A stretch of DNA of 64,000 bases from Alphaproteobacteria bacterium (lineage in GTDB: Bacteria; Pseudomonadota; Alphaproteobacteria; Rhizobiales; Xanthobacteraceae): contig VBAH01000089.1 of assembly GCA_005884685.1 (NCBI GenBank), positions 1 to 64,000 on the forward strand. The letters are read 5' to 3'. Below are positions 1-64,000 of the stretch, one piece after another (within the stretch, counting starts at the first letter, position 1; each line of letters begins with the position of its first letter). The position numbers were made by a program, and so were the translations under genes. The notes below the pieces were generated by a model that saw nothing but the letters and a program-made list of their open reading frames with translations, did not search any database and was not told the DNA's origin.

Positions 1-131
1 CGCTTGCGGGAGAGGGTGGCGAGACGCGAGAGGGTCGAGCCGGGAGAGGGTCTTTTTGAACAGGACGAGCCCTCTCCCGCCTCAGTTCGCTGCGCTCGTT
101 CGGCACCCTCTCCCGCGAGCGGGAGAGGGAA
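1..131. repeat. palindromic intergenic repeat, CCCTCTCCCGC family
   Basis: Inverted copies of a short module, GCGGGAGAGGG and CCCTCTCCCGC, recur several times in this stretch and can fold into nested hairpins. The same module recurs at 4107-4263. It lies just downstream of the binding-protein gene that ends at 140. No coding potential is seen. It resembles the REP/RPE-type palindromes scattered through rhizobial genomes; that comparison is from general knowledge. Confidence 0.75.
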
Positions 132-139
132 GCAAGAGC

Positions 140-1294
140 CTAATTCGTCAAATACTCCGACACCGACTTCCACTTGCCGTCCTGGATCTGGCACAGCATC
201 GCGCGGTCGGTGCCGAGATGCTTGCTGGCTGAGAAGGTGTTCTCGTCGGCGCCGAACATATCGGCCGGGAACTTGGTCTGCTCGATCGCCTTGTTGAGCG
301 TGTCGGGGTTGAGGTCCTTGCCGGCCGCGTTCGCCGCCATGCCGAATAGGTTGATGATCTCCCAGCCGTAGACCGAGAACACGGTCGGGTCCTCGTTGAA
401 CTTGCCCTTATAGGCGGCGAACCACTCGCGCACCTTCGGGGATGGATCGTCCGCATAAGGATTGTTCACCGTGCAGGTCGAATAGAAGCCGTTCACCGCC
501 GCGCCGCCGAGCTTGTGGATGATCTCCGAATAGCTCGCGGTCGTTCCGACGAACACCGGATTCCAATCGAGCTTCTTCGCGGTCGCGATCGTGCCGATGG
601 TTTCGCGGATGATGGTGCCCATCACGACACCGTCGCAACCGGCTTCCTTCATCTTGCCGACCTGCGAGGAGAAGTCCGTCGCGCCGCGCTTGTAGGTCGT
701 TCGCTCCGCGAAGGCCGCGCCGACGTCTTTCAACCCCTGCTCGGCCCCGCGCATGACCTCGAGCCCGAAGTCGTCGTCCTGATACAGCGTGCAGACCTTC
801 TTCAGCCCCTTCTCCTTCACCAGCCGTTTGATGCCGGCTCGGATCTGATCGTAGTAGGGGGCCGCGAACGAGAACTTGAGCGGCGCCAGCGGCTCGTACA
901 TTTCGCGCGCGCCGCTCAGCGGGAACAGGTGCGCGACCTTGGCGTCGAGATAGATCGGCATCGCCGCCATCGCGGTCGGCGTGCCGATCGAGCCGAGCGC
1001 GGCAAAGATCTTGTCCTGCTGCACCATCTTCTGCGCCGCGAGCACGGCCTTCTTCGGGTCGTAGCCGTGATCCTCGACGACAAGACGCAGCTTGCGGCCA
1101 TGAATGCCGCCGGCCGCGTTGATCTCGTCGACCCGCATGCGCATGCCGTTCACGGCGGCCTTGGAGAAATTGACGATCGGCCCGGAAAGGTCCTGCGCGG
1201 TACCGACGACGATTTCGCCGGCCGACACGCCCTGTTGTGCCGGAGCCGGCGTGGCGGCCAGCAGTGCAAGCGTTGCTATGGCGATGTATTTCAT
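140..1294 (-). CDS. Liv-type ABC transporter periplasmic substrate-binding protein
   Basis: Predicted 384-residue periplasmic binding protein of the branched-chain-amino-acid (type I, Peripla_BP_6) family, which captures a ligand and delivers it to a LivHM channel. It starts with a clear Sec signal peptide (MKYIAIATLALLAATPAPAQ) followed by the typical mature start GEIVVGTAQDLSGP. The ATG at 1294 is chosen because it begins the signal peptide and has GGGAGTG upstream; the open frame runs further back but only antisense to the ligase. It is the last gene of the livH-livM-livG-livF-ligase-binding protein series on this strand, separated from the ligase by a 215-bp gap with a palindromic repeat. 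The substrate is unknown; the neighbouring acyl-CoA ligase suggests a carboxylic or aromatic acid rather than an amino acid (inference). Confidence 0.9.
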   Translation of the reverse strand: MKYIAIATLALLAATPAPAQQGVSAGEIVVGTAQDLSGPIVNFSKAAVNGMRMRVDEINAAGGIHGRKLRLVVEDHGYDPKKAVLAAQKMVQQDKIFAALGSIGTPTAMAAMPIYLDAKVAHLFPLSGAREMYEPLAPLKFSFAAPYYDQIRAGIKRLVKEKGLKKVCTLYQDDDFGLEVMRGAEQGLKDVGAAFAERTTYKRGATDFSSQVGKMKEAGCDGVVMGTIIRETIGTIATAKKLDWNPVFVGTTASYSEIIHKLGGAAVNGFYSTCTVNNPYADDPSPKVREWFAAYKGKFNEDPTVFSVYGWEIINLFGMAANAAGKDLNPDTLNKAIEQTKFPADMFGADENTFSASKHLGTDRAMLCQIQDGKWKSVSEYLTN

Positions 1295-1423
1295 GGCTGG
1301 TTCACTCCCGATTTCTCGTGGACCTCGTCCACATTCTTGAAATTGAAGCCATTTTAATGGGGTGAAAGCCGCGCACAAGGGCGATCGCTGCGGCGGTTTG
1401 TCTGCGCAGCCATGAATTTTGAT

Positions 1424-1503
1424 CCGCTCATGCCCGCGAAAGCGGGCATCCAGAGCCAAGAGCCAAGGAAGAACTGGGTCCTCGCATCCGCGGGGACGAG
1501 CGG
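1424..1503. repeat. 80-bp palindromic repeat, copy A
   Basis: One of five copies (A-E) of an imperfect palindrome. The outer arms are CCGCTCATG and GACGAGCGGG; inside each is a small hairpin of the form CCCGCGAAAGCGGG. This copy fills most of the gap between the acyl-CoA ligase and the binding-protein gene. The other copies are at 6141-6218, 9058-9136, 21819-21888 and 50749-50827. Confidence 0.85.
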
Positions 1504-1509
1504 GACGAT

Positions 1510-3357
1510 TCAGGCCGCTTCTCGGACATACATCGACTCGATCAGCTCGCGGTATTTCTCGTTCACCAGCTTGCGCTTGAGTTTCATCGTCGGGGTCAGT
1601 TCCTCGTCCTCGGCGGTGAGCTTCTGCTCGATCAGCCGGAACTTGCGCACCTGCTCGACGCGGGCGAACGTCGCATTCACCCGTGCAACCTCGCGCTCGA
1701 TCAGCTCCTGGATTTCCGGCCGCCGGCACAGGCTGGTGTAGTTCGAGAACGGGACCGAGTTGTCCTGCGCGAATTTCTCCACGTTCTCGTGGTCGATCAT
1801 GATCAGAGCGGTGAGATACGCGCGGCGGTCGCCGATCACCACCGCATCGGTGATGTAGGGCGAGAACTTCAGCTGGTTTTCGATCTCGGAGGGCGTGATG
1901 TTCTTGCCGCCCGCCGTGATGATGATGTCCTTCATGCGGTCGGTGATGTAGAAGAAGCCTTCGTTGTCCATCCGCCCGACGTCGCCGGTGTGCAGCCAGC
2001 CGTCGCGCAGCGCCTCGGCGGTTTTTTCCGGCTGGTTCAAATAACCCATGAACACCGAGGGGCTGCGCACCAGCAGTTCGCCTTCCGGCGAAACTCTGAC
2101 TTCCGTCCGCGGCAGCGGCTTGCCGATCGAGCCCGGCTTGGTGGCGCCGATCGGGTTCGAGGTCGAGATGCCGCCGGATTCGGTCTGCCCCCACACTTCG
2201 ACCATCTCCAGCCCGAGCGCCATGTACCAGCGGATCAGATCCGGGGAGGTCGGTGCCGCGCCGGTGATCAGCAAGCGCGCACGATGCACGCCGATCGCCT
2301 TGCGGATGTTGTCGAGCACGAGAACGCGCGCGAGAAAGAACGCGGCGACGAGATGCGCCGGCACCGGCTTTTGCGCCTCGCGATACGCCGCGACACGGTA
2401 CCCGATGCCGATCGCAAGCTTGTAGGCGAGTTGCGCGAGCCCCGTCGCCTCGCGCACGCGGATCGTCACGACCGAATAGAATTTCTCCCAGATGCGCGGC
2501 ACCGCGCCGAACACGGTCGGCGCGATCTCGCGCACGTTTTCCGGCACGGTCTCGGGATTTTCCACGAAATTGAGCCGCGTGCCGGTGAGCAGCGAGGTAT
2601 AGACGCCGACGACGCGCTCCGCGACGTGGCACAGCGGCAGGAAGCACATGCGCTCATCGTCCGCATGCTGCTGAAAGGCCTCGGTATAAAGCTGGGTCGC
2701 CGTGACCAGGTTGGCGTGCGAGAGCATCGCGCCCTTCGGCTTGCCGGTGGTTCCGGACGTGTAGATCAGAACCGCGAGATCCTCCGGCTTGCGCAATGCA
2801 AGCCGGCGCTCCCACGCGCCGGGATGCGCTGTGTCGTATTCGCGCCCGATCACGCGCAGCGCATCGAGGCTGATCACTTGACTGTCGTTCAGCTCGCGCA
2901 GGCCGTCCATGTCGAACACGATGATCTTGCGTAAGCGCGGCAGCCGCGCGCGCACTTCCAGCGCCTTGTCGAGTTGTTCGTCATCCTCGACGAACAAGTG
3001 GACAGTGGCTGAATCGGCACACAGATATTCGACCTGTACCGGCGCATCGGTCGGATAGATGCCGTTCGACACGCCGCCCGCGCCGAGGATGCCCATGTCG
3101 GCATAGATCCACTCGCGGTTTGTGTTGGAGAGCACCGAGGCGCATTCGCCGGGTTCGAAACCGAGCGCGACGAGGCCCATGCCGATCTCGCGCGCGTACT
3201 GGCCGAACTCGGTCCAGCCGACGCTTTGCCAGATGCCGAGTGCCTTCTGCCGCAGGGCGACCTGCGTGCCGCGCCCAATGACACCGCGCCAGAACATCCT
3301 CGGCACGGTGTCGGCGGCCTCAGTCGCGCTCATCGCCACAGCTTCTTCTTTTTCCAT
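1510..3357 (-). CDS. AMP-dependent acyl-CoA synthetase/ligase
   Basis: 615-residue member of the ANL adenylate-forming family, probably a long-chain fatty-acid or aryl-acid CoA ligase: acid + ATP + CoA to acyl-CoA + AMP + PPi. The P-loop signature YTSGTTGKPKGAMLSH is near residue 200, followed by the adenylation core (GAAPTSPDLIRWY, VWGQTESGG) and the hinge/C-terminal motif GWLHTGDVGRMDNEGFFYITDRMKD. Two starts are possible: ATG 3357 with GAGAGGGG upstream, or ATG 3333, which gives a 4-bp ATGA overlap with livF. Translation is coupled to livF either way. Its place inside a Liv operon suggests that the imported compound is activated to a CoA thioester. The exact substrate cannot be told from sequence. 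Confidence 0.9.
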   Translation of the reverse strand: MEKEEAVAMSATEAADTVPRMFWRGVIGRGTQVALRQKALGIWQSVGWTEFGQYAREIGMGLVALGFEPGECASVLSNTNREWIYADMGILGAGGVSNGIYPTDAPVQVEYLCADSATVHLFVEDDEQLDKALEVRARLPRLRKIIVFDMDGLRELNDSQVISLDALRVIGREYDTAHPGAWERRLALRKPEDLAVLIYTSGTTGKPKGAMLSHANLVTATQLYTEAFQQHADDERMCFLPLCHVAERVVGVYTSLLTGTRLNFVENPETVPENVREIAPTVFGAVPRIWEKFYSVVTIRVREATGLAQLAYKLAIGIGYRVAAYREAQKPVPAHLVAAFFLARVLVLDNIRKAIGVHRARLLITGAAPTSPDLIRWYMALGLEMVEVWGQTESGGISTSNPIGATKPGSIGKPLPRTEVRVSPEGELLVRSPSVFMGYLNQPEKTAEALRDGWLHTGDVGRMDNEGFFYITDRMKDIIITAGGKNITPSEIENQLKFSPYITDAVVIGDRRAYLTALIMIDHENVEKFAQDNSVPFSNYTSLCRRPEIQELIEREVARVNATFARVEQVRKFRLIEQKLTAEDEELTPTMKLKRKLVNEKYRELIESMYVREAA

Positions 3358-4103
3358 CGCCGCGCCCCTCTCGTGCCCGCAGCCTTCATGCCGAGATAGA
3401 ATTCCTTGATGTCGTCCTTCTCAGCCAGCTTCGCCCCGGTATCCTCCATCACGATGCGGCCGACTTCCAGCACGTAGCCGAAGTCCGCGATCTTGAGCGC
3501 CATGTGCGCGTTTTGCTCGACCAGCAGGATGGTGACTCCCCGCTCCCGATTAATGCGCACGACTATATCGAAGATTTCCTTGGTGAGCTTGGGGCTGAGG
3601 CCGAGGCTCGGCTCGTCCATCAGGATCAGCGCCGGCCGCGCCAGCAGCGCCCGCGCAATCGCCAGCATCTGCTGCTGGCCGCCGGACAGCTGGCCCGCCT
3701 CCTGTTTGGCGCGCTCGCGCAGGATCGGGAAGTAGCCGAACACGGCTTCCAGGTCCTTCGCCACTCCATCGGCGTCGCGGCGGATGAACGCGCCCATGCG
3801 CAGATTGTCCTCCACGCTGAGCAGCGGAAAAACCTCGCGTCCTTCGGGGACATGCACGATACCGGCGCGCACGATCGTGTCGGGCGAGTGCCCTTGAATG
3901 TCCGCGCCGCGGAATTTCACCTGGCCCTTGAGCGGCGCGATGATGCCCGAAATGGTCTTCAGCGTGGTGGTCTTGCCGGCGCCGTTCGCCCCGAGCACCG
4001 TGACGATCTGGCCCTCGGCAACCGAGAGGCTCACACCGCGCAGCGCCTGCACCGGGCCGTAGTTGGATTCGACATTGGCGAGCTGGAGGATGGGGATGGT
4101 CAT
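3330..4103 (-). CDS. livF: Liv-type ABC transporter ATP-binding protein LivF
   Basis: 257-residue cytoplasmic ATPase of a branched-chain-amino-acid-type importer. It has a Walker A motif GANGAGKTT, signature LSGGQQQM, Walker B ALILMDEPSLGLSP and the LivF-typical ending LEVGRIVMEDTGAKL. The C-terminus is extended by a basic tail (RRWKKKKLWR) that reads through the start of the downstream ligase; LivF proteins are normally about 235-240 residues, so the tail may simply reflect a stop codon shifted into the next gene. The 187-bp gap to livG on its upstream side is occupied by a palindromic repeat. Confidence 0.93.
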   Translation of the reverse strand: MTIPILQLANVESNYGPVQALRGVSLSVAEGQIVTVLGANGAGKTTTLKTISGIIAPLKGQVKFRGADIQGHSPDTIVRAGIVHVPEGREVFPLLSVEDNLRMGAFIRRDADGVAKDLEAVFGYFPILRERAKQEAGQLSGGQQQMLAIARALLARPALILMDEPSLGLSPKLTKEIFDIVVRINRERGVTILLVEQNAHMALKIADFGYVLEVGRIVMEDTGAKLAEKDDIKEFYLGMKAAGTRGARRWKKKKLWR

Positions 4104-4106
4104 GGG

Positions 4107-4263
4107 CCTCTCCCGCTTGCTTTCCCCTCTCCCGCTTGCGGGAGAGGGTGGCTCACCGCCGAAGGTGGTGAGCCGGGAGAGGGCACCGTGTCCGGATAAG
4201 CGCCCCTCTCCCGCCCTCGCTTCGCTCGGGCACCCTCTCCCCGCTTCGCGGGGCGAGGGGAAA
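4107..4263. repeat. palindromic intergenic repeat, CCCTCTCCCGC family (second copy)
   Basis: The gap between livG and livF is nearly filled by repeated inverted modules (CCCTCTCCCGC / GCGGGAGAGGG and the variant CCCTCTCCCCGC / GCGGGGCGAGGGG). It is related to the stretch at 1-131. If transcribed with the operon it would fold into strong hairpins, which could attenuate or stabilise mRNA segments (inference). No ORF is supported here. Confidence 0.8.
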
Positions 4264-4290
4264 GAGAGCGTGTCGCCAGAAGGGGGCTCA

Positions 4291-5052
4291 TCACTCCCCT
4301 CCCCCCAGATACGCCTCGATCACCGCCGGATGCGACTGCACCTCACCGGGCGTGCCTTCGGCGATCACCCTGCCCTCGTTCAACGCCAGCACGCGATCGG
4401 ACACGCGCGACACCAGGTTCATGTCGTGCTCGACCATCAACACCGTGATGCCGAGCTCCTTCTGGATGTCCTCGATCCAGAACGCCATGTCGTCGGTCTC
4501 GTCCGGATTGAGGCCTGAGGACGGCTCGTCGAGCAGCACCAGCTTCGGCTCGGTCGCGAGCGCGCGGCCAAGCTCGATCACCTTGCGGATGCCGTAAGGC
4601 AGCCCCGCGACCAGGCTGTCGCGGTAATGCGCCAGATCGAGCAGATCGATCACCCGCTCGACTGCTTCACGCTGCGCGATTTCGGCACGGCGGACCTTCG
4701 GCAGGAACAGCAGCTCCTCGAGGAGGTTGGTGGTGCGATGGCGGTGGCGGCCGATCAGCAGGTTCTGCAGCACGGTCGCATGCTCGAACAATTCGATGTT
4801 CTGGAACGTGCGCGCGATGCCGCGCTGCGCGACGTGATGCGGCGCGCCGCTGACTTCGCGATCCTCGAACAGGATGCGGCCCGAGGTCGGCGGATAGATC
4901 AGCCCGATCAGGTTGAAGATCGTGGTCTTGCCGGCGCCGTTCGGCCCGATGATGGTGTAGACCTCGCCCTGCTTGACCGAGAAGCTCACGCCGTCGACCG
5001 CGACCACGCCGCCGAAGCGCACGCCCAGGTTCTCGACCGCAAAGAAGCTCAT
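4291..5052 (-). CDS. livG: Liv-type ABC transporter ATP-binding protein LivG
   Basis: 253-residue ATPase subunit of the importer, partner of LivF. Walker A is GPNGAGKTT; Walker B is LVLLDEPSSGLNPDE. In place of the canonical LSGGQ it has LPYGIRKVIELGRAL, which is normal for LivG. The ATG at 5052 (MSFFAVENLGV) is chosen over upstream in-frame starts because it matches the family N-terminus and forms a 4-bp ATGA overlap with the end of livM (5049-5052), implying translational coupling. Confidence 0.93.
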   Translation of the reverse strand: MSFFAVENLGVRFGGVVAVDGVSFSVKQGEVYTIIGPNGAGKTTIFNLIGLIYPPTSGRILFEDREVSGAPHHVAQRGIARTFQNIELFEHATVLQNLLIGRHRHRTTNLLEELLFLPKVRRAEIAQREAVERVIDLLDLAHYRDSLVAGLPYGIRKVIELGRALATEPKLVLLDEPSSGLNPDETDDMAFWIEDIQKELGITVLMVEHDMNLVSRVSDRVLALNEGRVIAEGTPGEVQSHPAVIEAYLGGGE

Positions 5053-6122
5053 CGCAGCCGCTCCGAGCGCAGATACGAGCGCTGGCGGCGGAACGTGCCG
5101 CGCCGGTAGAACGGGAAGACGTCGAAATAGGTGCGGATCTTCAGCCACCGGCCGTACAGCCCGTATGGCTCGAAGATGATGAAGGCGACCAGGATCAACC
5201 CGAACACGACCGACTGCAGTCCGGCCTGCGGCAGCGTGTCCGGGAGCCAGCCTTTCGCGATCGAGATCGCCTGCGGCAGCATGATGATGAAGGCGGCACC
5301 CAGCACCGCACCGTGCAGCGAGCCGACGCCGCCGATGATCACGATGGTGACGAGCTCGATCGACTGGATGAGGGTGAACTGCTCGGGCGAGATGAAGCCG
5401 ACCTTGTGCGCATAGAGCGCACCGCCGACGCCGGTCAACGCCGCCGAAATCGCGAACGACACCGTTTTATAGTAGGCGAGATTGATGCCCATGCAGCTCG
5501 CCGACACTTCCGAGTCGCGGATGGCGACGAACGCTCGGCCGGTCGGCGAGCGCAAGAGGTTGATCAGCGCGAGGCAGGAGAGCACCGTAAGCGCCAGGCA
5601 GAGATAATAGAAGCTCTCCTGGCTGGCGAGGCGATAGCCGAACAGCTCGATGGCTTTCAACAGCTTGCCGCTGTTGCCGCCGGTGACCGATTCCCAGCGC
5701 GTGATGATCTCTTCCACGATGACGTTGAACGCAAACGTCGCGATCGCGAGGTAAATCCCCTTGAGCCGCAGCGCCGGCAGTCCGACGATGACGCCGACCA
5801 CCGCGGAAAACAGGGCCGCGCACGTCAGCGAGATCACGAACGGCACGCCCGCGCCCTGCAGCAGGGCCTCGGTATAGGCGCCGACTGCCAGGAATGCCGC
5901 GTGGCCGAGCGAGATCTGCCCGGTGTAGCCGACCAGCAGCATCAGGCCGAGGCCGACGATCGAGTAGATGCAGATGAAGTGCAGCTGCGAGAGCACATAG
6001 CCGCTGACCAGATACGGCGCGGCGAGCAGCAACACGAGCAGCAGCCCGTACCAGAAGACTTGCCCCCCGTGCTGGAACAGGCGGATGTCCTGCGCGTAAT
6101 CGGTCTTGAAGATGAATCTCAT
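5049..6122 (-). CDS. livM: Liv-type ABC transporter permease LivM
   Basis: 357-residue inner-membrane permease (BPD_transp_2 family) with about 8-10 hydrophobic segments, the first near residues 25-45 (FWYGLLLVLLLAAPYLVSGY). It carries the family motifs GLGLMLLVGYTGQISLGHAAF and SPTGRAFVAIRDSEVSASCMGI. It forms the channel with LivH. The ATG at 6122 is chosen because the sequence from there matches the family; the frame is open far upstream, but that part reads through a repeat and the antisense of livH. The 104-bp gap to livH contains repeat copy B. Confidence 0.92.
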   Translation of the reverse strand: MRFIFKTDYAQDIRLFQHGGQVFWYGLLLVLLLAAPYLVSGYVLSQLHFICIYSIVGLGLMLLVGYTGQISLGHAAFLAVGAYTEALLQGAGVPFVISLTCAALFSAVVGVIVGLPALRLKGIYLAIATFAFNVIVEEIITRWESVTGGNSGKLLKAIELFGYRLASQESFYYLCLALTVLSCLALINLLRSPTGRAFVAIRDSEVSASCMGINLAYYKTVSFAISAALTGVGGALYAHKVGFISPEQFTLIQSIELVTIVIIGGVGSLHGAVLGAAFIIMLPQAISIAKGWLPDTLPQAGLQSVVFGLILVAFIIFEPYGLYGRWLKIRTYFDVFPFYRRGTFRRQRSYLRSERLR

Positions 6123-6140
6123 GAGTTTTGCCCGAGCCCC

Positions 6141-6218
6141 CCGCTCGTCCCCGCGAAAGCGGGGACCCAGAGCCCGAAAAAGAAAGAACTGGATCCCCGC
6201 TTGCGCGGGAATGAGCGG
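6141..6218. repeat. 80-bp palindromic repeat, copy B
   Basis: Arms CCGCTCGTCCCCGCG and CGCGGGAATGAGCGG enclose a short centre containing AAAGAAAGAACTGGATC. It occupies the livH-livM gap. It is nearly identical to copy C (9058-9136), including the AAAGAACTGGAT centre, so these two are the closest pair among the five. Confidence 0.85.
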
Positions 6219-6226
6219 AGCATGGT

Positions 6227-7108
6227 TTAGACCTTCTTCCGCGCGGTTTCGCCGAAGATGCCGGACGGCATGAACAGCAGCACGACCAGCACGACCACGT
6301 AGGCCGCGATATCCTTGAAACCCTCCGGGAGATAGAAGCCGGCGAGCGCCTCGACCACGCCGATGATCAGCCCGCCGACCACCGCGCCCGGGACGCTGCC
6401 GAAACCGCCGACGACGGCGGCCGGAAACGCCTTCAGCCCGATGAAGCCCATGTTCGAATGCACGAACGCGACCGGCGCCAGCAGGATGCCGCCGAATGCC
6501 GCGACAGCGGCCGCAAGCCCCCAGATCAGCATGTTCACGCGCTGCACCGGGATGCCCATGTAGTAGGCGGCAAGCTGGTTCTGCGAAGTCGCCTGCATGG
6601 CGACGCCGAGCTTGGCGAAACGGAAGAAGAGATAGAGCACGAGGCAAAGCGCGGCGGTGAGCGCGATGGTCGCGAGTTGCTCCATCGCCAGCACCGCGCC
6701 GCCGAAGCGCAGCACGGCATCGCCGAACGGCGTCTTCAGCGAATAGGTCTCGGTGCCCCAGCCCGGCACCATGGTGACGACGCCGCGCAGGATGTAGCCG
6801 ACGCCGATGGTGATCATCACGACCGTGAACGTCGGATAGCCAAGGACCGGGCGGATCACGATCCGCTCGATCAACATGCCGACGACAGCCATCACGACGA
6901 TGGCGAACAGGATCGCCGCCCAGTACGGCCAGCCCAGGATGGCGCTCGCGGTCAGCCCGAAGAAGGCGCCGAGCATCATCAGGTCGCCCTGCGCGAAGTT
7001 GACCGTCTCGGTCGCCTTGTAGATCAGCACAAAGCCAAGCGCGACGAGCGCGTACACGCAGCCTTGCGCGACGCCGGCAAGAAACAATTGCAGGAACTGG
7101 CTGAACAA
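6227..7108 (-). CDS. livH: Liv-type ABC transporter permease LivH
   Basis: 293-residue inner-membrane permease, first gene of the operon. The N-terminus reads FLQLFLAGVAQGCVYALVALGFVLIYKATE in consecutive family-typical segments, followed by VNFAQGDLMMLGAFFG. I place the start at TTG 7108, which is preceded at short distance by GGGGGAGGGGG and gives the usual family length. An in-frame ATG at 7162 would add 18 residues, but those codons lie inside a palindromic repeat (7130-7203), so that start looks artefactual. About eight membrane segments are visible. Confidence 0.88.
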   Translation of the reverse strand: MFSQFLQLFLAGVAQGCVYALVALGFVLIYKATETVNFAQGDLMMLGAFFGLTASAILGWPYWAAILFAIVVMAVVGMLIERIVIRPVLGYPTFTVVMITIGVGYILRGVVTMVPGWGTETYSLKTPFGDAVLRFGGAVLAMEQLATIALTAALCLVLYLFFRFAKLGVAMQATSQNQLAAYYMGIPVQRVNMLIWGLAAAVAAFGGILLAPVAFVHSNMGFIGLKAFPAAVVGGFGSVPGAVVGGLIIGVVEALAGFYLPEGFKDIAAYVVVLVVLLFMPSGIFGETARKKV

Positions 7109-7129
7109 GCCCCCTCCCCCGAAGTTCTT

Positions 7130-7282
7130 GTCATTCCGGGGCGCGCCCAAAAGCGCGTTCACGCGCGTCTGCGACGCGCTATGGGCGCGAGCCCGGAATC
7201 CCTAACCACAAGCTTACCTTATTGCGCCCGGTGCGTGGTTATGGATTCCGGACAGCCGCTTGCGCGGCTTCCGGAAATGACG
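7130..7282. repeat. inverted repeat element with GTCATTCCGG / CCGGAAATGAC ends
   Basis: The left end begins GTCATTCCGGGGCGCGCCC and the right end reads CTTCCGGAAATGAC, giving outer inverted ends. Inside are two further hairpins: GGGCGCGCCC with GGGCGCGAGCCC (about 7137-7194) and GATTCCGGACAGCCGC with GCGGCTTCCGGAA (about 7243-7275). It separates the divergent livH and atuA-like genes. It resembles the GTCATTCCGGG...CCGGAATCC intergenic repeats common in Bradyrhizobium-type genomes (general knowledge). It is longer than the A-E repeats and unrelated to them in sequence. Confidence 0.65.
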
Positions 7283-7347
7283 CGCGCGTGTTTTGCGAAC
7301 TGTACCAAGCATTTGCTTTTTGCAAAGCTCAGCCGTACCGTTTTCGC

Positions 7348-8721
7348 ATGAAATCGGTCCGCATCGGCGCCGGGCTTGGGTTTTACGGCGACAGCTGGCG
7401 GCCGGTGCGCGCCTCGATCGAAAGCGGCGGCGTCAAATATATCGCCAGCGATCACCTCGCCGAGTTGACGCTCGCGATCCTGCAGAAAGATCGTCAGAAG
7501 GATCCGAACGCCGGCTACGCGCGCGACTGCGTGCCGATGCTCATCGAGCTGTGGCCGCTTGCCGCCGGGCGCGGCGTGAAGTTTGTGATGAACGCCGGCG
7601 GCCTCAACCCGCACGGGGCCCGTGAGGCGGTCGCACGCGCATTCAGGGAAAAGGGCTACAAGGCCACGATCGCCGTCATCACCGGCGACTCGATCTCGGA
7701 TCGCATCGACGATTTGCAGGTCCGCGGCGAGACGCTTGCCCACATGGACACCGGCGCCGACATCGGGTCGGTGCGTGAGCGGCTGCTGTTCGCGAATGCG
7801 TATCTTGGCGCCGCACCGATCGCCGAAGCACTGGCGCAAGGCGCCGACATCGTGATCACCGGACGCGTGGCCGATGCGGCGCTCTCGCTCGGGCCGATCA
7901 TGCATGAGCTCAACTGGCGCTGGGACGACTGGGAGAAGCTCGCGCAGGGGCTGACCGTCGGCCATCTGCTCGAATGCTCAGGGCAAGCGAGCGGCGGCAA
8001 TTTCGGCTCGGCCGGCGAATGGGCCAAGGTACAGAATTTCCTGCATCTCGGCTATCCGATCGCCGAGGTGAGCGAGGACGGCTCAGCGTTGCTCACCAAG
8101 GCGCCCGGCACCGGCGGGCGCGTATCGTTCGACACGCTGCGCCAGCAACTGCTCTACGAAGTGCATAATCCACACGCCTATTTCTCGCCCGATGTGGTGC
8201 TCGACATGGGCACGTTGCATTTCGACGACAAGGGCGACGACCGCGTGCGCATCACCGGCGCGGGCGGTGCCAAGCGCCCGGACACGTTGAAGGTCGTCGC
8301 CGGTTACCACGACGGCTGGATGGGGCTCGGCCAGATCGGATTCTCGTGGCCGGACGCGTATCTCAAATGCGAGACCTCGGCGAACATCATCAAGGGCCTG
8401 ATCGAGGAACGCGGCTGGGCGCTCGACGACATCAACATCGAGTATATGGGCTACAATGCGCTGCTCGGCGCCAACGCGGACGCGTCGCAGCGCGACAGCC
8501 TCAACGAATGCTTCCTGCGCATGACGGTGCGCACCAAGGACAAACGCATCGCCGAAGGCTTCAGCCGCCTGTTTCCGTGGCTCGGACTCTCCGGGCCGCC
8601 CTATGCGGGGGGCTTGCGCGGCTCGGAGCGCTCGCGCGAGTTGCTCGGCCTGTGGCCGACGCTGGTGCGGCGGGAGGCGATCGAGCCGGGTGTTGCGATC
8701 GACGTCGAGGCGGTCGCATGA
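7348..8721 (+). CDS. AtuA-family (DUF1446) protein
   Basis: 457-residue cytoplasmic protein of the DUF1446/AtuA family, named for acyclic terpene utilisation in Pseudomonas; no reaction is firmly assigned to the family. It starts RIGAGLGFYGDSW and shows the conserved segments GVKYIASDHLAELTLAIL, NAGGLNPHG, DIVITGRVADAALSLGP and GHLLECSGQASGGNFG. ATG 7348 is used because upstream in-frame codons fall in a repeat-rich spacer with no homology. The gene overlaps the next by 4 bp (ATGA). In several relatives AtuA has a C-terminal extension of about 100 residues; here that part is the separate next gene. The cassette context suggests CoA-linked catabolism of a branched or terpenoid acid (inference). 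Confidence 0.85.
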   Translation: MKSVRIGAGLGFYGDSWRPVRASIESGGVKYIASDHLAELTLAILQKDRQKDPNAGYARDCVPMLIELWPLAAGRGVKFVMNAGGLNPHGAREAVARAFREKGYKATIAVITGDSISDRIDDLQVRGETLAHMDTGADIGSVRERLLFANAYLGAAPIAEALAQGADIVITGRVADAALSLGPIMHELNWRWDDWEKLAQGLTVGHLLECSGQASGGNFGSAGEWAKVQNFLHLGYPIAEVSEDGSALLTKAPGTGGRVSFDTLRQQLLYEVHNPHAYFSPDVVLDMGTLHFDDKGDDRVRITGAGGAKRPDTLKVVAGYHDGWMGLGQIGFSWPDAYLKCETSANIIKGLIEERGWALDDINIEYMGYNALLGANADASQRDSLNECFLRMTVRTKDKRIAEGFSRLFPWLGLSGPPYAGGLRGSERSRELLGLWPTLVRREAIEPGVAIDVEAVA

Positions 8722-9131
8722 AGGTCGGGTTGTGGAGGATCGCGCACGCGCGCTCCGGCGACAAAGCCGACCGCGCCGACATCGGGTTGTTCGCCTATGA
8801 CGCGCCGACCTACGAGGTGCTCAAGCGCGAGGTGACGCGCGAGCGGCTGGCCGCGCACTTCGCCGATATCTGCCAAGGCACGGTCGAGATCTGGCCGCTC
8901 GACAATCTGCTTGCCGTCAAGATCGTGCTCAACGCCGCGCTGCAGGGCGGCGCGGCGCGCTCGCTGCGCATGGACAGCCTCGGCAAGGCGGTCGCCGCGC
9001 GGCTGCTGCGCATGGAGATCGAGGCGCCCGCGGACTTGCCGCGGCTTTCACATCCATCCGCTCGTCCCCGCGAAAGCGGGGACCCAGGGCCAAGCAAAGA
9101 AAGAACTGGATTCCCGCTTTCGCGGGAATGA
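8718..9131 (+). CDS. small AtuA-partner protein with repeat-encoded C-terminus
   Basis: 137 residues. Residues 1 to about 110 (MKVGLWRIAHARSGDKADRA...) match the small domain that is fused to, or follows, DUF1446 proteins. The last 25 or so residues (PRESGDPGPSKERTGFPLSRE is their core) are encoded entirely by palindromic repeat copy C (9058-9136), so the natural end of the protein seems to have been replaced or extended by insertion of the repeat. The start ATG overlaps the atuA-like stop by 4 bp, so the two are probably co-translated and may form a complex. Function beyond that is unknown. Confidence 0.8.
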   Translation: MKVGLWRIAHARSGDKADRADIGLFAYDAPTYEVLKREVTRERLAAHFADICQGTVEIWPLDNLLAVKIVLNAALQGGAARSLRMDSLGKAVAARLLRMEIEAPADLPRLSHPSARPRESGDPGPSKERTGFPLSRE

Positions 9132-9136
9132 GCGGG
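9058..9136. repeat. 80-bp palindromic repeat, copy C (partly coding)
   Basis: Arms CCGCTCGTCCCCGCG and CGCGGGAATGAGCGGG. Unlike the other four copies it lies mostly within a coding frame: it supplies the final codons and the TGA stop (9129-9131) of the small AtuA partner, and its right end merges into the GGGAGAGGG ribosome-binding site of the tetR gene. Confidence 0.85.
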
Positions 9137-9147
9137 AGAGGGCATCC

Positions 9148-9747
9148 GTGAACGTCGCCAAGCGCAAGCCGCGCCGCAACAACGAGAGCAACCGGCGCGA
9201 GGAATTGCTGCGCGTCTCGGCAAAGCTGTTCCGTGAGAAGGGCTTCGACGGCACCTCGATCCGCGATATTTCGGCCGCGGCCGGCATGCATTCGGGCAGC
9301 CCGTTCTATCACTTCAAGACCAAGCAGGACATTCTGGTTGCCGTGATGGAGCAGGGCCTCGCCGAAGGCCTGCGCAGAACCGAAGAGGTGATGGCCCTCG
9401 CGCTGCCGCCCGAACAGAGGCTGAAGGAACTCATCCGTGCGCAGCTCGGCACGATCCTGGAGGAAGGCAGCGACTTCATCCCGGTGTTGCTTTACGACTG
9501 GCGCTCGCTGACGCTCGCGAACCGCCGCCGCATCGTGGCGCTGAAGGACCGCTACGACGCGCTGTGGCAGCAGGTGATCGACGACTTGAAGCGCGCCGGC
9601 CACATGCCGGGCGACGCGCAGCTCGTGCGCCTGCTCATCCTCGGCGCGGTGAACTGGACCGGCACGTGGTATCGCGCCGGCGGGCGGCTTTCGCTCGATG
9701 AAGTCGCCGAAGGCTGCGCACGCCTGTTCCTCCAAGGCGAACGATGA
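9148..9747 (+). CDS. TetR/AcrR family transcriptional regulator
   Basis: 199-residue one-component regulator. The N-terminal helix-turn-helix spans about residues 15-60 (EELLRVSAKLFREKGFDGTS, IRDISAAAGMHSGSPFYHF, KTKQDILVAV). The C-terminal helical domain would bind a small ligand, in this family often an acyl-CoA. The start is GTG 9148, preceded by GGGAGAGGG; no better in-frame start exists without entering repeat C. It overlaps the downstream MFS gene by 4 bp (ATGA) and probably controls the atuA-tetR-MFS cassette. The inducer is unknown. Confidence 0.87.
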   Translation: MNVAKRKPRRNNESNRREELLRVSAKLFREKGFDGTSIRDISAAAGMHSGSPFYHFKTKQDILVAVMEQGLAEGLRRTEEVMALALPPEQRLKELIRAQLGTILEEGSDFIPVLLYDWRSLTLANRRRIVALKDRYDALWQQVIDDLKRAGHMPGDAQLVRLLILGAVNWTGTWYRAGGRLSLDEVAEGCARLFLQGER

Positions 9748-11048
9748 GCCCTCCATCCTCGCGCCTCGCGCGCCTGCCGATCTTCTACGGCTGGATCGTC
9801 GTCGCGATCGCATTCGTCACGATGGCGATCGGCGTCAACGCGCGCACCGCGTTTTCGCTGCTGTTTCCGCCGATCCTCGATGAGTTCGGCTGGGACCGGG
9901 CGGTCGTGGCGGGCGTGTTCTCGTTCGGATTTTTCGTCTCGGCGCTGGTGGCACCCTTCGTCGGCCGGATGGTCGACCGCAAGGGCCCACGGCTGGTCGT
10001 CGAATCCGGCGTCATCGTCCTGATCGCGGGGCTTTGCCTCGCCACGCTCGCGCGCGAGGCGTGGCAGTTCTATCTCACGCTCGGCGTGCTGATCGGCATC
10101 GGCGGAAACCTTGTGGGCTACGGCGTCCAGTCGGTGTTCCTGCCGAACTGGTTCGTGCGGCGGCGCGGGCTCGCGATCGGCATTGCATTTTCCGGCGTCG
10201 GGGCCGGATCGATCGTTCTGCTGCCGTGGATGCAGGTCCTGATCGCGCGCGACGGCTGGCGCTGGGCTTGCCTTGCGCTTGCGCTGATCACGGCCGTGCT
10301 GCTGATCCCGCTCAATCTTCTCTTGCGCAAGCGCCCGCAGGACATCGGGCTGCACCCGGACGGCGACGCCGCGCCCGCGCCGACGACCCCCGGCGGGCAT
10401 GCCAGCAATGTCGTCGACACCGCATGGGCGTCGGTCAGCTGGACGCTCGCGCGCGCGATGCGCACGGCGCGTTTCTGGTGGATCGCGCTCGGCTACTTCA
10501 GCATCCTCTACGCCTGGTACGCCGTGCAGGTGCACCAGACGAAATATCTCGTCGAGATCGGCATCTCGCCGATGCAGGCCGCATGGGCGCTCGGCATCGT
10601 CAGCCTTGCCGGCGTGCCGGGGCAGATCGTGTTCGGCCATGTGTCCGACCGCATCGGGCGCGAATGGGCCTGGGCGATCGGCTGCCTCGGCTTCGTCATC
10701 TGCTTCGCGGCGCTGATCGCGCTCCGCCACGGCGCGAGCCCGGCGCTGCTCTACACCATGATTCTCGCGCAGGGCTTTCTCGGCTACTCGGCGACGTCGG
10801 TACTCGGGCCGATCGTCGCGGAGATCTTCGAGGGCCCGCATTTCGGGACGATCTTCGGAACCCTGATGCTCACCGCGATCACGGGCGGCGCCGTCGGCCC
10901 ATGGGTGACCGGCCTGTTGTACGATTACACCGGCAACTACACGCTCGCGTTCTGGATCGGACTCGCGATGAGTCTCGTGTCGGCCGCCGCGATCTTCATC
11001 GCAGGCCCGCGCAAGGTGCGGCTGGTGGCGGGGCGGGTGGGTAAGTGA
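9744..11048 (+). CDS. MFS transporter, oxalate/formate antiporter-like
   Basis: 434-residue inner-membrane transporter with about 12 hydrophobic segments, starting FYGWIVVAIAFVTMAIGVNA. The A-motif-like loop GRMVDRKGPR lies between segments 2 and 3, and the equivalent loop GHVSDRIGREWAW is in the second half. This pattern matches the monocarboxylate/oxalate-formate branch of the major facilitator superfamily. It is the last gene of the atuA cassette and is translationally coupled to tetR. It probably moves the organic acid handled by the cassette; the direction of transport cannot be told. Confidence 0.88.
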   Translation: MSPPSSRLARLPIFYGWIVVAIAFVTMAIGVNARTAFSLLFPPILDEFGWDRAVVAGVFSFGFFVSALVAPFVGRMVDRKGPRLVVESGVIVLIAGLCLATLAREAWQFYLTLGVLIGIGGNLVGYGVQSVFLPNWFVRRRGLAIGIAFSGVGAGSIVLLPWMQVLIARDGWRWACLALALITAVLLIPLNLLLRKRPQDIGLHPDGDAAPAPTTPGGHASNVVDTAWASVSWTLARAMRTARFWWIALGYFSILYAWYAVQVHQTKYLVEIGISPMQAAWALGIVSLAGVPGQIVFGHVSDRIGREWAWAIGCLGFVICFAALIALRHGASPALLYTMILAQGFLGYSATSVLGPIVAEIFEGPHFGTIFGTLMLTAITGGAVGPWVTGLLYDYTGNYTLAFWIGLAMSLVSAAAIFIAGPRKVRLVAGRVGK

Positions 11049-11071
11049 CACACAATGCTGCGCTACCGAAG

Positions 11072-11148
11072 TGGTAGCGGGGGAGGGACTTGAACCCCCG
11101 ACCTACGGATTATGATTCCGCCGCTCTAACCAGCTGAGCTACCCCGCC
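11072..11148 (-). tRNA. tRNA-Met (CAU anticodon)
   Basis: The minus strand folds as a complete cloverleaf: acceptor GGCGGGG with CCCCGCT, D arm GCTC...GAGC, anticodon stem GCGGA/TCCGT with loop ATCATAA (anticodon CAT), T arm GGGGG-TTCAAGT-CCCTC, then A and an encoded CCA end at 11072-11074. The sequence GGCGGGGTAGCTCAGCTGG is typical of elongator tRNA-Met in alphaproteobacteria. A CAU-anticodon tRNA-Ile modified by TilS is less likely from the body sequence. It lacks the C1-A72 mismatch of an initiator. Confidence 0.95.
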
Positions 11149-11257
11149 ATTCGCCTAACCGGCTGAAGGAACGGGCATTATGTGCGCCGGAGCGCCCGGC
11201 GTGGCGCGGATATAAGGAGTGGCCGGAAAGCGTGTCAAGGCAATGGGCAAAACGCCC

Positions 11258-11461
11258 TCACCCGGTCTCGATCTCGCCCGTCACGTCGAATGTCAGGTTC
11301 ACGCCGCCGATGGTGAAGGTCGCCTTGGCGGGCAGCGCGCCGCCTTTGAGCTTGCCGCTTGCCGCAGCATCCCGCACCGCCTGCTCGATCTCGCGTTGCG
11401 ATGTGACGCCGACCTTCTTCAAGAACTTGCGCACGCTCATGTTGAATGTGTCTTCGTTCAT
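11258..11461 (-). CDS. small DUF6494-like protein
   Basis: 67 residues, MNEDTFNMSVRKFLKKVGVT onward, with a short helical half containing SQREIEQAVRDA and a beta-rich half containing ATFTIGGVNLTFDV. It matches a small conserved protein of alphaproteobacteria that I recall as DUF6494. No signal peptide or membrane segment. ATG 11461 has GGAGGACGA upstream. It lies 73 bp downstream of the PmtA-like gene on the same strand. Function unknown. Confidence 0.75.
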   Translation of the reverse strand: MNEDTFNMSVRKFLKKVGVTSQREIEQAVRDAAASGKLKGGALPAKATFTIGGVNLTFDVTGEIETG

Positions 11462-11534
11462 CTCGTCCTCCAAAATCTCAGGCACGCTTCGTCCCGGCCT
11501 TCGCGGGCACATGCCTTTGCCGGCCCTACGAAAC

Positions 11535-12185
11535 TCACGCCGCGCCGTTGCCCTTGCCGTAGCGGATCAGCGAAAAGTGGCCGAGCGGCGGCATCGGTTT
11601 GCGCTCGATGAAGCGGATGCCCGGCGTGCGGTCCTGCCAGGCGGTGAGCCGGCCCCAGGGAAACTCCGGGCGCCAGCCGAGCCGGCGCGCGACCGGCGCG
11701 AACGCCAGTTCGAACGCCTTGCGCGGGCCGTCTTCGGCGCCGATGTGGTTGACCAGAACGATCTCGCCGCCGGGTTTGAGCACGCGCGCGAACTCATCGA
11801 GCGTCGCCTCCGGGTCCGGCACCGCCGTGATGACGTATTGCGCCACGATCACGTCGAACGCGCCGTCGGGAAACGCCAGATGCTTCGCGTCCATCACGGC
11901 AAGCGCCTCGACATTGGAAAGGCCATGCTCGGCGACGCGTTCGGCCGCCTTGCGCAGCATCGGCGCCGAGATGTCGATGCCGACGATTGAGTTCGTGCGC
12001 GCATAGTCGGGCAGCGAGATGCCGGTGCCGACGCCGACTTCGAGGATGCGCCCGCCGAGACGTTCGGCGGCCGCGATCGAAGCCTTGCGGCCGCGTTCGA
12101 ATACTTTTCCGAACACGATGTCGTAGACCGGGGCCCAGCGCGCGTAGGCCTTTTCGACCGCGTTCCGATCGAGCGTGTCGGTCAT
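11535..12185 (-). CDS. SAM-dependent methyltransferase, PmtA-like
   Basis: 216-residue class I methyltransferase. The SAM-binding motif I is ILEVGVGTGISLPDY, followed by IVGIDISAPML (motif II) and a later LKPGGEIVLVNHI. The GVGTGxSLPxY form and the ending PLGHFSLIRY are typical of the Rhodobacter-type phosphatidylethanolamine N-methyltransferase PmtA, which makes phosphatidylcholine by three methyl transfers at the inner membrane. It lies 17 bp downstream of mnmA on the same strand. A ubiquinone- or other lipid-methyltransferase role is the main alternative. Confidence 0.82.
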   Translation of the reverse strand: MTDTLDRNAVEKAYARWAPVYDIVFGKVFERGRKASIAAAERLGGRILEVGVGTGISLPDYARTNSIVGIDISAPMLRKAAERVAEHGLSNVEALAVMDAKHLAFPDGAFDVIVAQYVITAVPDPEATLDEFARVLKPGGEIVLVNHIGAEDGPRKAFELAFAPVARRLGWRPEFPWGRLTAWQDRTPGIRFIERKPMPPLGHFSLIRYGKGNGAA

Positions 12186-12202
12186 TCGCCCCTCTGGCGC
12201 GA

Positions 12203-13369
12203 TCAGGCGTGCGCCGCGACGCTTTCGCGCGGCGTGGCAACTGCGGCCTGCGTGGCGCGGATGAACCCGCCGCCGAGCACGCGCGCTTCGCCGTCGGCCG
12301 CATCGTAGAACACACAGGCCTGGCCGGGCGCGACGCCCTCCTCGCCGCCGATCAACTCGACCGCGACGGCGCCGCGTTCGGCGCTGAGCCACGCCGGCTG
12401 CGGCGGGCGCGTCGAGCGCACCTTCACAAACACCTCACGGCGCGGCGCACCCTCGATCACGCCGTCGCCGATCCAGTTCACGTCGTGCAACTGGATGAAA
12501 CGGGTTGCGAGTGCGGAGCGTGGACCAACGACCACGCGGCGCGTGCCGGCTTCGAGCCGAACCACATAGAGCGGCTCGCGCGCGGCAATGCCCAAGCCCT
12601 TCCGCTGGCCGACGGTGAAATGAATGATGCCGCCGTGCTGACCGAGCACCTTGCCCGAGAGATCGACAATATCGCCCGGCGCCGATGCGCCCGGCCGCAG
12701 CCGCTCGATCACGTCCGCATAGTGGCCGGTCGGCACGAAGCAGATGTCCTGTGAGTCCTGCTTGTCGGCGACTGCAAGCCCGAATTCGTGCGCGAGCTCG
12801 CGCACGCGCGCCTTCGGCAGGCCGCCGAGCGGAAAGCGCAGCACGTCGAGTTGCGCACGCGTGGTGGCAAACAGGAAGTAGCTCTGGTCGCGATCGGGAT
12901 CGTGCGCGCGATAAAGCGCGCGGCTGCCGTCCGCGAGACGGCGGTTGACGACGTAATGCCCGGTGGCGAGCACCTGCGCACCGAGTTCGCGCGCCGTGCC
13001 GAGCAGGTCGGCGAACTTGATCGCGCGGTTGCATTCGACGCACGGGACCGGCGTCTCCCCGGCCGCATAGCTTTCGGCGAAGCGGTCGATCACCGCTTCC
13101 TTGAAGCGCGCCTCGTAGTCGAGCACGTAATGCGCAATCCCGATGCGCTCCGCCACGGCGCGCGCGTCCTGGATGTCGCGTCCGGCGCAGCACGCGCCCT
13201 TGCGGTGCATCGCGGCGCCGTGGTCGTACAGCTGCAAGGTCACGCCGACGACGTCATAGCCCTCGGCCTTCAGCAAGGCCGCCGTCACCGACGAATCGAC
13301 GCCGCCGGACATGGCGACGACGACGCGCGTGTCCTGCGGCCGGCCCTGTGTATCGAGGCTGTTGAGCAT
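12203..13369 (-). CDS. mnmA: tRNA 2-thiouridine synthase MnmA
   Basis: 388-residue tRNA-specific 2-thiouridylase, which thiolates U34 of the tRNAs for Lys, Glu and Gln using ATP and a persulfide relay. The PP-loop motif [18 protein letters not shown] is near residue 20; the catalytic cysteines are in [11 protein letters not shown] and GQACVFYD. It has [16 protein letters not shown] and DSQDICF family motifs. ATG 13369 is chosen because it gives the normal length; the frame is open further upstream without homology. It is divergent from fliK across a 246-bp intergenic region. Confidence 0.95.
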
Positions 13370-13446
13370 GGGCCTATACCTATAAGGCGGCCTCCCCCCA
13401 CGCAATGAGCGCTTCCCCTCACGGCCGTCACCGCAGCGCGCGGAAC

Positions 13447-13461
13447 CGGCAGTTCTTGCCG
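13447..13461. promoter_or_regulatory. dyad CGGCA-N5-TGCCG upstream of fliK, candidate FlbD enhancer
   Basis: A perfect 5+5 inverted repeat (CGGCA, GTTCT, TGCCG) lies about 100 bp upstream of the sigma-54 promoter candidate at 13560. That is where enhancers for sigma-54 activators normally sit. The same dyad occurs in the fliF leader (16526-16540). In Caulobacter, FlbD binds ftr sites both as activator and as repressor; calling this an ftr-type site is inference. Confidence 0.5.
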
Positions 13462-13559
13462 CTCGTACAGCAAGGGATGCCGGGACGAGGCACCGCATTG
13501 CGGCTGCGCGACTTCTGCTAAGATGTTGAATTGTATCCCTCAATTGATTTCCGAACCCA

Positions 13560-13575
13560 TGGCCCGGCGCTTGCA
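13560..13575 (+). promoter_or_regulatory. sigma-54 (RpoN) promoter of fliK-flgD
   Basis: TGGCCCGGCGCTTGCA matches the sigma-54 consensus TGGCACG-N4-TTGCA with a single mismatch (A to C), with the invariant GG and GC separated by exactly 10 bp. The expected start of transcription is near 13587, about 30 bases before the fliK start. FlbD, the likely activator, is encoded at 20439-21812. Confidence 0.7.
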
Positions 13576-13615
13576 GTCACCTCAATGCGCCCCTGCGCGT
13601 TGAGAGGAAAATGCC

Positions 13616-15259
13616 TTGCCCCAGGTTGCGTCCGATGCGGTGATTCAGCGGCCTGTCCGTCCCGAGGCGACCTCCGGCCGCGCGGGAGCTCCGGCTGGCG
13701 AGCCATCCGCCTCGTTCGACACGCTGCTCGATGCGCCTGCCGCACCGAAGGCAGAGCGCCCTGAGCGGGCGCCGCGCACCCGCCCGCCTGAGCGCAGCGA
13801 TCATGCGCGGGTGGCCGATGACCGCAGCGACAGCCGCAGCGATGTGGGCCGTTCGCGCATGTCCGGCGCCGGGCCTGACGCGGGGAAAAAGCCGGATCTC
13901 ACCGATAAGCCTTCCAAGGCCAGCGGGTCCCCCCCGATTCAGACGGCCAGGACCGCCGAGCAGAATTCCGCCGCTCCGGCCGACGTTCTCGCCCTTGTGA
14001 TCCAGGCGACGGCCGTGGAGGCGTCCGGAGACGGTCAGCCAGTCGTGGCCGACGCGGCCGCGGCGGATGCTGCGCCGGAGCAAACCCCGGACACCAAACG
14101 GGACAGCGACATTGTCCCTCCGGCGGATGCGACGTCCGCGGATGTTACGGCCTTGATCGTCGTAGCGGTTGCGGCGCCCGCGGCTACGCCCAATGCGCTT
14201 GTTGCGGACCTCGCGCGCGAAGCCGGGGCTGCGCCGAGCGAGATTCAAGGCTCCGCGCCCGCTGACATTCAAACGTCCGCGCCCGCCGTTCCGACCGGCG
14301 GCGCGACACCGCAGGCAGCCCAGCCCGGAATTGCGCCGGCCGACATCACCGGCCCCGACGCGACCGTGCCGGCGCCGGACTCCACCGCAGTCCCGGACGA
14401 GAGCGTAGTTCCCGCCGGCGCCAAGCAGACCGGCCCCGCGCTGATGGCTGCGGGTTCGTCGGAAAGCGGCGAGGCGAATCCCGTTCCCGCCGAGCGCAAG
14501 GCTGATGCCGGCAAAGCAAAAGCGGATCATCAGCTGGTCGCGCGCAGCTCGAATGCGCAGGCCCATGCCGATGGCTCGAAGTCCACCACAGATGCTGCAG
14601 CCGAACAGCCCTCCGAGCCCGCCGCACACCGCGCGCTTCCGCAATCAGTCGAACACGCATCTGCGAAAGCGCGCGCCGCTGTCGCCGAGGCCCATTCCGA
14701 GCTTCCCGCGAACGCTGCTGCGCCGGCTCAACTCAATGCTGCCGCGCCGAACGTGCCGTTCCTCGCCGCCGCACTCCCCGCGACGCCGCTCGCGGGCCTT
14801 TGGCCCGTCGCGGCACTCCGCATCGATCCCACTGCCGACAACGCAGTCCCGGTCGCCGGCCTCGCGGTCGAGATCGTATCGCGCGCACAGGACGGGCTGC
14901 GGCGCTTCGACATCCGTCTCGACCCGCCCGAGCTCGGGCGCATCGACGTGCGCCTCGACGTCGACAATGGCGGCAAGGTCACCTCGCGTCTCACCGTCGA
15001 GCGCGCCGAAACACTCGACCTGCTGCGCCGCGATGCGCCGCAGCTGGAGCGCGCCTTGCAGCACGCCGGCCTCAATACCGAAGGCGGGCTCGAATTCTCG
15101 CTGCGCGACCAGAATTTCGCCAACCGCGAGCAGATGCCGCGTGACGTTCCCGTCGCCCGGCTGATCGTTCCGGACGATGAGCAAATCGCCGCCGAGGCGG
15201 CCCGGCGCGGCTATGGCCGGCTGATCGGGCTCGGCGGCGGCGTGGACATCACGGTGTGA
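13616..15259 (+). CDS. fliK: flagellar hook-length control protein FliK
   Basis: 547-residue export-apparatus ruler protein that sets hook length and triggers the substrate switch. Residues 1 to about 400 are a low-complexity Ala/Pro/Asp-rich region, as usual for FliK. The C-terminal Flg_hook domain is recognisable (LRRFDIRLDPPELGRIDVRL, ETLDLLRRDAPQLERALQHA, GLNTEGGLEFSLRDQ). The start is TTG 13616 with GAGAGG about 10 bases upstream; the ATG at 13611 is out of frame and stops after 10 codons. It follows the sigma-54 promoter at 13560 and is probably co-transcribed with flgD. Confidence 0.87.
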   Translation: MPQVASDAVIQRPVRPEATSGRAGAPAGEPSASFDTLLDAPAAPKAERPERAPRTRPPERSDHARVADDRSDSRSDVGRSRMSGAGPDAGKKPDLTDKPSKASGSPPIQTARTAEQNSAAPADVLALVIQATAVEASGDGQPVVADAAAADAAPEQTPDTKRDSDIVPPADATSADVTALIVVAVAAPAATPNALVADLAREAGAAPSEIQGSAPADIQTSAPAVPTGGATPQAAQPGIAPADITGPDATVPAPDSTAVPDESVVPAGAKQTGPALMAAGSSESGEANPVPAERKADAGKAKADHQLVARSSNAQAHADGSKSTTDAAAEQPSEPAAHRALPQSVEHASAKARAAVAEAHSELPANAAAPAQLNAAAPNVPFLAAALPATPLAGLWPVAALRIDPTADNAVPVAGLAVEIVSRAQDGLRRFDIRLDPPELGRIDVRLDVDNGGKVTSRLTVERAETLDLLRRDAPQLERALQHAGLNTEGGLEFSLRDQNFANREQMPRDVPVARLIVPDDEQIAAEAARRGYGRLIGLGGGVDITV

Positions 15260-15268
15260 GGGCAGATC

Positions 15269-15973
15269 ATGGCTGACACCATCGCGACCATTGCCAACGC
15301 GGTCACCTCGGCGACCGGTACTGCGCCGAGCGCCGGCTCGGGCGCCTCCAAGACGCCGGCCGCCAGCAAGGCGGTGCTTGCAGGCAATTTCGATACGTTC
15401 CTGCAGCTGCTGACGACGCAGTTGAAGAACCAGAACCCGCTCGATCCGCTCGACACCAACCAGTTCACCCAGCAGCTGGTGCAGTTCGCCGGCGTCGAAC
15501 AGCAGATCAACATGAACCAGCAGCTCACCACGCTGGTCGCGCTGCAGAAGGCGACGCAGACCACCTCGGCGATGAGCTTCCTCGGGTCGACCGCGACCGT
15601 CGACGGCACCACCACCAAGCTGGCCAATGGCGCAGCCTCGTGGAGCTTTTCGGTCGACAAGCCCTCGACCGCGACGATCAACATCAAGAGTTCGACCGGG
15701 GCCCTCGCCTACAGCGGCAGCTACCCGCTCTCGCCCGGCGCGCAGAATTTCAACTGGGACGGCCGCGGCAACAACGGGGTGAAATGGCCGGACGGCGACT
15801 ACACCATGACGGTCACCGCCAAGGACGCGAGCGGCACCACCGTCGCGGTTTCCACCGAGATCAAGGGTACCGTCGACAGTGTCGACCTGACGCAGAACCC
15901 GCCGGTGCTCAAGATCGGCGGCCAGAGCTTCGCGCTCGACCGGATCAAGCAGGTCGTCCGCCCGGGATTCTAG
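15269..15973 (+). CDS. flgD: flagellar hook assembly (hook cap) protein FlgD
   Basis: 234-residue hook scaffold that caps the growing hook in the periplasm/outside. The N-terminal FlgD signature NFDTFLQLLTTQLKNQNPLDP is followed by LDTNQFTQQLVQFAGVEQQI. The C-terminal half has the FLG/Fn3-like beta fold (FNWDGRGNNGVKWPDGDYTM). It starts 9 bp after fliK. The coding sequence ends at TAG 15971-15973. Confidence 0.94.
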   Translation: MADTIATIANAVTSATGTAPSAGSGASKTPAASKAVLAGNFDTFLQLLTTQLKNQNPLDPLDTNQFTQQLVQFAGVEQQINMNQQLTTLVALQKATQTTSAMSFLGSTATVDGTTTKLANGAASWSFSVDKPSTATINIKSSTGALAYSGSYPLSPGAQNFNWDGRGNNGVKWPDGDYTMTVTAKDASGTTVAVSTEIKGTVDSVDLTQNPPVLKIGGQSFALDRIKQVVRPGF

Positions 15974-16125
15974 AAAATCGCCGGTTTTCCGGGCTTTTTC
16001 CGGGTTGGTGGGCGCCGCGCCACGGTAGGAATTTGTTTCCTATTTGCCCGCGTTTGCTTAGCTAAATTTTAAATCCGCCACGCTAATCTCTCCGCTGAGT
16101 ACCAGTTTGTAGTGTGAGAGTACCA

Positions 16126-16401
16126 ATGACCGAACCTCATCGCCCGAGGGTGAAGTATGTCATCGGGCCGGATGGCAGCCCCTTGACCATCGCCGATTTG
16201 CCGGCACCCGGCACGCGCCGGTGGGTCATCCGCCGCAAGGCGGAGGTGGTCGCCGCGGTTCGTGGCGGGCTTCTGTCGCTCGAGGAGGCGTGCACGCGCT
16301 ACACGCTGACGGTCGAGGAATTCCTCGCCTGGCAGTACTCGATCGACCGTCATGGTCTCGCCGGGTTGCGCACCACGCGAATCCAGCAGTACCGGCAGTA
16401 G
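16126..16401 (+). CDS. sciP: CtrA inhibitor SciP (DUF1153 family)
   Basis: 91-residue DNA-binding protein. It matches DUF1153/SciP throughout: PRVKYVIGPDGSPLTIADLP, APGTRRWVIRRKAEVVAAV, GLLSLEEACTRYTLTVEEF, LAWQYSIDRHGLAGLR. In Caulobacter SciP binds CtrA on DNA and blocks RNA polymerase recruitment at CtrA-activated promoters, including flagellar ones. ATG 16126 is used; an in-frame GTG at 16114 would add four residues. It sits between flgD and fliF and is followed by a strong terminator at 16432. Confidence 0.93.
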   Translation: MTEPHRPRVKYVIGPDGSPLTIADLPAPGTRRWVIRRKAEVVAAVRGGLLSLEEACTRYTLTVEEFLAWQYSIDRHGLAGLRTTRIQQYRQ

Positions 16402-16431
16402 GCGTCCAGTTCTTAGCGAAACGCTAACGGC

Positions 16432-16463
16432 ACGCCGGCCCTCGGGCCGGCGTCGTTGTTTTG
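16432..16463 (+). terminator. rho-independent terminator after sciP
   Basis: A perfect 10-bp stem ACGCCGGCCC / GGGCCGGCGT with a TC centre (16432-16453) is followed by CGTTGTTTTG. It separates the fliK-flgD-sciP block from the fliF operon. Confidence 0.8.
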
Positions 16464-16501
16464 CGCGCCGTGAGCGCGGTTCCGCACGCCTCGGACCGCC
16501 G

Positions 16502-16517
16502 TTAACCAGATCGAAAC
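16502..16517 (+). promoter_or_regulatory. CtrA-like box upstream of fliF
   Basis: TTAACCAGATCGAAAC: first half-site TTAACC is perfect; the second half (GAAAC) differs at two positions from the CtrA consensus TTAA-N7-TTAAC. It shares the form TTAACC-N5-nnnAC-C with the boxes upstream of flhA (24984) and fliI (32719). Confidence 0.5.
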
Positions 16518-16525
16518 CATGAACC

Positions 16526-16540
16526 CGGCAAAACTTGCCG
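16526..16540. promoter_or_regulatory. dyad CGGCA-N5-TGCCG in the fliF leader, candidate FlbD repressor site
   Basis: A second copy of the dyad found before fliK. Here the repeat extends to 9 bp on each side (16523-16531 with 16535-16543), so the RNA could also form a 9-bp hairpin, but there is no U tract. It lies just downstream of the CtrA-like box and 49 bp upstream of the fliF start. In Caulobacter FlbD represses the fliF operon from such a promoter-proximal site. Confidence 0.5.
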
Positions 16541-16588
16541 GGTGAGCGCCGCTCGGCGCTCCATGGGAAGGGCTGGGGCACGCAATCC

Positions 16589-18232
16589 GTGCAGGGTCTC
16601 GTGGAGTTCATCCGCACATTGGGCGCAGCGCGCCTCGGTGCCATGGCGGCGGTCACCACCGCGCTGGTCGGCGTGTTCGCGTTCATCATCCTGCGCGTCA
16701 CCGCGCCGCAGATGTCGCCGGTGTTCACCGACCTGACGCCGGAGGATTCGGCCGCGATCGTGAAGGACCTCGAGCGCCAGGGCATTCCCTACGAGCTCAA
16801 GAACGACGGCGGGATCGTGATGGTGCCGCGCGACAAGATGACCCGCATCCGCATGAAGCTCGCCGAGGGCGGCCTGCCCAAGGGCGGCGGCGTCGGCTAC
16901 GAGATCTTCGACAAGTCCGACACGCTCGGCGCCACCAGCTTCGTGCAGAACATCAACCATCTGCGCGCGCTCGAGGGCGAGCTCGCCCGCACCATCAAGG
17001 CGATCGACCGCGTGCAGGCCGCGCGCGTGCATCTCGTTCTGCCCGAGCGCCCGCTGTTCTCGCGCGACAAGATCGAGCCGTCGGCTTCGATCGTGTTGCG
17101 CGTGCGCGGTGCACTCGAAGCAAACCAGGTGCGCGCAATCCGCCATCTCGTCGCCTCGGCGGTGAACGGCCTGAAGCCGCAGCGCGTCTCCGTGGTGGAT
17201 GAGGCCGGCAATTTGCTCGCCGACGGCGCGGCCGGCGCCGAGGGCGCGATCGGCGGCAACGGTCAGGAGCGGCAGGCGAATTTCGAGCGGCGCCTGAAGG
17301 ACCAGATCGAATCGATCGTCTCTTCCGTGGTCGGGCCCGGCCGCGCGCGCGTGCAGCTCTCGGCCGAATTCGACTTCAACCGCATCACCGAGACGTTCGA
17401 CAAGTTCGATCCGGAGGGGCGCGTAGTCCGCTCCAGCCAGACGCGCGAGGAATCTTCTGCGAACGGCGGCCAGGAGGGCCAGGTCACCGTCAGCAACGAG
17501 CTGCCCGGCGGGCAGCAGGGGCAGCAGAACCAGCCGGCCCAGACCTCGCGCGACCAGAGCAAGAAGACCGAAGAAATCGTCAATTACGAAATCTCGCGCT
17601 CGACCAAGACCGAAATCACCGAGGGCGGGCGCGTCAAGCGCGTCTCGGCGGCGGTGCTGGTCGACGGCAGCTACGGCAAGAACGACAAAGGCGATGTCGT
17701 CTACCAGCCGCGCACCAAGGAGGAACTCGACCGCATCGCCGCGCTGGTGCGCACCGCGATCGGCTACGACCAGAAGCGTGGCGACCAGATCGAGGTCGTG
17801 AACCTGCGCTTCGCCGAAGCGCCGGCGGCCCAGATCCAGGAGCCCTCGACCGGCCTGTTGTCATTCCTGCAGTTCACCAAAGACGACATCATGCGCGCGA
17901 TCGAGCTCGGCGTGATGGCGCTGCTCGGCCTCGTGGTGGTGCTGTTCGTGGTGCGGCCGCTGGTGCGCCGCATCCTCGCGCCGGAGGAGCCGCGCGCGCT
18001 CGCGGCCGCGACAGGTGCTCTCGCGCTCGCGGGCGGGGAGGCTCACGCCGCCCTCTCCAATACGCCGCTGCCGCCGCCGGTCCCCAGCCAGGCCGCCAAG
18101 ATGATCGACATGGCGCAAGTGCAGGGTCAGGTGCACGCACAATCGATCCAGAAGGTCGGCGAGCTCGCGGAGCGCAATCCGCACGAAACCGTGGCCATTG
18201 TCCGCCAATGGCTGCAGGACGCGCCGGCGTAA
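16589..18232 (+). CDS. fliF: flagellar MS-ring protein FliF
   Basis: 547-residue inner-membrane ring protein, base of the flagellar motor. Membrane segment 1 is near residues 15-37 (AAVTTALVGVFAFIILRV) and segment 2 near 435-457 (ELGVMALLGLVVVLFVV). The YscJ/FliF ring domain includes YELKNDGGIVMVPRDKMTRI and RVQAARVHLVLPERPLFSRD. GTG 16589 is chosen because MQGLVEF is the typical N-terminus in this order; the frame is open back to a TTG inside the leader dyad. The C-terminal tail (VAIVRQWLQDAP) is the FliG-binding segment. The next gene, fliG, follows after 3 bp. Confidence 0.92.
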   Translation: MQGLVEFIRTLGAARLGAMAAVTTALVGVFAFIILRVTAPQMSPVFTDLTPEDSAAIVKDLERQGIPYELKNDGGIVMVPRDKMTRIRMKLAEGGLPKGGGVGYEIFDKSDTLGATSFVQNINHLRALEGELARTIKAIDRVQAARVHLVLPERPLFSRDKIEPSASIVLRVRGALEANQVRAIRHLVASAVNGLKPQRVSVVDEAGNLLADGAAGAEGAIGGNGQERQANFERRLKDQIESIVSSVVGPGRARVQLSAEFDFNRITETFDKFDPEGRVVRSSQTREESSANGGQEGQVTVSNELPGGQQGQQNQPAQTSRDQSKKTEEIVNYEISRSTKTEITEGGRVKRVSAAVLVDGSYGKNDKGDVVYQPRTKEELDRIAALVRTAIGYDQKRGDQIEVVNLRFAEAPAAQIQEPSTGLLSFLQFTKDDIMRAIELGVMALLGLVVVLFVVRPLVRRILAPEEPRALAAATGALALAGGEAHAALSNTPLPPPVPSQAAKMIDMAQVQGQVHAQSIQKVGELAERNPHETVAIVRQWLQDAPA

Positions 18233-18235
18233 CCC

Positions 18236-19327
18236 ATGGCCGCAGCAGCGCAAAAAGCCCCTGAACGCAGCGACGAGATCGCCAGTCTCGTCGCCACGCT
18301 CGCCGGCCGGCAAAGCAGCGCCGGGCCGTCGCGCCAGCTCAAGGGTCCCGAGCGTGCCGCCGTGCTGATGCTCGCCCTCGGCGAACAGCACGGCGAAAAG
18401 GTCTGGAAGCTGCTCGACGACGATGAGTTGCGCCAGCTTTCCATCGTGATGTCGACGCTCGGCACGGTCGAGGCGGAGGCGGTCGAAAGCCTGATGATCG
18501 AGTTTGTCGGGCGGCTTTCGGCTTCCGGCGCCGTGCTCGGGAATTTCGACGCAACCGAGCGCCTGCTCGTGCAGTACCTGCCCGCCGATCGCGTTTCCAA
18601 CATCATGGAGGAGATCCGCGGGCCGGCCGGCCGCAACATGTGGGAGAAGCTCTCCAACGTGCAGGAGCAGGTGCTCGCGAATTATCTCAAGAACGAATAT
18701 CCGCAGACCGTCGCGGTGGTGATCTCGAAGATCAGGCCGGAGCACGCGGCGCGGGTGCTCGCGATTCTTCCCGAAGAGCTCGCGCTCGATGTCGTCTCGC
18801 GCATGCTGCGCATGGAGGCGGTGCAGAAGGACGTGATCGAGCGGCTGGAAAACACGCTGCGCACCGAGTTCATGTCCAATCTGTCGCAAACGCGGCGCCG
18901 CGACGCGCACGAGGTGATGGCGGAGATCTTCAACAATTTCGACCGCCAGACCGAAACGCGCTTCATCACCGCGCTGGAAGAGCAGAACCGCGAGGCGGCC
19001 GAGCGCATCAAGACGCTGATGTTCACCTTCGACGATCTGATCAAGCTCGACGCCGGATCGGCGCAGACGCTGATGCGTCACGTCGACAAGGACAAGCTCG
19101 GGGTGGCCCTGAAAGGGGCCACCGATACGGTGCGCCAGTTCTTCCTCGGCAACATGTCGACACGCGCCGCCAAGATGCTGGTCGACGACATGCAGGCGAT
19201 GGGCCCGGTGCGGCTGCGCGATGTCGACGAGGCGCAGGCGCTGCTGGTCAACCTCGCCAAGGACCTCGCCGCCAAGGGCGAGATCATGATTTCCAAGAAT
19301 CGCGCCGACGAAGAGCTGGTTTACTGA
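18236..19327 (+). CDS. fliG: flagellar motor switch protein FliG
   Basis: 363-residue rotor/switch protein that links the MS ring to the C ring and interacts with the MotA stator. It has the three FliG domains: N-terminal FliF-binding ([22 protein letters not shown]), the middle armadillo domain with [13 protein letters not shown] and [14 protein letters not shown], and the C-terminal torque domain ([31 protein letters not shown]). It has an N-terminal extension of about 35 residues relative to enteric FliG. It overlaps fliH by 1 bp (TGATG). Confidence 0.95.
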
Positions 19328-19944
19328 TGAGCGCGCCGGTCAAATTCCTGTTCGAGGACGATTTCGCTTCCGGCCACCCCGGCGCGGGCGCGAAGCGCAT
19401 GATCGCGGCTGCGGCGCACGAGGCCGCAATCGCGCGCGCGGAAGCCGAAGGCTATCGCAAGGGCCTGGCCGCGGCCGAAGCCCGGATCGAGGGCCGCGCG
19501 GCCGCTGCCAGCGAACGGATCGCGCAGGCGATCGCCACGATGGCGCAGGGCCTCGCGGCGATCGAAGCGCGGCTCGAAGCCGAGTCGGTCGAGGTCGCAG
19601 TCGCGGTCGCGGGAAAGCTGGCGCCGGAGCTGATCGCGGCCGAACCGCTCGCTGAAATCTCCGCGCTTGCGTCCTCCTGCTTCCATCAGTTGATCGCAGC
19701 GCCGCATGTCGTCGTGCGCATCGCCGAGCAGCTCTATGAGAGTGCGCAGGCGCGGCTCGGAGAGATCGCGCGGCTGAGCGGCTTCGAAGGCCGCCTCGTC
19801 GTGCTCGCCGAGCCCGGGATGGCGCTCGGCGATTGCCGCATCGAATGGGCCGACGGCGGCCTGTCACGCGACCGCTCCGCAACCGAGGCCGCCATCAGCG
19901 ACGCAATCGGCCGCTACGTCGCGGCGCGGCGCGGTGCTGCGTGA
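19327..19944 (+). CDS. fliH: flagellar assembly protein FliH-like
   Basis: 205 residues, starting [14 protein letters not shown], which is typical of the alphaproteobacterial FliH-type protein. The N-terminal half is an Ala/Glu-rich helix (about residues 22-100) and the C-terminal half a compact domain (VVVRIAEQLYESAQARL, GDCRIEWADGGLSRD). FliH/FlbE-type proteins hold the FliI ATPase at the export gate. The primary match is weak, as usual in this group; the position between fliG and fliN supports the call. Confidence 0.82.
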   Translation: MSAPVKFLFEDDFASGHPGAGAKRMIAAAAHEAAIARAEAEGYRKGLAAAEARIEGRAAAASERIAQAIATMAQGLAAIEARLEAESVEVAVAVAGKLAPELIAAEPLAEISALASSCFHQLIAAPHVVVRIAEQLYESAQARLGEIARLSGFEGRLVVLAEPGMALGDCRIEWADGGLSRDRSATEAAISDAIGRYVAARRGAA

Positions 19945-19962
19945 CGAGATTGGGAGGTTCCG

Positions 19963-20319
19963 ATGAGTGACGAAACCAGGATTCCCCTGCCGGAGCTCGA
20001 CCGGAAGCCGGAGGTCGTGCCGCGGCCCGACGAAGCCGCACTCGCCGCGGACGCGGGCGAGCCGTCACGCAACGCCGCCGACCTCGAAGCGGTGTTCGAC
20101 GTGCCGGTGCAGGTGTCGGCCGTGCTCGGCCGCACCCGCATGGACATCGGCGATCTCTTGCGTCTCGGCCCCGGCGCCGTGCTCGAGCTCGACCGCAAGG
20201 TCGGCGAGGCGATCGACATCTACATCAACAACCGGCTGGTCGCGCGCGGCGAAGTCGTGCTGGTCGAGGAAAAGCTCGGCGTGACGATGACCGAAATGAT
20301 CAAGGCTGAACGAAGCTAG
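19963..20319 (+). CDS. fliN: flagellar motor switch protein FliN
   Basis: 118-residue C-ring component. The SpoA/FliN domain occupies residues about 45-115 (VFDVPVQVSAVLGRTRMDIG, DLLRLGPGAVLELDRKVGEA, IDIYINNRLVARGEVVLVEE). The first 40 residues are a charged linker. It is the fourth gene of the fliF-G-H-N run, with GGGAGGTTCC before the ATG. No fliM or fliY is present in the window. Confidence 0.94.
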   Translation: MSDETRIPLPELDRKPEVVPRPDEAALAADAGEPSRNAADLEAVFDVPVQVSAVLGRTRMDIGDLLRLGPGAVLELDRKVGEAIDIYINNRLVARGEVVLVEEKLGVTMTEMIKAERS

Positions 20320-20324
20320 CGAAA

Positions 20325-20388
20325 GGCGAGTAGCGAGTAGCGTTTAGAAAAAGGACCGCACGCACCGCACCACTACTCGCTACTCGCC
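20325..20388. repeat. inverted repeat between fliN and flbD
   Basis: GGCGAGTAGCGAGTAG (20325-20340) and its perfect 16-base complement CTACTCGCTACTCGCC (20373-20388) flank a 32-bp loop. Each arm is itself a tandem of GAGTAGC units. It could act as a processing or stability hairpin between fliN and flbD. There is no U tract, so a simple terminator is unlikely. Confidence 0.75.
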
Positions 20389-20438
20389 ATTCGCCATTCG
20401 CTTCGAGAGATACGGAAAGACAAAGAGGACCTTCCCCC

Positions 20439-21812
20439 ATGCGCCTCCTGATCGTCGGAACGCTGCGCGGCCAGCTCACCCTCGCCACCAAGCTCGCCAT
20501 GGACAAGGGCGCGACCGTCACGCACGCCGAAGGGGCCGAGATGGCGCTGCGCGTATTGCGCTCCGGCCGCAGCGCCGACCTGCTGATGGTCGAGGTCGCG
20601 GTCGATATCCGCGATCTCATCACGCGGATGGAGGCCGAGCACATCACCGTGCCGGTGGTCGCCTGCGGCACGTCGACCGATGCGCGCGCCGCCGTCGCGG
20701 CGATCCATGCCGGCGCGAAAGAATACATTCCACTGCCGCCGGATCCGGAACTGATCGCCGCGGTGCTCGCCGCCGTCGCCGACGACCACCGCGATTTCCT
20801 CTATCGCGACGACGCGATGGCGCATGTCGTCAAGCTCGCCCAGCAGGTCGCGCCGAGCGATGCCTCGGTCCTGATCACCGGCGAGTCCGGCACCGGCAAG
20901 GAGGTGCTCGCGCGCTTCGTGCACGCCAAATCGAACCGTGCGCGCGCGCCGTTCATCGCGGTGAATTGCGCCGCCGTGCCGGAACACCTGCTCGAATCCG
21001 AATTGTTCGGACACGAGAAAGGCTCGTTCACCGGCGCGATCGCGCGCCGCATCGGCAAGTTCGAGGAGTCGAGTGGCGGCACGCTTTTGCTCGACGAAGT
21101 CTCCGAAATGGACGTGCGGCTGCAGGCAAAACTCCTGCGCGCGATCCAGGAGCGCGTGATCGACCGCGTCGGCGGCACCAGGCCCGTGCCGGTCGACATT
21201 CGCATCATTGCGACATCGAACCGCAATCTGGCCGATGCCGTGAAGGCCGGCACGTTCCGCGAAGACCTGCTCTACCGTCTCAACGTCGTGAACCTGAAAA
21301 TCCCGCCGCTGCGCGAGCGGCCGGCCGACGTGCTCGAGCTCGCGGATCACTTCGTCAGGATGTACGCGAGGGCGAACGGCTGCGCGCGCGTGCTTTCGAC
21401 CGAAGCCCGCGCGCAGCTCATCGCCAATCGCTGGCCGGGCAACGTGCGCGAGCTGGAAAACGCGATGCACCGCGCGGTTCTGATCGCGCCGGGCGAAGCG
21501 ATCGGGCCGGAATCGATCATCGCGCCGGACGGCGCGCGGCTCGAAGAGCAGCGTGCCGCGCCTGCGGTTGCGCACGCGACGTTCGCCGCGGAAGCGGTCA
21601 CGCGCGCGCTGGTCGGCCGCACCGTGGCCGACGTCGAGCGCGATCTCATTCTGGAAACGTTGAAGCACTGCCTCGGCAACCGGACGCATGCCGCCAATAT
21701 CCTGGGCATCTCGATCCGCACCCTGCGCAACAAGCTCAACGAATATGCCGGCGACGGCATGCCGATCCCGCCGCCCGCCAACGGCGGCAGCGATTTCCGG
21801 ATGGCGGGGTAA
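20439..21812 (+). CDS. flbD: sigma-54-dependent flagellar activator FlbD
   Basis: 457-residue NtrC-family regulator. Residues 1-115 form a receiver-like domain, about 135-370 the AAA+ domain (Walker [15 protein letters not shown] loop, [10 protein letters not shown]) and 415-445 a Fis-type helix-turn-helix ([18 protein letters not shown]). FlbD activates late flagellar genes and represses fliF in Caulobacter. The receiver is degenerate: the usual phospho-acceptor Asp is Glu52 ([10 protein letters not shown]), and the acidic pocket after strand 1 is missing (LLIVGTLRG). This fits control by a partner protein (FliX in Caulobacter) rather than by a kinase. fliX itself is not in the window. Confidence 0.92.
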
Positions 21813-21818
21813 CTTACT

Positions 21819-21888
21819 CCGCTCGTCCCCGCGAAAGCGGGGACCCAGTCCTTGGCCCTGGATGCCCGCTTACGCGGGCATGAGCGGA
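21819..21888. repeat. 70-bp palindromic repeat, copy D
   Basis: Arms CCGCTCGTCCCCGCG and CGCGGGCATGAGCGG around a short centre TCCTTGGCCCTGGATG. It is the shortest of the five copies and lies between the convergent flbD and DUF1127 genes. Confidence 0.85.
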
Positions 21889-21895
21889 AGAAAGT

Positions 21896-22123
21896 TTATC
21901 TCCAGAACGGCTTCCCGCATTCGCGCGCGGCCTCGATGCGTGTGATCCCGATATCGCGCAGTTGATGATCGTCGAGTCCCGCCAGCGCATTGCGCTGGCG
22001 CCTGCGCTCGATCCAGGCCGAAAGCAGCACGCAGGCGGCCGCGACCGGGTGGATGCGTTCGCGCCTCCCCGGGCGCCGGCGCGAATAGGGTTGCGGCGGC
22101 AGATAGAGATCGATCGTCGGCAT
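21896..22123 (-). CDS. DUF1127 family protein
   Basis: 75-residue small basic protein ending in a DUF1127/YjiS-like domain: ACVLLSAWIERRRQRNALAG, LDDHQLRDIGITRIEAAREC, then GKPFW. DUF1127 proteins of alphaproteobacteria are often RNA-linked stress or phosphate-response proteins. The N-terminal 25 residues are Pro/Arg-rich. The ATG at 22123 has GAGGAGAAG upstream, part of which can pair in a leader hairpin (22134-22153). Confidence 0.88.
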   Translation of the reverse strand: MPTIDLYLPPQPYSRRRPGRRERIHPVAAACVLLSAWIERRRQRNALAGLDDHQLRDIGITRIEAARECGKPFWR

Positions 22124-22133
22124 GACTCTTCTC

Positions 22134-22153
22134 CTCTCGTTTGCTGACGAGAG
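22134..22153 (-). promoter_or_regulatory. leader hairpin of the DUF1127 gene
   Basis: The mRNA of the DUF1127 gene would contain CTCTCGT, loop CAGCAA, ACGAGAG directly before the ribosome-binding site GAGAAGAG. The 7-bp stem is perfect. It could modulate access to the ribosome-binding site or protect the 5' end (inference). Confidence 0.45.
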
Positions 22154-22271
22154 GATGGACGCAACGCCGCGCGAATGTTTCGGGCGGTGCCGAAGTGGCG
22201 CCCGCGACGCTTCGGCCGCGGCCGAACTATTGCACCGTGCCGCCAGGACATGCGCGCGCTATAATCCGCGC

Positions 22272-23003
22272 ATGAGCGAAGTCCTCGACATCGCCGCCGT
22301 CGCCGCGCTGGTCGGCGACCCGGCGCGCGCCAACATGCTGTGCGCCTTGCTCGACGGCCGCGCGCTGACCGCGAGCGAGCTTGCCTATGCGGCGCACATC
22401 ACGCCGCAGACCGCGAGCGGCCACCTCGGCAAGCTCGCGCGGGCCAACCTGATCGTCCCGGCGCAGCAGGGCCGCCACCGTTATTTCAAGCTCGCCGGCC
22501 GCCATGTGGCGGCGATGATCGAGAGCATTTCGGCCGTTACCGCGATTGCGCCGCCGCGGCTCAAGCCGATCCGCATCGACGATGCGATGCGCCAGGCGCG
22601 CATGTGCTACGACCATGTGGCGGGGCGGCTCGGCGTCACGCTCGCGGATGCGTTGCGCGAGCACGGGCATGTCGAATTCGCCGACGATGGCGGCGTGGTC
22701 ACCCCGTCCGGCGAGGCGTTCCTGGCGAAGTTCGGCATCGATCTCTCGGCGTCGCGCCAGAGCCGCCGCGTGTTCTGCCGCCCCTGCATCGACTGGAGCG
22801 AGCGACGCGCGCATCTCGCCGGCGCGGTCGGCGCCGCGCTGGCGACCCGCCTGATGGAATTGCGCTGGATCGCGCGCAAGCGCGATACGCGCGCGCTGAC
22901 CATTACGCCGATCGGCTGGAGCAACATCGAGCGCACCTTCGGCTGCTCGCTGCACGATCACACGGTGCATGCGCGGCCCGCGCTGCGGGTCGTGGCGGGT
23001 TAG
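22272..23003 (+). CDS. ArsR-type winged-helix regulator
   Basis: 243 residues. The N-terminal winged helix (residues about 10-90) reads VAALVGDPARANMLCALLDG, RALTASELAYAAHITPQTAS, GHLGKLARANLIVPAQQGRH, RYFKLA. The C-terminal 140 residues are an extra domain with two cysteines in FCRPCIDWSERRAHLAGAVG and one in FGCSLHDH, which may bind metal or another ligand. It is longer than classical ArsR/SmtB (about 100 residues) and belongs to the extended group. It stands alone, divergent from the DUF1127 gene. Confidence 0.82.
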   Translation: MSEVLDIAAVAALVGDPARANMLCALLDGRALTASELAYAAHITPQTASGHLGKLARANLIVPAQQGRHRYFKLAGRHVAAMIESISAVTAIAPPRLKPIRIDDAMRQARMCYDHVAGRLGVTLADALREHGHVEFADDGGVVTPSGEAFLAKFGIDLSASRQSRRVFCRPCIDWSERRAHLAGAVGAALATRLMELRWIARKRDTRALTITPIGWSNIERTFGCSLHDHTVHARPALRVVAG

Positions 23004-23006
23004 TGG

Positions 23007-23264
23007 TTACGCCGGCTTGATGACCGCGCCGAGAAGCGCAATCCCTGCGGCAAGTAATACGCCAAGATGCACGGTTAGCCTGAGCCCCAAATTGTCGAGC
23101 TTCGCGTGGACATGGGTGAGCGCGGTCTGCAGATCAGTTTTGCTTACAAGTTCGGCCATAATGAATTGCCTAGCCGCCTCGGCCTGTGCTTCGGCCTGTT
23201 CTTGTACCACTCCGCGCTCCCGGAGATAACGAGCATTAGGGAGTGTATCGAATGCAAAAGTCAT
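23007..23264 (-). CDS. small coiled-coil protein with C-terminal membrane segment (DUF1640-like)
   Basis: 85 residues: MTFAFDTLPNARYLRERGV, then an Ala/Gln/Glu-rich helix (QEQAEAQAEAARQFIM), a short coiled coil (LVSKTDLQTALTHVHAKLDN) and a C-terminal membrane helix (LGVLLAAGIALLGAVI). This arrangement resembles the DUF1640/CCDC90-type proteins. The ATG at 23264 gives the best match. Its first codons overlap, in antisense, the start of the small ORF at 23252-23464. Function unknown. Confidence 0.68.
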   Translation of the reverse strand: MTFAFDTLPNARYLRERGVVQEQAEAQAEAARQFIMAELVSKTDLQTALTHVHAKLDNLGLRLTVHLGVLLAAGIALLGAVIKPA

Positions 23265-23464
23265 GGGACGTTGCGAAACGAGTAATGCTCGCTCTATGTG
23301 GGGCTGCATTCGCAGCGCCTGTAGTGATCTGCTCATACCTCGCTGCTGCGTATCCCAACATTATCTATTTGCTGCTGTGGGTCGTCATCGTGCCGCCGTC
23401 TCTGATCGCATCTCTAGGAATGCTCCGGATCGCGATTCGTTGGAAAGATCGGGCCAAGCTGTGA
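23252..23464 (+). CDS. small two-helix membrane protein
   Basis: 70 residues starting MQKSWDVAKRVMLALCGAAF, with two hydrophobic segments (about residues 11-30 and 36-60: YLLLWVVIVPPSLIASLGML) and a positive C-terminus (RWKDRAKL). AGGGAG lies 8-9 bases before the ATG. Base composition is visibly lower in GC than the neighbours, which hints at recent acquisition. I do not recognise a family. It may be spurious, since its start overlaps the opposite gene by 13 bp. Confidence 0.45.
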   Translation: MQKSWDVAKRVMLALCGAAFAAPVVICSYLAAAYPNIIYLLLWVVIVPPSLIASLGMLRIAIRWKDRAKL

Positions 23465-23476
23465 AAGGACTGCGTT

Positions 23477-23992
23477 CTAGAGCCTCGCGATCACGCGGTC
23501 CGCAATCTCTTCCGGCGCCGCATCGATCGACACCGCGATTGCGCCCTCGTCAACACCCGGCTCCTCCAGCGCGGCGAACTGGCTGCGCAACAGCTCGGGC
23601 GGCATGAAGTGGCCCTGGCGTGCCTTGAGCCGCGCCGCGATCAGATCGAAATCGCCCTTCAGGTACACAAGCCGCACGTCCTTGCGCTGGCCGTCGGTCA
23701 CGAGGTCGCGGTAGCGCCGCTTCAAGGCCGAGCAGGTGACGACGCAGCTCGTCCCCGCCGCGCGATGCTGCGCGATCCACGCGGCGATCGCCTGCAGCCA
23801 GGGCCAGCGATCCTCGTCGGTGAGCGGCTCGCCCCGGCTCATCTTCGCGATGTTCGCCCCCGGGTGAAAGCTGTCGGCATCGCGGAACGGGCAATCCAGC
23901 TGCGCGGCGATCAACCGGCCGACCGTCGATTTGCCGGCGCCCGACACCCCCATCACCACGATGGCGGCAACGCCCGGAAGGAATTGCGCCAT
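23477..23992 (-). CDS. gntK: gluconokinase GntK
   Basis: 171-residue kinase that phosphorylates gluconate to 6-phosphogluconate. The P-loop GVSGAGKSTVGRLIAAQL is near residue 15, followed by the family motifs RDADSFHPGANIAKMSRG, PLTDEDRWPWL, CSALKRRYRD and GHFMPPELLRSQFAALE. It overlaps the end of gnd by 1 bp (TGATG), so it is co-translated with the enzyme that consumes its product. Confidence 0.94.
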   Translation of the reverse strand: MAQFLPGVAAIVVMGVSGAGKSTVGRLIAAQLDCPFRDADSFHPGANIAKMSRGEPLTDEDRWPWLQAIAAWIAQHRAAGTSCVVTCSALKRRYRDLVTDGQRKDVRLVYLKGDFDLIAARLKARQGHFMPPELLRSQFAALEEPGVDEGAIAVSIDAAPEEIADRVIARL

Positions 23993-24969
23993 CAGGATTT
24001 CGGCTCCACATGGCCGCCGAAGCCCTTGCGCATCGCGGAGAGGATCTTCTCGGCGAAGGTGTGCTGCTGGCGCGAGCGGAAGCGCGTGTAGAGCGCAGCC
24101 GAGAGCACGTCCGCCGGCACCGCCTCCTCGACCGCCGCCTGAATGGTCCAGCGGCCTTCGCCTGAATCCGCAACATGCCCAGAGTAAGACGCGAGATCGC
24201 CCTCCTCGGCGAGCGCCGCGGCGGTGAGATCGAGCAGCCATGACGTGATCACGCTGCCGCGCCGCCAGGTTTCGGCGATGTCGGCGAGGTTGAGATCGAG
24301 GCGGTGTTCCTCCGGAAGCGACTCATCGCCCGCGTGCCGCAGAATATCGAACCCTTCCGCGTAAGCCTGCATCAGGCCGTATTCGATGCCGTTGTGGATC
24401 ATCTTGACGAAATGCCCCGCCCCGTTCGGCCCGGCGTGGAGATAACCTTGCGCGGGCCGCGGATCGCGCCCCTCGCGGATCGGCGTCGTGGCGATCTCGC
24501 CCGCTCCCGGGGCGAGCGCCCGAAAGACCGGATCGAGCCGCTCCACCACATTCCTTTCGCCGCCGATCATTAGGCAATAGCCGCGCTCGAGCCCCCAGAC
24601 GCCGCCGCTCGTTCCAACGTCGAGATAGTGGATGCCGCGCGCCCGCAGCGCCTTCGCGCGTGCGATGTCGTCCTTCCAGAACGAGTTGCCGCCATCGATG
24701 ATCGTATCGCCCTCAGCCATCAGGGTGGCCAGTTCCTCGACCGCCTGCGCGGTCGCCTCGCCGGCCGGCACCATCAGCCAGACCACGCGCGGGGGCTTCA
24801 GCCGCTTCACGAGGTCCTGCAGCGCGGCGGACGACATCGCCCCCTCCCGCCCAAGCGCAAGGCTCGCATCGAGATTGGCGTCGAACACCACGCAGTCGTG
24901 CCCATGGCGCATCAGGCGGCGCGCGATATTCGCGCCCATCCGCCCCAGACCGACGATGCCGATTTGCAT
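23992..24969 (-). CDS. gnd: 6-phosphogluconate dehydrogenase, decarboxylating (short form)
   Basis: 325-residue enzyme that oxidises 6-phosphogluconate to ribulose 5-phosphate with CO2 release. The Rossmann motif [20 protein letters not shown] is at the N-terminus. Catalytic segments are [32 protein letters not shown] and [20 protein letters not shown]. The length of about 325 marks the GndA/YqeC-type short form, often NAD-linked. ATG 24969 is chosen because the Rossmann strand starts there. It forms a gluconate-use pair with gntK. Confidence 0.94.
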
Positions 24970-24983
24970 GCAGGAACCCGCAG

Positions 24984-24999
24984 TTAACCGATTGATAAC
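24984..24999 (+). promoter_or_regulatory. CtrA-like box upstream of flhA
   Basis: TTAACCGATTGATAAC matches TTAA-N7-TTAAC with one mismatch. It lies about 75 bp upstream of the flhA ATG in the gap divergent from gnd. A similar box precedes fliI (32719) and a weaker one precedes fliF (16502). Confidence 0.6.
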
Positions 25000-25072
25000 C
25001 ATACACTCGGCAATAATTGCCTAACAGGGGACGTGCGCCCGGGTGGGTGCGCGGCTGCGGGCAATTGCAAGC

Positions 25073-27184
25073 ATGACCGACGTCACGGCGGCACAAACGG
25101 GCGGCTTCTCGCTCCCCGGCATCGGCAGCTTCGCCGACCTTGCCAAGCGTGGCGATCTCGCGCTCGCGATCGGGGTGCTGACCATCCTGATGGTCCTCAT
25201 CCTCCCCCTCCCCGCGATCCTGCTCGATTTCGCGCTTGCGATCTCCATCATCCTCTCGGTGCTGATCCTGATGACGGCGCTGTTCATCCACACGCCGCTC
25301 GAATTCTCCTCGTTCCCCACCATCCTTCTCATCTCGACGATGCTGCGGCTCGCGCTCAATCTCGCATCGACGCGGCTGATCCTCGCGCGCGGCCATGAGG
25401 GCACGGCCGCCGCCGGCCACGTCATCGAGGCGTTCGGCAATTTCGTGATGAGCGGCAACTTCGTGATCGGCATCATCGTGTTCACGATCCTGGTGATCGT
25501 GAACTTCGTCGTGATCACCAAGGGTTCCGGCCGCATCGCCGAGGTCGCGGCACGATTCAATCTCGATGCCATGCCGGGCAAGCAGATGGCGATCGACGCC
25601 GACCTCTCGGCCGGCCTGATCAACGAGGCCGACGCGCGCACGCGGCGCAAGCACCTGGAGGACGAAAGCGCCTTTTTCGGCGCGATGGACGGCGCCTCGA
25701 AATTCGTGCGCGGCGATGCGATCGCCGGTCTTCTGGTCGTGTTCATCAACGTGATCGGCGGCATGATCATCGGCATCGCCCAGCAGGGCCTGCCGTTCGC
25801 CGAAGCCGCGCGCACCTACACGCTGCTCACGGTCGGCGACGGCCTCGTCACGCAGATCCCCGCGCTGATCGTCTCGACCGCGGCCGGCCTGCTCGTCTCG
25901 AAGGCGGGCGTCGGCGGCGGCGTCGACAAGGCACTGCTGCGCCAGCTCTCCGGTTACCCGAAAGCGCTCGGAATGTCGGGCGCCGTGATGGTCGTGATGT
26001 CGCTTTTGCCCGGCATTCCGATGCTGCCGTTCATGGCGCTCGGCGCCGGCGCCGGCCTGCTCGCTTATGTGATCGAGAAGCGGACCGCGGCCGCGGCCGC
26101 AACCGAGGCCGCGCAGGCGACAACTGCCGCCAAGACCGAGCCTTCGGAGGAGCCGATCTCGGCCGCGCTCAAGATCGACGATCTCAAGATCGAGCTCGGC
26201 TATGCGCTGCTGCCGCTGGTCAACGCGCCGGACGGCTCGGATCGCCTCACCGAGCAGATCAAGGCGCTGCGCCGCTCGCTTGCTGGCGAAATGGGCTTCG
26301 TGATGCCGGCCGTGCGCATCCTCGACAACGTGCAGCTCGAGGCCAACGCCTACATCATCAAGCTCAAGGAGGTCGACGCCGGCCAGGGCCGCGTCTGGCC
26401 GAACCAGCACATGGTGATGGACCCGACCGGCGCCCAGGTGAACCTGCCCGGCCTGCACACGACCGAACCGACCTTCGGCCTGCCCGCCACCTGGATCGAC
26501 GCCGCGCTGAAGGAAGAGGCCGCGATCAAGGGCTACACCGTGGTCGATGCCGCGACCGTGCTGGCGACGCATCTGACCGAAGTGCTCAAGACCAATATGG
26601 CGGAGTTGCTCTCCTACGCGGAGGTGCAGAAGCTCCTGAAGGACCTGTCGAAGGAGCAAAGCGAACTGGTGAAGGACATCGTACCGGCGCAGATCACCGT
26701 TTCGGGCATCCAGCGCGTGCTGCAGCTCCTGCTCGCCGAACGCATCTCGATCCGCGATCTTCCGACCATCCTGGAAGGCATCGCCGACGCGCTCGCGTTC
26801 ACGCGCAATCCGACCTACCTGGTCGAGCATGTGCGCACGCGGCTCGCGCGCCAGATCTGCGCGCAGCACACGTCACCCGGCGGCTACCTGCCGCTGATCG
26901 CGCTCTCGGCCAAGTGGGAGCAGGCCTTTGCCGAGTCGATCGTCGGACAGGGCGAGGACAAGAATCTCGCGATGGCGCCCTCGAAGCTATCGGAGTTCAT
27001 CACCCTGGTGCGGGAGCGCTTCGAGGACGCGGCCCGCGAGGGCGAGGCGCCAGTGCTGGTCACCTCCCCCGGGGTGCGGCCGTTTGTCCGCTCCATCGTG
27101 GAGCGTTTTCGTACCCAGACCACCGTGCTGTCGCAGTCGGAGATCCATCCGCGAGTGCGGCTGAAGACTGTGGGCGGGATTTGA
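25073..27184 (+). CDS. flhA: flagellar export gate protein FlhA
   Basis: 703-residue inner-membrane component of the flagellar type III export gate. Eight membrane segments lie in the first 330 residues (GVLTILMVLILPLPAILLDF; LAISIILSVLILMTALF). The FHIPEP signature region reads EFSSFPTILLISTMLRLALN, LASTRLIL. The cytoplasmic domain runs from about 350 to the end. The ATG at 25073 is used; an upstream in-frame start would add ten residues without family match. Confidence 0.94.
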   Translation: MTDVTAAQTGGFSLPGIGSFADLAKRGDLALAIGVLTILMVLILPLPAILLDFALAISIILSVLILMTALFIHTPLEFSSFPTILLISTMLRLALNLASTRLILARGHEGTAAAGHVIEAFGNFVMSGNFVIGIIVFTILVIVNFVVITKGSGRIAEVAARFNLDAMPGKQMAIDADLSAGLINEADARTRRKHLEDESAFFGAMDGASKFVRGDAIAGLLVVFINVIGGMIIGIAQQGLPFAEAARTYTLLTVGDGLVTQIPALIVSTAAGLLVSKAGVGGGVDKALLRQLSGYPKALGMSGAVMVVMSLLPGIPMLPFMALGAGAGLLAYVIEKRTAAAAATEAAQATTAAKTEPSEEPISAALKIDDLKIELGYALLPLVNAPDGSDRLTEQIKALRRSLAGEMGFVMPAVRILDNVQLEANAYIIKLKEVDAGQGRVWPNQHMVMDPTGAQVNLPGLHTTEPTFGLPATWIDAALKEEAAIKGYTVVDAATVLATHLTEVLKTNMAELLSYAEVQKLLKDLSKEQSELVKDIVPAQITVSGIQRVLQLLLAERISIRDLPTILEGIADALAFTRNPTYLVEHVRTRLARQICAQHTSPGGYLPLIALSAKWEQAFAESIVGQGEDKNLAMAPSKLSEFITLVRERFEDAAREGEAPVLVTSPGVRPFVRSIVERFRTQTTVLSQSEIHPRVRLKTVGGI

Positions 27185-27218
27185 TACGGCGCGTCCGCCA
27201 GCATCGCGAGGATGCGGC

Positions 27219-28154
27219 CTAATCGGCCAATATCCCTGCGAGATTGCGCATCATCCTCGGCCCCTCTTCCGGCAAGAGTCCCTTGGGCGCGTACCATCGC
27301 TCCCAATCGTGGCTCGACGCATGCATCGAGTCGGCAATCGTAACCTCGTTGACGGCCCAGCTGCGGCCGTCGCAGCCGAGGTGGACGTAGCCCGGCCCCC
27401 TCTTCGCGAACCGAACCCCCGCCTTTTCCATGTCGATCGGCAAGGTGCCGATTGCAGCAATTTCCATCCGATCGAAATGCCGTCGCGGGCACGTTTTCGG
27501 TGTGTCGAGCTCCCACCAGAAATCGACGCCAGCGTCGGCAAGGCGCGGCTTTTGTGCGATCGGTTTCTTGGCGACCAGCGGGTGGTACCAGGCAAGATAA
27601 TCGAACGCGCGCCCACGATTGAGCACGACGAACTGCCGCCACCCATCGGGACTCCAGGGTGAGCCATCGTAGTTCTTTTTGCCACGATAGGGGCTGATGC
27701 AGCTGCTGCCCTGCACCGGGCAGGCGTAGAGGACGCCGAGCTCGAGGACATACGGCTCGGGCGTCTTGATCGTCGCGCGCGGCTTCGACACCCGCGGCGC
27801 GGCAGCAAGGCGAGCGCGCAGCTCGGCAAGCTTATCCCCGCGTTTGCGCAGATCGGCCTGCTTCATGCCGCGCCTTTCCATCATGGCGAGGTCGTCGCCT
27901 CGATCGATGATGGCGATGGCCTTTTCCCGCGTGGGTGCGTGCGCCACGCCGCGCTGCTCGAACTGGTCGGCGAGCACGAGCCAAAAGGTGGTGTGATCTT
28001 CGTTGCCCGGATCGGTGGCCGCGCCACGTTCGCAATCGCTCAGGATCTCGACGATGCGGTCCTCGTCGACGGGCAGACGCAGCGCCGACTTGATGGCCGC
28101 GCGCATGTCTGCGGCCATGTCGCTGGAATAAAGACCCGTTCCCGAGGCACCCAT
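27219..28154 (-). CDS. hypothetical protein
   Basis: 311 residues of unknown function. The N-terminus MGASGTGLYSSDMAADMRAA is followed by a helical part (about 20-120) that includes a heptad-like stretch ending in RKRGDKLAELRARLAA. A beta-rich part (about 130-300) has several Trp and Cys residues (PEPYVLELGVLYACPVQGSS, NYDGSPWSPDGWRQFVVLNR). The GTGxxxxDxA-type N-terminus weakly recalls DUF4259-like proteins, but I cannot confirm it. No signal peptide. ATG 28154 is used because AGGAG lies upstream, though close. It is convergent with flhA. Confidence 0.7.
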   Translation of the reverse strand: MGASGTGLYSSDMAADMRAAIKSALRLPVDEDRIVEILSDCERGAATDPGNEDHTTFWLVLADQFEQRGVAHAPTREKAIAIIDRGDDLAMMERRGMKQADLRKRGDKLAELRARLAAAPRVSKPRATIKTPEPYVLELGVLYACPVQGSSCISPYRGKKNYDGSPWSPDGWRQFVVLNRGRAFDYLAWYHPLVAKKPIAQKPRLADAGVDFWWELDTPKTCPRRHFDRMEIAAIGTLPIDMEKAGVRFAKRGPGYVHLGCDGRSWAVNEVTIADSMHASSHDWERWYAPKGLLPEEGPRMMRNLAGILAD

Positions 28155-28521
28155 GCTCCTGCTCTCCAAGGCGCCGGCAGCGCGGCACGCCGGATCGATC
28201 GTCCCCTCATTGTCGAGGTCGGAGTATTGATCTTCGGTGAACCCCGCCTGCCCGATCTAACGGTGTCCAAATACCGTCCGTTCACGACGCCGCGATCCCC
28301 CGTGACCCTGGTGCCACGGCCTTGTGACCACACGCGGGGTGCGCCCGCGCGACGGCGAACCCATATTCATCAATAACATACACCCTGTTGACGGCTTCCG
28401 CTGGTCGCCGCGCGGGCCGATCTGCAACAGTCAAACGAAACTTTTCGCGAGAATCTGCGTTGCTTGCTTGAACCAAACTCCCGGTTGGCACGACCAACGG
28501 ACAGGACCGGGGAGAGATCCC
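28155..28521. other. intergenic stretch without a supported gene
   Basis: This 367-bp gap separates the divergent orphan gene and the small membrane protein. No frame has family matches or a good ribosome-binding site. It should carry the promoters of both genes. A short inverted repeat GTTGG-CACGA-CCAAC (about 28485-28499) lies just before the ribosome-binding site of the small membrane protein gene. Confidence 0.5.
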
Positions 28522-28731
28522 ATGAATCATTCGCTCGTTACCGCAGACCGCACGACCCACCTGAAGATCGTGGCCGTATCGCTCGTCGCAGCGATCGCCG
28601 TGATCATGGTCGGCATCACCGCCCGCGTCACCGACAACGGCGCCTCCGCCAATCTTCAGGCCCATGGCCCGGTGCTCAAGGCAGGCAAGCCCGCCGCCGT
28701 CACCGCCCGCGATGGGACCACCGTTCAGTAG
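28522..28731 (+). CDS. small single-pass membrane protein
   Basis: 69 residues with one N-terminal membrane segment (LKIVAVSLVAAIAVIMVGIT, about residues 14-34) and a short polar C-terminal part (ASANLQAHGPVLKAGKPAAV). GGGGAGAG precedes the ATG. Similar small proteins are common in Bradyrhizobium-type genomes, but no function is known to me. It is followed by a strong terminator and faces the anti-sigma factor gene. Confidence 0.72.
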   Translation: MNHSLVTADRTTHLKIVAVSLVAAIAVIMVGITARVTDNGASANLQAHGPVLKAGKPAAVTARDGTTVQ

Positions 28732-28762
28732 TTTCCTTGCGAGTGACCTCCGCAAGCCTCCT

Positions 28763-28792
28763 TCGAGCGCCCGCTGGGCGCTCGATTTTTTT
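28763..28792 (+). terminator. rho-independent terminator between convergent genes
   Basis: Perfect 10-bp stem TCGAGCGCCC / GGGCGCTCGA with loop GCT, followed by seven T. It ends the small membrane protein transcript on the plus strand. The stem lies only a few bases beyond the end (28796) of the convergent anti-sigma gene. Confidence 0.88.
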
Positions 28793-28795
28793 GGC

Positions 28796-29674
28796 TCACG
28801 GATTTTGCGGCGGCGTGACCTGCAACAGCCTGGCGTGGATGACCGGGCCGGTCGGCTGCCCGGTCGGTGAGCCACCGAGGGGCTCGAGCGAAATCCCGTA
28901 GGTCGCCTTATTGATCACCGCCGGATCATAGGCGGCGAGCGTCGCCTGCACGGTGTAGTCGTCGGTCCCCAGCACGCCAAGCGAGCGCGGCGCGACGCCG
29001 GGCTCGGTGGCGATCCACAATTGATAGGACTTGTCCGCGAGGCGTTCCGCCGCGACCTGGCGCACCGTGACGGTCCGCTTGTCGGTATCGACCGACATCA
29101 CGAACGCGGGCGACTGCTCATCCTTCTGGAACACCGCGACGAACTGCGCTGGCCGCGCGGAGGGCACCTCGCGCACGACTTCCTTCACCACTTCGACCGG
29201 CTTTTCGACGATGCGCTCGACCACCGGGCGTCCCGGGCGCAGCTCGGGCGGCAAAGCGTCCGGCTTGTACTCGCGCACCAGGACGATCCCCACGAGGCAC
29301 GCCGCCATCAGGCCGGTGATGGTGGAGAAGCCGCGCCAGCGCTGCATGCGCTGCCGCATCAGGATGATCTCGGCGCCCGGCGCATCGGTCCGGGTGGCCG
29401 ACACAGGGGGTGCCGGCACTTCAGGCAAATGCAGGCCTTCGGCCTGCCCGGTGCTCGCGAGGCCCGCCTTGATACGCTCCCACACCGGCGCGGGCGGCTC
29501 GACCCGCGCGACCAGCGCGTTCAGCTCGCCGAGCCGGCGTTCCCATTGCCGCACCTTGGCGGCAAAGTCCTGGTCCACGATCATCAGCGCATCGGCCTGC
29601 GCGCGCTCTTCGGCATCGAGCGTGCCCAGCACATACTCCGCCGCAAAGCCGTCGCGGTCTTCGTCCATGGTCAT
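28796..29674 (-). CDS. anti-sigma factor, RskA-type
   Basis: 292-residue membrane anti-sigma factor. The N-terminal cytoplasmic part contains the anti-sigma helix region (FAAEYVLGTLDAEERAQADA, VRQWERRLGELNAL). One membrane segment is near residues 130-150 (FSTITGLMAACLVGIVLV). The periplasmic part is an RskA-like domain (QFVAVFQKDEQSPAFVMSVD, KSYQLWIATEPGVAPRSLGV) preceded by a Pro/Glu/Val repeat (PVVERIVEKPVEVVKEVV). It overlaps the sigma gene by 4 bp (ATGA), so both should be made in fixed ratio. Confidence 0.88.
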   Translation of the reverse strand: MTMDEDRDGFAAEYVLGTLDAEERAQADALMIVDQDFAAKVRQWERRLGELNALVARVEPPAPVWERIKAGLASTGQAEGLHLPEVPAPPVSATRTDAPGAEIILMRQRMQRWRGFSTITGLMAACLVGIVLVREYKPDALPPELRPGRPVVERIVEKPVEVVKEVVREVPSARPAQFVAVFQKDEQSPAFVMSVDTDKRTVTVRQVAAERLADKSYQLWIATEPGVAPRSLGVLGTDDYTVQATLAAYDPAVINKATYGISLEPLGGSPTGQPTGPVIHARLLQVTPPQNP

Positions 29675-30216
29675 GACCCGAGGCACTCCCGGATCTCCAA
29701 CAGGCTGCGCCGCAGCCAGGTCTTGATCGTATTCGCCGGGGCGTCGAACTTCGCGGCCAGCTGGTCCCGGCTCCAGCCGCTGTAATAGGCGAGCAGCACC
29801 ATGCGCCGCCGCTCTTCGTCGAGCTGGCCGAGGCAGGCGAGCAGGCGTTTGAGTTCCTCGGTCATTTCACGGCGCGCCAGGGGATCGGCCTCCTCGCCGG
29901 CCGCTTCCATTGCGGCAGGCTCGTCCTCGATCGAGGCTTCCCCTTTCTTGCGGACGAGATCGAGCGCCCGATTGCGCGCGATCGCGACCATCCAGGTGAT
30001 CGGGGTCGCGAGCTTCGGGTCGAAACTGCCGGCATTGTGCCAGATCTTCAGGTAGGTCTCCTGTATCACCTCGTCGGCGAGGTCGGTTCGCCGCAAGATA
30101 CGCAGGACCACGCCATACAGTTTCGCGCGTGTGGCCAGGTACAAACGCTCGAATGCCGCCTGGTCGCCTTTGGCGACCGCGGCCATCAGCCACACCAATT
30201 CGGCCGGCGTGAGCAT
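29671..30216 (-). CDS. ECF RNA polymerase sigma factor
   Basis: 181 residues. Region 2 (about 20-90) reads AAFERLYLATRAKLYGVVLR, ILRRTDLADEVIQETYLKIW, ITWMVAIARNRALDLVRKK; region 4 (about 120-175) reads RRRMVLLAYYSGWSRDQLAA, KFDAPANTIKTWLRRSLLEI. It is paired with the RskA-type membrane anti-sigma factor encoded next, so it probably responds to an envelope signal. Its target promoters cannot be named from this window; autoregulation is likely but I see no clear duplicated promoter motif. Confidence 0.92.
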   Translation of the reverse strand: MLTPAELVWLMAAVAKGDQAAFERLYLATRAKLYGVVLRILRRTDLADEVIQETYLKIWHNAGSFDPKLATPITWMVAIARNRALDLVRKKGEASIEDEPAAMEAAGEEADPLARREMTEELKRLLACLGQLDEERRRMVLLAYYSGWSRDQLAAKFDAPANTIKTWLRRSLLEIRECLGS

Positions 30217-30394
30217 TTGCAGACGAGAATCCCCTTGGTCCAGACGATGGCCGGGACGCCCGGTGATTGCAACAGTTCAGCACGCACGCGCGCCCAGGGG
30301 CCGGGCTCATCCGGGCCTGGCCCGCACGATACGGCGAGACGCTGCGAAAGTTGCCGCGATCAACCCTCAAGGCGGCAGACCGCCCGACCGGGGT

Positions 30395-30799
30395 CTAGTC
30401 GCAATACGTTGCGACGATCCGGCCGATGAAAGCTGCAGGCGTACACATGTAAGCGCCGTTCGCACCGGTATGATCCGCGCTGTGGATGCTGACGCGCGCC
30501 TCCACACATCTGTCATCGAGCTTGCGAATATCCTTCACACCGAGTGTGTTGTGATCCATCTCGGGGACGAGCCGGAAAGACGTCAGTTGCTTGCCGGCGG
30601 GCACACAAAGCTGCTGCCGCTGTTCCCGGTCAACAACGCATGGCCAGCCGAATACTTCGGAAATCGTCACCGCGATCGGCTGGCTAACTTCCTTTGAGAC
30701 GCAGGATTTCTGCTCGGCAACGCCGGTCGTTGGCGGGAGCGCAAAAGCCGCGACAAGACAAAGAATTGCTCGCCAGGGTATTGTGGCATCCGTCGTCAT
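30395..30799 (-). CDS. hypothetical secreted protein
   Basis: 134 residues with a signal peptide (IPWRAILCLVAAFALPPTTG, cleavage near residue 28) and five cysteines in the mature part (CVSKEV, WPCVVD, LCVPAG, RCVEAR, CTPAAF), plus a C-terminal YCD. The even spread of Cys suggests disulfides in the periplasm. I do not recognise the family. It lies between the ECF sigma gene and fliJ on the same strand as both. Confidence 0.6.
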   Translation of the reverse strand: MTTDATIPWRAILCLVAAFALPPTTGVAEQKSCVSKEVSQPIAVTISEVFGWPCVVDREQRQQLCVPAGKQLTSFRLVPEMDHNTLGVKDIRKLDDRCVEARVSIHSADHTGANGAYMCTPAAFIGRIVATYCD

Positions 30800-30838
30800 C
30801 GGCGTTTGATCCCGGAGGGGGCGCACACCAAATCGAAA

Positions 30839-31255
30839 TCAGACCCGCATTGCTGCCGGGCGCAGCGCGCCGATGCGGTCGAGTTCGGCCTGCTCGCGCG
30901 CATTGTCGGCGACGCGTTCGCGCTGCTGGTCACGCTCGTCGAGCAACTCGACCTTCTTCAATTCCTCGAACGCCTCGGCCAGCGCCATGCGGGCGTCCTC
31001 GAGCTGGACCTTCAGTTCGTCGGCCGAGCGCTTGAGATTGTCGCGCCGCACGAGCGCGGCTTTCGCATAGGTCGGATAGGCAAAATGGGTCGGATCATGG
31101 ATGCCGGCGCGGTCCTGCTCGGCCGCGATCTCGCGATCGAGCTCGGCAGCCATGCGGTCGAAATCGGCCACCATGCCTTCGATCTGTGCAACCCGGCGCC
31201 GCTTTTCGTCGACCTGGAATTTCCTCAGGCGAATGAGCGTCTCGCGCGACTTCAT
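30839..31255 (-). CDS. fliJ: flagellar export chaperone FliJ
   Basis: 138-residue all-helical coiled coil starting MKSRETLIRLRKFQVDEKRR. FliJ is the central stalk-like partner of the FliI ATPase and helps couple ATP hydrolysis to export. The heptad pattern continues through most of the protein (RVAQIEGMVADFDRMAAEL, LQDARMALAEAF-like segments). It lies 102 bp downstream of fliI, which confirms the call. Confidence 0.87.
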   Translation of the reverse strand: MKSRETLIRLRKFQVDEKRRRVAQIEGMVADFDRMAAELDREIAAEQDRAGIHDPTHFAYPTYAKAALVRRDNLKRSADELKVQLEDARMALAEAFEELKKVELLDERDQQRERVADNAREQAELDRIGALRPAAMRV

Positions 31256-31357
31256 CGACTCGTACTCCCCAGAAGCCCCGACATACACTCGGGACGCAGC
31301 AGGACCCACGGCGCTACAAGCCCGGTCCCAGCCCCGGGCAACTGTGGCAGCACAACG

Positions 31358-32683
31358 TTAGTTTTCGGTTTCCGCATGGCCGATGATTTCCGCGAGCCGC
31401 ATATAGGCTTCGGTAAGAGATGTTGATTCTTCCTTACCTTGCCCGAGGAAGACCTCGAGCGGCTGATGCAGCGCAATGGCTTCGTCCACTTCGGCGCTCG
31501 AACCCGCCCGGTAGGCGCCGAGCCGGATCAGTTCCTCCATGTCGGCGTAGGTCGCCATGATCTGCCGCGCGCGGTTGATCACCGGCAGGTAGGCGGGATC
31601 GGCGGCCCGCGGCATGGTGCGCGACACGGACTTGAGGATGTTGATCGCCGGATAGCGTCCGCGCTCGGCGATCGCGCGCTCCATCACGATATGGCCGTCG
31701 AGAATGGAGCGCACCGCATCGGCGACCGGCTCGTTGTGATCGTCGCCGTCGACCAGCACGGTGAAAATGCCGGTGATCGTGCCGGCATCGGTGCCGGGCC
31801 CGGCGCGTTCGAGCAGGCGCGGCAATTCGGTGAACACGGTCGGCGTGTAACCCTTCGCGGTCGGCGGCTCGCCGGCCGAAAGCCCGATCTCGCGCTGCGC
31901 CATGGCAAAGCGCGTCACCGAATCCATCAGCACCAGCACGTCCTGGTGCTCGTCGCGGAAATATTCAGCGATCGCGAGCGTAAGGTACGCGGCCTGGCGG
32001 CGCATCAGCGCAGGCTCGTCCGAGGTCGACACCACCACGACCGAGCGCGCGAGACCGGCTGCGCCGAGATCGTCCTGCAGGAACTCCTGCACCTCGCGGC
32101 CACGCTCACCGACCAGCCCGATCACAGACACGTCCGCGGCGACGTTGCGGGCGAGCATCGAGAGCAGCACCGACTTGCCGACACCCGAGCCGGAGAACAC
32201 GCCCATTCGTTGGCCGCGGCAGCACGTGATGAAGGTGTTCAGCGCCCGCACGCCGAGATCGAGCGGGCTGCCGACGCGGCGGCGCGCATGCGCAGGCGGC
32301 GGCGGATTGCGGAACGGATAGGGCGAAGGTCCGGGCGGCAGCGGCCCCTTGCCGTCTATCGGCTCGCCCATCGCATTGACGACGCGCCCGAGCCAGCCGT
32401 CCGATGGCCGCACCGCGGCCGCGACAGATGTGACCACGGCGCGGCAGCCGCGCCGCACGCCTTCGAGCGCCGCGAAGGGCATCAGCAGCGCGTTCGGCCC
32501 GGTGAAACCGACCACCTCGCACGGGATCGCACGTGCCGCACCGGTCTCGATGATCACGCGTGCGCCGACCGACATCGCGTGGATCGGCCCCGCGACCTCC
32601 ACCATCAGGCCGCGCACGCCGACGACCCGGCCGTAAATCTCGACCCCATCAAGCTCCGCGATCTGCTCGGCCAGCGCCTTCAT
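31358..32683 (-). CDS. fliI: flagellum-specific ATPase FliI
   Basis: 441-residue ATPase of the flagellar type III export system, related to F1-ATPase beta. Walker A is [16 protein letters not shown]; the type III motif region contains [19 protein letters not shown]. Walker B is [20 protein letters not shown], and [17 protein letters not shown] follows. ATG 32683 is chosen because the family N-terminus begins with this region. The gene is divergent from ctrA across 364 bp and is preceded by a CtrA-like box. Confidence 0.95.
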
Positions 32684-33047
32684 TATTCCCTTCGATTCCT
32701 CGCGCGGCGGACATTCCCTTAACCGCGCATTTACCCGTCTCGTTAATGATTGCCTCACCGTCCTTGGGACTTGGGCGTCTCGCCTGCCAGGACGGAGGGG
32801 CGAGTCGCGGGAGTCGGTTAACGCCGATTCTTAACGTTGAGCGTGAAGGGGTAAGTGGCGAGAAAACCTGTTCTCTCCAGCATATTACGGCGATTCGGTC
32901 GTTTTCGCACAGTAAATGCTTGCGCACGAGAATCAGGTTTTGTTAACCATTGAGCCGTAGCGTGCCGATTCGATTGTCCCAAGGCGTAAACGAAGGGGCC
33001 CTTGTGGCCTGCCGACCTGAGCCCAGAGGGCGTGGAAGGGGACTGGC
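32684..33047. promoter_or_regulatory. fliI-ctrA divergent regulatory region
   Basis: This 364-bp gap has no gene but is rich in regulatory-looking sites. Six GANTC sites (start positions 32802, 32811, 32826, 32892, 32930, 32967) lie within 170 bp, far above chance. TTAA half-sites occur at 32818, 32831 and, as TTAACCAT, at 32943. GANTC is the CcrM methylation site that times ctrA transcription in Caulobacter, and TTAACCAT is a known CtrA half-site. The regional GC content is clearly lower than in the genes. Confidence 0.7.
32719..32734 (-). promoter_or_regulatory. CtrA-like box upstream of fliI
   Basis: Plus-strand reading TTAACCGCGCATTTAC matches TTAA-N7-TTAAC with one mismatch. It lies 36 bp upstream of the fliI start. 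The same pattern is found upstream of flhA and fliF. Confidence 0.55.
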
Positions 33048-33749
33048 ATGCGCGTTCTGCTGATTGAAGACGATAGCGCGACCGCGCAATCGATTGAACT
33101 GATGCTGAAATCCGAGAGTTTCAATGTTTATACGACCGACCTCGGTGAGGAAGGTGTCGATCTCGGAAAACTCTACGACTACGACATCATCCTCCTCGAC
33201 CTGAACCTGCCCGACATGTCGGGCTATGAGGTCCTGCGGACGCTGCGGGTCTCCAAGATCAAGACGCCGATCCTGATCCTCTCCGGCCTCGCCGGCATCG
33301 AGGACAAGGTCAAGGGTCTCGGCTTCGGCGCCGACGACTACATGACCAAGCCGTTCCACAAGGACGAGCTGGTCGCCCGCATCCACGCGATCGTGCGCCG
33401 CTCCAAGGGCCACGCCCAGTCCGTGATCCAGACCGGCGATCTCGTCGTCAATCTCGACACCAAGACGGTCGAGGTCAACGCCGCGCGCGTGCATCTGACC
33501 GGCAAGGAATACCAGATGCTGGAGCTCCTCTCGCTCCGCAAGGGCACCACGCTCACCAAGGAGATGTTCCTCAATCATCTCTACGGCGGCATGGACGAGC
33601 CCGAACTCAAGATCATCGACGTGTTCATCTGCAAGCTGCGCAAGAAGCTTGCGAACGCCAGCCAGGGGAAGAACTACATCGAGACGGTGTGGGGCCGCGG
33701 CTATGTGCTGCGCGAGCCGACGGAAGTCGAAGAGCGCATCCCCGCGTGA
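33048..33749 (+). CDS. ctrA: cell-cycle response regulator CtrA
   Basis: 233-residue OmpR/PhoB-type master regulator of the alphaproteobacterial cell cycle. The receiver has the acidic pair D8/D9, phospho-acceptor D51 ([13 protein letters not shown]) and Lys in [11 protein letters not shown]. The winged helix carries the highly conserved CtrA stretches [36 protein letters not shown] and [10 protein letters not shown]. It is activated by phosphate from CckA through ChpT (encoded at 45800-46432) and restrained by SciP. It ends ...RIPA; Caulobacter CtrA ends in two Ala that signal ClpXP proteolysis, so the degron may differ slightly here. Confidence 0.97.
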
Positions 33750-33771
33750 TCGAGGTATCAGGTTGATAACG

Positions 33772-33802
33772 AGAACCCCGCCGCGAGGCGGGGTTCTTGT
33801 TT
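33772..33802 (+). terminator. rho-independent terminator after ctrA
   Basis: Perfect 11-bp stem AGAACCCCGCC / GGCGGGGTTCT closed by a GCGA tetraloop (GNRA type), followed by TGTTT. It stops ctrA transcription before the convergent PLD-like gene. Confidence 0.88.
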
Positions 33803-33822
33803 CCGCGCGACTGTGAGCCCGA

Positions 33823-35943
33823 TCAGCGCTTCTTTGAGTGCTTCTTGACGACTTTCTTCTTCGCCTTTCTGGATGCTTTTTTCTTTGCGGCTTTTTTCTT
33901 TGTAGCCTTTTTCGCGGGCTTCTTTGCGGACTTTTTCTTCGCGCCCTTTTTGGCGGTTTTCTTCTTCGCTTTCTTTTTGGCCGCGGTCTTTTTCGCTGGC
34001 TTCGTGTTGATCCCACCCGATCCATCGCCTGATGACGCCGGCGCGCTGCTCGCAAGCTTCTGCTTCGGCGGCAGAGCGCCCGAACCGGACGTATCGCCCT
34101 TCGTCGCGGCCGAGAGCCAGAAGCGCAATTCGGGCGACTTCTCGTCCTTGCCGATGATGTAGCGCTCCTGCCAGGTGTCGTCCGGTTGCAGCGGCCGGCC
34201 GAAGACCTCCGGATGCTGCTTGAGCAGGAACCGGAAGGCGTAGTGGTCGTACAGGTCGAGCACGTGACACGCGTATGCCTCCGCGAGTCCGCGATGGCCG
34301 CGGATGATCAGCATGTTCTCATCGTTGTTGTGCGAGGCGCGAAAGCCGAGATTGTGCGAGCCCGTCACAACGGTGCAGTTGTCACTGAACGGGTCGATCA
34401 CCACGATCTTGTTGTGGATGATGGCAAAGCCGAATCTGGCGAGCTCTGCTTCCCATGCGCCGAAGGCATCCTTGTCGTCGATGGCGCCGGCCGGCACCGC
34501 GCGGAAGTCGGGCTTGGCCGACGGCAGCTTTGCCCCCTGCTTTTTTGGCTTGCCCGGCTCGCCGACGACCGTAACCGTCGCCGGCGGCTGTGCGCCGCCG
34601 TCGTCCTGGTCGGCGGCGCCGCCCTGATGCAGCGCGGCGGAGAAATTCGTGGCGCGCTGCGCGTTGGTGAGCGCGCCGCGCACGAACAGGTCGGGGTTCT
34701 TCGCAAGCGCCCTGCCCGCCGCATCGAGGATCGAGTTGTTGCCGGGATCGAATGCGAGGAACAGCACCGCCTGCTTCGCGCCGTCGATCAGGTCGAACAC
34801 CCGCTTCATGTCGTTCGGCACTTCCTTCGGCGGGCTTCTCAGCGTGTTGACGGTATTGGGCGAGAACATCGCCTCGATCGTCACGCCGCCGGGAAGCTTG
34901 ATCGGCGACTTGATCGCGTCGTCGTTGCCGGTGCGATTGAAGGTGCGCTGCGCCGGCGACTGCAATTTCGACTCGTCGCCGCCGGCCGCATCGACATCGG
35001 CCTTGATGGCATTCCAGACGGCGATATAGCGGCTCGCAACCGCGGGCGAGTTGATGATCAGCGCGTTGTTGGTCTGCGTGCAGAGCCCGGTGCTGGTCCA
35101 GTTGGTCGAGCCGGAAAGCACGGCGGCCGGGCTGCCGTTCTGGGTCAGCACCAGGAATTTGTTATGTGGAATGTCGCCCGCCTGCAGGATGCGGTCGATC
35201 ACGTTGACGCCGGCTTTCTTCAGGTTCGCGCGGTTTTCGGAGTCGGCGTCTTCAATCTCCGGGGTGGTCTTGGTCTTGGCGATCCGCTCATTGCCCAGAA
35301 TGATATTCCGGCTTTTCGGATCGCCATGGTCTGCCGCCTGCAAGCGGACCTCGAGGCCCTTCGGGTCGTTCAGCTCGTAAAGCGCGCCATGGATCGTGCC
35401 GCCGTCCTTGTCGGCGCGATCGAGCAACTCGGTCACGCCATCGGAAAGCTGGCCCATCAGGCGAATCCGGATGGGATCCTTCGGGTCCTGGATGTGCGGG
35501 GTCAGCGCGGGAACGCTCGGCTTGTTATTGAGCGCATGGCTCAACGCCTGCGTCGCCACGATGCCGCGATTGAAATACGCGCTGAACGGAGGACGCTTTT
35601 CCGTCAGCGTGATCTTATTGCTCAGCAGCGCATCGACGCCCTTGAGCGGCGTGAGCGTGCCCCCGGGCGTGCCGCCCATCGGCACGATGCGGTATTGGTA
35701 GGTGCCGCCGCGCTTTGCGAACAGGTCCTTCCACCAGAACTTCTGGATTGGCGCCTGCGAGGTATCGAGCTTCAGGCTCCTGTCCTGGCCTGCGAAACGC
35801 GCGAGCGCCGGCAGGATTGTTTCCTTGTTGCCGGCGTCGATGTCGATCTGGTGGACCGCAAAGCCGAGACAGCCGTCGAGATGCTCGTCGAAGGTCCAGG
35901 CGACGACGGCGATATCGTTATTGGAGAACGCAACGGCAGGCAT
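33823..35943 (-). CDS. phospholipase D-like protein with histone-H1-like lysine tail
   Basis: 706 residues. Two PLD repeats are visible. The first motif, near residue 260, is HNKFLVLT with Thr where HxKxxxxD needs Asp, followed by SGSTNWTSTG. The second, near 510, is intact: HNKIVVID, then TGSHNLGFRASHNNDEN. PLD-family enzymes use two such motifs to cleave phosphodiesters, so activity may be altered or rest on a dimer. The last 59 residues are a lysine/alanine tail (AAKKKAKKKTAKKGAKKK is a sample) with 32 Lys, like histone H1 or bacterial H1-like proteins, suggesting nucleic acid or anionic lipid binding. There is no signal peptide. ATG 35943 has GGGGGAAACC upstream. It is a single gene; function unknown. 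Confidence 0.85.
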   Translation of the reverse strand: MPAVAFSNNDIAVVAWTFDEHLDGCLGFAVHQIDIDAGNKETILPALARFAGQDRSLKLDTSQAPIQKFWWKDLFAKRGGTYQYRIVPMGGTPGGTLTPLKGVDALLSNKITLTEKRPPFSAYFNRGIVATQALSHALNNKPSVPALTPHIQDPKDPIRIRLMGQLSDGVTELLDRADKDGGTIHGALYELNDPKGLEVRLQAADHGDPKSRNIILGNERIAKTKTTPEIEDADSENRANLKKAGVNVIDRILQAGDIPHNKFLVLTQNGSPAAVLSGSTNWTSTGLCTQTNNALIINSPAVASRYIAVWNAIKADVDAAGGDESKLQSPAQRTFNRTGNDDAIKSPIKLPGGVTIEAMFSPNTVNTLRSPPKEVPNDMKRVFDLIDGAKQAVLFLAFDPGNNSILDAAGRALAKNPDLFVRGALTNAQRATNFSAALHQGGAADQDDGGAQPPATVTVVGEPGKPKKQGAKLPSAKPDFRAVPAGAIDDKDAFGAWEAELARFGFAIIHNKIVVIDPFSDNCTVVTGSHNLGFRASHNNDENMLIIRGHRGLAEAYACHVLDLYDHYAFRFLLKQHPEVFGRPLQPDDTWQERYIIGKDEKSPELRFWLSAATKGDTSGSGALPPKQKLASSAPASSGDGSGGINTKPAKKTAAKKKAKKKTAKKGAKKKSAKKPAKKATKKKAAKKKASRKAKKKVVKKHSKKR

Positions 35944-36182
35944 GGTTTCCCCCTGTCCAGCGGCGACGGCATCATTGGCCCTGCTGGTGGTAGCAGGAAT
36001 CCGCAGCGCTCTAAAGCTGTGAGGTCGATCGTCACAATTGCCAACCGGCGACTGACCGGCTTGTTCGCGCTCGACGGGGCGCTCATAGTTTCGCCGGAAT
36101 GACGCCCGCATAAGCGCCTCCGCGCGACGGGAACTCTCGCCTCCCCGCCCCGTTATCGCCCGTACGCGCACGTGCGGATGCA

Positions 36183-37757
36183 ATGAGGCGTCCCCGAGGG
36201 CTGAACTTCAACTCAATCGCACGAGGTAACCCGTTGCGCCGCCGCGATCTTCTTGCTGCCAGCCTCACGCTGCCATTTGCCGGCCGGCCGCTTTACAGCG
36301 CGATGGTCGGCGAGGCGTCGGCGCAGGACAAGGGCGTGCCGTTCGAGGCCGCAAGCGTGCGGGCGTGGGCGCGCGAGCTTGCGCAGAAGCCGTACAAGCC
36401 GCCGGACAACAAGCTTCCCGATCCGCTGAAGGATCTCACCTACGACCGCTATCGCATGATCCGCTTCGTGCCCGAGCAGGCGCTCTGGCGCGGCGAAAAT
36501 CTGCCGTTCCAGCTACAGTTCTTCCACCGCGGCTTCTACTACGCGAACCGGGTCGACATCTTCGAAGTAAAGGACGGGCTTGCCACCCCGATTGTCTACT
36601 CGCCCGCGATGTTCTCGTTCGGCGATCAGCCGGTGCCCGACATCAAGACGAACCTCGGCTTCGCGGGTTTTCGCATTCATGGGCCGATCAACCGGCCGGA
36701 CTATTTCGACGAGATCGGCGTGTTTCTCGGAGCCAGCTATTTCCGCGCCGTCGCCAAGGGGCTCTCCTACGGCCTGTCGGCACGCGGACTCTCGCTCAAC
36801 ACCGCCGATCCCAAGGGCGAGGAGTTTCCTAACTTCCGCACGTTCTGGGTCGAGCGGCCCGCCAAGGGCGCAAGCTCGATCGTGGTCCACGCGCTGCTCG
36901 ATTCAGAAAGCGCGGCGGCTGCCTATCGCTTCACCATCCGCCCGGGCGAAACTACCATTTACGACATCGAGGCAACGCTGTTTCCGCGCGTGCAGATCGA
37001 GCAGATCGGGCTGGCGACGCTGACCAGCATGTATTTCTTCGGCGCCAACGATCGCGGCGGCGTCGACGACTTCCGCCCCGAAGTGCACGACTCCGACGGG
37101 CTTGGCATCCAGAACGGGCGTGGCGAGCAGATCTGGCGCCCGCTCAACAATCCCGCCGATCTTCAGGTCAGCGCCTTCATCGACAACAATCCGCGCGGCT
37201 TCGGGCTGCTGCAGCGCCAGCGCGACTTCCATACTTACGAGGACCTGGAGGCGCGCTACGAGCGCCGTCCGAGCGCCTGGATCGAGCCGATCGGCGACTG
37301 GGGCGAAGGCGCGGTGCATCTCGTCGAGATCCCGACCACGACGGAGATCAACGACAACGTCGTCTCGTTCTGGCGTCCGCGCGCGCCGACGCGCGCCAAA
37401 GGCGAGTACGCCTATACGTATCGCATCCATTGGGGCACGCGGATGCCGAAGCCGTTGCCGCTCGCGCAGGTGGTCGCGACCCGCATCGGCGCCGGAGCGG
37501 ACGAGACGCGCCTGATCGTGATCGACTTCGTCGGCGAGAACCTGAAGGGGATCGCGCCGGCCGAGATCAAGGGGACGGTCTCGTTCGACAAAGGGAAAGT
37601 GCGCAACGTCGTCGCGCATCCCAATCCGGAGACCGCCGGCACGCGGCTGAGCTTCCAGCTCGCGCCCGGGAGCGAAAAGGCAGTCGAACTCCGGGCGCAG
37701 CTCTTCCGCGGCGAAGACGCGCTTTCGGAGGTCTGGATGGACCGATGGACGCCCTGA
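36183..37757 (+). CDS. opgG: periplasmic glucan biosynthesis protein OpgG/OpgD
   Basis: 524-residue MdoG-family protein needed for synthesis of osmoregulated periplasmic glucans. An N-terminal twin-arginine-like signal is present (NPLRRRDLLAASLTLPFAG), which is more like OpgD than enteric OpgG. Family motifs include YDRYRMIRFVPEQALWRG, LPFQLQFFHRGFYY, EFPNFRTFWVERP and RRPSAWIEPIGDWGEGAVHL. It overlaps opgH by 13 bp, so the two are one operon. Confidence 0.92.
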   Translation: MRRPRGLNFNSIARGNPLRRRDLLAASLTLPFAGRPLYSAMVGEASAQDKGVPFEAASVRAWARELAQKPYKPPDNKLPDPLKDLTYDRYRMIRFVPEQALWRGENLPFQLQFFHRGFYYANRVDIFEVKDGLATPIVYSPAMFSFGDQPVPDIKTNLGFAGFRIHGPINRPDYFDEIGVFLGASYFRAVAKGLSYGLSARGLSLNTADPKGEEFPNFRTFWVERPAKGASSIVVHALLDSESAAAAYRFTIRPGETTIYDIEATLFPRVQIEQIGLATLTSMYFFGANDRGGVDDFRPEVHDSDGLGIQNGRGEQIWRPLNNPADLQVSAFIDNNPRGFGLLQRQRDFHTYEDLEARYERRPSAWIEPIGDWGEGAVHLVEIPTTTEINDNVVSFWRPRAPTRAKGEYAYTYRIHWGTRMPKPLPLAQVVATRIGAGADETRLIVIDFVGENLKGIAPAEIKGTVSFDKGKVRNVVAHPNPETAGTRLSFQLAPGSEKAVELRAQLFRGEDALSEVWMDRWTP

Positions 37758-39913
37758 GGCTGGCGCCGGCCGCGCCGCCTTGCGCGGCGTGCCCCTACCT
37801 GCCCCCGGAGGCCCCACTCGCGATGCCGGTGCAATCGTTGCGCGACGGCGCGCGAGCGCCGGTCCGCTTCGCTGCGCCTGCCGTCGCGGCGCGGCGGGCC
37901 TTCGTGCTCGGCACCGCGCTGCTGCTCAGCGCGATTGCGGCCTACCAGATGTATTTCGTGCTGGCGGTCGGCGGCCTGACCACGCTGGAAGCCGCGATCC
38001 TTGTGCTGTTCGTGGTCCTGTTTGCCTGGGTTGCCTTCTCGTTCGCCAGCACGCTGGGCGGCGTCATCGCGATGGCGACACGGCGAACGGGGGCGGTCGA
38101 GATCAATCCCGACGCGCCGCTGCCTGCGATCGAGAGCCGCACGGCGCTGCTGCTGCCGACCTATAACGAGGAGCCGGACCGTGTGTTCTCGCGCGTGCAG
38201 GCCGTCTACGAGTCGGCCGCCGCGACGGGGCAGGAAGCGTGCTTCGACGTCTATATCCTGAGCGACACGACCAATCCGGACATCTTCGTCGCCGAAGAGG
38301 CTGCGTTCCTCGCGCTGCGCGAGCACCTCGGCGCGCCGGCCCGCGTCTATTACCGCCACCGTCCGAAAAACGACGCCAAGAAGGCCGGCAACATCGCCGA
38401 GTGGCTGCAGCGCTTCGGCGGCCATTATGCGCACATGATCGTGCTCGACGCCGATTCGCTGATGACCGGCGACACATTGGTGCGGCTCGTCGCCGCGATG
38501 GAACGCCATCCCGGCGTCGGATTGATCCAGACGTTTCCCGTGATGGTCAACGCCACCACGACGTTTGCGCGCGTGCAGCAATTCGCCGGACGGCTCTACG
38601 GCCCGCTGATCGCCTATGGCCTCGCCTGGTGGCATGGCGCCGACGGCAATTACTGGGGCCACAACGCGATCATCCGCGTGCGCGCCTTCGCCGAATGCGC
38701 CGGCCTGCCCGCGCTGAGCGGCCCGCGCCCGATCGGCGGGCATATTCTCAGCCACGATTTCGTCGAGGCCGCGCTGATACGGCGCGGCGGGTGGGCGGTC
38801 GTGATGGCGCCGGCGCTCGGCGGCTCGTACGAAGAGTCGCCGCCGTCGCTCACCGAATACGCCGCGCGCGACCGCCGCTGGTGCCAGGGCAACCTGCAGC
38901 ACATGGGCGTGCTTCCCGCCCGCGGGCTGCATTGGGTGACGCGGCTGCATCTTGCGACCGGCATCGGCGCCTACGTGGCGGCGCCGCTGTGGCTGTTGTT
39001 CCTGTTCGTCGGAATCCTGATTTCGCTGCAAGCGCAATTCATCCGGCCGGAATATTTCCCGAAAACGTTCACCCTCTACCCGCAATGGCCGGCGCAGGAT
39101 CCGGTGCGCGCGGCTTACGTGTTCGCCGGCACCATGGCGCTGCTGCTGCTCCCGAAGCTCATCGGCTATCTGGCGATGCTTGCCGATCGCGCAAGGCGCA
39201 AGGCGTTTGGCGGCGCCATCCGGGCATTCTTCAGCATGCTGGCCGAGACGCTGATCTCCGGCCTGATCGCGCCGATCATGATGCTGATTCAATCGGCTTC
39301 CGTGCTGGCGATCCTCAGCGGCCGCGACAGCGGCTGGCAGGCGCAGCGGCGCGACGACGGCACCCTGCCGCTGCGCGCCGTGATGCGCCGCTACGGCTGG
39401 CACACGGCGTTCGGCCTGCTGCTCGCGCTCGCCGCCTATGAGGTGTCGTATTCGCTGTTTGCCTGGATGACGCCGGTGATCGCAGGCCTGATCCTTGCGG
39501 TGCCGCTCGTGCAATGGACCGCCAATCCGCAAACCGGGCTCAAGCTGCGGCGCATGAAGCTGCTGCTCACGCCGGAAGAAAGCCAGCCGCCGGAAGTTCT
39601 CGAGCGCGCGAATGCGCTGATCGCGGAATTCGCCGGCAGCGACCGGCGCCCCGCGGTCGAGCGGCTGTTCTCCGATCCCGCCCTGCTCGCCGCGCATCGT
39701 GCCATGCTGCCGCAGATGGCCGCGCGCCAGCCAGGTGAGATCGACGTCGCGCGCGTGGTCGCGTTCGCGAAGCTTGAGGATTGCATCAGCCTGCAGCAGG
39801 CGATCCAGCTGCTCACGCGCGCCGAGATGATGGCGCTGCTGATGGATGCGCACGGGCTCGACCGGCTCGCAGCCCTCGACCGCGCCGTCCCTGCGCTGAA
39901 AAACGTGAAGTGA
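37745..39913 (+). CDS. opgH: glucan glucosyltransferase OpgH
   Basis: 722-residue inner-membrane glycosyltransferase that makes the glucan backbone from UDP-glucose. Two N-terminal membrane segments (about residues 55-75 and 80-105) precede a GT2 domain with LLLPTYNEEPDRVFSRVQA, the DxD-type motif VLDADSLMTGD, HDFVEAALIRRGGWAV and the acceptor motif RDRRWCQGNLQHMGV. Several C-terminal membrane segments follow. The start ATG 37745 (MDALRLAP) lies inside the end of opgG. A later in-frame Met (MPVQSL) is an alternative. Confidence 0.92.
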   Translation: MDALRLAPAAPPCAACPYLPPEAPLAMPVQSLRDGARAPVRFAAPAVAARRAFVLGTALLLSAIAAYQMYFVLAVGGLTTLEAAILVLFVVLFAWVAFSFASTLGGVIAMATRRTGAVEINPDAPLPAIESRTALLLPTYNEEPDRVFSRVQAVYESAAATGQEACFDVYILSDTTNPDIFVAEEAAFLALREHLGAPARVYYRHRPKNDAKKAGNIAEWLQRFGGHYAHMIVLDADSLMTGDTLVRLVAAMERHPGVGLIQTFPVMVNATTTFARVQQFAGRLYGPLIAYGLAWWHGADGNYWGHNAIIRVRAFAECAGLPALSGPRPIGGHILSHDFVEAALIRRGGWAVVMAPALGGSYEESPPSLTEYAARDRRWCQGNLQHMGVLPARGLHWVTRLHLATGIGAYVAAPLWLLFLFVGILISLQAQFIRPEYFPKTFTLYPQWPAQDPVRAAYVFAGTMALLLLPKLIGYLAMLADRARRKAFGGAIRAFFSMLAETLISGLIAPIMMLIQSASVLAILSGRDSGWQAQRRDDGTLPLRAVMRRYGWHTAFGLLLALAAYEVSYSLFAWMTPVIAGLILAVPLVQWTANPQTGLKLRRMKLLLTPEESQPPEVLERANALIAEFAGSDRRPAVERLFSDPALLAAHRAMLPQMAARQPGEIDVARVVAFAKLEDCISLQQAIQLLTRAEMMALLMDAHGLDRLAALDRAVPALKNVK

Positions 39914-39917
39914 GGCG

Positions 39918-40796
39918 TCAGCGCGCGCCGACGACCGCGAGCGGTCGCAGCCCGATCGGTTTGATCGCGCTGCCCGCTAGCGGCGACGGCTTGCTCGGTG
40001 CGTAGAGCCCGCGCTTTTCCGGCACCAGCTTGAACGCGTCGGTCAGGCCGACCACGGTCTCGGCCGCGCCGAGCACCAGGTAGCCATCCGGCTCGAGCAC
40101 CCGCCCGATGCGGTTGAGCACGCCGATCTTGGTTTCCTGATCGAAATAGATGAGCACGTTGCGGCAGAAGATCACGTCGAAGCGCCCGAGACTGGTAAAG
40201 TCGGCGAGCAGATTGAGCGGCCGGAATTGCACCATCGCGCGGATGTCCGGCGCGATCTGCCAGGTGTCGCCGACCTGCGCGAAATATTTCACCAGCATCT
40301 GAATCGGCAGCCCGCGCTGCACCTCGAACTGGCTGTAGACGCCGGCCCTCGCCTTCTCCAGCACTTCGGTCGAAAGATCGGTCGCGACGAGTTCGATGCG
40401 CCAGCCGCCGAGCTTTTCCTTCATCTCCCTGATGCACATCGCCAGCGAATAAGGCTCCTGCCCCGTAGAGGCCGCCGCGCACCAGATGCGGATGCGCCGC
40501 TGCATCGCGCGCGCGGACAGGAGGCCCGGCAGGATCGCTTCGCGGAAGTGGTCGAACGGGATCTTGTCGCGGTAGAAGAACGACTCGTTCGTCGTCATCG
40601 CCTCGACCACGTCGACGATCAGGCGCTCGTCGTTTCCCTTGAGCTTCGCGGCCAATTCGCCGAGCGAGGCAAGGCCTGCCTTGCGAACCAGCGGCGTCAG
40701 CCGGCTTTCGACCAGGTATTGCTTGTCGGCCGACAGCACCAGGCCGGAGCGCTCCTTCAGGAGCTTGCGCAGAAAGTCGTAATCGAGCGGCGTCAC
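39918..40796 (-). CDS. cheR: chemotaxis methyltransferase CheR
   Basis: 292-residue SAM-dependent methyltransferase that methylates glutamates on chemoreceptors. The N-terminal helical domain ([20 protein letters not shown]) is followed by the catalytic core with [38 protein letters not shown] and [14 protein letters not shown]. The start is GTG 40796, with GGGGAGACA upstream, forming a 4-bp GTGA overlap with the end of cheB. Confidence 0.95.
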
Positions 40797-41977
40797 GACT
40801 TGTCTCCCCGGAACAGCCGCACGATCTTCGGACCGATTCCTTCAAGCGGCAGCACCGCCGAGCAGACGCCGGCATTCGCCGCGGCACCCGGCATGCCCCA
40901 CACCACGCTCGTCGCCTCGTCCTGTGCGATCACGCTGCCGCCGGCCGCGACCACGTCCTGGGCACCATGAGTGCCGTCCGACCCCATGCCGGTGAGGATC
41001 GCGGCAAGGAGCGCAACACCCCAGACCTGCGCGGCAGAGGAGAACAGCGGATCGACCGCGGGCCGGCAGAAGTTGATCAGCGGTCCGTCGTTGAGCGAAA
41101 TCGCCGGCTGGCCGTCGCGCCGCACGACGGTCATGTGACGGCCGCCCGGCGCGAGGTAGATGCCGCCGGGCAGGATCGGCTCGCCGTCTTCGGCCTCACG
41201 CGCGGGAATGCCGCTCGCGCGCGCGAGATGTTCGGCCAGAATGGTGGTGAACGTCGGCGGCATGTGCTGCGTGATCAGCACCGGCGCGCGCTCGGTCATG
41301 GGGGCGATTTGCCCGACGAGCGCGGTGAGCGCTTGCGGGCCGCCGGTCGAGGACCCGATCACCAGCACGCGCGGCGGCGTCAGGGCGAACGGGCGCAGCT
41401 TGAAATCGATCGAGTGCCCATGCGTCGGCGCAATGGTGGGCGCATCCCCAAGCGCGATCATGCGGCGCGCGAGGCCGCCCGGGTGCGCCGCGGGCATGCG
41501 CGCGCGCATATCGGCAACGCGTTTGCGCCGCCCGCCGAGCTCGCGGATTTTCTCGATCAGCTCGCGCCGGAAACCCGCCGATGTGGTGACCTCGCGGTTG
41601 GTCGCGGGCTTCGGCACGTAGTCGGCGGCGCCGAGCGAGAGCGCCCGCAGGCTGATCTCCGCGTTGCGGCGGGTCAGCGTCGACGCCATGATGACGACGA
41701 GGTCGCGTTTCTTCTCAAGCAGCAGCGGCAGCGCCTCGATCCCGTTCAGATCGGGCATATCGATGTCGAGGATGACCACATCCGGATTGTGACGGAGCAG
41801 TTGATCGACCGCTTCGCGGCCGGTGCGCAGCGAGGCGACGATCTTCAGCCCCGGCTCTTCGCCGACCCAACGCGAGACAAGTCCACGCACCACGACCGCG
41901 TCATCCACAATCATGACGCGAATAGGTTCTTGCGCGGCGGCGGGCGCGGAAGGCGCAAGGCTGGCGGCAGCGCTCAT
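40793..41977 (-). CDS. cheB: chemotaxis response regulator methylesterase CheB
   Basis: 394-residue protein-glutamate methylesterase. The receiver (about 20-140) has D71 in [13 protein letters not shown] and Lys in DYVPKPA. The catalytic domain (from about 205) shows the Ser motif [16 protein letters not shown], His in [17 protein letters not shown] and Asp in [12 protein letters not shown]. It removes methyl groups added by CheR during adaptation. ATG 41977 is chosen; the frame upstream is antisense to the cheY end region without homology. Confidence 0.95.
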
Positions 41978-42027
41978 AGACAAGTACTCGGTTACGCGGG
42001 ACGCTACGCGGACGGCGGCCGAAGCCG

Positions 42028-42393
<366 letters not shown>

Positions 42394-42450
42394 GGCTCCA
42401 CCACTTTCTTGAGCACAGCGGACTGCACCTCCGCCGCTCACGTTCCATTG

Positions 42451-42918
42451 TCAGGCCGCCAGCGGCTCCGCCGACGCGTTCAACACCGAGTCCACATCCA
42501 GAATGACCATCAACTGCCCGTCGAGGCGATGCACGCCGGCCGACACGCGCGCAAGCCTGCCGTCGAGATTGACCGGGTTGGGCTCGAGCGTCGCGTCGCC
42601 TAGCTTCATCACCTCGCCGACCGTATCGATCAGCAGGCCATAAGATTCACCCCTGAGCTCGATGCCGACCGCCATCGTGGGCTTGTCGTCGCTGCGCGGC
42701 GGCAGGCCGAGCCGGCGGCGCATGTCGATTGCCGTGACGATGCGGCCACGCAGATTGAGCACGCCCGCGATCTCAGGCTCCGACAGCGGCACGCGCGTCA
42801 TGCGGTCGGGCATGAACACGTCCTGCACGCGCGAGATGGGCAGCCCGAACAGCTGGCCCCCGATCATCACGGTGACGTATTCGATGAGGCTTTCGGCGAC
42901 GATGTTGTCGTTGCTCAT
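42451..42918 (-). CDS. cheW: chemotaxis coupling protein CheW
   Basis: 155-residue adaptor that links receptors to CheA. The CheW fold runs from residue 10 to the end: EYVTVMIGGQLFGLPISRVQ, GVLNLRGRIVTAIDMRRRLG, ELRGESYGLLIDTVGEVMKL. It follows cheA by 10 bp. Confidence 0.95.
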   Translation of the reverse strand: MSNDNIVAESLIEYVTVMIGGQLFGLPISRVQDVFMPDRMTRVPLSEPEIAGVLNLRGRIVTAIDMRRRLGLPPRSDDKPTMAVGIELRGESYGLLIDTVGEVMKLGDATLEPNPVNLDGRLARVSAGVHRLDGQLMVILDVDSVLNASAEPLAA

Positions 42919-42928
42919 GATCCCGCCC

Positions 42929-45604
42929 TCACGCCGCCTCGACGAAGTCGACGGTCGTCTCCTTCAGCGCCGCGATCAGGCCCTGACGGTCGAACTTGGC
43001 GACGAAGTCGTGGAAGCCGGCCTGCCGCCCGCGCTCGATGGTGGCGGGCGAGGTGATCGAAGACAGCGCGATGATCGGCACATGCGCGGCGCGCGCGTCG
43101 GCACGGATCGCCTCGGCGAGCTCGAACCCGTTCATGCCCGGCATTTCGATGTCGGAGATGATCGCGTCGAACCTCTGGCCCTTCTTGATGATGGCGAGCG
43201 CCTCCTGCGGCGCGCCGACCGCGGTGACGTCGTAGCCCGCGGCCTTGAGCACCGGCACCAGCATGTTGCGGAAGAAGGCGGAGTCGTCGACGAACAGCAG
43301 CGAGAGCGTCAGCGCATCGGACTTCATCTCCTTGCGCCGGAACCAGTCCTCGAAGGCGAGCGGCAGGAAATGAGCGATATCGATGATCTCGGTGGCCTGC
43401 CCCTTGATCACCGCGGAGCCGAGCATGCCCGGTGCGTCGCTGCCGACCTGGATGTCGAGTCGGTCCTCGACGATGTCGACGATCTCGTCGACCACGAGGC
43501 CCATCGAGCGGCCGCCATCCGAGAACACCAGCAGCGGCTGCGCGCCTTCGTTGCGCACCCGCACCTCGTCGCTGACGCGCACCAGCGGCATCAGCTGGCC
43601 GCGGTATTGGACGAGGTGACGGCCGTTCGAGAGCTCGATCTTCTTGCAATCGATCTCTTCCAGGCGCGTGACCAGCGAGAGCGGAACGGCCTTCGGCTGT
43701 TGCGAGCCGGCGCGGAACACCAGCAGCGACACCATCTTCTCGAGCTGCGCGCTCTGCTGAACTTCGGCTTCCTCCGTGCGCGTGCCGGCCGACCCCACCG
43801 TCTGCGCGATCCCGTTCGGGTCGATGATCATGATCACCGAGCCGTCGCCGAGGATCGTGTTGCCCGAGAACATCGCGATGTGACGCAACTTGGTCGACAT
43901 CGGCTTGACGACGATTTCCTCGGTGTGGAAGACGCCGTCGACCACGATGCCGAACGTCTGGTTGCCGACTTGCGTGACCACGATGAAGCCGTTCTCCGCC
44001 CCGCTCTCGGCAGCGCCGTCCATCTTCAACAGTTTCTTGAGATGAATCAGCGGCAGCAGCTTGTTGCGCAGGCGCAGCACCGGCGCATCCTTGATGCGCT
44101 CGATGCGATGCTCCGAGTTGCTTTGCGCACGCACCAGTTCGATCACCGCAAGCTGCGGGATCGCGAAGCGGTCGCCGCCGGCCTCGACGATCAGCGCCGA
44201 GACGATCGCGAGCGTGAGCGGGATCTTGATGGTGAAGCTCGAGCCTTCACCGGGCACCGACTTCACGTCGATCGTGCCGCCGATCTGATCGATATTGTTG
44301 CGCACGACGTCCATGCCGACGCCGCGGCCGGACACGTTGGTCACCTGCGCGGCAGTGGAGAAACCCGGCGCAAAGATGAACTTGTGGACCTGCGCCTCCG
44401 TCATCTTCTCGATTTCGTGCTCGGTCGCGAGGCCCTGCTCGATCGCCTTCTGCTTGATCCGCGCCGAATTCAGCCCGCGCCCGTCGTCGGCGATCTCGAT
44501 GATGATGTGGCCGCCCTCGTGATAGGCGGAGAGGCGAATCGTGCCCTTCTCGGGCTTGTTGGCGGCGCGGCGCTGTTCCGGCGTTTCGAGCCCGTGATCG
44601 GCCGAGTTGCGCACCATGTGCGTCAGCGGATCCTTGATCAGATCGAGCACCTGGCGGTCGAGCTCGGTGTCGGCGCCGTGCATCTCGAGCTCGATCTCCT
44701 TATTCAGCTCGCTTGCAAGATCGCGGATGATGCGCGGCAGCTTCTGCCACGCATTGCCGATCGGCTGCATGCGCGTCTTCATGACGCCCTCCTGCAGCTC
44801 GGCGGTGACGTTGGAAAGGCGCTGCAGCGGCACCTTGAATTCGGAATCCTCGTGGCGGCGCGCGATTTCCAGCAGCTGGTTGCGCGTGAGGACGAGCTCC
44901 GAAACCATGGTCATCAGCGATTCAAGCGTGTCGACGTTGACGCGGATCGACTGGTTGGCGACCTTCGAATCCGGTTTCTCTTCGTCCTCGCCGGCGAAGC
45001 TTTTGCGCTCGGCCTTGGCGGACTTCGGTTTTTCCTCGGCCTTGGGTGCATCCGCCTTCTTCGCCACCGCAGGCACTTCGACCGCGGTCTCGCGAAAGGC
45101 GCGCTCCAGTTCGTCGAGCGATACCTCGCCCGGCCGCAGCGGACGCTCCAGCGTCTGATCGATCAGCGTGCCGACGGTCCGCTTGGCGGCGATCGGCTCT
45201 GCTTTCGGCGCGGCCGCGGAGGGCACGGTGCCTTCGACCGCCATCCGCTCGAGGTCGCCGATCAGGTCCTTGTCGTCGCCTGCCGGCTCGGCCTCGGTCT
45301 GCTCCAGCCCGTTGAGCACGTCCTTCAGCCGGTCGATGGTCGAGAGGATCAGCGTGACGGCATCGCCGGTCACCGGCATGCCGTCGCGGAATTTGCCCAT
45401 CAGGGTTTCGGCGGCGTGCGCGAGCGCTTCCAGCCGCGGCAGCCCGAGGAAGCCGCAGGTGCCTTTGATGGTGTGAACGAGACGGAAGACGTTATCGAGA
45501 ATCTTCGCGTTGTTCGGCTCCTGCTCGAAGCGGACGAGCTCCACGTCGACCGTGTCGAGACTCTCGTTCGTCTCGGTCAGGAATTCGCGCAGCAGGTCGT
45601 CCAT
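42929..45604 (-). CDS. cheA: chemotaxis histidine kinase CheA with C-terminal receiver
   Basis: 891-residue hybrid kinase. Domains in order: Hpt with H44 (RLVHTIKGTCGFLG), a P/E/K-rich linker (about 130-240), dimerisation domain (NVDTLESLMTMVSELVLTRN), HATPase (MVRNSADHGLE, IADDGRGLN, GRGVGMDVVRN), a CheW-like domain, a second weaker CheW-like segment (about 610-740) and a receiver at about 770-885 (LLFVDDSAFFRNML, AIISDIEMPGMNG). Hybrid CheA-CheY proteins are known in alphaproteobacteria; the fused receiver may act as a phosphate sink. ATG 45604 is used. Confidence 0.94.
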   Translation of the reverse strand: MDDLLREFLTETNESLDTVDVELVRFEQEPNNAKILDNVFRLVHTIKGTCGFLGLPRLEALAHAAETLMGKFRDGMPVTGDAVTLILSTIDRLKDVLNGLEQTEAEPAGDDKDLIGDLERMAVEGTVPSAAAPKAEPIAAKRTVGTLIDQTLERPLRPGEVSLDELERAFRETAVEVPAVAKKADAPKAEEKPKSAKAERKSFAGEDEEKPDSKVANQSIRVNVDTLESLMTMVSELVLTRNQLLEIARRHEDSEFKVPLQRLSNVTAELQEGVMKTRMQPIGNAWQKLPRIIRDLASELNKEIELEMHGADTELDRQVLDLIKDPLTHMVRNSADHGLETPEQRRAANKPEKGTIRLSAYHEGGHIIIEIADDGRGLNSARIKQKAIEQGLATEHEIEKMTEAQVHKFIFAPGFSTAAQVTNVSGRGVGMDVVRNNIDQIGGTIDVKSVPGEGSSFTIKIPLTLAIVSALIVEAGGDRFAIPQLAVIELVRAQSNSEHRIERIKDAPVLRLRNKLLPLIHLKKLLKMDGAAESGAENGFIVVTQVGNQTFGIVVDGVFHTEEIVVKPMSTKLRHIAMFSGNTILGDGSVIMIIDPNGIAQTVGSAGTRTEEAEVQQSAQLEKMVSLLVFRAGSQQPKAVPLSLVTRLEEIDCKKIELSNGRHLVQYRGQLMPLVRVSDEVRVRNEGAQPLLVFSDGGRSMGLVVDEIVDIVEDRLDIQVGSDAPGMLGSAVIKGQATEIIDIAHFLPLAFEDWFRRKEMKSDALTLSLLFVDDSAFFRNMLVPVLKAAGYDVTAVGAPQEALAIIKKGQRFDAIISDIEMPGMNGFELAEAIRADARAAHVPIIALSSITSPATIERGRQAGFHDFVAKFDRQGLIAALKETTVDFVEAA

Positions 45605-45799
45605 CGGGAAAAAAGCCTTCGTCGCCAGGCGCGGCCGGTCGGCCGCCGCCTTTCGGGAACCTGCCCAGTGTGTTGCCAAAGCGCTTAAGGATTGGTTGCC
45701 GGACGGCCGCCGGAAACCGAAAAATAACCGCGCCGCACGGAGCCGCCGGCTGAGGATTCCGCAATGTTTGCAGGGAATTGTGTCGAACTGCGCCGCGCC

Positions 45800-46432
45800 T
45801 CAGCGCGCCGTCAGCACGATCGCCTCGCCTTCCGGCGCAAGCGTGACGCTCATGCCGCAGGCGCGGGCGAGCAGCCCGGTGAAGAACGGCTGGATCGCGT
45901 GCGCATCCACCGGCCCATCGGCCTCGCCGGCGACCAGGGTCGGCACCGCCGGGGGGATACGCGCATTCAGTCCGGACGCCGTGACCTTGAAGCCCATCGT
46001 GTCGCCCTCGCCGATCGGCTCGATCGCGAGCTGGCCGCCGCGCGGGATGGTGCCGCCCGCGAGCAACAGCAGATTCAGCAGCAGCTTGACCCGGTTTTTC
46101 GGCAGCAGCACCCGCGGCAGTCCCCATTGCAGCTTGGTTTTGTCGTCCTCCAGCATGCCGCGCGCGACGCCCTCGGCATCGCCAAGGTCGATTGCGGCGC
46201 CGGCGGAGCCGGCCGCGCCGAATGCGATGCGGCAGAACTGGAGACGGGCCGAGGCCGTGTTGGCGCTCTTCTTGATGAGATCGATGGCAAATGCCTTGGT
46301 CTGCTCGTCGGCGTCGTCCTCCATGACCTCGATGCCGTTCACCACCGCGCCGACCGGGCTGATCAGGTCGTGGCAGACGCGCGAGCACAACAGCGCCGCG
46401 AGATCGAGGCCTTCCAGGGTAACAGCCGCCAT
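45800..46432 (-). CDS. chpT: histidine phosphotransferase ChpT
   Basis: 210-residue phosphotransferase that carries phosphate from the hybrid kinase CckA to CtrA and CpdR. The dimeric four-helix part contains the acceptor His21 in LCSRVCHDLISPVGAVVNGI, followed by EVMEDDADEQTKAFAIDLIK. The C-terminal part is a degenerate ATPase-like fold (RVKLLLNLLLLAGGTIPRGG). It lies immediately upstream of cheA on the same strand, 195 bp away, and may be transcribed with it. cckA and cpdR are not in the window. Confidence 0.92.
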   Translation of the reverse strand: MAAVTLEGLDLAALLCSRVCHDLISPVGAVVNGIEVMEDDADEQTKAFAIDLIKKSANTASARLQFCRIAFGAAGSAGAAIDLGDAEGVARGMLEDDKTKLQWGLPRVLLPKNRVKLLLNLLLLAGGTIPRGGQLAIEPIGEGDTMGFKVTASGLNARIPPAVPTLVAGEADGPVDAHAIQPFFTGLLARACGMSVTLAPEGEAIVLTAR

Positions 46433-46556
46433 GATGGGTCTCCGGTCGGGACAGCCGCGCCGCATACACGCGACTCAGCGGTTGAAACAGGTTGGCGGGG
46501 TGATACACCGCGGTTAAAGCGCCTGCCAATACGGCTTCGGGCGGTCGGGGAACTCG

Positions 46557-47387
46557 GTGCACCAAAGCACGCGCACGCAACAGGCCGAGGATGCGCGGCT
46601 TGCCGAGCTTCTGACCGGCGTCGCCATCCAGGCATCGGCAGCGATCCTGGCGGTGGACTTCCGACGGGCCAATACGCGGCAAAAGGCGGATGCTTCGCCG
46701 GTGACGATCGCCGATGAGGCCGCGCAGGCGGTGGTGTTGCAAGGCCTCGCGCGTGTCGCTCCCGGGGTGCCCGTAGTATCGGAAGAAGCGGTTGGCGAGT
46801 GGCGGGAGAAGGAGCCGCCGCGCGAATTCCTGCTGGTCGATCCGCTCGACGGCACCGCGGAATTCATCGCCGGGCGGCTCGAATACACCGTGAACATCGC
46901 GCTGGTGCGCGACGGCACGCCTGCCGTCGGCGTGATCGCAGCGCCCGCGCTTGGGCTGATCTGGCGCGGGGCCGCCAACCACGGCGCCGCGCGGCTGCGC
47001 TTTGCCGATGGCGAAGCGGCCGCATCCGAGATCATTCGCACGCGCCCATGGCCTGCGGGTGAGTGCGTCGCCACGGTGAGCCGTTCGCATTTCGATCCGG
47101 CGAGCGCCGCGTTTCTGGCGCGCCTTGGATCCATCGCCGCGGTGGAGTCGGGTTCGGCCATCAAGTTCTGCCGCCTGGCCGAAGGTGCGGCCGAGGTCTA
47201 CCCCCGGCTCGCGCAAACGTCGGAATGGGACGTGGCAGCCGGCCACGCGGTCGTCGTCGCGGCGGGTGGCATGCTGGTGGCGCCGGATGGGACAGAACTG
47301 CGCTACGGCCGCGCGCGCGACGGATTTCGCGTGCCGGGCTTCATCGCGTGGGGCGATCCCGCCGCGGCGCGGCGTTTCATGGGCTGA
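46557..47387 (+). CDS. cysQ: inositol monophosphatase family protein, CysQ-like
   Basis: 276-residue Mg-dependent phosphatase, probably 3'(2'),5'-bisphosphate nucleotidase (PAP to AMP). Metal-binding motifs are PVVSEEAVGEW, FLLVDPLDGTAEFI and EWDVAAGHAVVVAAGG. The start is GTG 46557 with GGGGAA upstream; it is the first good start after the divergent gap with chpT. An inositol-1-phosphatase role is possible, but the DPLDGTxEFI form favours CysQ. Confidence 0.85.
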   Translation: MHQSTRTQQAEDARLAELLTGVAIQASAAILAVDFRRANTRQKADASPVTIADEAAQAVVLQGLARVAPGVPVVSEEAVGEWREKEPPREFLLVDPLDGTAEFIAGRLEYTVNIALVRDGTPAVGVIAAPALGLIWRGAANHGAARLRFADGEAAASEIIRTRPWPAGECVATVSRSHFDPASAAFLARLGSIAAVESGSAIKFCRLAEGAAEVYPRLAQTSEWDVAAGHAVVVAAGGMLVAPDGTELRYGRARDGFRVPGFIAWGDPAAARRFMG

Positions 47388-47390
47388 GTG

Positions 47391-47894
47391 CTATTCGGCG
47401 AGTTCGTTCCGGACGGCCGCCCAATGCGCCGACGCCGACACGATGACCTGGGCTGGATCGGCCAGAAACGCCGTCCGCGCGGCGGCCGTGTAGAAAAGGT
47501 AGAGCCGCTGCTCGTGCACCGCCCAAAGCGCCGGGAACCCCGGTGTGGCCAGCCCGCGCGAGATGCCGACCGGATCGTAGCCGCCATAGCGCGGCATGTA
47601 GACGTCCGGATCGGCGGCAAAGGCCGCGCGATTTCCGTCATTGACGAAGCGCCAGATCGCGCCCGCATACCGGTATTCGAAGTCCGCTCGGCCCGGCACG
47701 AGCTTGCGCTCGGTAAAATACGCCACCGGATCGACGCCGTAGATCGCGAGCCCGGTATGCCGGTCGACCACGACGCGCTCGGTGGTCGAGGCGTGCAGCG
47801 CCGGCCACTGGCCCGCCGCCACCGCAGCCCCGATCGCGACCGACAGTGCTGCGCCCATCACACGCCGCTTCCGTGCTCGTCGCGCTACCGTCAT
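47391..47894 (-). CDS. YHS-domain secreted protein
   Basis: 167 residues with an N-terminal signal or anchor (ALSVAIGAAVAAGQWPAL, about 13-35) and a YHS-type domain (GLAIYGVDPVAYFTERKLVP, GRADFEYRYAGAIWRFVNDG, MPRYGGYDPVGISRG). YHS domains often bind metals or are found with metal transport proteins. ATG 47894 is preferred over an in-frame TTG at 47906 because GGCAGGA precedes it. Convergent with the cysQ-like gene. Confidence 0.82.
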   Translation of the reverse strand: MTVARRARKRRVMGAALSVAIGAAVAAGQWPALHASTTERVVVDRHTGLAIYGVDPVAYFTERKLVPGRADFEYRYAGAIWRFVNDGNRAAFAADPDVYMPRYGGYDPVGISRGLATPGFPALWAVHEQRLYLFYTAAARTAFLADPAQVIVSASAHWAAVRNELAE

Positions 47895-47993
47895 AGTTCC
47901 TGCCAAATGTCGCCTGATTCGGGGCTGGTTCCGCCACTATGCGGTGCTGTCGTGTGCAACGCGTTAAGCCGATCTTCCCCTGATGGAGCAGCC

Positions 47994-48551
47994 ATGCGCG
48001 CCTTGCGAAGCCTTGCTTTCCTTCTCCTGCTTGGTTTGCCGCTTTCGCCGGCAAACGCCCAATCGCCCGAGCGCTACTCCTCGAACGAAATCCTCGACGC
48101 CGGCCATCGCTTTTTCGGCGGCGTGTCGCGTGGGCTCGCGAGCGTGGTGGAGCGCGCGTTCTCAACCTGGGGCCAGCCGAACGGCTACATCCTGGGGCAG
48201 GAAGGCGGCGGCGCCTTCATTGGCGGCCTGCGTTTCGGCGAAGGAACGCTCTACACCAAGAATGCCGGCGACCTGCGCGTCTATTGGCAGGGACCGACCC
48301 TCGGCTGGGACGTGGGCGGCGAAGGTGCCCGCACCATGATGCTCGTGTACAGCCTGCCGTCGACCCAATCGATCTATCAACGCTTCGCCGGCGTGGACGG
48401 CTCGGCCTACCTGGTCGGCGGCGTCGGCATGACGGCGCTGACCTCCGGCAGCATCGTGGTTGTCCCGATCCGTTCCGGCGTCGGCCTACGCCTTGGCGCC
48501 AATGTCGGTTATCTCAAGTTCACGCCCCAGGCGACGTGGAACCCGTTCTAG
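47994..48551 (+). CDS. eipA: DUF1134 envelope-integrity protein, EipA-like
   Basis: 185-residue periplasmic protein of the DUF1134 family. A signal peptide (SLAFLLLLGLPLSPANAQ) is followed by YSSNEILDAGHRFFGGVSRG, GYILGQEGGGAFIGGLRFGE, VYWQGPTLGWDVGGEGARTM and VPIRSGVGLRLGANVGYL, which cover the family. In Brucella the homologue EipA supports envelope integrity and its gene is activated by CtrA. Upstream there is one TTAA half-site (about 47963), which is weak evidence for the same control here. Confidence 0.9.
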   Translation: MRALRSLAFLLLLGLPLSPANAQSPERYSSNEILDAGHRFFGGVSRGLASVVERAFSTWGQPNGYILGQEGGGAFIGGLRFGEGTLYTKNAGDLRVYWQGPTLGWDVGGEGARTMMLVYSLPSTQSIYQRFAGVDGSAYLVGGVGMTALTSGSIVVVPIRSGVGLRLGANVGYLKFTPQATWNPF

Positions 48552-48673
48552 AATCCCCCCGCGCGCTGAGCCGCCCGGCAGTTTAGGTTAATCGCTGCGC
48601 GCGCTGGAGTTGGGCTGCGCGGCATGGCATTGTGAAAAGGACCTCGCGCGGACGGGGTCGGAGGCATTCTTCC

Positions 48674-49957
48674 ATGATCGAACCGATCATGTATTTCGGG
48701 GTCGGCTTTCTCGCCGCTGCCCTGCTCGGACTCATCATCGTGCCGTTCGTGCATGGCCGTGCCGTGCGCCTGACGGTGCGCCGGCTCGAAGCCGCGACGC
48801 CGCTCTCGATGGCGGAAATCCAGGCCGACAAGGATCAGCTGCGCGCCGAGTTCGCGATGTCGACGCGGCGGCTCGAGATGAGCGTCGAGCAGCTGAAGAA
48901 CAAGAGCACGGGCCAGCTTGCCGAGCTCGGCAAGAAGAACGACGTGATCAACCGGCTCAAGATCGAGCTGGGCGAGAAGGCCGCCACGATCTTCGCGCTC
49001 GAAGCGCGCGACCGCGGCATCAAGGATCAGCTGCGCGCGACCGAGGACGAGCTCGAGGTCAAGGTCAGCACGCTGCGCGAGACCGAACGCAGGCTCGCCG
49101 ACAAGGAGGCCGAGTTCGAGAAGGCGACCGCGCAACTCACCGAAACCAGCGCGACCTCCGACGGCCAGCGCGTCGAGATCGTCGCGCTGAAGACGCAGAT
49201 CGACAACCTCAAGGATCAGGTCAGCGACCTCGGACGGCAGGTCAAGGACACCGAGGAGCGCTACGCGCGCGAAAAGGAAGCGTCCGAGAAGTCCGCGAAG
49301 GAGCTCGCCGAGGAGCGCGGCACCGTGCAGGCTCTCGGTACGCGCGTCGCACAGCTCGAACGCCAGCTCGCGACGCAGACCAGCGAAGCCGAGATCATGG
49401 GCCGCCGCATCGCCGACATGGAGATGCGGCTGACCGAGCAGGCGCGCGTGCTTGCCGACCGCGAGCGCGAGCGCGATCAGTTGCGTGTCGACCTCGATGC
49501 GGCGCGGCGGATCGAGTCCGATCTGCGCCAGGAGCTCGGAACGATCGAGCGCCGCCACGGCACCGCGACAGAGGCCCTGCGCGCCGAGAAGACGCTGGCC
49601 GAAAGCCAATTGGAGCGCGCGCGCGACGACCGCGCCAAGCTGCAGCGCGAGCTCTCCTCGATGAAGCGCGAAGCGGACGCAACATGGGCGTCCGAGCGGG
49701 TCGAGAACGCGCTCTTGCGCGAGCGCATCAACGACGTGGCGGCGGAAGTCGCACGGCTGACATCGGTGCTGGAAGGCCCCGGCTCCACCATCGACACGAT
49801 CCTGGCCGCGCCCGAGCACGCGCCCGGGACGAATGGCTCGGGCAAGCCGGTGATCGCGCAGCCCGCGAACACCAATGGCGACGACGGCAAGGGCAGCCTT
49901 GCGGACCGCATCCGCGCGCTGCAGGCGCGCTCGTCGCGGCTCACCTCCGCGACGTGA
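48674..49957 (+). CDS. membrane-anchored coiled-coil protein
   Basis: 427 residues. One N-terminal membrane helix (MYFGVGFLAAALLGLIIVPF, residues about 5-25) is followed by a long coiled coil from about 60 to 385, rich in Glu/Arg/Lys/Leu heptads (LADKEAEFEKATAQLTE; RDRGIKDQLRATEDELEVK), then a short disordered tail. Similar proteins are conserved in rhizobia without a named function; a structural or envelope role is inference. It overlaps the next gene by 4 bp (GTGA). Confidence 0.82.
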   Translation: MIEPIMYFGVGFLAAALLGLIIVPFVHGRAVRLTVRRLEAATPLSMAEIQADKDQLRAEFAMSTRRLEMSVEQLKNKSTGQLAELGKKNDVINRLKIELGEKAATIFALEARDRGIKDQLRATEDELEVKVSTLRETERRLADKEAEFEKATAQLTETSATSDGQRVEIVALKTQIDNLKDQVSDLGRQVKDTEERYAREKEASEKSAKELAEERGTVQALGTRVAQLERQLATQTSEAEIMGRRIADMEMRLTEQARVLADRERERDQLRVDLDAARRIESDLRQELGTIERRHGTATEALRAEKTLAESQLERARDDRAKLQRELSSMKREADATWASERVENALLRERINDVAAEVARLTSVLEGPGSTIDTILAAPEHAPGTNGSGKPVIAQPANTNGDDGKGSLADRIRALQARSSRLTSAT

Positions 49958-50742
49958 TACGGCGCGCCGCGCGAGCGCTCGCCCTCGTTGCCGCGCTGTT
50001 CGCCGCAGCCGCGCAGGCGCAGCCCGAACATCCGGAGATCGCCAAGCGCCGCGCCGCCGAGCGCAGGACTTTCACCGACGCTGAAATCCAGAAGGGCTTC
50101 TTCGCGACGGCCTTCGGCGCCGAGATGCGCATTGCCGGGCGCGTCGACGGCATCCGCAAGTATATCGTTCCGGTGCGCGTGTTCGTCGAGAACCGCGCCA
50201 GACCCGACCGCAGCGCGCAAGTTGCGCGCGTGGTCGCCGACATCGGGAGCCGCATCGCGAATATCGACATCGCGCTGACGCAGGAGCGCAAGAGCGCGAA
50301 CATCGTGGTGCGGCTGCTCAACGAGCGCGACTTTGCGCCGACGCTGCGCAAAGCGTCCGGCAACAACCGCGCCGGCAAGATCCAGAAGTCGCTCGAGCCG
50401 CAATGCCTCTCGGGATTCCGCAAGGACAGCGAATTGCGCATCGTGCACTCGGATGTCTTCCTCGTCGCCGATCGCGGCGACTTCATCTTCTATGACTGCG
50501 CCTATGAAGAACTGCTGCAGTCGCTCGGCCCCATCAACGACACCGACAAGGTGGCGTGGACGATGTTCAATGACGACGTGCAGATGGGTTTTTTCGACGT
50601 CTACGATCAGTACATCCTCAACATTATCTATCACCCGAAGGTGCAGCCCGGGATGACGCGCGACCAGGTGCGCGCATTGCTGCCCGAGATCATGCCCGAG
50701 GTGCGGGCCTTCGTCGCCAAGGTCAACGGCTTGGCGCATTAG
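49954..50742 (+). CDS. DUF2927 family secreted protein
   Basis: 262 residues with a signal peptide (ARALALVAALFAAAAQAQ). The body matches DUF2927: FFATAFGAEMRIAGRVDGIR, a variable middle, then YEELLQSLGPINDT and DRYIL-like YDQYILNIIYHPKVQPGM. The fold appears protease-like in some family annotations, but I see no clear zinc site. The start is GTG 49954, overlapping the coiled-coil gene stop, so the pair is probably functionally linked. Confidence 0.8.
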   Translation: MIRRAARALALVAALFAAAAQAQPEHPEIAKRRAAERRTFTDAEIQKGFFATAFGAEMRIAGRVDGIRKYIVPVRVFVENRARPDRSAQVARVVADIGSRIANIDIALTQERKSANIVVRLLNERDFAPTLRKASGNNRAGKIQKSLEPQCLSGFRKDSELRIVHSDVFLVADRGDFIFYDCAYEELLQSLGPINDTDKVAWTMFNDDVQMGFFDVYDQYILNIIYHPKVQPGMTRDQVRALLPEIMPEVRAFVAKVNGLAH

Positions 50743-50748
50743 AAACTT

Positions 50749-50827
50749 CGCTCATGCCCGCGAAAGCGGGCATCCAGGGCAACGGCGAAGGATGAGCTGG
50801 GTCCCCGCTTTCGCGGGGACGAGCGGA
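50749..50827. repeat. 80-bp palindromic repeat, copy E
   Basis: Arms CGCTCATGCCCGCG and CGCGGGGACGAGCG, each with the GCGAAAGC or GCTTTCGC centre. It starts 6 bp after the DUF2927 stop codon and is the closest relative of copy A. Confidence 0.85.
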
Positions 50828-50900
50828 CGATCGATGCTTCCTTCGCGTGGAACTTTGCGCGGCTTTATCCGTTGCGCACCAAAGCAACGGAGGTGTGACC

Positions 50901-51086
50901 GTGGCCGTCAACAAGCCTGTCGGCGACAACGCCCGCAAGGGTGCTGTGCGCAAGCGTTCTCAACTCAAGACCAAGATGCAGGGCGAGGAGCACTGGACCA
51001 AGCGCAGCCGCGCGACCGGCCGCTTCATGGACCAGAAGAAGAGCAAAACGAAATTCAAGGGCGTGCGCCGGGAGCGCCGCGCCTGA
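50901..51086 (+). CDS. small basic conserved protein
   Basis: 61 residues, strongly basic: MAVNKPVGDNARKGAVRKRS at the start and a KxKTKFKGVRRERR-type end. The start is GTG 50901 with GGAGGTG upstream, a near-perfect ribosome-binding site. Proteins starting VNKPVGDNARKGAVxKR are common in Bradyrhizobium-type genomes; function is unknown, nucleic acid binding is plausible from charge. Confidence 0.78.
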   Translation: MAVNKPVGDNARKGAVRKRSQLKTKMQGEEHWTKRSRATGRFMDQKKSKTKFKGVRRERRA

Positions 51087-51099
51087 CGGAGCGAGCGCG

Positions 51100-51315
51100 A
51101 TGGGATCCGCAATCTACAGGATCGTGCCCTATGAGGAAGGCTGGGGCGTCGCGCACGACGGCAGCACCACCGGCCCGTACGCGACCAAGGAAGCGGCCTT
51201 CGAGGCGACCGCCGCGGCAGCCAGCATCGCGATGCGCGAGGGCCATGCAATCGAGATCACTGCACCGGGCCGCGAGGCGGACCGGCTGGCGCCGATGCAG
51301 GAGGGACGCGGGTGA
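51100..51315 (+). CDS. small DUF2188-like protein
   Basis: 71 residues with the pattern [40 protein letters not shown], which recalls DUF2188/small beta-alpha proteins. No membrane segment. It overlaps the next gene by 1 bp (TGATG). Function unknown. Confidence 0.7.
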
Positions 51316-51491
51316 TGCTGCGCTGGGCGCTGCTGTTCTTCCTGATTTCGCTCGTCGCCGCGGCGCTCGGCTTTACCGACATCGCGGCCGGCGCGGCGAC
51401 AATCGCCAAGATCCTGTTCGTCGTGTTCCTGGTGATCTTCCTGATCTTTCTGGTGCTCGGAATCATGGCGAGCGAAGCGCTCTTCCGCTAG
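51315..51491 (+). CDS. DUF1328 small membrane protein
   Basis: 58 residues with two hydrophobic helices and the DUF1328/YtjA pattern: [52 protein letters not shown]. YtjA-like proteins are widespread and often stress-linked, without a defined role. It is translationally coupled to the preceding gene. Confidence 0.88.
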
Positions 51492-51500
51492 GTTCGCGCC

Positions 51501-51743
51501 ATGGCAAAGCGTCAGCAAGCGGCGTCCGAGCGGACAATCGGCAAGCGCGTGACGTTCGATCCAGCCACCTGGCTGGCGCTCGACGTTTACGCGCGCGACA
51601 GCATGAAATCATTTCAGGAACTGGCCGATGAAGCGTTCGCCGACCTGCTCGCCAAACATGAGCGCCCGGTCGACCTGAAGGACGCGCTCCGGCGCAGCAC
51701 GCGGCGCGTCGGCGCGAACGACAATCCGAAGCGGCGGCGCTGA
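51501..51743 (+). CDS. small ribbon-helix-helix-like protein
   Basis: 80 residues. The segment RTIGKRVTFDPATWLALDVY, ARDSMKSFQELADEAFADLL has the beta-strand plus two-helix pattern of ribbon-helix-helix proteins, followed by a basic tail ending PKRRR. It may be a DNA-binding regulator or antitoxin-like protein, but no toxin-like partner gene is adjacent. The ATG follows the DUF1328 gene by 9 bp. Confidence 0.68.
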   Translation: MAKRQQAASERTIGKRVTFDPATWLALDVYARDSMKSFQELADEAFADLLAKHERPVDLKDALRRSTRRVGANDNPKRRR

Positions 51744-51812
51744 CTTGCCCTTGCCGCGAAGCCATGCTGTGAGGGCTGTGGGGCGCGCCGCAGTCAAGAA
51801 GGTCGGAACGAC

Positions 51813-52064
51813 ATGACACGGATTTTGACGATTGCCGGGGCACTCATCGCTGCCACGCTGCTCGGCGGCTGGACCTTCGGCTTCGACCGGCAAGGTCCGT
51901 TTTGCCTCTACGACCGGAACTACACCAACTGCGGCTATCCCTCTTATGCAGCCTGCATGGCAACCGCGAGCGGCGCGGGCGGCTATTGCGCCCAGAACCC
52001 GCGCTTTGCCGGCGAGCGCGTGCCGCCACGCCATCGAAGAGGCGGCAACTACGCTCCCTATTAG
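51813..52064 (+). CDS. DUF3551 family small secreted protein
   Basis: 83 residues with a signal peptide (ILTIAGALIAATLLGGWTFG) and the DUF3551 cysteine pattern: FCLYD, NCGYPSYAACMATASG, GGYCAQNPRF. DUF3551 is typical of Bradyrhizobium relatives; the Cys residues should form disulfides in the periplasm. Function unknown. Confidence 0.82.
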   Translation: MTRILTIAGALIAATLLGGWTFGFDRQGPFCLYDRNYTNCGYPSYAACMATASGAGGYCAQNPRFAGERVPPRHRRGGNYAPY

Positions 52065-52092
52065 GCAGCGCCGATACCGGGGAGGAATGCTC

Positions 52093-53061
52093 ATGATCCG
52101 ACGCCGTGCGTTGAGCCTTGCGTTATTGCTTGCGCCATTCGCCCTCTCGGTCGCCTCGGCGCAGGACTGGCCGACGCGAACCATCACCGTGATCGTGCCG
52201 CTCGGCGCGGGCAGCGCGAGCGACATCCTCGCGCGCGTCGTGATGGAGCAGGTCGGCCGGCAGCTCGGGCAGAACGTCATCGTGGAGAACCGCCCCGGCG
52301 CGGGCGGCACGATCGGCGCCAACATGGCCGCGAAGGCTGCGCCCGACGGCTACACCATCCTGGTGTACGGCGCGCTGGCGAGCGCGCATGCGCTCTTTTC
52401 CAAGCTGCCCTACGACTCGGTGAACGATGTGATCCCGGTCGCCTCGCTTGGACAGCAGCCGCTGGTCGTCGTGGTATCGCCGGCCAGGGGCTACCGGACG
52501 CTCGCCGATCTGGTCGCCGCCGGCAAGGCAAAGCCGGGCGCGCTCAACTATTCCACCGCGGGCGTCGGCTCAGCCTCGCATTTCGGCGCCGAGCGCCTGC
52601 GCGCGAGCGCCGGCTTCGAGGCGCAGCACATTCCGTTCAAGGGCGCCGCCGAAGCCGTCACCGACGTGGTGGCGGAGCGCTCCGACTTCAGCGTGCAGCT
52701 CCCCGCGACCACGCTGCCGCTGATCAAGGACGGCAAGCTCGCCGCACTCGCGGTCAGCGCGCAGAAGCGCACCAGCCTGATGCCGGAGGTGCCGACCACG
52801 GTCGAGGCCGGGCTGCCGGCGAATTCGGTCTACCCGTTCTACAGCGGCGCCTACCTGCCGGCGAAGACGCCGCGCGAGATCGTGGACAAGCTCGCCGCCG
52901 AGATCGGCAAGGCGCTGCGCGAGCCCGCCGTGCAATCGCGGCTCGCGACGCTCGGGGTCGAGCCGATGCCGATGAGCCAACCTGAGTTCGCGAAATTCGT
53001 GCACGAGGACATCGACGCGAACGTCGCACTGGTGAAGGCCGCGAAGATCCCGACGCAGTAG
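52093..53061 (+). CDS. tripartite tricarboxylate transporter binding protein (Bug/TctC family)
   Basis: 322-residue periplasmic solute-binding protein. A signal peptide (RRALSLALLLAPFALSVASA) is followed by DWPTRTITVIVPLGAGSASD, VENRPGAGGTIGANMAAKAA, PDGYTILVYGALASAHALF and the C-terminal LAAEIGKALREPAVQSRL. ATG 52093 is chosen because GGAGG is 7 bases upstream; ATG 52087 is too close to it. No tctA/tctB membrane genes are nearby, as is usual for orphan Bug proteins. The ligand is probably a carboxylate. Confidence 0.9.
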   Translation: MIRRRALSLALLLAPFALSVASAQDWPTRTITVIVPLGAGSASDILARVVMEQVGRQLGQNVIVENRPGAGGTIGANMAAKAAPDGYTILVYGALASAHALFSKLPYDSVNDVIPVASLGQQPLVVVVSPARGYRTLADLVAAGKAKPGALNYSTAGVGSASHFGAERLRASAGFEAQHIPFKGAAEAVTDVVAERSDFSVQLPATTLPLIKDGKLAALAVSAQKRTSLMPEVPTTVEAGLPANSVYPFYSGAYLPAKTPREIVDKLAAEIGKALREPAVQSRLATLGVEPMPMSQPEFAKFVHEDIDANVALVKAAKIPTQ

Positions 53062-53123
53062 GTGGCTTTCCCTGAGGTTGTAGCGACGCTAGGCTCGGCT
53101 CCATCACCGACGGGGAGCGAGCG

Positions 53124-54263
53124 ATGGACGAATTTCTGGTCAATCAGACGACGCCCGGCAACCAGAGCCAGCCGAGCGTTGCGGGCTTTCGCGGCACGCA
53201 ATTCGTCGCCGTGTGGGAGGACCACAGCGGCGAAACGATCAAGGGCCGCCTGTTCGGCGTGAACGGCGCCCCGAGCGACAACGAGTTCACCGTCAACTTT
53301 CCTGCCCCGCCCGGCACCAAGCGGCAGATGCCCAAGGTCATCGAAACCGATCAAGGCTTCGTGGTCGCCTGGATCGAACGGCCGCCGAGCGGCCCAGCGC
53401 AGCTCAAGCTGCGCACGTTCGACCAGGACTCGCTGTCCGGCCCGGAAAGCGTCGTCAGCACGGCCGAGCCGGAGCTTTTGATTCGCCCCGCGATGAGCCG
53501 GCTTGCCGACCGCGGCTTTGCCGTGGTCTGGGCCGACAAGCGGGCAAACGAGCGCATCCGCCTGCAGCGCTTCAGCCTCGACGGAGCGAAGAACGGCAAC
53601 GAGCTGCGCGCCAACACTACCCCGGGGCTGCACCGCGAACCGATGGTCGCCGGCCTGACCAACGGCAACATCGCGGTCGGCTGGCGCGCGCGCATCACGG
53701 GCCCGCTGCATCTTCGCCTGCAAATTCTCGGGCCGAAGGGGCCGGTCGGCGGCGAGCTGATACCGAACATCGAGATCACGGACGCCAACATGGCGCCGCT
53801 CGACTCCGGGCAATTCGCGATCGCGCATATCCGCAGCGCCGGCGACGGCGAGCCCGGCTTCGAGACGACGGTGACGCAGGCGAGCGTGTTCGAGGCAAGC
53901 GGCGCTTTCGCGCGCCGGTTTCCCGGCACGAGCGCCACGCGCATTCTGTCGTCCTGGCCGGCGATCGCACCGCTCTCGGGCGGACGCTTTCTCGTGGCGT
54001 GGACCGAGGTGAACGTGGACACGCCCGCTGCCGGCACGAATGTCGGGGCGAGGATCCTGTCGGCCCAGGGGCCGCTTGGACAGGCGATCCGTGTCAACAC
54101 GCAAACGGGCGGCAACCGCTTCAGCCTGTCCGCCGCGACAACCTCCGGACCGGATGGCGACACGGCGTTTTTCGTCTGGAACGACGACACCAAGACCAGC
54201 GCCGATCAATCCGGCCAGGCCGTGAAGGGACGGATGCTGACGATACCCGCCAAGGGCTTCTAG
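53124..54263 (+). CDS. beta-propeller-like repeat protein
   Basis: 379 residues built from about seven repeats of roughly 50 residues with the pattern QFVAVWED...IKGRLFGVNG, GFVVAWIE...LKLRTFDQDS, GFAVVWADK...IRLQRFSLDG, RFLVAWTE...VGARILSAQG. These repeats usually fold as beta-propeller blades and are often found in secreted calcium-binding proteins of rhizobia. This copy has no signal peptide and no RTX motif. Function unknown. Confidence 0.75.
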   Translation: MDEFLVNQTTPGNQSQPSVAGFRGTQFVAVWEDHSGETIKGRLFGVNGAPSDNEFTVNFPAPPGTKRQMPKVIETDQGFVVAWIERPPSGPAQLKLRTFDQDSLSGPESVVSTAEPELLIRPAMSRLADRGFAVVWADKRANERIRLQRFSLDGAKNGNELRANTTPGLHREPMVAGLTNGNIAVGWRARITGPLHLRLQILGPKGPVGGELIPNIEITDANMAPLDSGQFAIAHIRSAGDGEPGFETTVTQASVFEASGAFARRFPGTSATRILSSWPAIAPLSGGRFLVAWTEVNVDTPAAGTNVGARILSAQGPLGQAIRVNTQTGGNRFSLSAATTSGPDGDTAFFVWNDDTKTSADQSGQAVKGRMLTIPAKGF

Positions 54264-54572
54264 CCGGGCTAAAAAATCCGCTTCTGCCTATTATTTCGCA
54301 CTGCACAATAAAGTCGCAGCATCTGACTCCGGATGCGGCGGCGGGCGGGCGCCTGCGCTGCCCGCCGAATCGGCGGCGTCCCGTTTCTCATTGATCTGGC
54401 AGCGAAATTTACGCGCGATCCACTTGGCATGCGGCTTGTAACGGAAGCGCCGATACACGCCGCCTGCGGGTGATACCCGACGGCCGATAGGTGACGCGGC
54501 TGCCCGCGAGGAAGCGCCAGACGGGGCGTGGCTCGGGGCGCGGCTGCTTTGCTAGCGCAAAGGGAAACAGGC
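54264..54572 (+). promoter_or_regulatory. nitrate operon leader and promoter region
   Basis: This 309-bp gap holds no gene. It begins with AT-richer sequence (54270-54320). TTGGCATGCGGCTTGTA at 54424-54440 matches the sigma-54 consensus at most positions, but the -12 element is GT, not GC. Hairpins follow at about 54470 (CGGGT-GAT-ACCCG) and at 54547-54562 (CTTTGC-TAGC-GCAAAG), the latter just before the AGGGAAACAGG ribosome-binding region of nrtA. Leader-mediated control of nitrate assimilation operons (NasT/NasR-type antitermination) is known; its use here is speculative. Confidence 0.45.
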
Positions 54573-55880
54573 ATGACGACGAAGACCGTAGGGATCAGCC
54601 GCCGCGCGCTGTTGAAGACCAGCGGCACGGCCACGCTGCTCGCCGCCGCGCAGACAAGCTTCCCGTTCGGGACTCACGTCGCGCAGGCTGCCGGGCCCGA
54701 GGTGACCAAGGCCAATCTCGGCTTCATCGCGCTCACCGATGCGGCGCCGCTGTTCGTCGCGAAGGAGAAGGGCCTGTTCGCAAAATACGGCGTGAAGGAC
54801 GTCGAGGTGCAGAAGCAGGCCTCGTGGGGCGCGACGCGCGACAATCTCGTGCTCGGCAGCGAGGGCAACGGTATCGACGGCGCGCATATCCTCACGCCGA
54901 TGCCGTACCTGATCTCGGCCGGCAAGGTGACGCAGAACAGTGTGCCGACGCCGATGTACATCCTGGCGCGGCTCAATCTCAACGGTCAGTGCATTTCGGT
55001 CGCGAAGGAATACGAGGACCTGAAGATCGGCCTCGACACCGTGCCGTTCAAGGTCGCGCTAGACAAGAAGAAAGCCTCCGGCAAGTCCGTGAAGGCCGCG
55101 ATGACGTTCCCGGGCGGCACGCACGATTTGTGGATCCGCTACTGGCTCGCAGCCGGCGGCATCGATCCCGACAAGGACATCGAGACCATCGTGGTGCCGC
55201 CGCCGCAAATGGTTGCGAACATGAAGGTCGGCACGATGGATTGCTTCTGCGTCTGCGAGCCGTGGAACCTGCAGCTCATCCATCAGAACATCGGCTACAC
55301 GGCGATCACCACCGGCGAGCTCTGGAACAAGCATCCCGAGAAGTCGCTCGGCATGCGCGCCGCCTTCGTCGACAAGAATCCAAAAGCCGCGCAGGCGATC
55401 CTGATGGCCGTGATGGAAGCGCAGCAGTGGTGCGAGAAGGAAGAGAACCAGGGCGAGGTCGCGGCGATTTGCGCCAAGCGCCAGTGGATCAACTGCCCGG
55501 TCGAAGACGTGACCGACCGCGTGAAGGGCAAGTTCGACTACGGCATTCCCGGCAAGGTGGTCGAGAAGCATCCGCAGATGATGCGCTACTGGAATGACTT
55601 CGCGTCGTATCCATTCCAGAGCCACGACCTGTGGTTCCTCACCGAGGACATCCGCTGGGGCAAGTTCGAGGTCGGCACCGACACCAAGGGTCTCATCGCG
55701 AAGGTGAACCGCGAGGACATGTGGCGCGAGGCCGCGAAGGAGCTGAACCTTCCTGCCGACCAGATCCCGGCATCCACGTCGCGCGGCAAGGAGACGTTCT
55801 TCGACGGCAAGGTCTTCGATCCGGAGAATCCGACTGCCTATCTGAAAAGCCTCGCGATCGAGCGCGCGGTGATCGGGTAG
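54573..55880 (+). CDS. nrtA: nitrate ABC transporter substrate-binding protein NrtA
   Basis: 435-residue periplasmic nitrate-binding protein of the CmpA/NrtA family. A twin-arginine signal (SRRALLKTSGTATLLAAAQ) precedes the mature domain: KANLGFIALTDAAPLFVAKE, KGLFAKYG, QASWGATRDNLVLG, then FPGGTHDLWIRYWLAAGGID and PPPQMVANMKVGTMDCFCVC. It is the first gene of a six-gene nitrate assimilation operon. The ATG at 54573 is chosen because it precedes the Tat motif at normal distance. Confidence 0.93.
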   Translation: MTTKTVGISRRALLKTSGTATLLAAAQTSFPFGTHVAQAAGPEVTKANLGFIALTDAAPLFVAKEKGLFAKYGVKDVEVQKQASWGATRDNLVLGSEGNGIDGAHILTPMPYLISAGKVTQNSVPTPMYILARLNLNGQCISVAKEYEDLKIGLDTVPFKVALDKKKASGKSVKAAMTFPGGTHDLWIRYWLAAGGIDPDKDIETIVVPPPQMVANMKVGTMDCFCVCEPWNLQLIHQNIGYTAITTGELWNKHPEKSLGMRAAFVDKNPKAAQAILMAVMEAQQWCEKEENQGEVAAICAKRQWINCPVEDVTDRVKGKFDYGIPGKVVEKHPQMMRYWNDFASYPFQSHDLWFLTEDIRWGKFEVGTDTKGLIAKVNREDMWREAAKELNLPADQIPASTSRGKETFFDGKVFDPENPTAYLKSLAIERAVIG

Positions 55881-55885
55881 CCGCG

Positions 55886-56785
55886 ATGAACATGCCGGTG
55901 AAGAAAACCGAAACCGCAATCGCGCTGATGCCCCCCGCCGTCAGTGCGAAAGTCATCACGCTCGCTCCGAAGCGTCCGCCGCTCGCCGAACGCATGGTCG
56001 CACACGGCGCGGCGGTTGCCGCGCGCGTGATCCCGCCCATCGTGGTCATCGCGCTCGTGCTGGCGGTATGGGAAATCCTCTGCCGCAAGCAGGGCGCGAC
56101 GCTGCCGCCGCCCTCGCGCGTGCTCAAGGACACCTGGGAGCTGATCGTCGATCCGTTCTTCGATCGCGGCGGCATCGACAAGGGTCTGTTCTGGCATCTC
56201 TCCGCGAGCCTGCAGCGCGTTGCATTCGGCTATGCGCTCGCCGCAGTCGCGGGCGTCGCGCTCGGCACGCTGGTCGGCCAGTCGACCTGGGCGATGCGCG
56301 GGCTCGATCCGATCTTCCAGGTGCTGCGCACCGTGCCGCCGCTCGCCTGGCTGCCGCTCTCGCTCGCGGCGTTCCGTGACGGCCAGCCCTCGGCGATCTT
56401 CGTGATCTTCATCACGGCGATCTGGCCGGTGATCATCAATACCGCGGTCGGTATCCGCAACATTCCGCAGGACTATCGCAACGTCGCGGCGGTGCTGCGG
56501 CTCAACGGGTTCGAGTTCTTCTTCAAGATCATGGTGCCGGCGGCCGCGCCTTACATCTTCACCGGACTGCGCATCGGCATCGGCCTCTCGTGGCTCGCGA
56601 TCGTTGCGGCCGAAATGCTGATCGGCGGCGTCGGCATCGGCTTCTTCATCTGGGATGCCTGGAACTCCTCGCACATCAGCGAGATCATTCTCGCGCTGAT
56701 CTACGTGGGGGTGATCGGCTTCGTGCTCGACCGCATCGTGGCGCTGGTCGCAACCTTCGTCACCCACGGAACCGCGGCGAACTGA
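55886..56785 (+). CDS. nrtB: nitrate ABC transporter permease NrtB
   Basis: 299-residue inner-membrane permease (BPD_transp_1). Membrane segments include residues about 47-67 (PPIVVIALVLAVWEILC), FGYALAAVAGVALGTLVG, and the EAA-type loop NVAAVLRLNGFEFFFKIMVP. The C-terminal part reads GLSWLAIVAAEMLIGGVGIG, FFIWDAWNSSHISEIILALI. It lies 5 bp downstream of nrtA. Confidence 0.93.
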   Translation: MNMPVKKTETAIALMPPAVSAKVITLAPKRPPLAERMVAHGAAVAARVIPPIVVIALVLAVWEILCRKQGATLPPPSRVLKDTWELIVDPFFDRGGIDKGLFWHLSASLQRVAFGYALAAVAGVALGTLVGQSTWAMRGLDPIFQVLRTVPPLAWLPLSLAAFRDGQPSAIFVIFITAIWPVIINTAVGIRNIPQDYRNVAAVLRLNGFEFFFKIMVPAAAPYIFTGLRIGIGLSWLAIVAAEMLIGGVGIGFFIWDAWNSSHISEIILALIYVGVIGFVLDRIVALVATFVTHGTAAN

Positions 56786-56792
56786 GGCCAAC

Positions 56793-57587
56793 ATGACCAG
56801 CTACATGCAGATCGATCACCTCTCGAAGACCTTCACGCGCGGCGCGCAGCAGACCGAAGTGCTGCACGACATCACGCTGACGGTCGAGAAGGGCGAGTAC
56901 GTCTCGATCATCGGTCATTCGGGTTGCGGCAAGTCCACGCTGCTCAACATCGTGGCAGGCCTCCTACCCTCCACCACCGGCGGCGTGCTCCTGGAGAATC
57001 GCGAGGTCAACGCACCCGGCCCTGACCGCGCGGTCGTGTTCCAGAACCATTCGCTGCTGCCGTGGCTCACCGTCTATGACAACGTCGCGATCGCGGTGAA
57101 CAAGGTGTTCGGCGCGACCAAGCCGCGTGCCGAGCGCCACGCCTGGATCATGCAAAATCTCGAGCTCGTGCAGATGGCGCATGCGCGCGACAAGCGCCCG
57201 GCCGAGATTTCCGGCGGCATGAAACAGCGCGTGGGCCTCGCCCGTGCACTCTCGATGGAGCCGAAGATCCTGTTGCTCGACGAGCCGTTCGGCGCGCTCG
57301 ATGCGCTGACGCGCGCGCACCTGCAGGACTCCGTGATGGCGATCCACGCCAAGCTCGGCAATACCGTGCTGATGATCACGCATGACGTCGACGAGGCGGT
57401 GCTTCTCTCGGATCGCATCGTGATGATGACCAACGGGCCGTCGGCGCAGATCGGCGAGGTGCTCGACGTGCCGCTCGGCCGGCCGCGCAAGCGGCTCCTG
57501 CTCGCGGCGGATTCGATCTACCTCAAGAGCCGCCAGCGCGTGCTCGAGTTCCTCTACGAACGACATCGATTCGTGGAGGCGGCGTGA
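56793..57587 (+). CDS. nrtC: nitrate ABC transporter ATP-binding protein
   Basis: 264-residue ATPase of the nitrate/taurine subfamily. Walker A GHSGCGKSTLLNIVAG, Q-loop VVFQNHSLLPWLTVYDNVAI, signature ISGGMKQRVGLARAL, Walker B ILLLDEPFGALDA, H-loop MITHDVDEAVLLSDRIVMMT. Unlike cyanobacterial NrtC it has no fused NrtA-like domain, so it corresponds in length to NrtD; one such ATPase seems to serve the importer. Confidence 0.9.
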   Translation: MTSYMQIDHLSKTFTRGAQQTEVLHDITLTVEKGEYVSIIGHSGCGKSTLLNIVAGLLPSTTGGVLLENREVNAPGPDRAVVFQNHSLLPWLTVYDNVAIAVNKVFGATKPRAERHAWIMQNLELVQMAHARDKRPAEISGGMKQRVGLARALSMEPKILLLDEPFGALDALTRAHLQDSVMAIHAKLGNTVLMITHDVDEAVLLSDRIVMMTNGPSAQIGEVLDVPLGRPRKRLLLAADSIYLKSRQRVLEFLYERHRFVEAA

Positions 57588-57617
57588 GGCAGGCCATGCG
57601 TGCCGCGGTGGCGTGAC

Positions 57618-59375
57618 ATGGCGAGCGACTTCTCACCGGAGCAGAAGCGCTATCTCGAAGGCTTCGTGTCGGGACTCAATGCGGCGCGCGCGACGCGCGG
57701 GGCGCTTCCTGCCGGCCAGGCCGAGCCGAGCGGGCCGGACGCGATCCATTTCATGGCGCAGGATCGCGTCACGGCGGCGGGCGGCAAGCTTGCCGATCAG
57801 GAGAAGTTCAAGCGCGAGCAGCATCCCTTCGATGCCTATGAGCGGCTGAAGGAGCAGGCGGAGAAAAATGAGCCCCCCAAGCCGGCGGACAATTTCCGCT
57901 GGCGCTATCACGGGCTGTTCTACGTCGCACCCGCACAGAATTCCTACATGTGCCGGCTGCGCATCCCGAACGGCATCCTGAAGCACTGGCAGCTCGCCGG
58001 CGTTGCCGATCTTGCCGAACGCTGCGGCGGTCCCTACGCACACGTGACGACGCGCGCGAACCTGCAGATCCGCGAGATCGAGCCGAAGCATGCGGTCGAT
58101 GTCGTCGAAGGCATCCAGGAGCTCGGCCTGTGGTCGCGCGGCGCGGGCGCCGACAACATCCGCAATGTCACCGGCACGCCGACTGCCGGCATCGACCGCC
58201 AGGAGCTGCTCGACACGCGGCCTTATGCGCGCGAATGGCACTTCCACATCCTGAATGATCGCTCGCTCTACGGGCTGCCGCGCAAGTTCAACGTGGGCTT
58301 CGACGGCGGCGGCATCATCCCGGTTCTGGAGGATACCAACGACATCGGCTTCCAGGCGGTCGCCGTGAAGGACGGCTTCGGCATCGCGCCCGGCGTGTGG
58401 TTTCGCCTCGCACTCGGCGGCATCACCGGGCACCGCGATTTCGCGCGCGACACCGGCGTGGTGGTCCAGCCGAAGGAGGCCACGCGGGTCGCCGACGCGG
58501 TGGTGCGCGTCTTCATCGAGCACGGCGACCGCACCAACCGCAACAAGGCGCGGCTCAAATACGTGCTCGACGCCTGGGGCTTCGAGAAATTCCTCGCCGC
58601 CGTGGAGGAGAAGCTCGGGCACAAGCTGACACGCGCGCCGGCCGAAGCGGTCGCGCCGCGGCCGGCTTTCGATCGCGCCGCGCACATCGGCGTGCGCGCG
58701 CAGAAGCAGGCCGGGCTCAACTGGATCGGCGTGGTGTTTCCGGTCGGCAGGATCACCGTCGCGCAGATGCGCGGGCTCGCGAAAATCGCCGCCGACCTCG
58801 GCGACGGCGATATCCGGCTCACGGTCTGGCAGAACCTGCTGATCTCCGGCGTGCCGGACGACAAGGTCGCGTTCGCGCAAGCCGCAATCGAGGCGCTCGG
58901 GCTGACCACGAAAGCGACATCGATCCGCGCCGGCCTCGTCGCCTGCACCGGCTCGACCGGATGCCGTTTCGCGGCCGCGCACACCAAGGAGCAGGCCGAG
59001 GAGATCGCCGCCTGGTGCGAGGCGCGCGTCACGCTCGACACGCCGGTGAACATCCACCTCACCGGCTGCCATCACTCCTGCGCGCAGCACTACATCGGCG
59101 ACATCGGCTTGCTTGCGGCGCGCGTCGCGATCAACGAGGAAGGCGACACGGTCGACGGCTATCACGTGCTGGTCGGCGGCGGCTTCGGCCCGGATGCCCG
59201 CCTTGCGCGTGACATCTACAAGGACGTGAAGGCCGAGGACGCCCCGCGCACGGTCGAGCGCATCCTGAAGGGCTATCTGGCGCATCGCGCCGGCAACGAA
59301 ACCTTCCTTGCATTCAGCGGACGGCACGACGTCGACGCGCTGAAACAGATGTTCGGCGCGGAGGCGGCCGAATGA
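57618..59375 (+). CDS. nirA: ferredoxin-type nitrite reductase NirA
   Basis: 585-residue siroheme/4Fe-4S enzyme that reduces nitrite to ammonia. Two ferredoxin-like half domains and two catalytic domains are visible: FRWRYHGLFYVAPAQNSYMC, RLRIPNGILKHWQLAGVADL, HVTTRANLQIREI, and in the second half the cluster ligands CTGSTGC (C-x5-C) near residue 442 and CHHSC (C-x3-C) near 484. The substrate-binding basic residues are in TTRANLQIR. A sulfite reductase is the alternative, but the nitrate operon decides. ATG 57618 is chosen; it overlaps the next gene by 4 bp (ATGA). Confidence 0.92.
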   Translation: MASDFSPEQKRYLEGFVSGLNAARATRGALPAGQAEPSGPDAIHFMAQDRVTAAGGKLADQEKFKREQHPFDAYERLKEQAEKNEPPKPADNFRWRYHGLFYVAPAQNSYMCRLRIPNGILKHWQLAGVADLAERCGGPYAHVTTRANLQIREIEPKHAVDVVEGIQELGLWSRGAGADNIRNVTGTPTAGIDRQELLDTRPYAREWHFHILNDRSLYGLPRKFNVGFDGGGIIPVLEDTNDIGFQAVAVKDGFGIAPGVWFRLALGGITGHRDFARDTGVVVQPKEATRVADAVVRVFIEHGDRTNRNKARLKYVLDAWGFEKFLAAVEEKLGHKLTRAPAEAVAPRPAFDRAAHIGVRAQKQAGLNWIGVVFPVGRITVAQMRGLAKIAADLGDGDIRLTVWQNLLISGVPDDKVAFAQAAIEALGLTTKATSIRAGLVACTGSTGCRFAAAHTKEQAEEIAAWCEARVTLDTPVNIHLTGCHHSCAQHYIGDIGLLAARVAINEEGDTVDGYHVLVGGGFGPDARLARDIYKDVKAEDAPRTVERILKGYLAHRAGNETFLAFSGRHDVDALKQMFGAEAAE

Positions 59376-60862
59376 GCCGGTCCGTCCCGCCGCCGCTCGT
59401 CTCGCTGGTGCCGGACACGGCACCGTTCACGATCGAGCAGCGCGCCTGGCTCAACGGCTTCTTTGCCGGCCTCGTCTCGCTCGATGGTGCCGGCGTCACC
59501 GCGCTGTCGGCCGAGCAGAGCGCCGCGCTGATGCCGGGCGCCGCGAACCCGTTCGGCGATGCCGACACCGGCGAAGCGCCATGGCACGACCAGACCATCG
59601 TGCTCGCCGAGCGCATGAAGCTCGCCGAAGGCCGTCCGCTCCGCCGCAAGATGATGGCCGCGATGGCGCAGCAGGACTGCGGCCAGTGCGGCTACAACTG
59701 CGAGGACTATTCGAATCTCATCTTCACCAAGCAGGAAGAGCGGCTGAACCTGTGCGTACCGGGCGGCAAGGAAACCGCCCGCATGCTCAAGGCGCTTTAC
59801 GAGGATCTCGGCAAGGCGCCGGCGGCCGCCAAGGCGATAGAGCCTGCCGCGAAGAGCGCGCCCGCCTCATCCGTGCCTTCGCGCGACAATCCGGCCGTTG
59901 GAACGTTCCTGTCGCGCACGCGGCTCAACGGAGCGGCCTCGGAGAAGACCACCTGGCACATCGAGATCGATCTCGCCGGCGCCGGCATCGATTACACAGT
60001 CGGTGATGCGTTCGGCCTGTTTCCGATGAACGATCCGGCGCTCGCCGACGCGGTGCTGGCCGCGCTCGATGCGCCGCCGGATTTCCCGATCGGCGGCCGC
60101 ACCCTGCGCGAGGTGCTGATCGACGGCGTGTCGCTGTCGCCGGCGCCCGACATGTTGTTCCAGCTCTACTCGTACCTCACCGGCGGGGCGCGGCGGCTGA
60201 AAGCCAAGGCGCTCGCCGCGGGCGAGGATCCCGACGGCGATGCCGCAACGCTCGACGTGCTCGCCGCGATCGAGAAATTCGGAGGCATCCGCCCCGACCC
60301 GGAGGCCTTCATCGAGGCGCTCGATCCCTTGCAGCCGCGGCTCTACTCGATCGCGTCGTCGCCCAAGGTAACGCCCGGCCGCGTGGCGCTCACGGTCGAC
60401 ACCGTGCGCTATCCGGTCGGCAGGCGCGACCGGCTCGGCGTTGCTTCGACGTTCCTCGGCGAGCGCATCGCGCCGAACACGCCGCTGAAGGTCTACGTGC
60501 AGCCTGCGCACGCCTTCGGCCTTCCGGCCGATCCCGCAACACCGATCATCATGATCGGCCCGGGCACCGGCGTCGCGCCGTTTCGCGCCTTCCTGCACGA
60601 ACGCATGGCAACGAAAGCGAGCGGCCGCAACTGGCTGTTCTTCGGCCATCAGCGCTCGTCTTGCGACTTCTTCTACGAGGACGAGTTCGCCGCCATGAAA
60701 CAGAAGGGCGTGCTCACGCGGCTCTCGCTCGCGTGGTCGCGCGACGGCGCGGAAAAATTCTACGTGCAGGACCGCATGCGCGAGGTCGGCCGCGACCTTT
60801 GGGCATGGCTTGCCGATGGCGCGCATGTCTATGTCTGCGGCGACGCCAAGCGCATGGCGTAG
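59372..60862 (+). CDS. CysJ/FNR-like flavoprotein reductase, truncated by in-frame TAG
   Basis: 496 codons. An N-terminal Fe-S domain (QDCGQCGYNCEDYS, then LNLCVPGG; C-x2-C-x3-C...C) is followed by a CysJ-type FAD domain (PLQPRLYSIASSPKV, GVASTFLGERI) and an NADPH domain (MIGPGTGVAPFRAFLHERMA, NWLFFGHQRSSCDFFYEDEF, AHVYVCGDAKRMA). There is no flavodoxin domain. It would pass electrons from NADPH to NasA and/or NirA. The frame stops at TAG 60860-60862, exactly where the family continues with KDVERALxDIV; 39 further codons in the same frame (60863-60979) complete the domain and end ...QDVY. So the allele looks like a nonsense mutant, AAG to TAG, unless it is a sequencing error or is read through. 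Confidence 0.85.
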   Translation: MSRSVPPPLVSLVPDTAPFTIEQRAWLNGFFAGLVSLDGAGVTALSAEQSAALMPGAANPFGDADTGEAPWHDQTIVLAERMKLAEGRPLRRKMMAAMAQQDCGQCGYNCEDYSNLIFTKQEERLNLCVPGGKETARMLKALYEDLGKAPAAAKAIEPAAKSAPASSVPSRDNPAVGTFLSRTRLNGAASEKTTWHIEIDLAGAGIDYTVGDAFGLFPMNDPALADAVLAALDAPPDFPIGGRTLREVLIDGVSLSPAPDMLFQLYSYLTGGARRLKAKALAAGEDPDGDAATLDVLAAIEKFGGIRPDPEAFIEALDPLQPRLYSIASSPKVTPGRVALTVDTVRYPVGRRDRLGVASTFLGERIAPNTPLKVYVQPAHAFGLPADPATPIIMIGPGTGVAPFRAFLHERMATKASGRNWLFFGHQRSSCDFFYEDEFAAMKQKGVLTRLSLAWSRDGAEKFYVQDRMREVGRDLWAWLADGAHVYVCGDAKRMA

Positions 60863-60982
60863 GACGTCGAGCGTGCGCTCGTCGATATCGTGGCGCAGCA
60901 CGGCGCACGCACCGCCGATCAGGCGATCGCGTTCGTGGCCGACTTGAAGAAGCAGGGCCGCTACCAGCAGGACGTTTACTGA
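60863..60982 (+). pseudogene. detached C-terminus of the flavoprotein reductase
   Basis: In frame after the TAG, 39 codons read DVERALVDIVAQHGARTADQ and then AIAFVADLKKQGRYQQDVY before TGA. This is the standard end of the FNR/CysJ NADPH domain, whose last aromatic residue normally stacks on the flavin. There is no good start codon, so it is unlikely to be translated by itself. Confidence 0.8.
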
Positions 60983-61019
60983 TGCGGACCTGCTCAGTCG
61001 CGAGGGCAGGGCGCGCGCC

Positions 61020-63662
61020 ATGAACGCGCACGCGCAGCCGCCGGCTGTTCGCACCACCTGTCCTTATTGCGGTGTCGGTTGCGGCGTGCTGGCGCGGCCC
61101 GACGGACAGGGCGGCGCGCGGACCACCGGCGATCCCGATCATCCGGCGAATTTCGGCAAGCTCTGCTCGAAGGGCTTCGCGCTGGAGGAAACGCTCGGCC
61201 TCGAGGGCCGCCTGCTTCATCCGCTGTTGCGGCGCGCCGACGACAGCTACACGCGCGTCGACTGGGACACCGCGACCGCCACTGTCGCCGATGGCTTTGC
61301 GCGCATCCTCGATCGCGATGGGCCGGGCGCGATTGCGTTCTATCTTTCGGGCCAGCTTCTGACCGAGGACTATTACGTCGCCAACAAGCTGATGAAGGGC
61401 TTCCTCGGGTCCGCCAACGTCGACACGAACTCGCGGCTGTGCATGGCCTCGACGGTCTCGGGGCATCGCCGTGCCTTTGGTGAGGATGTGGTGCCCGGCT
61501 GCTACGAGGATCTCGACGCCGCCGACCTCATCGTGCTGGTCGGCTCGAATGCGGCTTGGTGCCATCCGGTGCTGTTCCAGCGCGTTACGCGCAACCGGCG
61601 CGAACGCGGCGCGAAGCTCATCGTCATCGATCCGCGCCGCACCATGACGGCGGAGGGCGCCGACCTCTACCTCGGCATCGCGCCCGGCAGCGACACCGCG
61701 CTGTTCGCCGGCCTGCTGGTGCATCTTGCGGAAACCGGCGCGCTCGACCGCGCCTACATCGACGCGCACACGTCGGGTTTTGCGGCGGCGCTCGCCCGTG
61801 CGCGGGAGATCGCGCCGGACCGCGCCGCCACGGCCGCCCCGACCGGCCTCGACGAAGGCGAGGTCGTGCGCTTCTTTCACCTATTCAGGGCAACCGAAAA
61901 GACCGTCACCTGCTTCTCGCAGGGCGTCAATCAATCGGCGCAGGGCACTGACAAGGTCAACGCGATCATCAATTGCCATCTCGCGACTGGCCGCATCGGC
62001 CGGCCCGGCATGGGGCCTTTCTCGCTGACCGGCCAGCCCAACGCCATGGGCGGGCGGGAGGTCGGCGGCCTCGCCAATCAGCTCGCCGCGCACATGGGTT
62101 TCGGCGCGGCCGAGGTCGACCGGGTGCGCTGCTTCTGGAATGCGCCGCGCATGGCGCAGCGCGAGGGCCTGAAGGCCGTGCAGATGTTCGACGCGATCGC
62201 GCGCCGCGAGATCAAGGCGCTGTGGGTGATGGGAACCAACCCGGCGGTATCGCTGCCGCGCGCGCGGCATGTGCGTGATGCTTTGAAGAGTCTCGAGCTG
62301 TTCGTCGTCTCCGACAATGTGCTCGGCAACGACACGATCGCGGCGTCCCCTCATGTGCTGCTGCCAGCCGCCGCCTGGGGCGAGAAGGACGGCACCGTCA
62401 CCAATTCGGAGCGGCGCATCTCGCGCCAGCGCGCTTTCCTTCCGTGCGCCGGCGAGGCGCGGCCAGACTGGCGGATCGTCGCGGATGTGGCGGCGCGCAT
62501 GGGTTTCGCGCGTGCGTTTGGGTATCGTGGCGCCGCCGATGTGTTTCGTGAACATGCCGCGCTGTCGGTTTTCGAGAATGACGGCGCGCGTGCCTTCGAT
62601 CTCGGTGGCCTCGCGGCAATCCCGGATGCCGCCTATGAGGCGCTCGACCCGCTGCAGTGGCCGGTGCGCGTGGGCCACGATGCCGCGCGGCTGTTTGCCG
62701 ACGGCAATTTCCCGACCAGCGACGGCAAGGCGCGATTTATCGCGCCCGAGCTGCCGGCATTGCGCGAGCAGACCAGCATCGCATTCCCGTTCAGGCTCAA
62801 CACCGGACGATTGCGCGATCAGTGGCACAGCATGACGCGCACGGGGCTGAGCCCGCGGCTTGGCGCGCATCGTCCCGAGCCGTTCGTCGAGGTCCATCCG
62901 TATGACGCCGCGGCGCACGGCCTCGTGCACGATGGCTTTGCGCGCGTGACGACCGCGCATGGCGCGTGCGTCCTCAAGGTCGTGGTGAGCGCGAGCCAGC
63001 AGCGCGGCTCGCTGTTCGTGCCGATCCACTGGAGCGGCGAGAACGCATCGGCCGGGCGGGTCGGCGATCTCGTCGCGCCGGTGACCGATCCGATCTCCGG
63101 CCAACCCGAGGCGAAGGCGACGCCGGCCGCGATCGCGCCGGTCGCATTCGATTTCTGCGGCTTCGCCCTGTCGCGCGTGCCGCTGATGCTGCCCGATGGC
63201 ACGTGGTGGGCGCGGATCCCGCTCGCGGGCGCTACCGGGCGATCGATCGCAACCAACGACGGTCCGGCGGTGTGGCGCGACTTTGCGCCGCGCGTGTTTC
63301 CGGACGCGGTGCTCACCGAATATGTCGACCGCAGCCGCGGGCTCTATCGCGCCGCGGCCTTTGCCGACGGCCGGCTCACCGGCGCCCTTTTCATCGGACC
63401 GTGGGATACGCCGCCGCGGTGGGAAGAGCTCGGCGGCATGGTTGGCGGCGCTGGGATCGCGCAGAGCGGCTCTGTCGTCTGCGCGTGTTTCGGTGTGGGC
63501 GTCGCGGCGATCAACGAGGCGCTGACATCGCGCAAAGCCGCGAGCGTCGAAGACATCGGCAACGCACTGCGCGCCGGAATCAAATGCGGCACTTGCCTGC
63601 CGGAACTGCGAAGCATCGTCGCCGAGAATGCGGTGGGCCGTGAGCATGCACATGCCTGTTGA
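61020..63662 (+). CDS. nasA: assimilatory nitrate reductase catalytic subunit NasA
   Basis: 880-residue molybdenum (bis-MGD) enzyme that reduces nitrate to nitrite in the cytoplasm. The N-terminal 4Fe-4S ligands are CPYCGVGC and LCSKG. The Mo-ligand region contains NSRLCMASTVSGHRRAFG. Molybdopterin-binding segments include GTNPAVSLPRARHVRDAL, LNTGRLRDQWHSMTRTG and EPFVEVHPYDAAAHGL. The C-terminus is a BFD-like [2Fe-2S] domain (VVCACFGVG, then IKCGTCLPELRSIV), typical of bacterial NasA and the likely entry point for electrons. It is the last identified gene of the operon, 37 bp after the interrupted flavoprotein. Confidence 0.94.
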   Translation: MNAHAQPPAVRTTCPYCGVGCGVLARPDGQGGARTTGDPDHPANFGKLCSKGFALEETLGLEGRLLHPLLRRADDSYTRVDWDTATATVADGFARILDRDGPGAIAFYLSGQLLTEDYYVANKLMKGFLGSANVDTNSRLCMASTVSGHRRAFGEDVVPGCYEDLDAADLIVLVGSNAAWCHPVLFQRVTRNRRERGAKLIVIDPRRTMTAEGADLYLGIAPGSDTALFAGLLVHLAETGALDRAYIDAHTSGFAAALARAREIAPDRAATAAPTGLDEGEVVRFFHLFRATEKTVTCFSQGVNQSAQGTDKVNAIINCHLATGRIGRPGMGPFSLTGQPNAMGGREVGGLANQLAAHMGFGAAEVDRVRCFWNAPRMAQREGLKAVQMFDAIARREIKALWVMGTNPAVSLPRARHVRDALKSLELFVVSDNVLGNDTIAASPHVLLPAAAWGEKDGTVTNSERRISRQRAFLPCAGEARPDWRIVADVAARMGFARAFGYRGAADVFREHAALSVFENDGARAFDLGGLAAIPDAAYEALDPLQWPVRVGHDAARLFADGNFPTSDGKARFIAPELPALREQTSIAFPFRLNTGRLRDQWHSMTRTGLSPRLGAHRPEPFVEVHPYDAAAHGLVHDGFARVTTAHGACVLKVVVSASQQRGSLFVPIHWSGENASAGRVGDLVAPVTDPISGQPEAKATPAAIAPVAFDFCGFALSRVPLMLPDGTWWARIPLAGATGRSIATNDGPAVWRDFAPRVFPDAVLTEYVDRSRGLYRAAAFADGRLTGALFIGPWDTPPRWEELGGMVGGAGIAQSGSVVCACFGVGVAAINEALTSRKAASVEDIGNALRAGIKCGTCLPELRSIVAENAVGREHAHAC

Positions 63663-64000
63663 AGCACCCATCGGGGTCATGCGGATGCCGACATTCCCGC
63701 CGCGGAAAAAGCTGCGGAGTGCGCCGCCGTCCAGATGGCTGTCGCTTCCGTCCAAGAATTGCATCACCGTTATCCGTAGAACCTGGCGTGACAGGGGCCG
63801 GCGCAAACGCCCGCCGTGCCCTGAGACATCGGCCAGGGAAAACGCAACATGGCGATTCAGGTTAACCTCTGGGACTGCTCATCAAAGGGGCAGCCGGGAT
63901 TCTGCCGTTCTGCGGGATTTTGGAATGCAGACCCCCTTCATCGACATCGCTGGAGAACAAACTTCTTATTCTCCGCCGTCTATTGCCATTTCGGGGAAAA
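63663..64000. other. stretch after nasA, no confident gene
   Basis: Plus-strand reading from ATG 63652 (overlapping the nasA end by 11 bp) stays open to the window edge, 116 codons, but it is arginine-rich, has no good ribosome-binding site and no family resemblance. A second possible start is ATG 63925 with TTTTGGA before it, giving only 25 codons to the edge. A GATTC followed by GTTAACC (63853-63866) is present. The stretch could hold the promoter and start of the next gene. Confidence 0.3.

Follow-up and report, generated by a model that had tools for sequence, protein, structure and literature searches.

Flagellar genes and candidate operators in the window

The window, by which we mean the whole 64-kb stretch of DNA that was analysed, contains a set of flagellar genes that were assigned by Pfam as fliK, flgD, a DUF1153 gene (sciP), fliF, fliG and flbD. 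On the forward strand, fliK occupies 13616-15259 (Flg_hook, 1.7e-18), sciP 16126-16402 (PF06627, 4.1e-41), fliF 16589-18232 (YscJ_FliF, 3.6e-64, with an approximate start codon in a frame that runs from 16535) and flbD 20439-21812, the last being the final gene of the fliF run, as an earlier, sequence-only reading of this DNA had it; flhA is found at 25043-27184 (FHIPEP, 2.6e-258; start codon approximate). We take the DUF1153 gene to be the one named SciP, an inhibitor of CtrA. The sequence-only reading had also drawn attention to a perfect dyad, CGGCA-N5-TGCCG, shared by fliK and fliF, and a search of the 64 kb recovers these two exact copies, at 13447-13461 and 16526-16540, and no others.

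Each core dyad lies within a 21-bp candidate FlbD operator, given without strand: an ftr-like site in the fliK promoter (13444-13464) and an ftr4-like site in the fliF leader (16523-16543). The first precedes a forward-strand pattern match to a sigma-54 promoter (-24/-12; TGGCCCG-N4-TTGCA, 13560-13575), which is the only one of three such matches in the window to fall in its flagellar part (13-27 kb) and for which similar boxes are seen in relatives. From dyad start to box start the distance is 113 bp and the gap is 98 bp, in keeping with the earlier estimate of about 100 bp. The fliF site, which is a perfect 21-bp palindrome, had been described as lying just after a CtrA-like box; this box (GTTAACC-N5-GAAACCAT, 16501-16520, forward strand) indeed ends 2 bp ahead of the operator, and similar boxes stand ahead of the dyad in relatives. 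A terminator-like hairpin after sciP (16432-16453, forward strand; one found against a shuffle mean of 0.5) is separate from the fliF dyad.

The earlier list of sites holds for fliK and fliF and is incomplete, having missed four further candidates in the same genome, one of them in the window (at flhA) and three elsewhere (at flgE, flgI/fliX and flgF/fliL). The flhA leader carries a CtrA-like pattern match (GTTAACC-N5-ATAACCAT, 24983-25002, forward strand) followed by a third candidate operator at 25005-25025 (no strand; matrix score 22.1), a layout that is repeated in six of the 23 further flhA leaders that were compared, those of 22 relatives and of Caulobacter vibrioides; only 7 of 23 score above threshold, and the Caulobacter leader is not among them. 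Sites upstream of sigma-54 promoters in this genome are those of fliK, flgE (weak, with a score of 6.1 just below the threshold of 6.3), flgF and flgI (imperfect box). A strict sigma-54 scan gave 16 genome matches with a clear dyad at fliK only (consensus score 14/15, the others at most 12), and the flgE, flgF and flgI promoters, whose -12 boxes are imperfect, were found by starting from the dyad. At flgI/fliX and at flgF/fliL one dyad stands between a sigma-54-like box and, on its other flank, a CtrA-type sequence, so that it could activate and repress at the same time. Two other candidates are not claimed, namely a site in the sciP leader (16024), for which only 6 of 62 leaders exceeded the threshold, and a second, weaker dyad at fliK, 21 bp downstream of the first (13468-13482), whose matrix score in the window is -18.9. 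By a simple consensus score, several relatives show similar second fliK sites.

Conservation of the fliF and fliK sites

A 21-bp matrix was built from fliF leaders and cross-validated between families in an order-level set of 72 leaders, made up of the window and 71 relatives (L049 was dropped because its fliF start was not reached). When trained on leaders of the same family, the matrix gave all 26 leaders from other families a higher score than any of 104 fliF coding tiles, and when trained on the other families it scored all 46 same-family leaders above every one of 184 tiles; the site is thus found in 72/72 order-level leaders, with the mild leak that the seed consensus was picked after viewing all of them. 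The window's own fliF site scores 26.7, and a CtrA-like box lies upstream of the site in 65 of the 72. The exact CGGCA-N5-TGCCG string occurs in only 8/72 of these sites, whose invariant letters are GG.A and T.CC flanking an A/T-rich middle. The proposal that the dyad defines the FlbD operator therefore survives as regards a conserved site and has to be amended as regards its letters, since the string first read is stricter than the operator itself.

The comparison of orthologous promoters that had been suggested could be extended to fliK by using the matrix trained on fliF leaders only. Fifty-one loci (window included) had both mnmA and fliK, and five were omitted for want of a usable sigma-54 box or gene order. 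Among the remaining 46 promoters with a recognisable sigma-54 box, 40 have a site above threshold and 6 have none by the same matrix; the window copy scores 10.9, and comparable sites precede fliK in relatives. Site-to-box distances in relatives fall mostly at 87-91, 96-103 and 107-113. This spacing hints at helical phasing (Rayleigh p about 0.005 to 0.007 for 21 unique distances at periods of 10.5-11) and is to be taken only as a hint, because related sequences were compared at several trial periods and the distances within the window's own genome (113, 101, 89 and 87) are not clearly in phase.

Co-occurrence of the site with FlbD

The flbD product is a sigma-54 activator with AAA+ sigma-54 and Fis-type HTH domains and a receiver-like domain whose match is weak (E 2.6e-4, below the Pfam cut-off). 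It shares 67% identity over 449 residues with the C. vibrioides protein encoded at the corresponding position, and a 24-residue HTH stretch of the DNA-binding domain is identical in the two. FliX, the partner of FlbD, is known in Caulobacter (PMC3096577) and is encoded in the same genome as the window (PF10768, 1.6e-42; C40:4676-5110).

Of 39 fliF leaders from FlbD-positive genomes sampled within the class, 35 exceed the 99% shuffle threshold, as against one of 15 from genomes in which FlbD was undetected (Mann-Whitney p = 1e-7), a linkage between dyad and FlbD that is confounded with flagellar type because the FlbD-undetected genomes also carry a divergent FliF. The 39 leaders, two of which come from the window's own order, are what remained of 40 once L185 was set aside as too short, and four of them have no above-threshold site. 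The 15 were taken from 22 class genomes with FliF and no FlbD match, leaving out G319 and G370, which have weak matches, and G184, G189, G270, G290 and G343, in which assembly gaps are suspected because their FliF is as close as that of FlbD-bearing genomes. The lone FlbD-undetected leader above threshold (L189, score 10.2) belongs to G241, a genome of the same doubtful kind that was kept in the set. Within the window's own order, 45 relatives lack an FlbD orthologue; 34 of them entered the corresponding search, which returned 19 matches. Three of these (L237, L238 and L254) have an FlbD-type FliF together with the dyad, and they were not counted as FlbD-negative because two of the genomes show only the C-terminal part of flbD at the locus and the contig of the third ends near the expected flbD start. 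The site was found in none of the 16 leaders of FliF of the other type lacking an FlbD orthologue.

Taken together, the sequence, conservation and position of the sites and their co-occurrence with FlbD suggest that both dyads are very probably FlbD operators, counterparts of the Caulobacter ftr sites, served by the NtrC-type flagellar regulator whose gene, flbD, closes the fliF run. It is unlikely that they serve instead another regulator that accompanies this flagellar type, be it a different NtrC-type activator or an unrelated repressor. Such an explanation could draw on the further NtrC-type proteins of FlbD-bearing genomes and on the fact that dyad and FlbD track the same flagellar type. 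The occurrence of sites at both sigma-54 and CtrA-type promoters, as FlbD requires, argues for FlbD, as does the identical HTH stretch coupled with a matching site in Caulobacter, where, according to a review (PMC3930126), fliF is repressed by FlbD, which binds the upstream site ftr4.

The 8 bp over which the arms of the window's fliF dyad are perfectly complementary might also suggest an RNA hairpin, either a terminator of sciP or a structure in the fliF mRNA leader, but this we regard as highly improbable. The hairpin after sciP is a separate one and the dyad itself was not called as a terminator and does not combine a pairing-maintained stem with a T run as an intrinsic terminator would; among 56 distinct sites the full set of 8 arm pairs is intact in only 3 and the inner 5 pairs in 11, the GG.A and T.CC letters are fixed without covariation, and a site of this kind also precedes the fliK sigma-54 box by about 100 bp.

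Frequency of the dyad in the genome

With up to one mismatch, CGGCA-N5-TGCCG occurs at 17 places in the window against a shuffle mean of 9.1, a number reached by none of 100 shuffles. Over the whole genome the bare dyad is present at 50 places and its reversed control at 48, so that the string by itself is no commoner than chance; this count, part of the genome scan that had been proposed, was discarded as an uninformative test of an operator. Frequent occurrence at non-flagellar sites, which had been named in advance as evidence against the dyad, is literally what the bare string displays, but the string is a poor description of the site. One further copy, CGGCAAAACTTGCCG, is identical to the fliF core and lies inside a TauE/SafE-like reading frame adjoining ruvC (both named by eye). 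Nor does the refined pattern clearly outnumber its control across the genome (16 rows versus 13), so that it is informative by location only: its 14 distinct places comprise five at flagellar promoters (fliK, fliF, flgE, flgI/fliX and flgF/fliL) and nine within long open frames. The significance of the dyads comes from their conservation at corresponding positions in other genomes and not from a count of strings, and it is this positional conservation across families in held-out tests that leaves almost no room for chance palindromes in a GC-rich genome, near-equal counts of 50 and 48 notwithstanding.

A proposed switch in flagellar gene expression

The conservation at fliF and fliK, the linkage to FlbD (confounded as it is with flagellar type) and the match at Caulobacter fliF agree with the earlier assignment of the two sites to repressor and activator positions, and FlbD is likely to activate one of the two dyad-bearing genes and repress the other. 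In the early phase of flagellar assembly, CtrA would drive fliF, flhA, fliX and fliL; upon completion of the basal body and export gate, FliX would license FlbD, which would then bind about 90-110 bp upstream of the sigma-54 promoters of fliK, flgE, flgF and flgI to activate them, and would shut off the early operons by binding beside their CtrA box and core promoter. At flgI/fliX and flgF/fliL a single dyad could serve activation and repression together.

More tentatively, and with somewhat less than even confidence, we suggest that one nearly invariant FlbD operator may mark the FlbD-type flagellum across the Alphaproteobacteria, with the side of the CtrA box flipped between lineages: in this order, as in Caulobacter, it lies downstream of the box, and in a set of other lineages it abuts the box from upstream. 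If so, repression of early genes would have persisted through a change of mechanism (blocking of polymerase versus displacement of CtrA), and a lone dyad set between divergent promoters would activate on one side and repress on the other. What was a site described in a single model organism becomes a searchable 21-bp operator with held-out tests; FlbD regulons should become predictable in other swimming Alphaproteobacteria with a flagellum of this kind, likely targets are added in flhA, flgE and the divergent pairs flgI/fliX and flgF/fliL, and the switch between activation and repression is made directly testable outside Caulobacter.

Comparison with known systems

The candidate sites are a well-supported extension of the known ftr/FlbD system of Caulobacter crescentus (vibrioides), from which the window genome differs in three respects. 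Its fliF site is a perfect 21-bp palindrome; it has an flhA site that is absent in C. vibrioides DSM 9893; and its fliK site stands near the sigma-54 box, where that of C. vibrioides is weak (a score of -6.0 at 94 bp upstream, with a better site, scoring 15.1, some 270 bp upstream). The likenesses are more extensive. The gene order fliK, flgD, sciP, fliF, fliG, flbD is common to both, as are FliX and an FlbD orthologue with the same HTH stretch. In both, a site adjoins a CtrA-type box in the fliF leader, the site in three named Caulobacter genomes being ACTGGGTAAATCCTGCCTACC (score 20.2), 4 bp after GTTTACC, and a dyad-type site lies upstream of a sigma-54 promoter, in C. vibrioides that of a flagellin gene (at -92 of the box, score 17.0). 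Among the rhizobia, the same FlbD-FliX pair reportedly controls flagellar synthesis in Bradyrhizobium diazoefficiens, to go by the title of the work of Dardis et al. (2021, J Bacteriol 203:e00403-20).

Dyads in the flagellar region

The sequence-only reading had singled out a perfect dyad, CGGCA-N5-TGCCG, at fliK and fliF and proposed it as an operator of FlbD. Both exact copies were confirmed, and when the whole window was searched they occurred only at 13447-13461 and 16526-16540. The former lies upstream of the sigma-54 promoter of fliK, as had been claimed, 113 bp (start to start) from the box TGGCCCG-GCGC-TTGCA at 13560-13575; the latter is in the fliF leader, where it does follow a CtrA-like box, being 3' of GTTAACC-N5-GAAACCAT. 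Pfam identified fliK, flgD, a DUF1153 protein (which we take to be SciP), fliF, fliG, flbD and flhA in the window. From the genes present and their arrangement, the source is probably a member of a rhizobial order within the Alphaproteobacteria. The bare string is uninformative, since the genome-wide scan that had been suggested as a check found it at 50 places in the 5.39-Mb genome, vs 48 for a reversed control.

Conservation among relatives

With a cut at about 580 bits, a search of 121 genomes recovered FlbD orthologues in 76, the genome of the window itself among them, and for the other 75 we fetched flbD together with up to about 12 kb upstream. The full set of fliK, flgD, sciP, fliF, fliG and flbD is present in 53 of these 75 loci, in 52 of them in the same order and strand; many of the incomplete loci are cut by contig ends and others are without fliK and flgD nearby. 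Many fliF leaders of the relatives have the common layout GTTAACC-N5-GaAACCAT-N6-GGCAAWWYTTGCC, and in a 21-bp symmetric matrix built from fliF leaders GG, A, T and CC are nearly invariant, around an A/T-rich centre and with C/G at the outer positions. The expected conservation in orthologous fliF promoters was borne out by cross-validation, in which all 26 other-family leaders exceeded the top of 104 fliF coding tiles with a same-family matrix and all 46 same-family leaders exceeded the top of 184 tiles with an other-family matrix, with the caveat that the seed consensus was picked after inspection of all leaders. The orthologous fliK promoters, a held-out test because only fliF leaders went into the matrix, likewise conserve the site: 40 of the 46 with a recognisable sigma-54 box have one above the 99% mononucleotide shuffle threshold (6.3), with positions from -67 to -121 and a mode of -108. 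The fliK site of the window scores 10.9. The exact letters first proposed occur in 8 of 72 fliF sites at the level of the order (the window and 71 relatives). The original finding is correct and comparative evidence supports its interpretation of the dyads as predicted FlbD operators, but the operator letters needed correcting.

An RNA hairpin at the fliF dyad can be dismissed because the letters are conserved and the pairing is not, all eight arm pairs being kept in just 3 of 56 distinct fliF sites. A separate terminator-like hairpin follows sciP, at 16432-16453 (shuffle mean 0.5).

By a simple box search, a CtrA-like box lies only upstream of the dyad in 64 of the 72 order-level leaders, only downstream in three, on both sides in one and is found in none of the remaining four. 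Among 39 leaders from FlbD-bearing genomes of the class, the box is downstream only in 15, upstream only in 10, on both sides in five and absent in five, and four have no dyad. The position of box and dyad suggests that fliF may be repressible in two ways.

Co-occurrence with FlbD

The class sample has the site in 35 of 39 fliF leaders from FlbD-bearing genomes and in one of 15 from genomes with fliF and no FlbD match; within the same order, it is missing from all 16 leaders that precede an other-type fliF in genomes lacking an FlbD orthologue, the fliF start having been extrapolated in several of the FlbD-negative leaders. Since the FliF proteins of the FlbD-negative genomes are divergent (about 29-42% identity), this contrast reflects flagellar type as much as FlbD alone. 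At two loci of relatives, L256 and L258, all that was found of flbD is a C-terminal part, yet the fliF dyad is retained; at one of them fliF too was found only as its first 113 residues, and both are apparently flagellar loci in decay.

Further sites in the genome

Four sites, at flhA, flgE, flgI/fliX and flgF/fliL, were found beyond the original two among the flagellar promoters covered; the flagellin promoter lies beyond the start of contig C40. A refined pattern gave 16 rows vs 13 for its control; these are 14 distinct places, one palindrome being listed twice and one region lying on two overlapping contig ends. Five of the 14 are at flagellar promoters (fliK, fliF, flgE, flgI/fliX and flgF/fliL) and the other nine are within long open frames, which are frequent by chance in DNA this GC-rich; because the pattern was derived from the fliF and fliK sites, the unbiased count is three flagellar of 12. 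The flgE site, at -89 from TGGCACG-CTGC-TTGC, has a matrix score of only 6.1. At flgI/fliX the site has the CtrA box TTAACTCCGCATTAA towards fliX and, towards flgI, lies at -87 from a sigma-54-like box whose -12 is imperfect; at flgF/fliL it lies at -101 from TGGCACG-GCGG-CTGCA towards flgF and has a TTAACC half-site towards fliL. The flgF/fliL promoter is present at the ends of two contigs, C40 (L123, C40:1-10478) and C90 (L124, C90:5000-9043), in copies that differ at several bases, so the assembly may be a mixture of strains or hold a duplication.

The flhA-leader site, which the sequence-only reading had not listed, is at 25005-25025 (score 22.1), directly 3' of GTTAACC-N5-ATAACCAT. When 23 further flhA leaders were scored, 22 from relatives and one from Caulobacter vibrioides, seven exceeded the threshold, six of them with GTTAACC followed by the dyad. 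Between flbD and flhA, at 21813-25042, the window has at least two non-flagellar reading frames, for an ArsR-type HTH protein (22122-23003) and a 6PGDH-like protein (23992-25002, minus strand); flhA is within about 500 bp of flbD in 22 relatives. The leader of sciP holds a weaker palindrome at 16024-16044, GGTAGGAATTTGTTTCCTATT, which is identical in the window and in L034 and L035, all of one genus, and 6 of 62 sciP leaders exceed the threshold; FlbD might control sciP too.

Comparison with Caulobacter

Titles and abstract beginnings searched in the literature gave no report of an FlbD operator outside Caulobacter, and no priority is claimed. Dardis et al. reportedly dealt in 2021 with FlbD-FliX in B. 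diazoefficiens.

A primer stretch from PMC5472812 matched eight records, among them Caulobacter vibrioides DSM 9893, C. vibrioides OR37 and Caulobacter sp. BP25. The 21-base Caulobacter stretch also matches L207, a record titled uncultured Sphingomonadales MAG, which is perhaps a contaminant or a misnamed bin. In all three named Caulobacter genomes the fliF leader holds ACTGGGTAAATCCTGCCTACC, 4 bp after GTTTACC, and it scores 20.2 with the matrix, which was built without any Caulobacter sequence. FlbD of C. vibrioides is 67% identical to that of the window over 449 residues, and the 24-residue HTH stretch is the same in both. According to PMC3930126, fliF is repressed via FlbD at the upstream ftr4 and later genes are activated via their ftr sites; PMC3096577 has fliF promoter activity rising and fliK promoter activity falling upon loss of fliX, as expected if FlbD represses class II genes and activates those of class III. 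Judged by place and likeness, the Caulobacter fliF-leader site would be ftr4. Elsewhere in C. vibrioides, a 21-mer that starts at -92 relative to the sigma-54 box of a flagellin gene (identified by eye from the gene's start) scores 17.0. At fliK the site at -94 is poor (-6.0), with a better one (15.1) roughly 270 bp upstream, and at the other sigma-54-box genes covered sites are weak or absent.

The C. vibrioides flhA leader is without a site above threshold, whereas that of the window has one. As predicted FlbD operators, the dyads extend the ftr/FlbD system already known and do not form a new kind.

Follow-up and report, generated by a model that had tools for sequence, protein, structure and literature searches.

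In the window, that is, the whole 64,000-nucleotide stretch of Xanthobacteraceae DNA analysed here, a gene of a soil bacterium encodes a phospholipase D (PLD)-type protein that keeps the catalytic residues of both half-sites and carries a histone-H1-like, lysine-rich tail. The initial annotation read it as a nuclease or phospholipase tethered to nucleic acid or membrane, and the most plausible form of this idea, with the tail found in 20 relatives and both half-sites intact, is a PLD-type enzyme that the tail would tether to a polyanion. We put at about even chances the narrower reading that it is a cytoplasmic PLD phosphodiesterase, somewhat more likely a nuclease than a lipase, held by its tail on the nucleoid (or on polyphosphate).

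Is the open reading frame real, and where does it start? It is encoded on the minus strand, opening with an ATG at 35943 and ending in a stop at 33823; the 706-aa frame is real, it is common to relatives, and its body is under purifying selection. A longer frame of 786 aa starting at TTG is unsupported, and the ATG is preferred because the homologues start at MPAVAFSNND; an AGGGGG also lies just before it. The N-terminus, MPAVAFSNNDIAVVAW, contains no signal peptide as judged by eye, in line with the initial annotation. That the gene stands alone between ctrA and the opg genes was also borne out. One flank is ctrA (NCBIfam CtrA, E 1e-127), which converges with the PLD gene; the other is an opgD-like frame of 524 aa, named by eye and matching no NCBIfam model, followed by mdoH/opgH. 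The features of the gene and its borders are as follows.

33823..35943, minus strand: coding sequence of 706 aa, comprising an FN3-like domain, a two-lobed PLD body, a disordered linker and a Lys-rich tail; start common to homologues; dN/dS 0.14-0.28 (body, window clade)
35949..35954, minus strand: Shine-Dalgarno-like AGGGGG, 5 nt ahead of the ATG, read from the sequence
33771..33798, no strand assigned: GC-rich inverted repeat in the gap where the ctrA and PLD genes converge, a possible shared terminator, read from the sequence and absent from the sites of the automatic scan

The Pfam model PF13091 (PLDc_2) matches the protein in two stretches with E 2.6e-16 and 60.1 bits against a curated cut-off of 27, and it was found in all 38 family members scanned, while no NCBIfam family covers the protein. 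The body had been described as two repeats, and an AlphaFold2 model built on 38 family sequences (m3ddd3c23b01d; mean pLDDT 82, pTM 0.86) gives it a two-lobed PLD fold. The profile score above the cut-off, the fold match of the model at Z 29 and two HxK...GSxN half-sites place the predicted protein in the PLD superfamily. The N-terminal domain was folded separately as residues 1-131 with a mean pLDDT of 91.6, and its best Foldseek matches are mostly fibronectin-III (FN3) domains, weak but consistent (E 4e-4 to 1e-2, TM about 0.5). The linker ahead of the tail, residues 617-647, has pLDDT below 50 in the model of the body, which was built without the tail.

35590..35943, minus strand: N-terminal beta-sandwich domain, residues 1-118, fibronectin-III-like (separate AlphaFold2 model and Foldseek)
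34984..35589, minus strand: PLD lobe 1, residues 119-320 (AlphaFold2 model; structural matches span residues 111-582)
34198..34896, minus strand: PLD lobe 2, residues 350-582 (AlphaFold2 model and structural matches)
34429..34623, minus strand: insert in lobe 2, residues 441-505, poorly conserved and modelled with low confidence (pLDDT below 50 over 441-477 and 488-505; gaps in most relatives)
35101..35166, minus strand: half-site 1, H260-x-K262...GSTN281, without Asp (T267); H260, K262 and N281 in 68/68
34351..34416, minus strand: half-site 2, H510-x-K512-xxxx-D517...GSHN531; H510, K512 and N531 in 68/68, D517 in 67/68

There is a question of concern, whether the first half-site is broken. 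The two motifs, HNKFLVLT at residues 260-267 and HNKIVVID at residues 510-517, are present as the initial annotation gave them, so that the canonical HxKxxxxD is found in the second motif and lacks its Asp in the first. The word degenerate, which was applied to the first, does not hold in a functional sense. In an alignment of 68 members, position 267 is Ser, Leu, Cys, Val, Gly, Thr or others and Asp in none, while every member keeps the catalytic His, Lys and Asn in both half-sites. The active site of human PLD3, whose structure is solved, consists of His201, Lys203, Asn218, His416, Lys418 and Asn432, its Asp208 and Glu423 lie about 20 A from the active site, and its HKE motif is an instance of superfamily membership without the canonical Asp (PMC10783504). 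Since the six active-site residues of PLD3 are kept here and the acidic ones lie far from the site, the missing Asp is no argument against catalysis. A pseudo-enzyme arising from a lost HKD Asp is ruled out, for the Asp is missing family-wide and the catalytic residues are invariant. The enzyme variant is thus real, conserved and uncharacterised, and it is not a broken HKD protein.

What does the enzyme act on? When the model was matched, over residues of about 116-578, to known structures by VIA-align, in which rows within 1 Z count as tied, the best were PLD4 (Z 29.1), 7e0m (titled phospholipase D; 29.0) and PLD3 (28.7), the PLD3 and PLD4 alignments covering about 340-350 residues, and further matches included vaccinia F13 (28.3), phosphatidylserine synthase (26.3) and PPK1 (22.8); by Foldseek, PLD3 matched with E 2e-13. 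With ties of this kind, nuclease and lipase are not told apart by the fold alone. Human and mouse PLD3 and PLD4, which are 5' exonucleases, resemble the window protein in the two-lobed fold (Z 28-29), in having both half-sites on one chain, in the six catalytic His/Lys/Asn residues and in the lack of the canonical Asp from one motif, where PLD3 has Glu, but identity is about 14%. PLD3 moreover resides in lysosomes and is synthesised as a type II membrane protein, whereas the N-terminus of the window protein is FN3-like and contains no hydrophobic segment that could serve as a membrane anchor. We know of no FN3-like N-domain and no Lys tail in PLD3 or PLD4.

The family profile, searched against solved sequences, ranks the nuclease Nuc first (E 1.5e-11), followed by PLD6/Zucchini (E 9e-11). 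These closest solved sequences share HxKxxxxD and GSxN with the window protein, but their chains carry a single half-site each and form dimers, while the window protein has both in one chain. The order of the profile matches gives a mild lean to a nucleic-acid substrate. The main competing reading, which we consider possible though less probable, is an enzyme acting on phospholipids, either a PLD hydrolase or a phosphatidyl transferase, with the polycationic tail lying on the anionic surface of the inner membrane and not on DNA. Two HxK sites per polypeptide are typical of lipid-acting PLDs and nucleases usually dimerise (PMC10783504), although PLD3 and PLD4 are nucleases with both sites on one chain. 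The fold matches include lipid-acting enzymes, namely phosphatidylserine synthase, Streptomyces PLD and 7e0m at Z 21-29, whereas the sequence profile puts the nucleases ahead. Tle1-like or patatin lipases are encoded near some relatives (L153, L165, L169, L161, L035 and L041), but genes for nucleases (S1/P1 and DNA/RNA non-specific endonuclease) lie near others, and the Lys/Ala/Pro repeats of the tail resemble nucleic-acid-binding tails of the H1 type. On balance we lean slightly towards nucleic acid and away from lipid as the substrate.

The tail itself is the second part of the architecture, and its reported size of 59 residues with 32 lysines was recounted and is correct.

33826..34002, minus strand: histone-H1-like tail at the C-terminus, residues 648-706; of its 59 residues 32 are Lys and 13 are Ala (composition count)

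Is it a peculiarity of one gene? Stretches of 40 residues near the C-terminus with at least 12 Lys occur in 19 of 73 family loci (two of these loci entered twice) versus 1 of 787 neighbouring proteins. The initial annotation had suggested looking for homologues with the same tail, and lysine extensions were found in 20 of 68 distinct rows, C-terminal in 17 and N-terminal in 3. The latter belong to one branch of distant own-family members (L155, L156 and L157) in which the lysine-rich stretch lies within the first ~80 residues rather than at the C-terminus. All of the extensions belong to own-family (Xanthobacteraceae) relatives, 20 of 41 against 0 of 27 elsewhere, with a Fisher p of 4e-6 that is inflated by near-copies counted more than once; the loci compared were chosen from ranked matches. 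On a tree of 39 rows, a single clade of C-tailed rows is rejected (p-AU 4e-46), and the well-supported branches force at least 5 changes of tail state, a count which is approximate because L158, with a weaker tail, was scored absent. The pattern may reflect repeated gain, repeated loss or recombination between relatives, and the tree fits each of them.

Several trivial explanations were rejected. A frameshift or other local artefact, the concern raised by the initial annotation, is ruled out, as the 20 tailed relatives come from several species, the extension sequences differ, and tails are found at either end. An accident of genome composition is likewise ruled out by the single neighbouring protein that passes the threshold and by the few other lysine-run genes that a pattern scan found in the own genome. 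The latter include a small tailed protein and an H1-like protein. A search of the own genome with the tail sequence returned only the self match, probably due to composition correction. On contig C37 of the same genome, near 93179, a small protein (L194) has a long C-terminal tail of the AKK type. Among the loci examined, the tail is a recurrent, lineage-specific feature and not a one-off or low-complexity accident. Homologues that mostly lack the tail and have a known biochemical role had been named as evidence against a tethered enzyme; 48 of the 68 do lack it, but no known biochemical role was found for any.

What would the tail bind? Its Lys/Ala-rich composition is that of the H1-like tails of PhaF and AlgP in Pseudomonas, which are disordered, rich in Lys, Ala and Pro, C-terminal and attached to an unrelated folded domain (PMC9239181). 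For these KPAA tails the same paper gives either DNA binding in vitro or a supposed role in tying granules to the nucleoid (PMC9239181). The two cases differ: in PhaF and AlgP the KPAA units repeat regularly and are attached to a helical domain that associates with granules, while the window tail consists mostly of AKK/KKPAKK runs on an enzyme. Resting on composition and that report, the parallel suggests tethering to the nucleoid; a Lys-rich tail could just as well attach to polyphosphate, RNA or anionic membranes. One further reading has the tail on polyphosphate granules and the PLD fold, which is common to PPK1, processing polyphosphate or a granule-bound polymer. The fold search does return PPK1 structures, at Z 20-23, but they rank below nucleases and lipases, and the six-residue pattern is of the phosphodiesterase type. 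AlgP, with its similar tail, is located on polyphosphate granules (PMC9239181), and lysine-rich stretches bind polyphosphate (PMC12077175); the neighbourhood in the window, however, has no link to polyphosphate. We regard a polyphosphate-processing enzyme as quite improbable, the least likely of the readings weighed here.

The distribution of the family bears on another alternative. Body homologues at about 25-75% identity occur in rhizobia, Variovorax, Sphingomonas, Undibacterium, Sulfitobacter and Hymenobacter. Most are annotated as phospholipase D-like domain proteins; entries under this name, defined by PLDc_2 only, have the same body over the full length, and most are without the lysine tail. 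At a profile E of 1e-20 or lower the family is found in 88 of 391 own-family, 41 of 397 order and 23 of 299 phylum genomes sampled, and the class-level sample gives 19 of 385 at E of 1e-10 or lower, several being only partial matches. It also occurs in 94 plasmid records, many of them rhizobial. A phage origin was rejected, since the phage records searched gave no match to the PLD gene. In some own-family species the ctrA site is without the PLD gene, ctrA lying beside opgD (L220), beside cheR (L224) or near opgD (L216), while in L130, L141 and L159 the PLD gene adjoins ctrA as in the window. Because the site is empty in some relatives and occupied in others, the PLD gene counts as accessory, though its address is partly conserved. 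Two Rhizobium copies come in two pieces: a close relative without tail (AC27/96, L003:5938-7817) falls into two frames, divided near residue 90, and the gene on a plasmid of Rhizobium beringeri (L041:6980-8958) is annotated as two overlapping ORFs, possibly through a frameshift.

Such a patchy spread, in 88/391 own-family genomes and on plasmids, would also suit an effector of anti-phage or interbacterial conflict, DrmC-like or Tle5-like, whose tail aids attack on DNA. DrmC models match 34 of 38 members weakly (best member 1.9e-12), but the score of the window protein is marginal, E 9e-4 over 48 residues in the region of the second motif only. Genes of the pYEATS, TIR-like, HEPN/Toprim, PtuA-like or AAA_21 types occur in some islands; on the other hand, outside local clades the family shares no recurring neighbour, and the window copy stands alone at an address where other copies of its clade also adjoin ctrA. 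With no match in phage either, we consider a conflict effector unlikely. As to partners, none of the DISARM proteins DrmA, DrmB or methylase is among the immediate neighbours in the window, and no DISARM protein is among the 25 commonest models listed for 148 neighbour proteins; no VgrG/PAAR or immunity partner of Tle5 is found among the window neighbours or the 25 neighbour families listed.

The neighbour genes of relatives, as called by a simple script, include DUF2278 adjacent in 4 loci and DUF2252 in 3, Tle1-like hydrolases near 4, S1/P1 nucleases near 2 and patatin in 2. In L039, L040, L164 and L181, DUF2278 lies beside divergent PLD members, within about 100 bp and on the same strand, and that of L181 carries a lamin-tail domain. 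L132:2990-11151 and L041:5632-13487 both combine DUF2252, a PLD gene and an AAA_21/AAA_15 ATPase; the two genomes are distant and their PLD subfamilies very different. A Mesorhizobium plasmid (L035:266-15300) carries pYEATS, patatin, a trypsin-nuclease fusion, the PLD gene, a HEPN/Toprim-associated gene and a TIR-like gene (by eye), and looks like a conflict island. No conserved operon or defence island was found; DUF2278, DUF2252, Tle1-like and S1/P1 nuclease genes recur only locally. The defence-island neighbours that the initial annotation proposed to look for give no consistent signal, and conflict-type genes near some plasmid or island copies are not enough to tie the window gene to defence.

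Taking the tethered phosphodiesterase as the preferred reading, the following scenario may be proposed. The enzyme would be cytoplasmic, with an FN3-like N-domain followed by both HxK half-sites on one polypeptide. The two half-sites would form one active site, in which one His is phosphorylated and the other acts as the acid, as proposed for Nuc. The tail would be an interchangeable polycation anchor on the nucleoid or polyphosphate, like those of PhaF and AlgP. With nucleic acid favoured over lipid as substrate, the protein would be a nucleoid-tethered accessory nuclease. The open-licence literature, searched also from the side of DUF2278/DUF2252 and of the nucleoid, gave no description of a PLD enzyme with a lysine tail and no published function for homologues of the family, in agreement with the initial annotation, which knew of no described system built in this way.

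What emerges is a widespread FN3-PLD family, uncharacterised and intact in its active site, and the new element is the recurrent, lineage-restricted H1-like tail. Three of its traits had escaped the initial annotation, namely the family-wide lack of Asp in the first motif, the FN3-like N-domain and the return of the tail in relatives. Because related enzymes differ in the position or presence of the tail, tail swaps are directly comparable among them, and enzymes with a C-terminal tail, an N-terminal tail or none offer a natural test of what H1-like tails do in bacteria. As a more tentative possibility, H1-like tails in the Bradyrhizobium family may be portable nucleoid anchors, repeatedly added at either end to an accessory PLD nuclease. 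If this is true, these proteins would be a previously undescribed class of chromosome-tethered phosphodiesterases.
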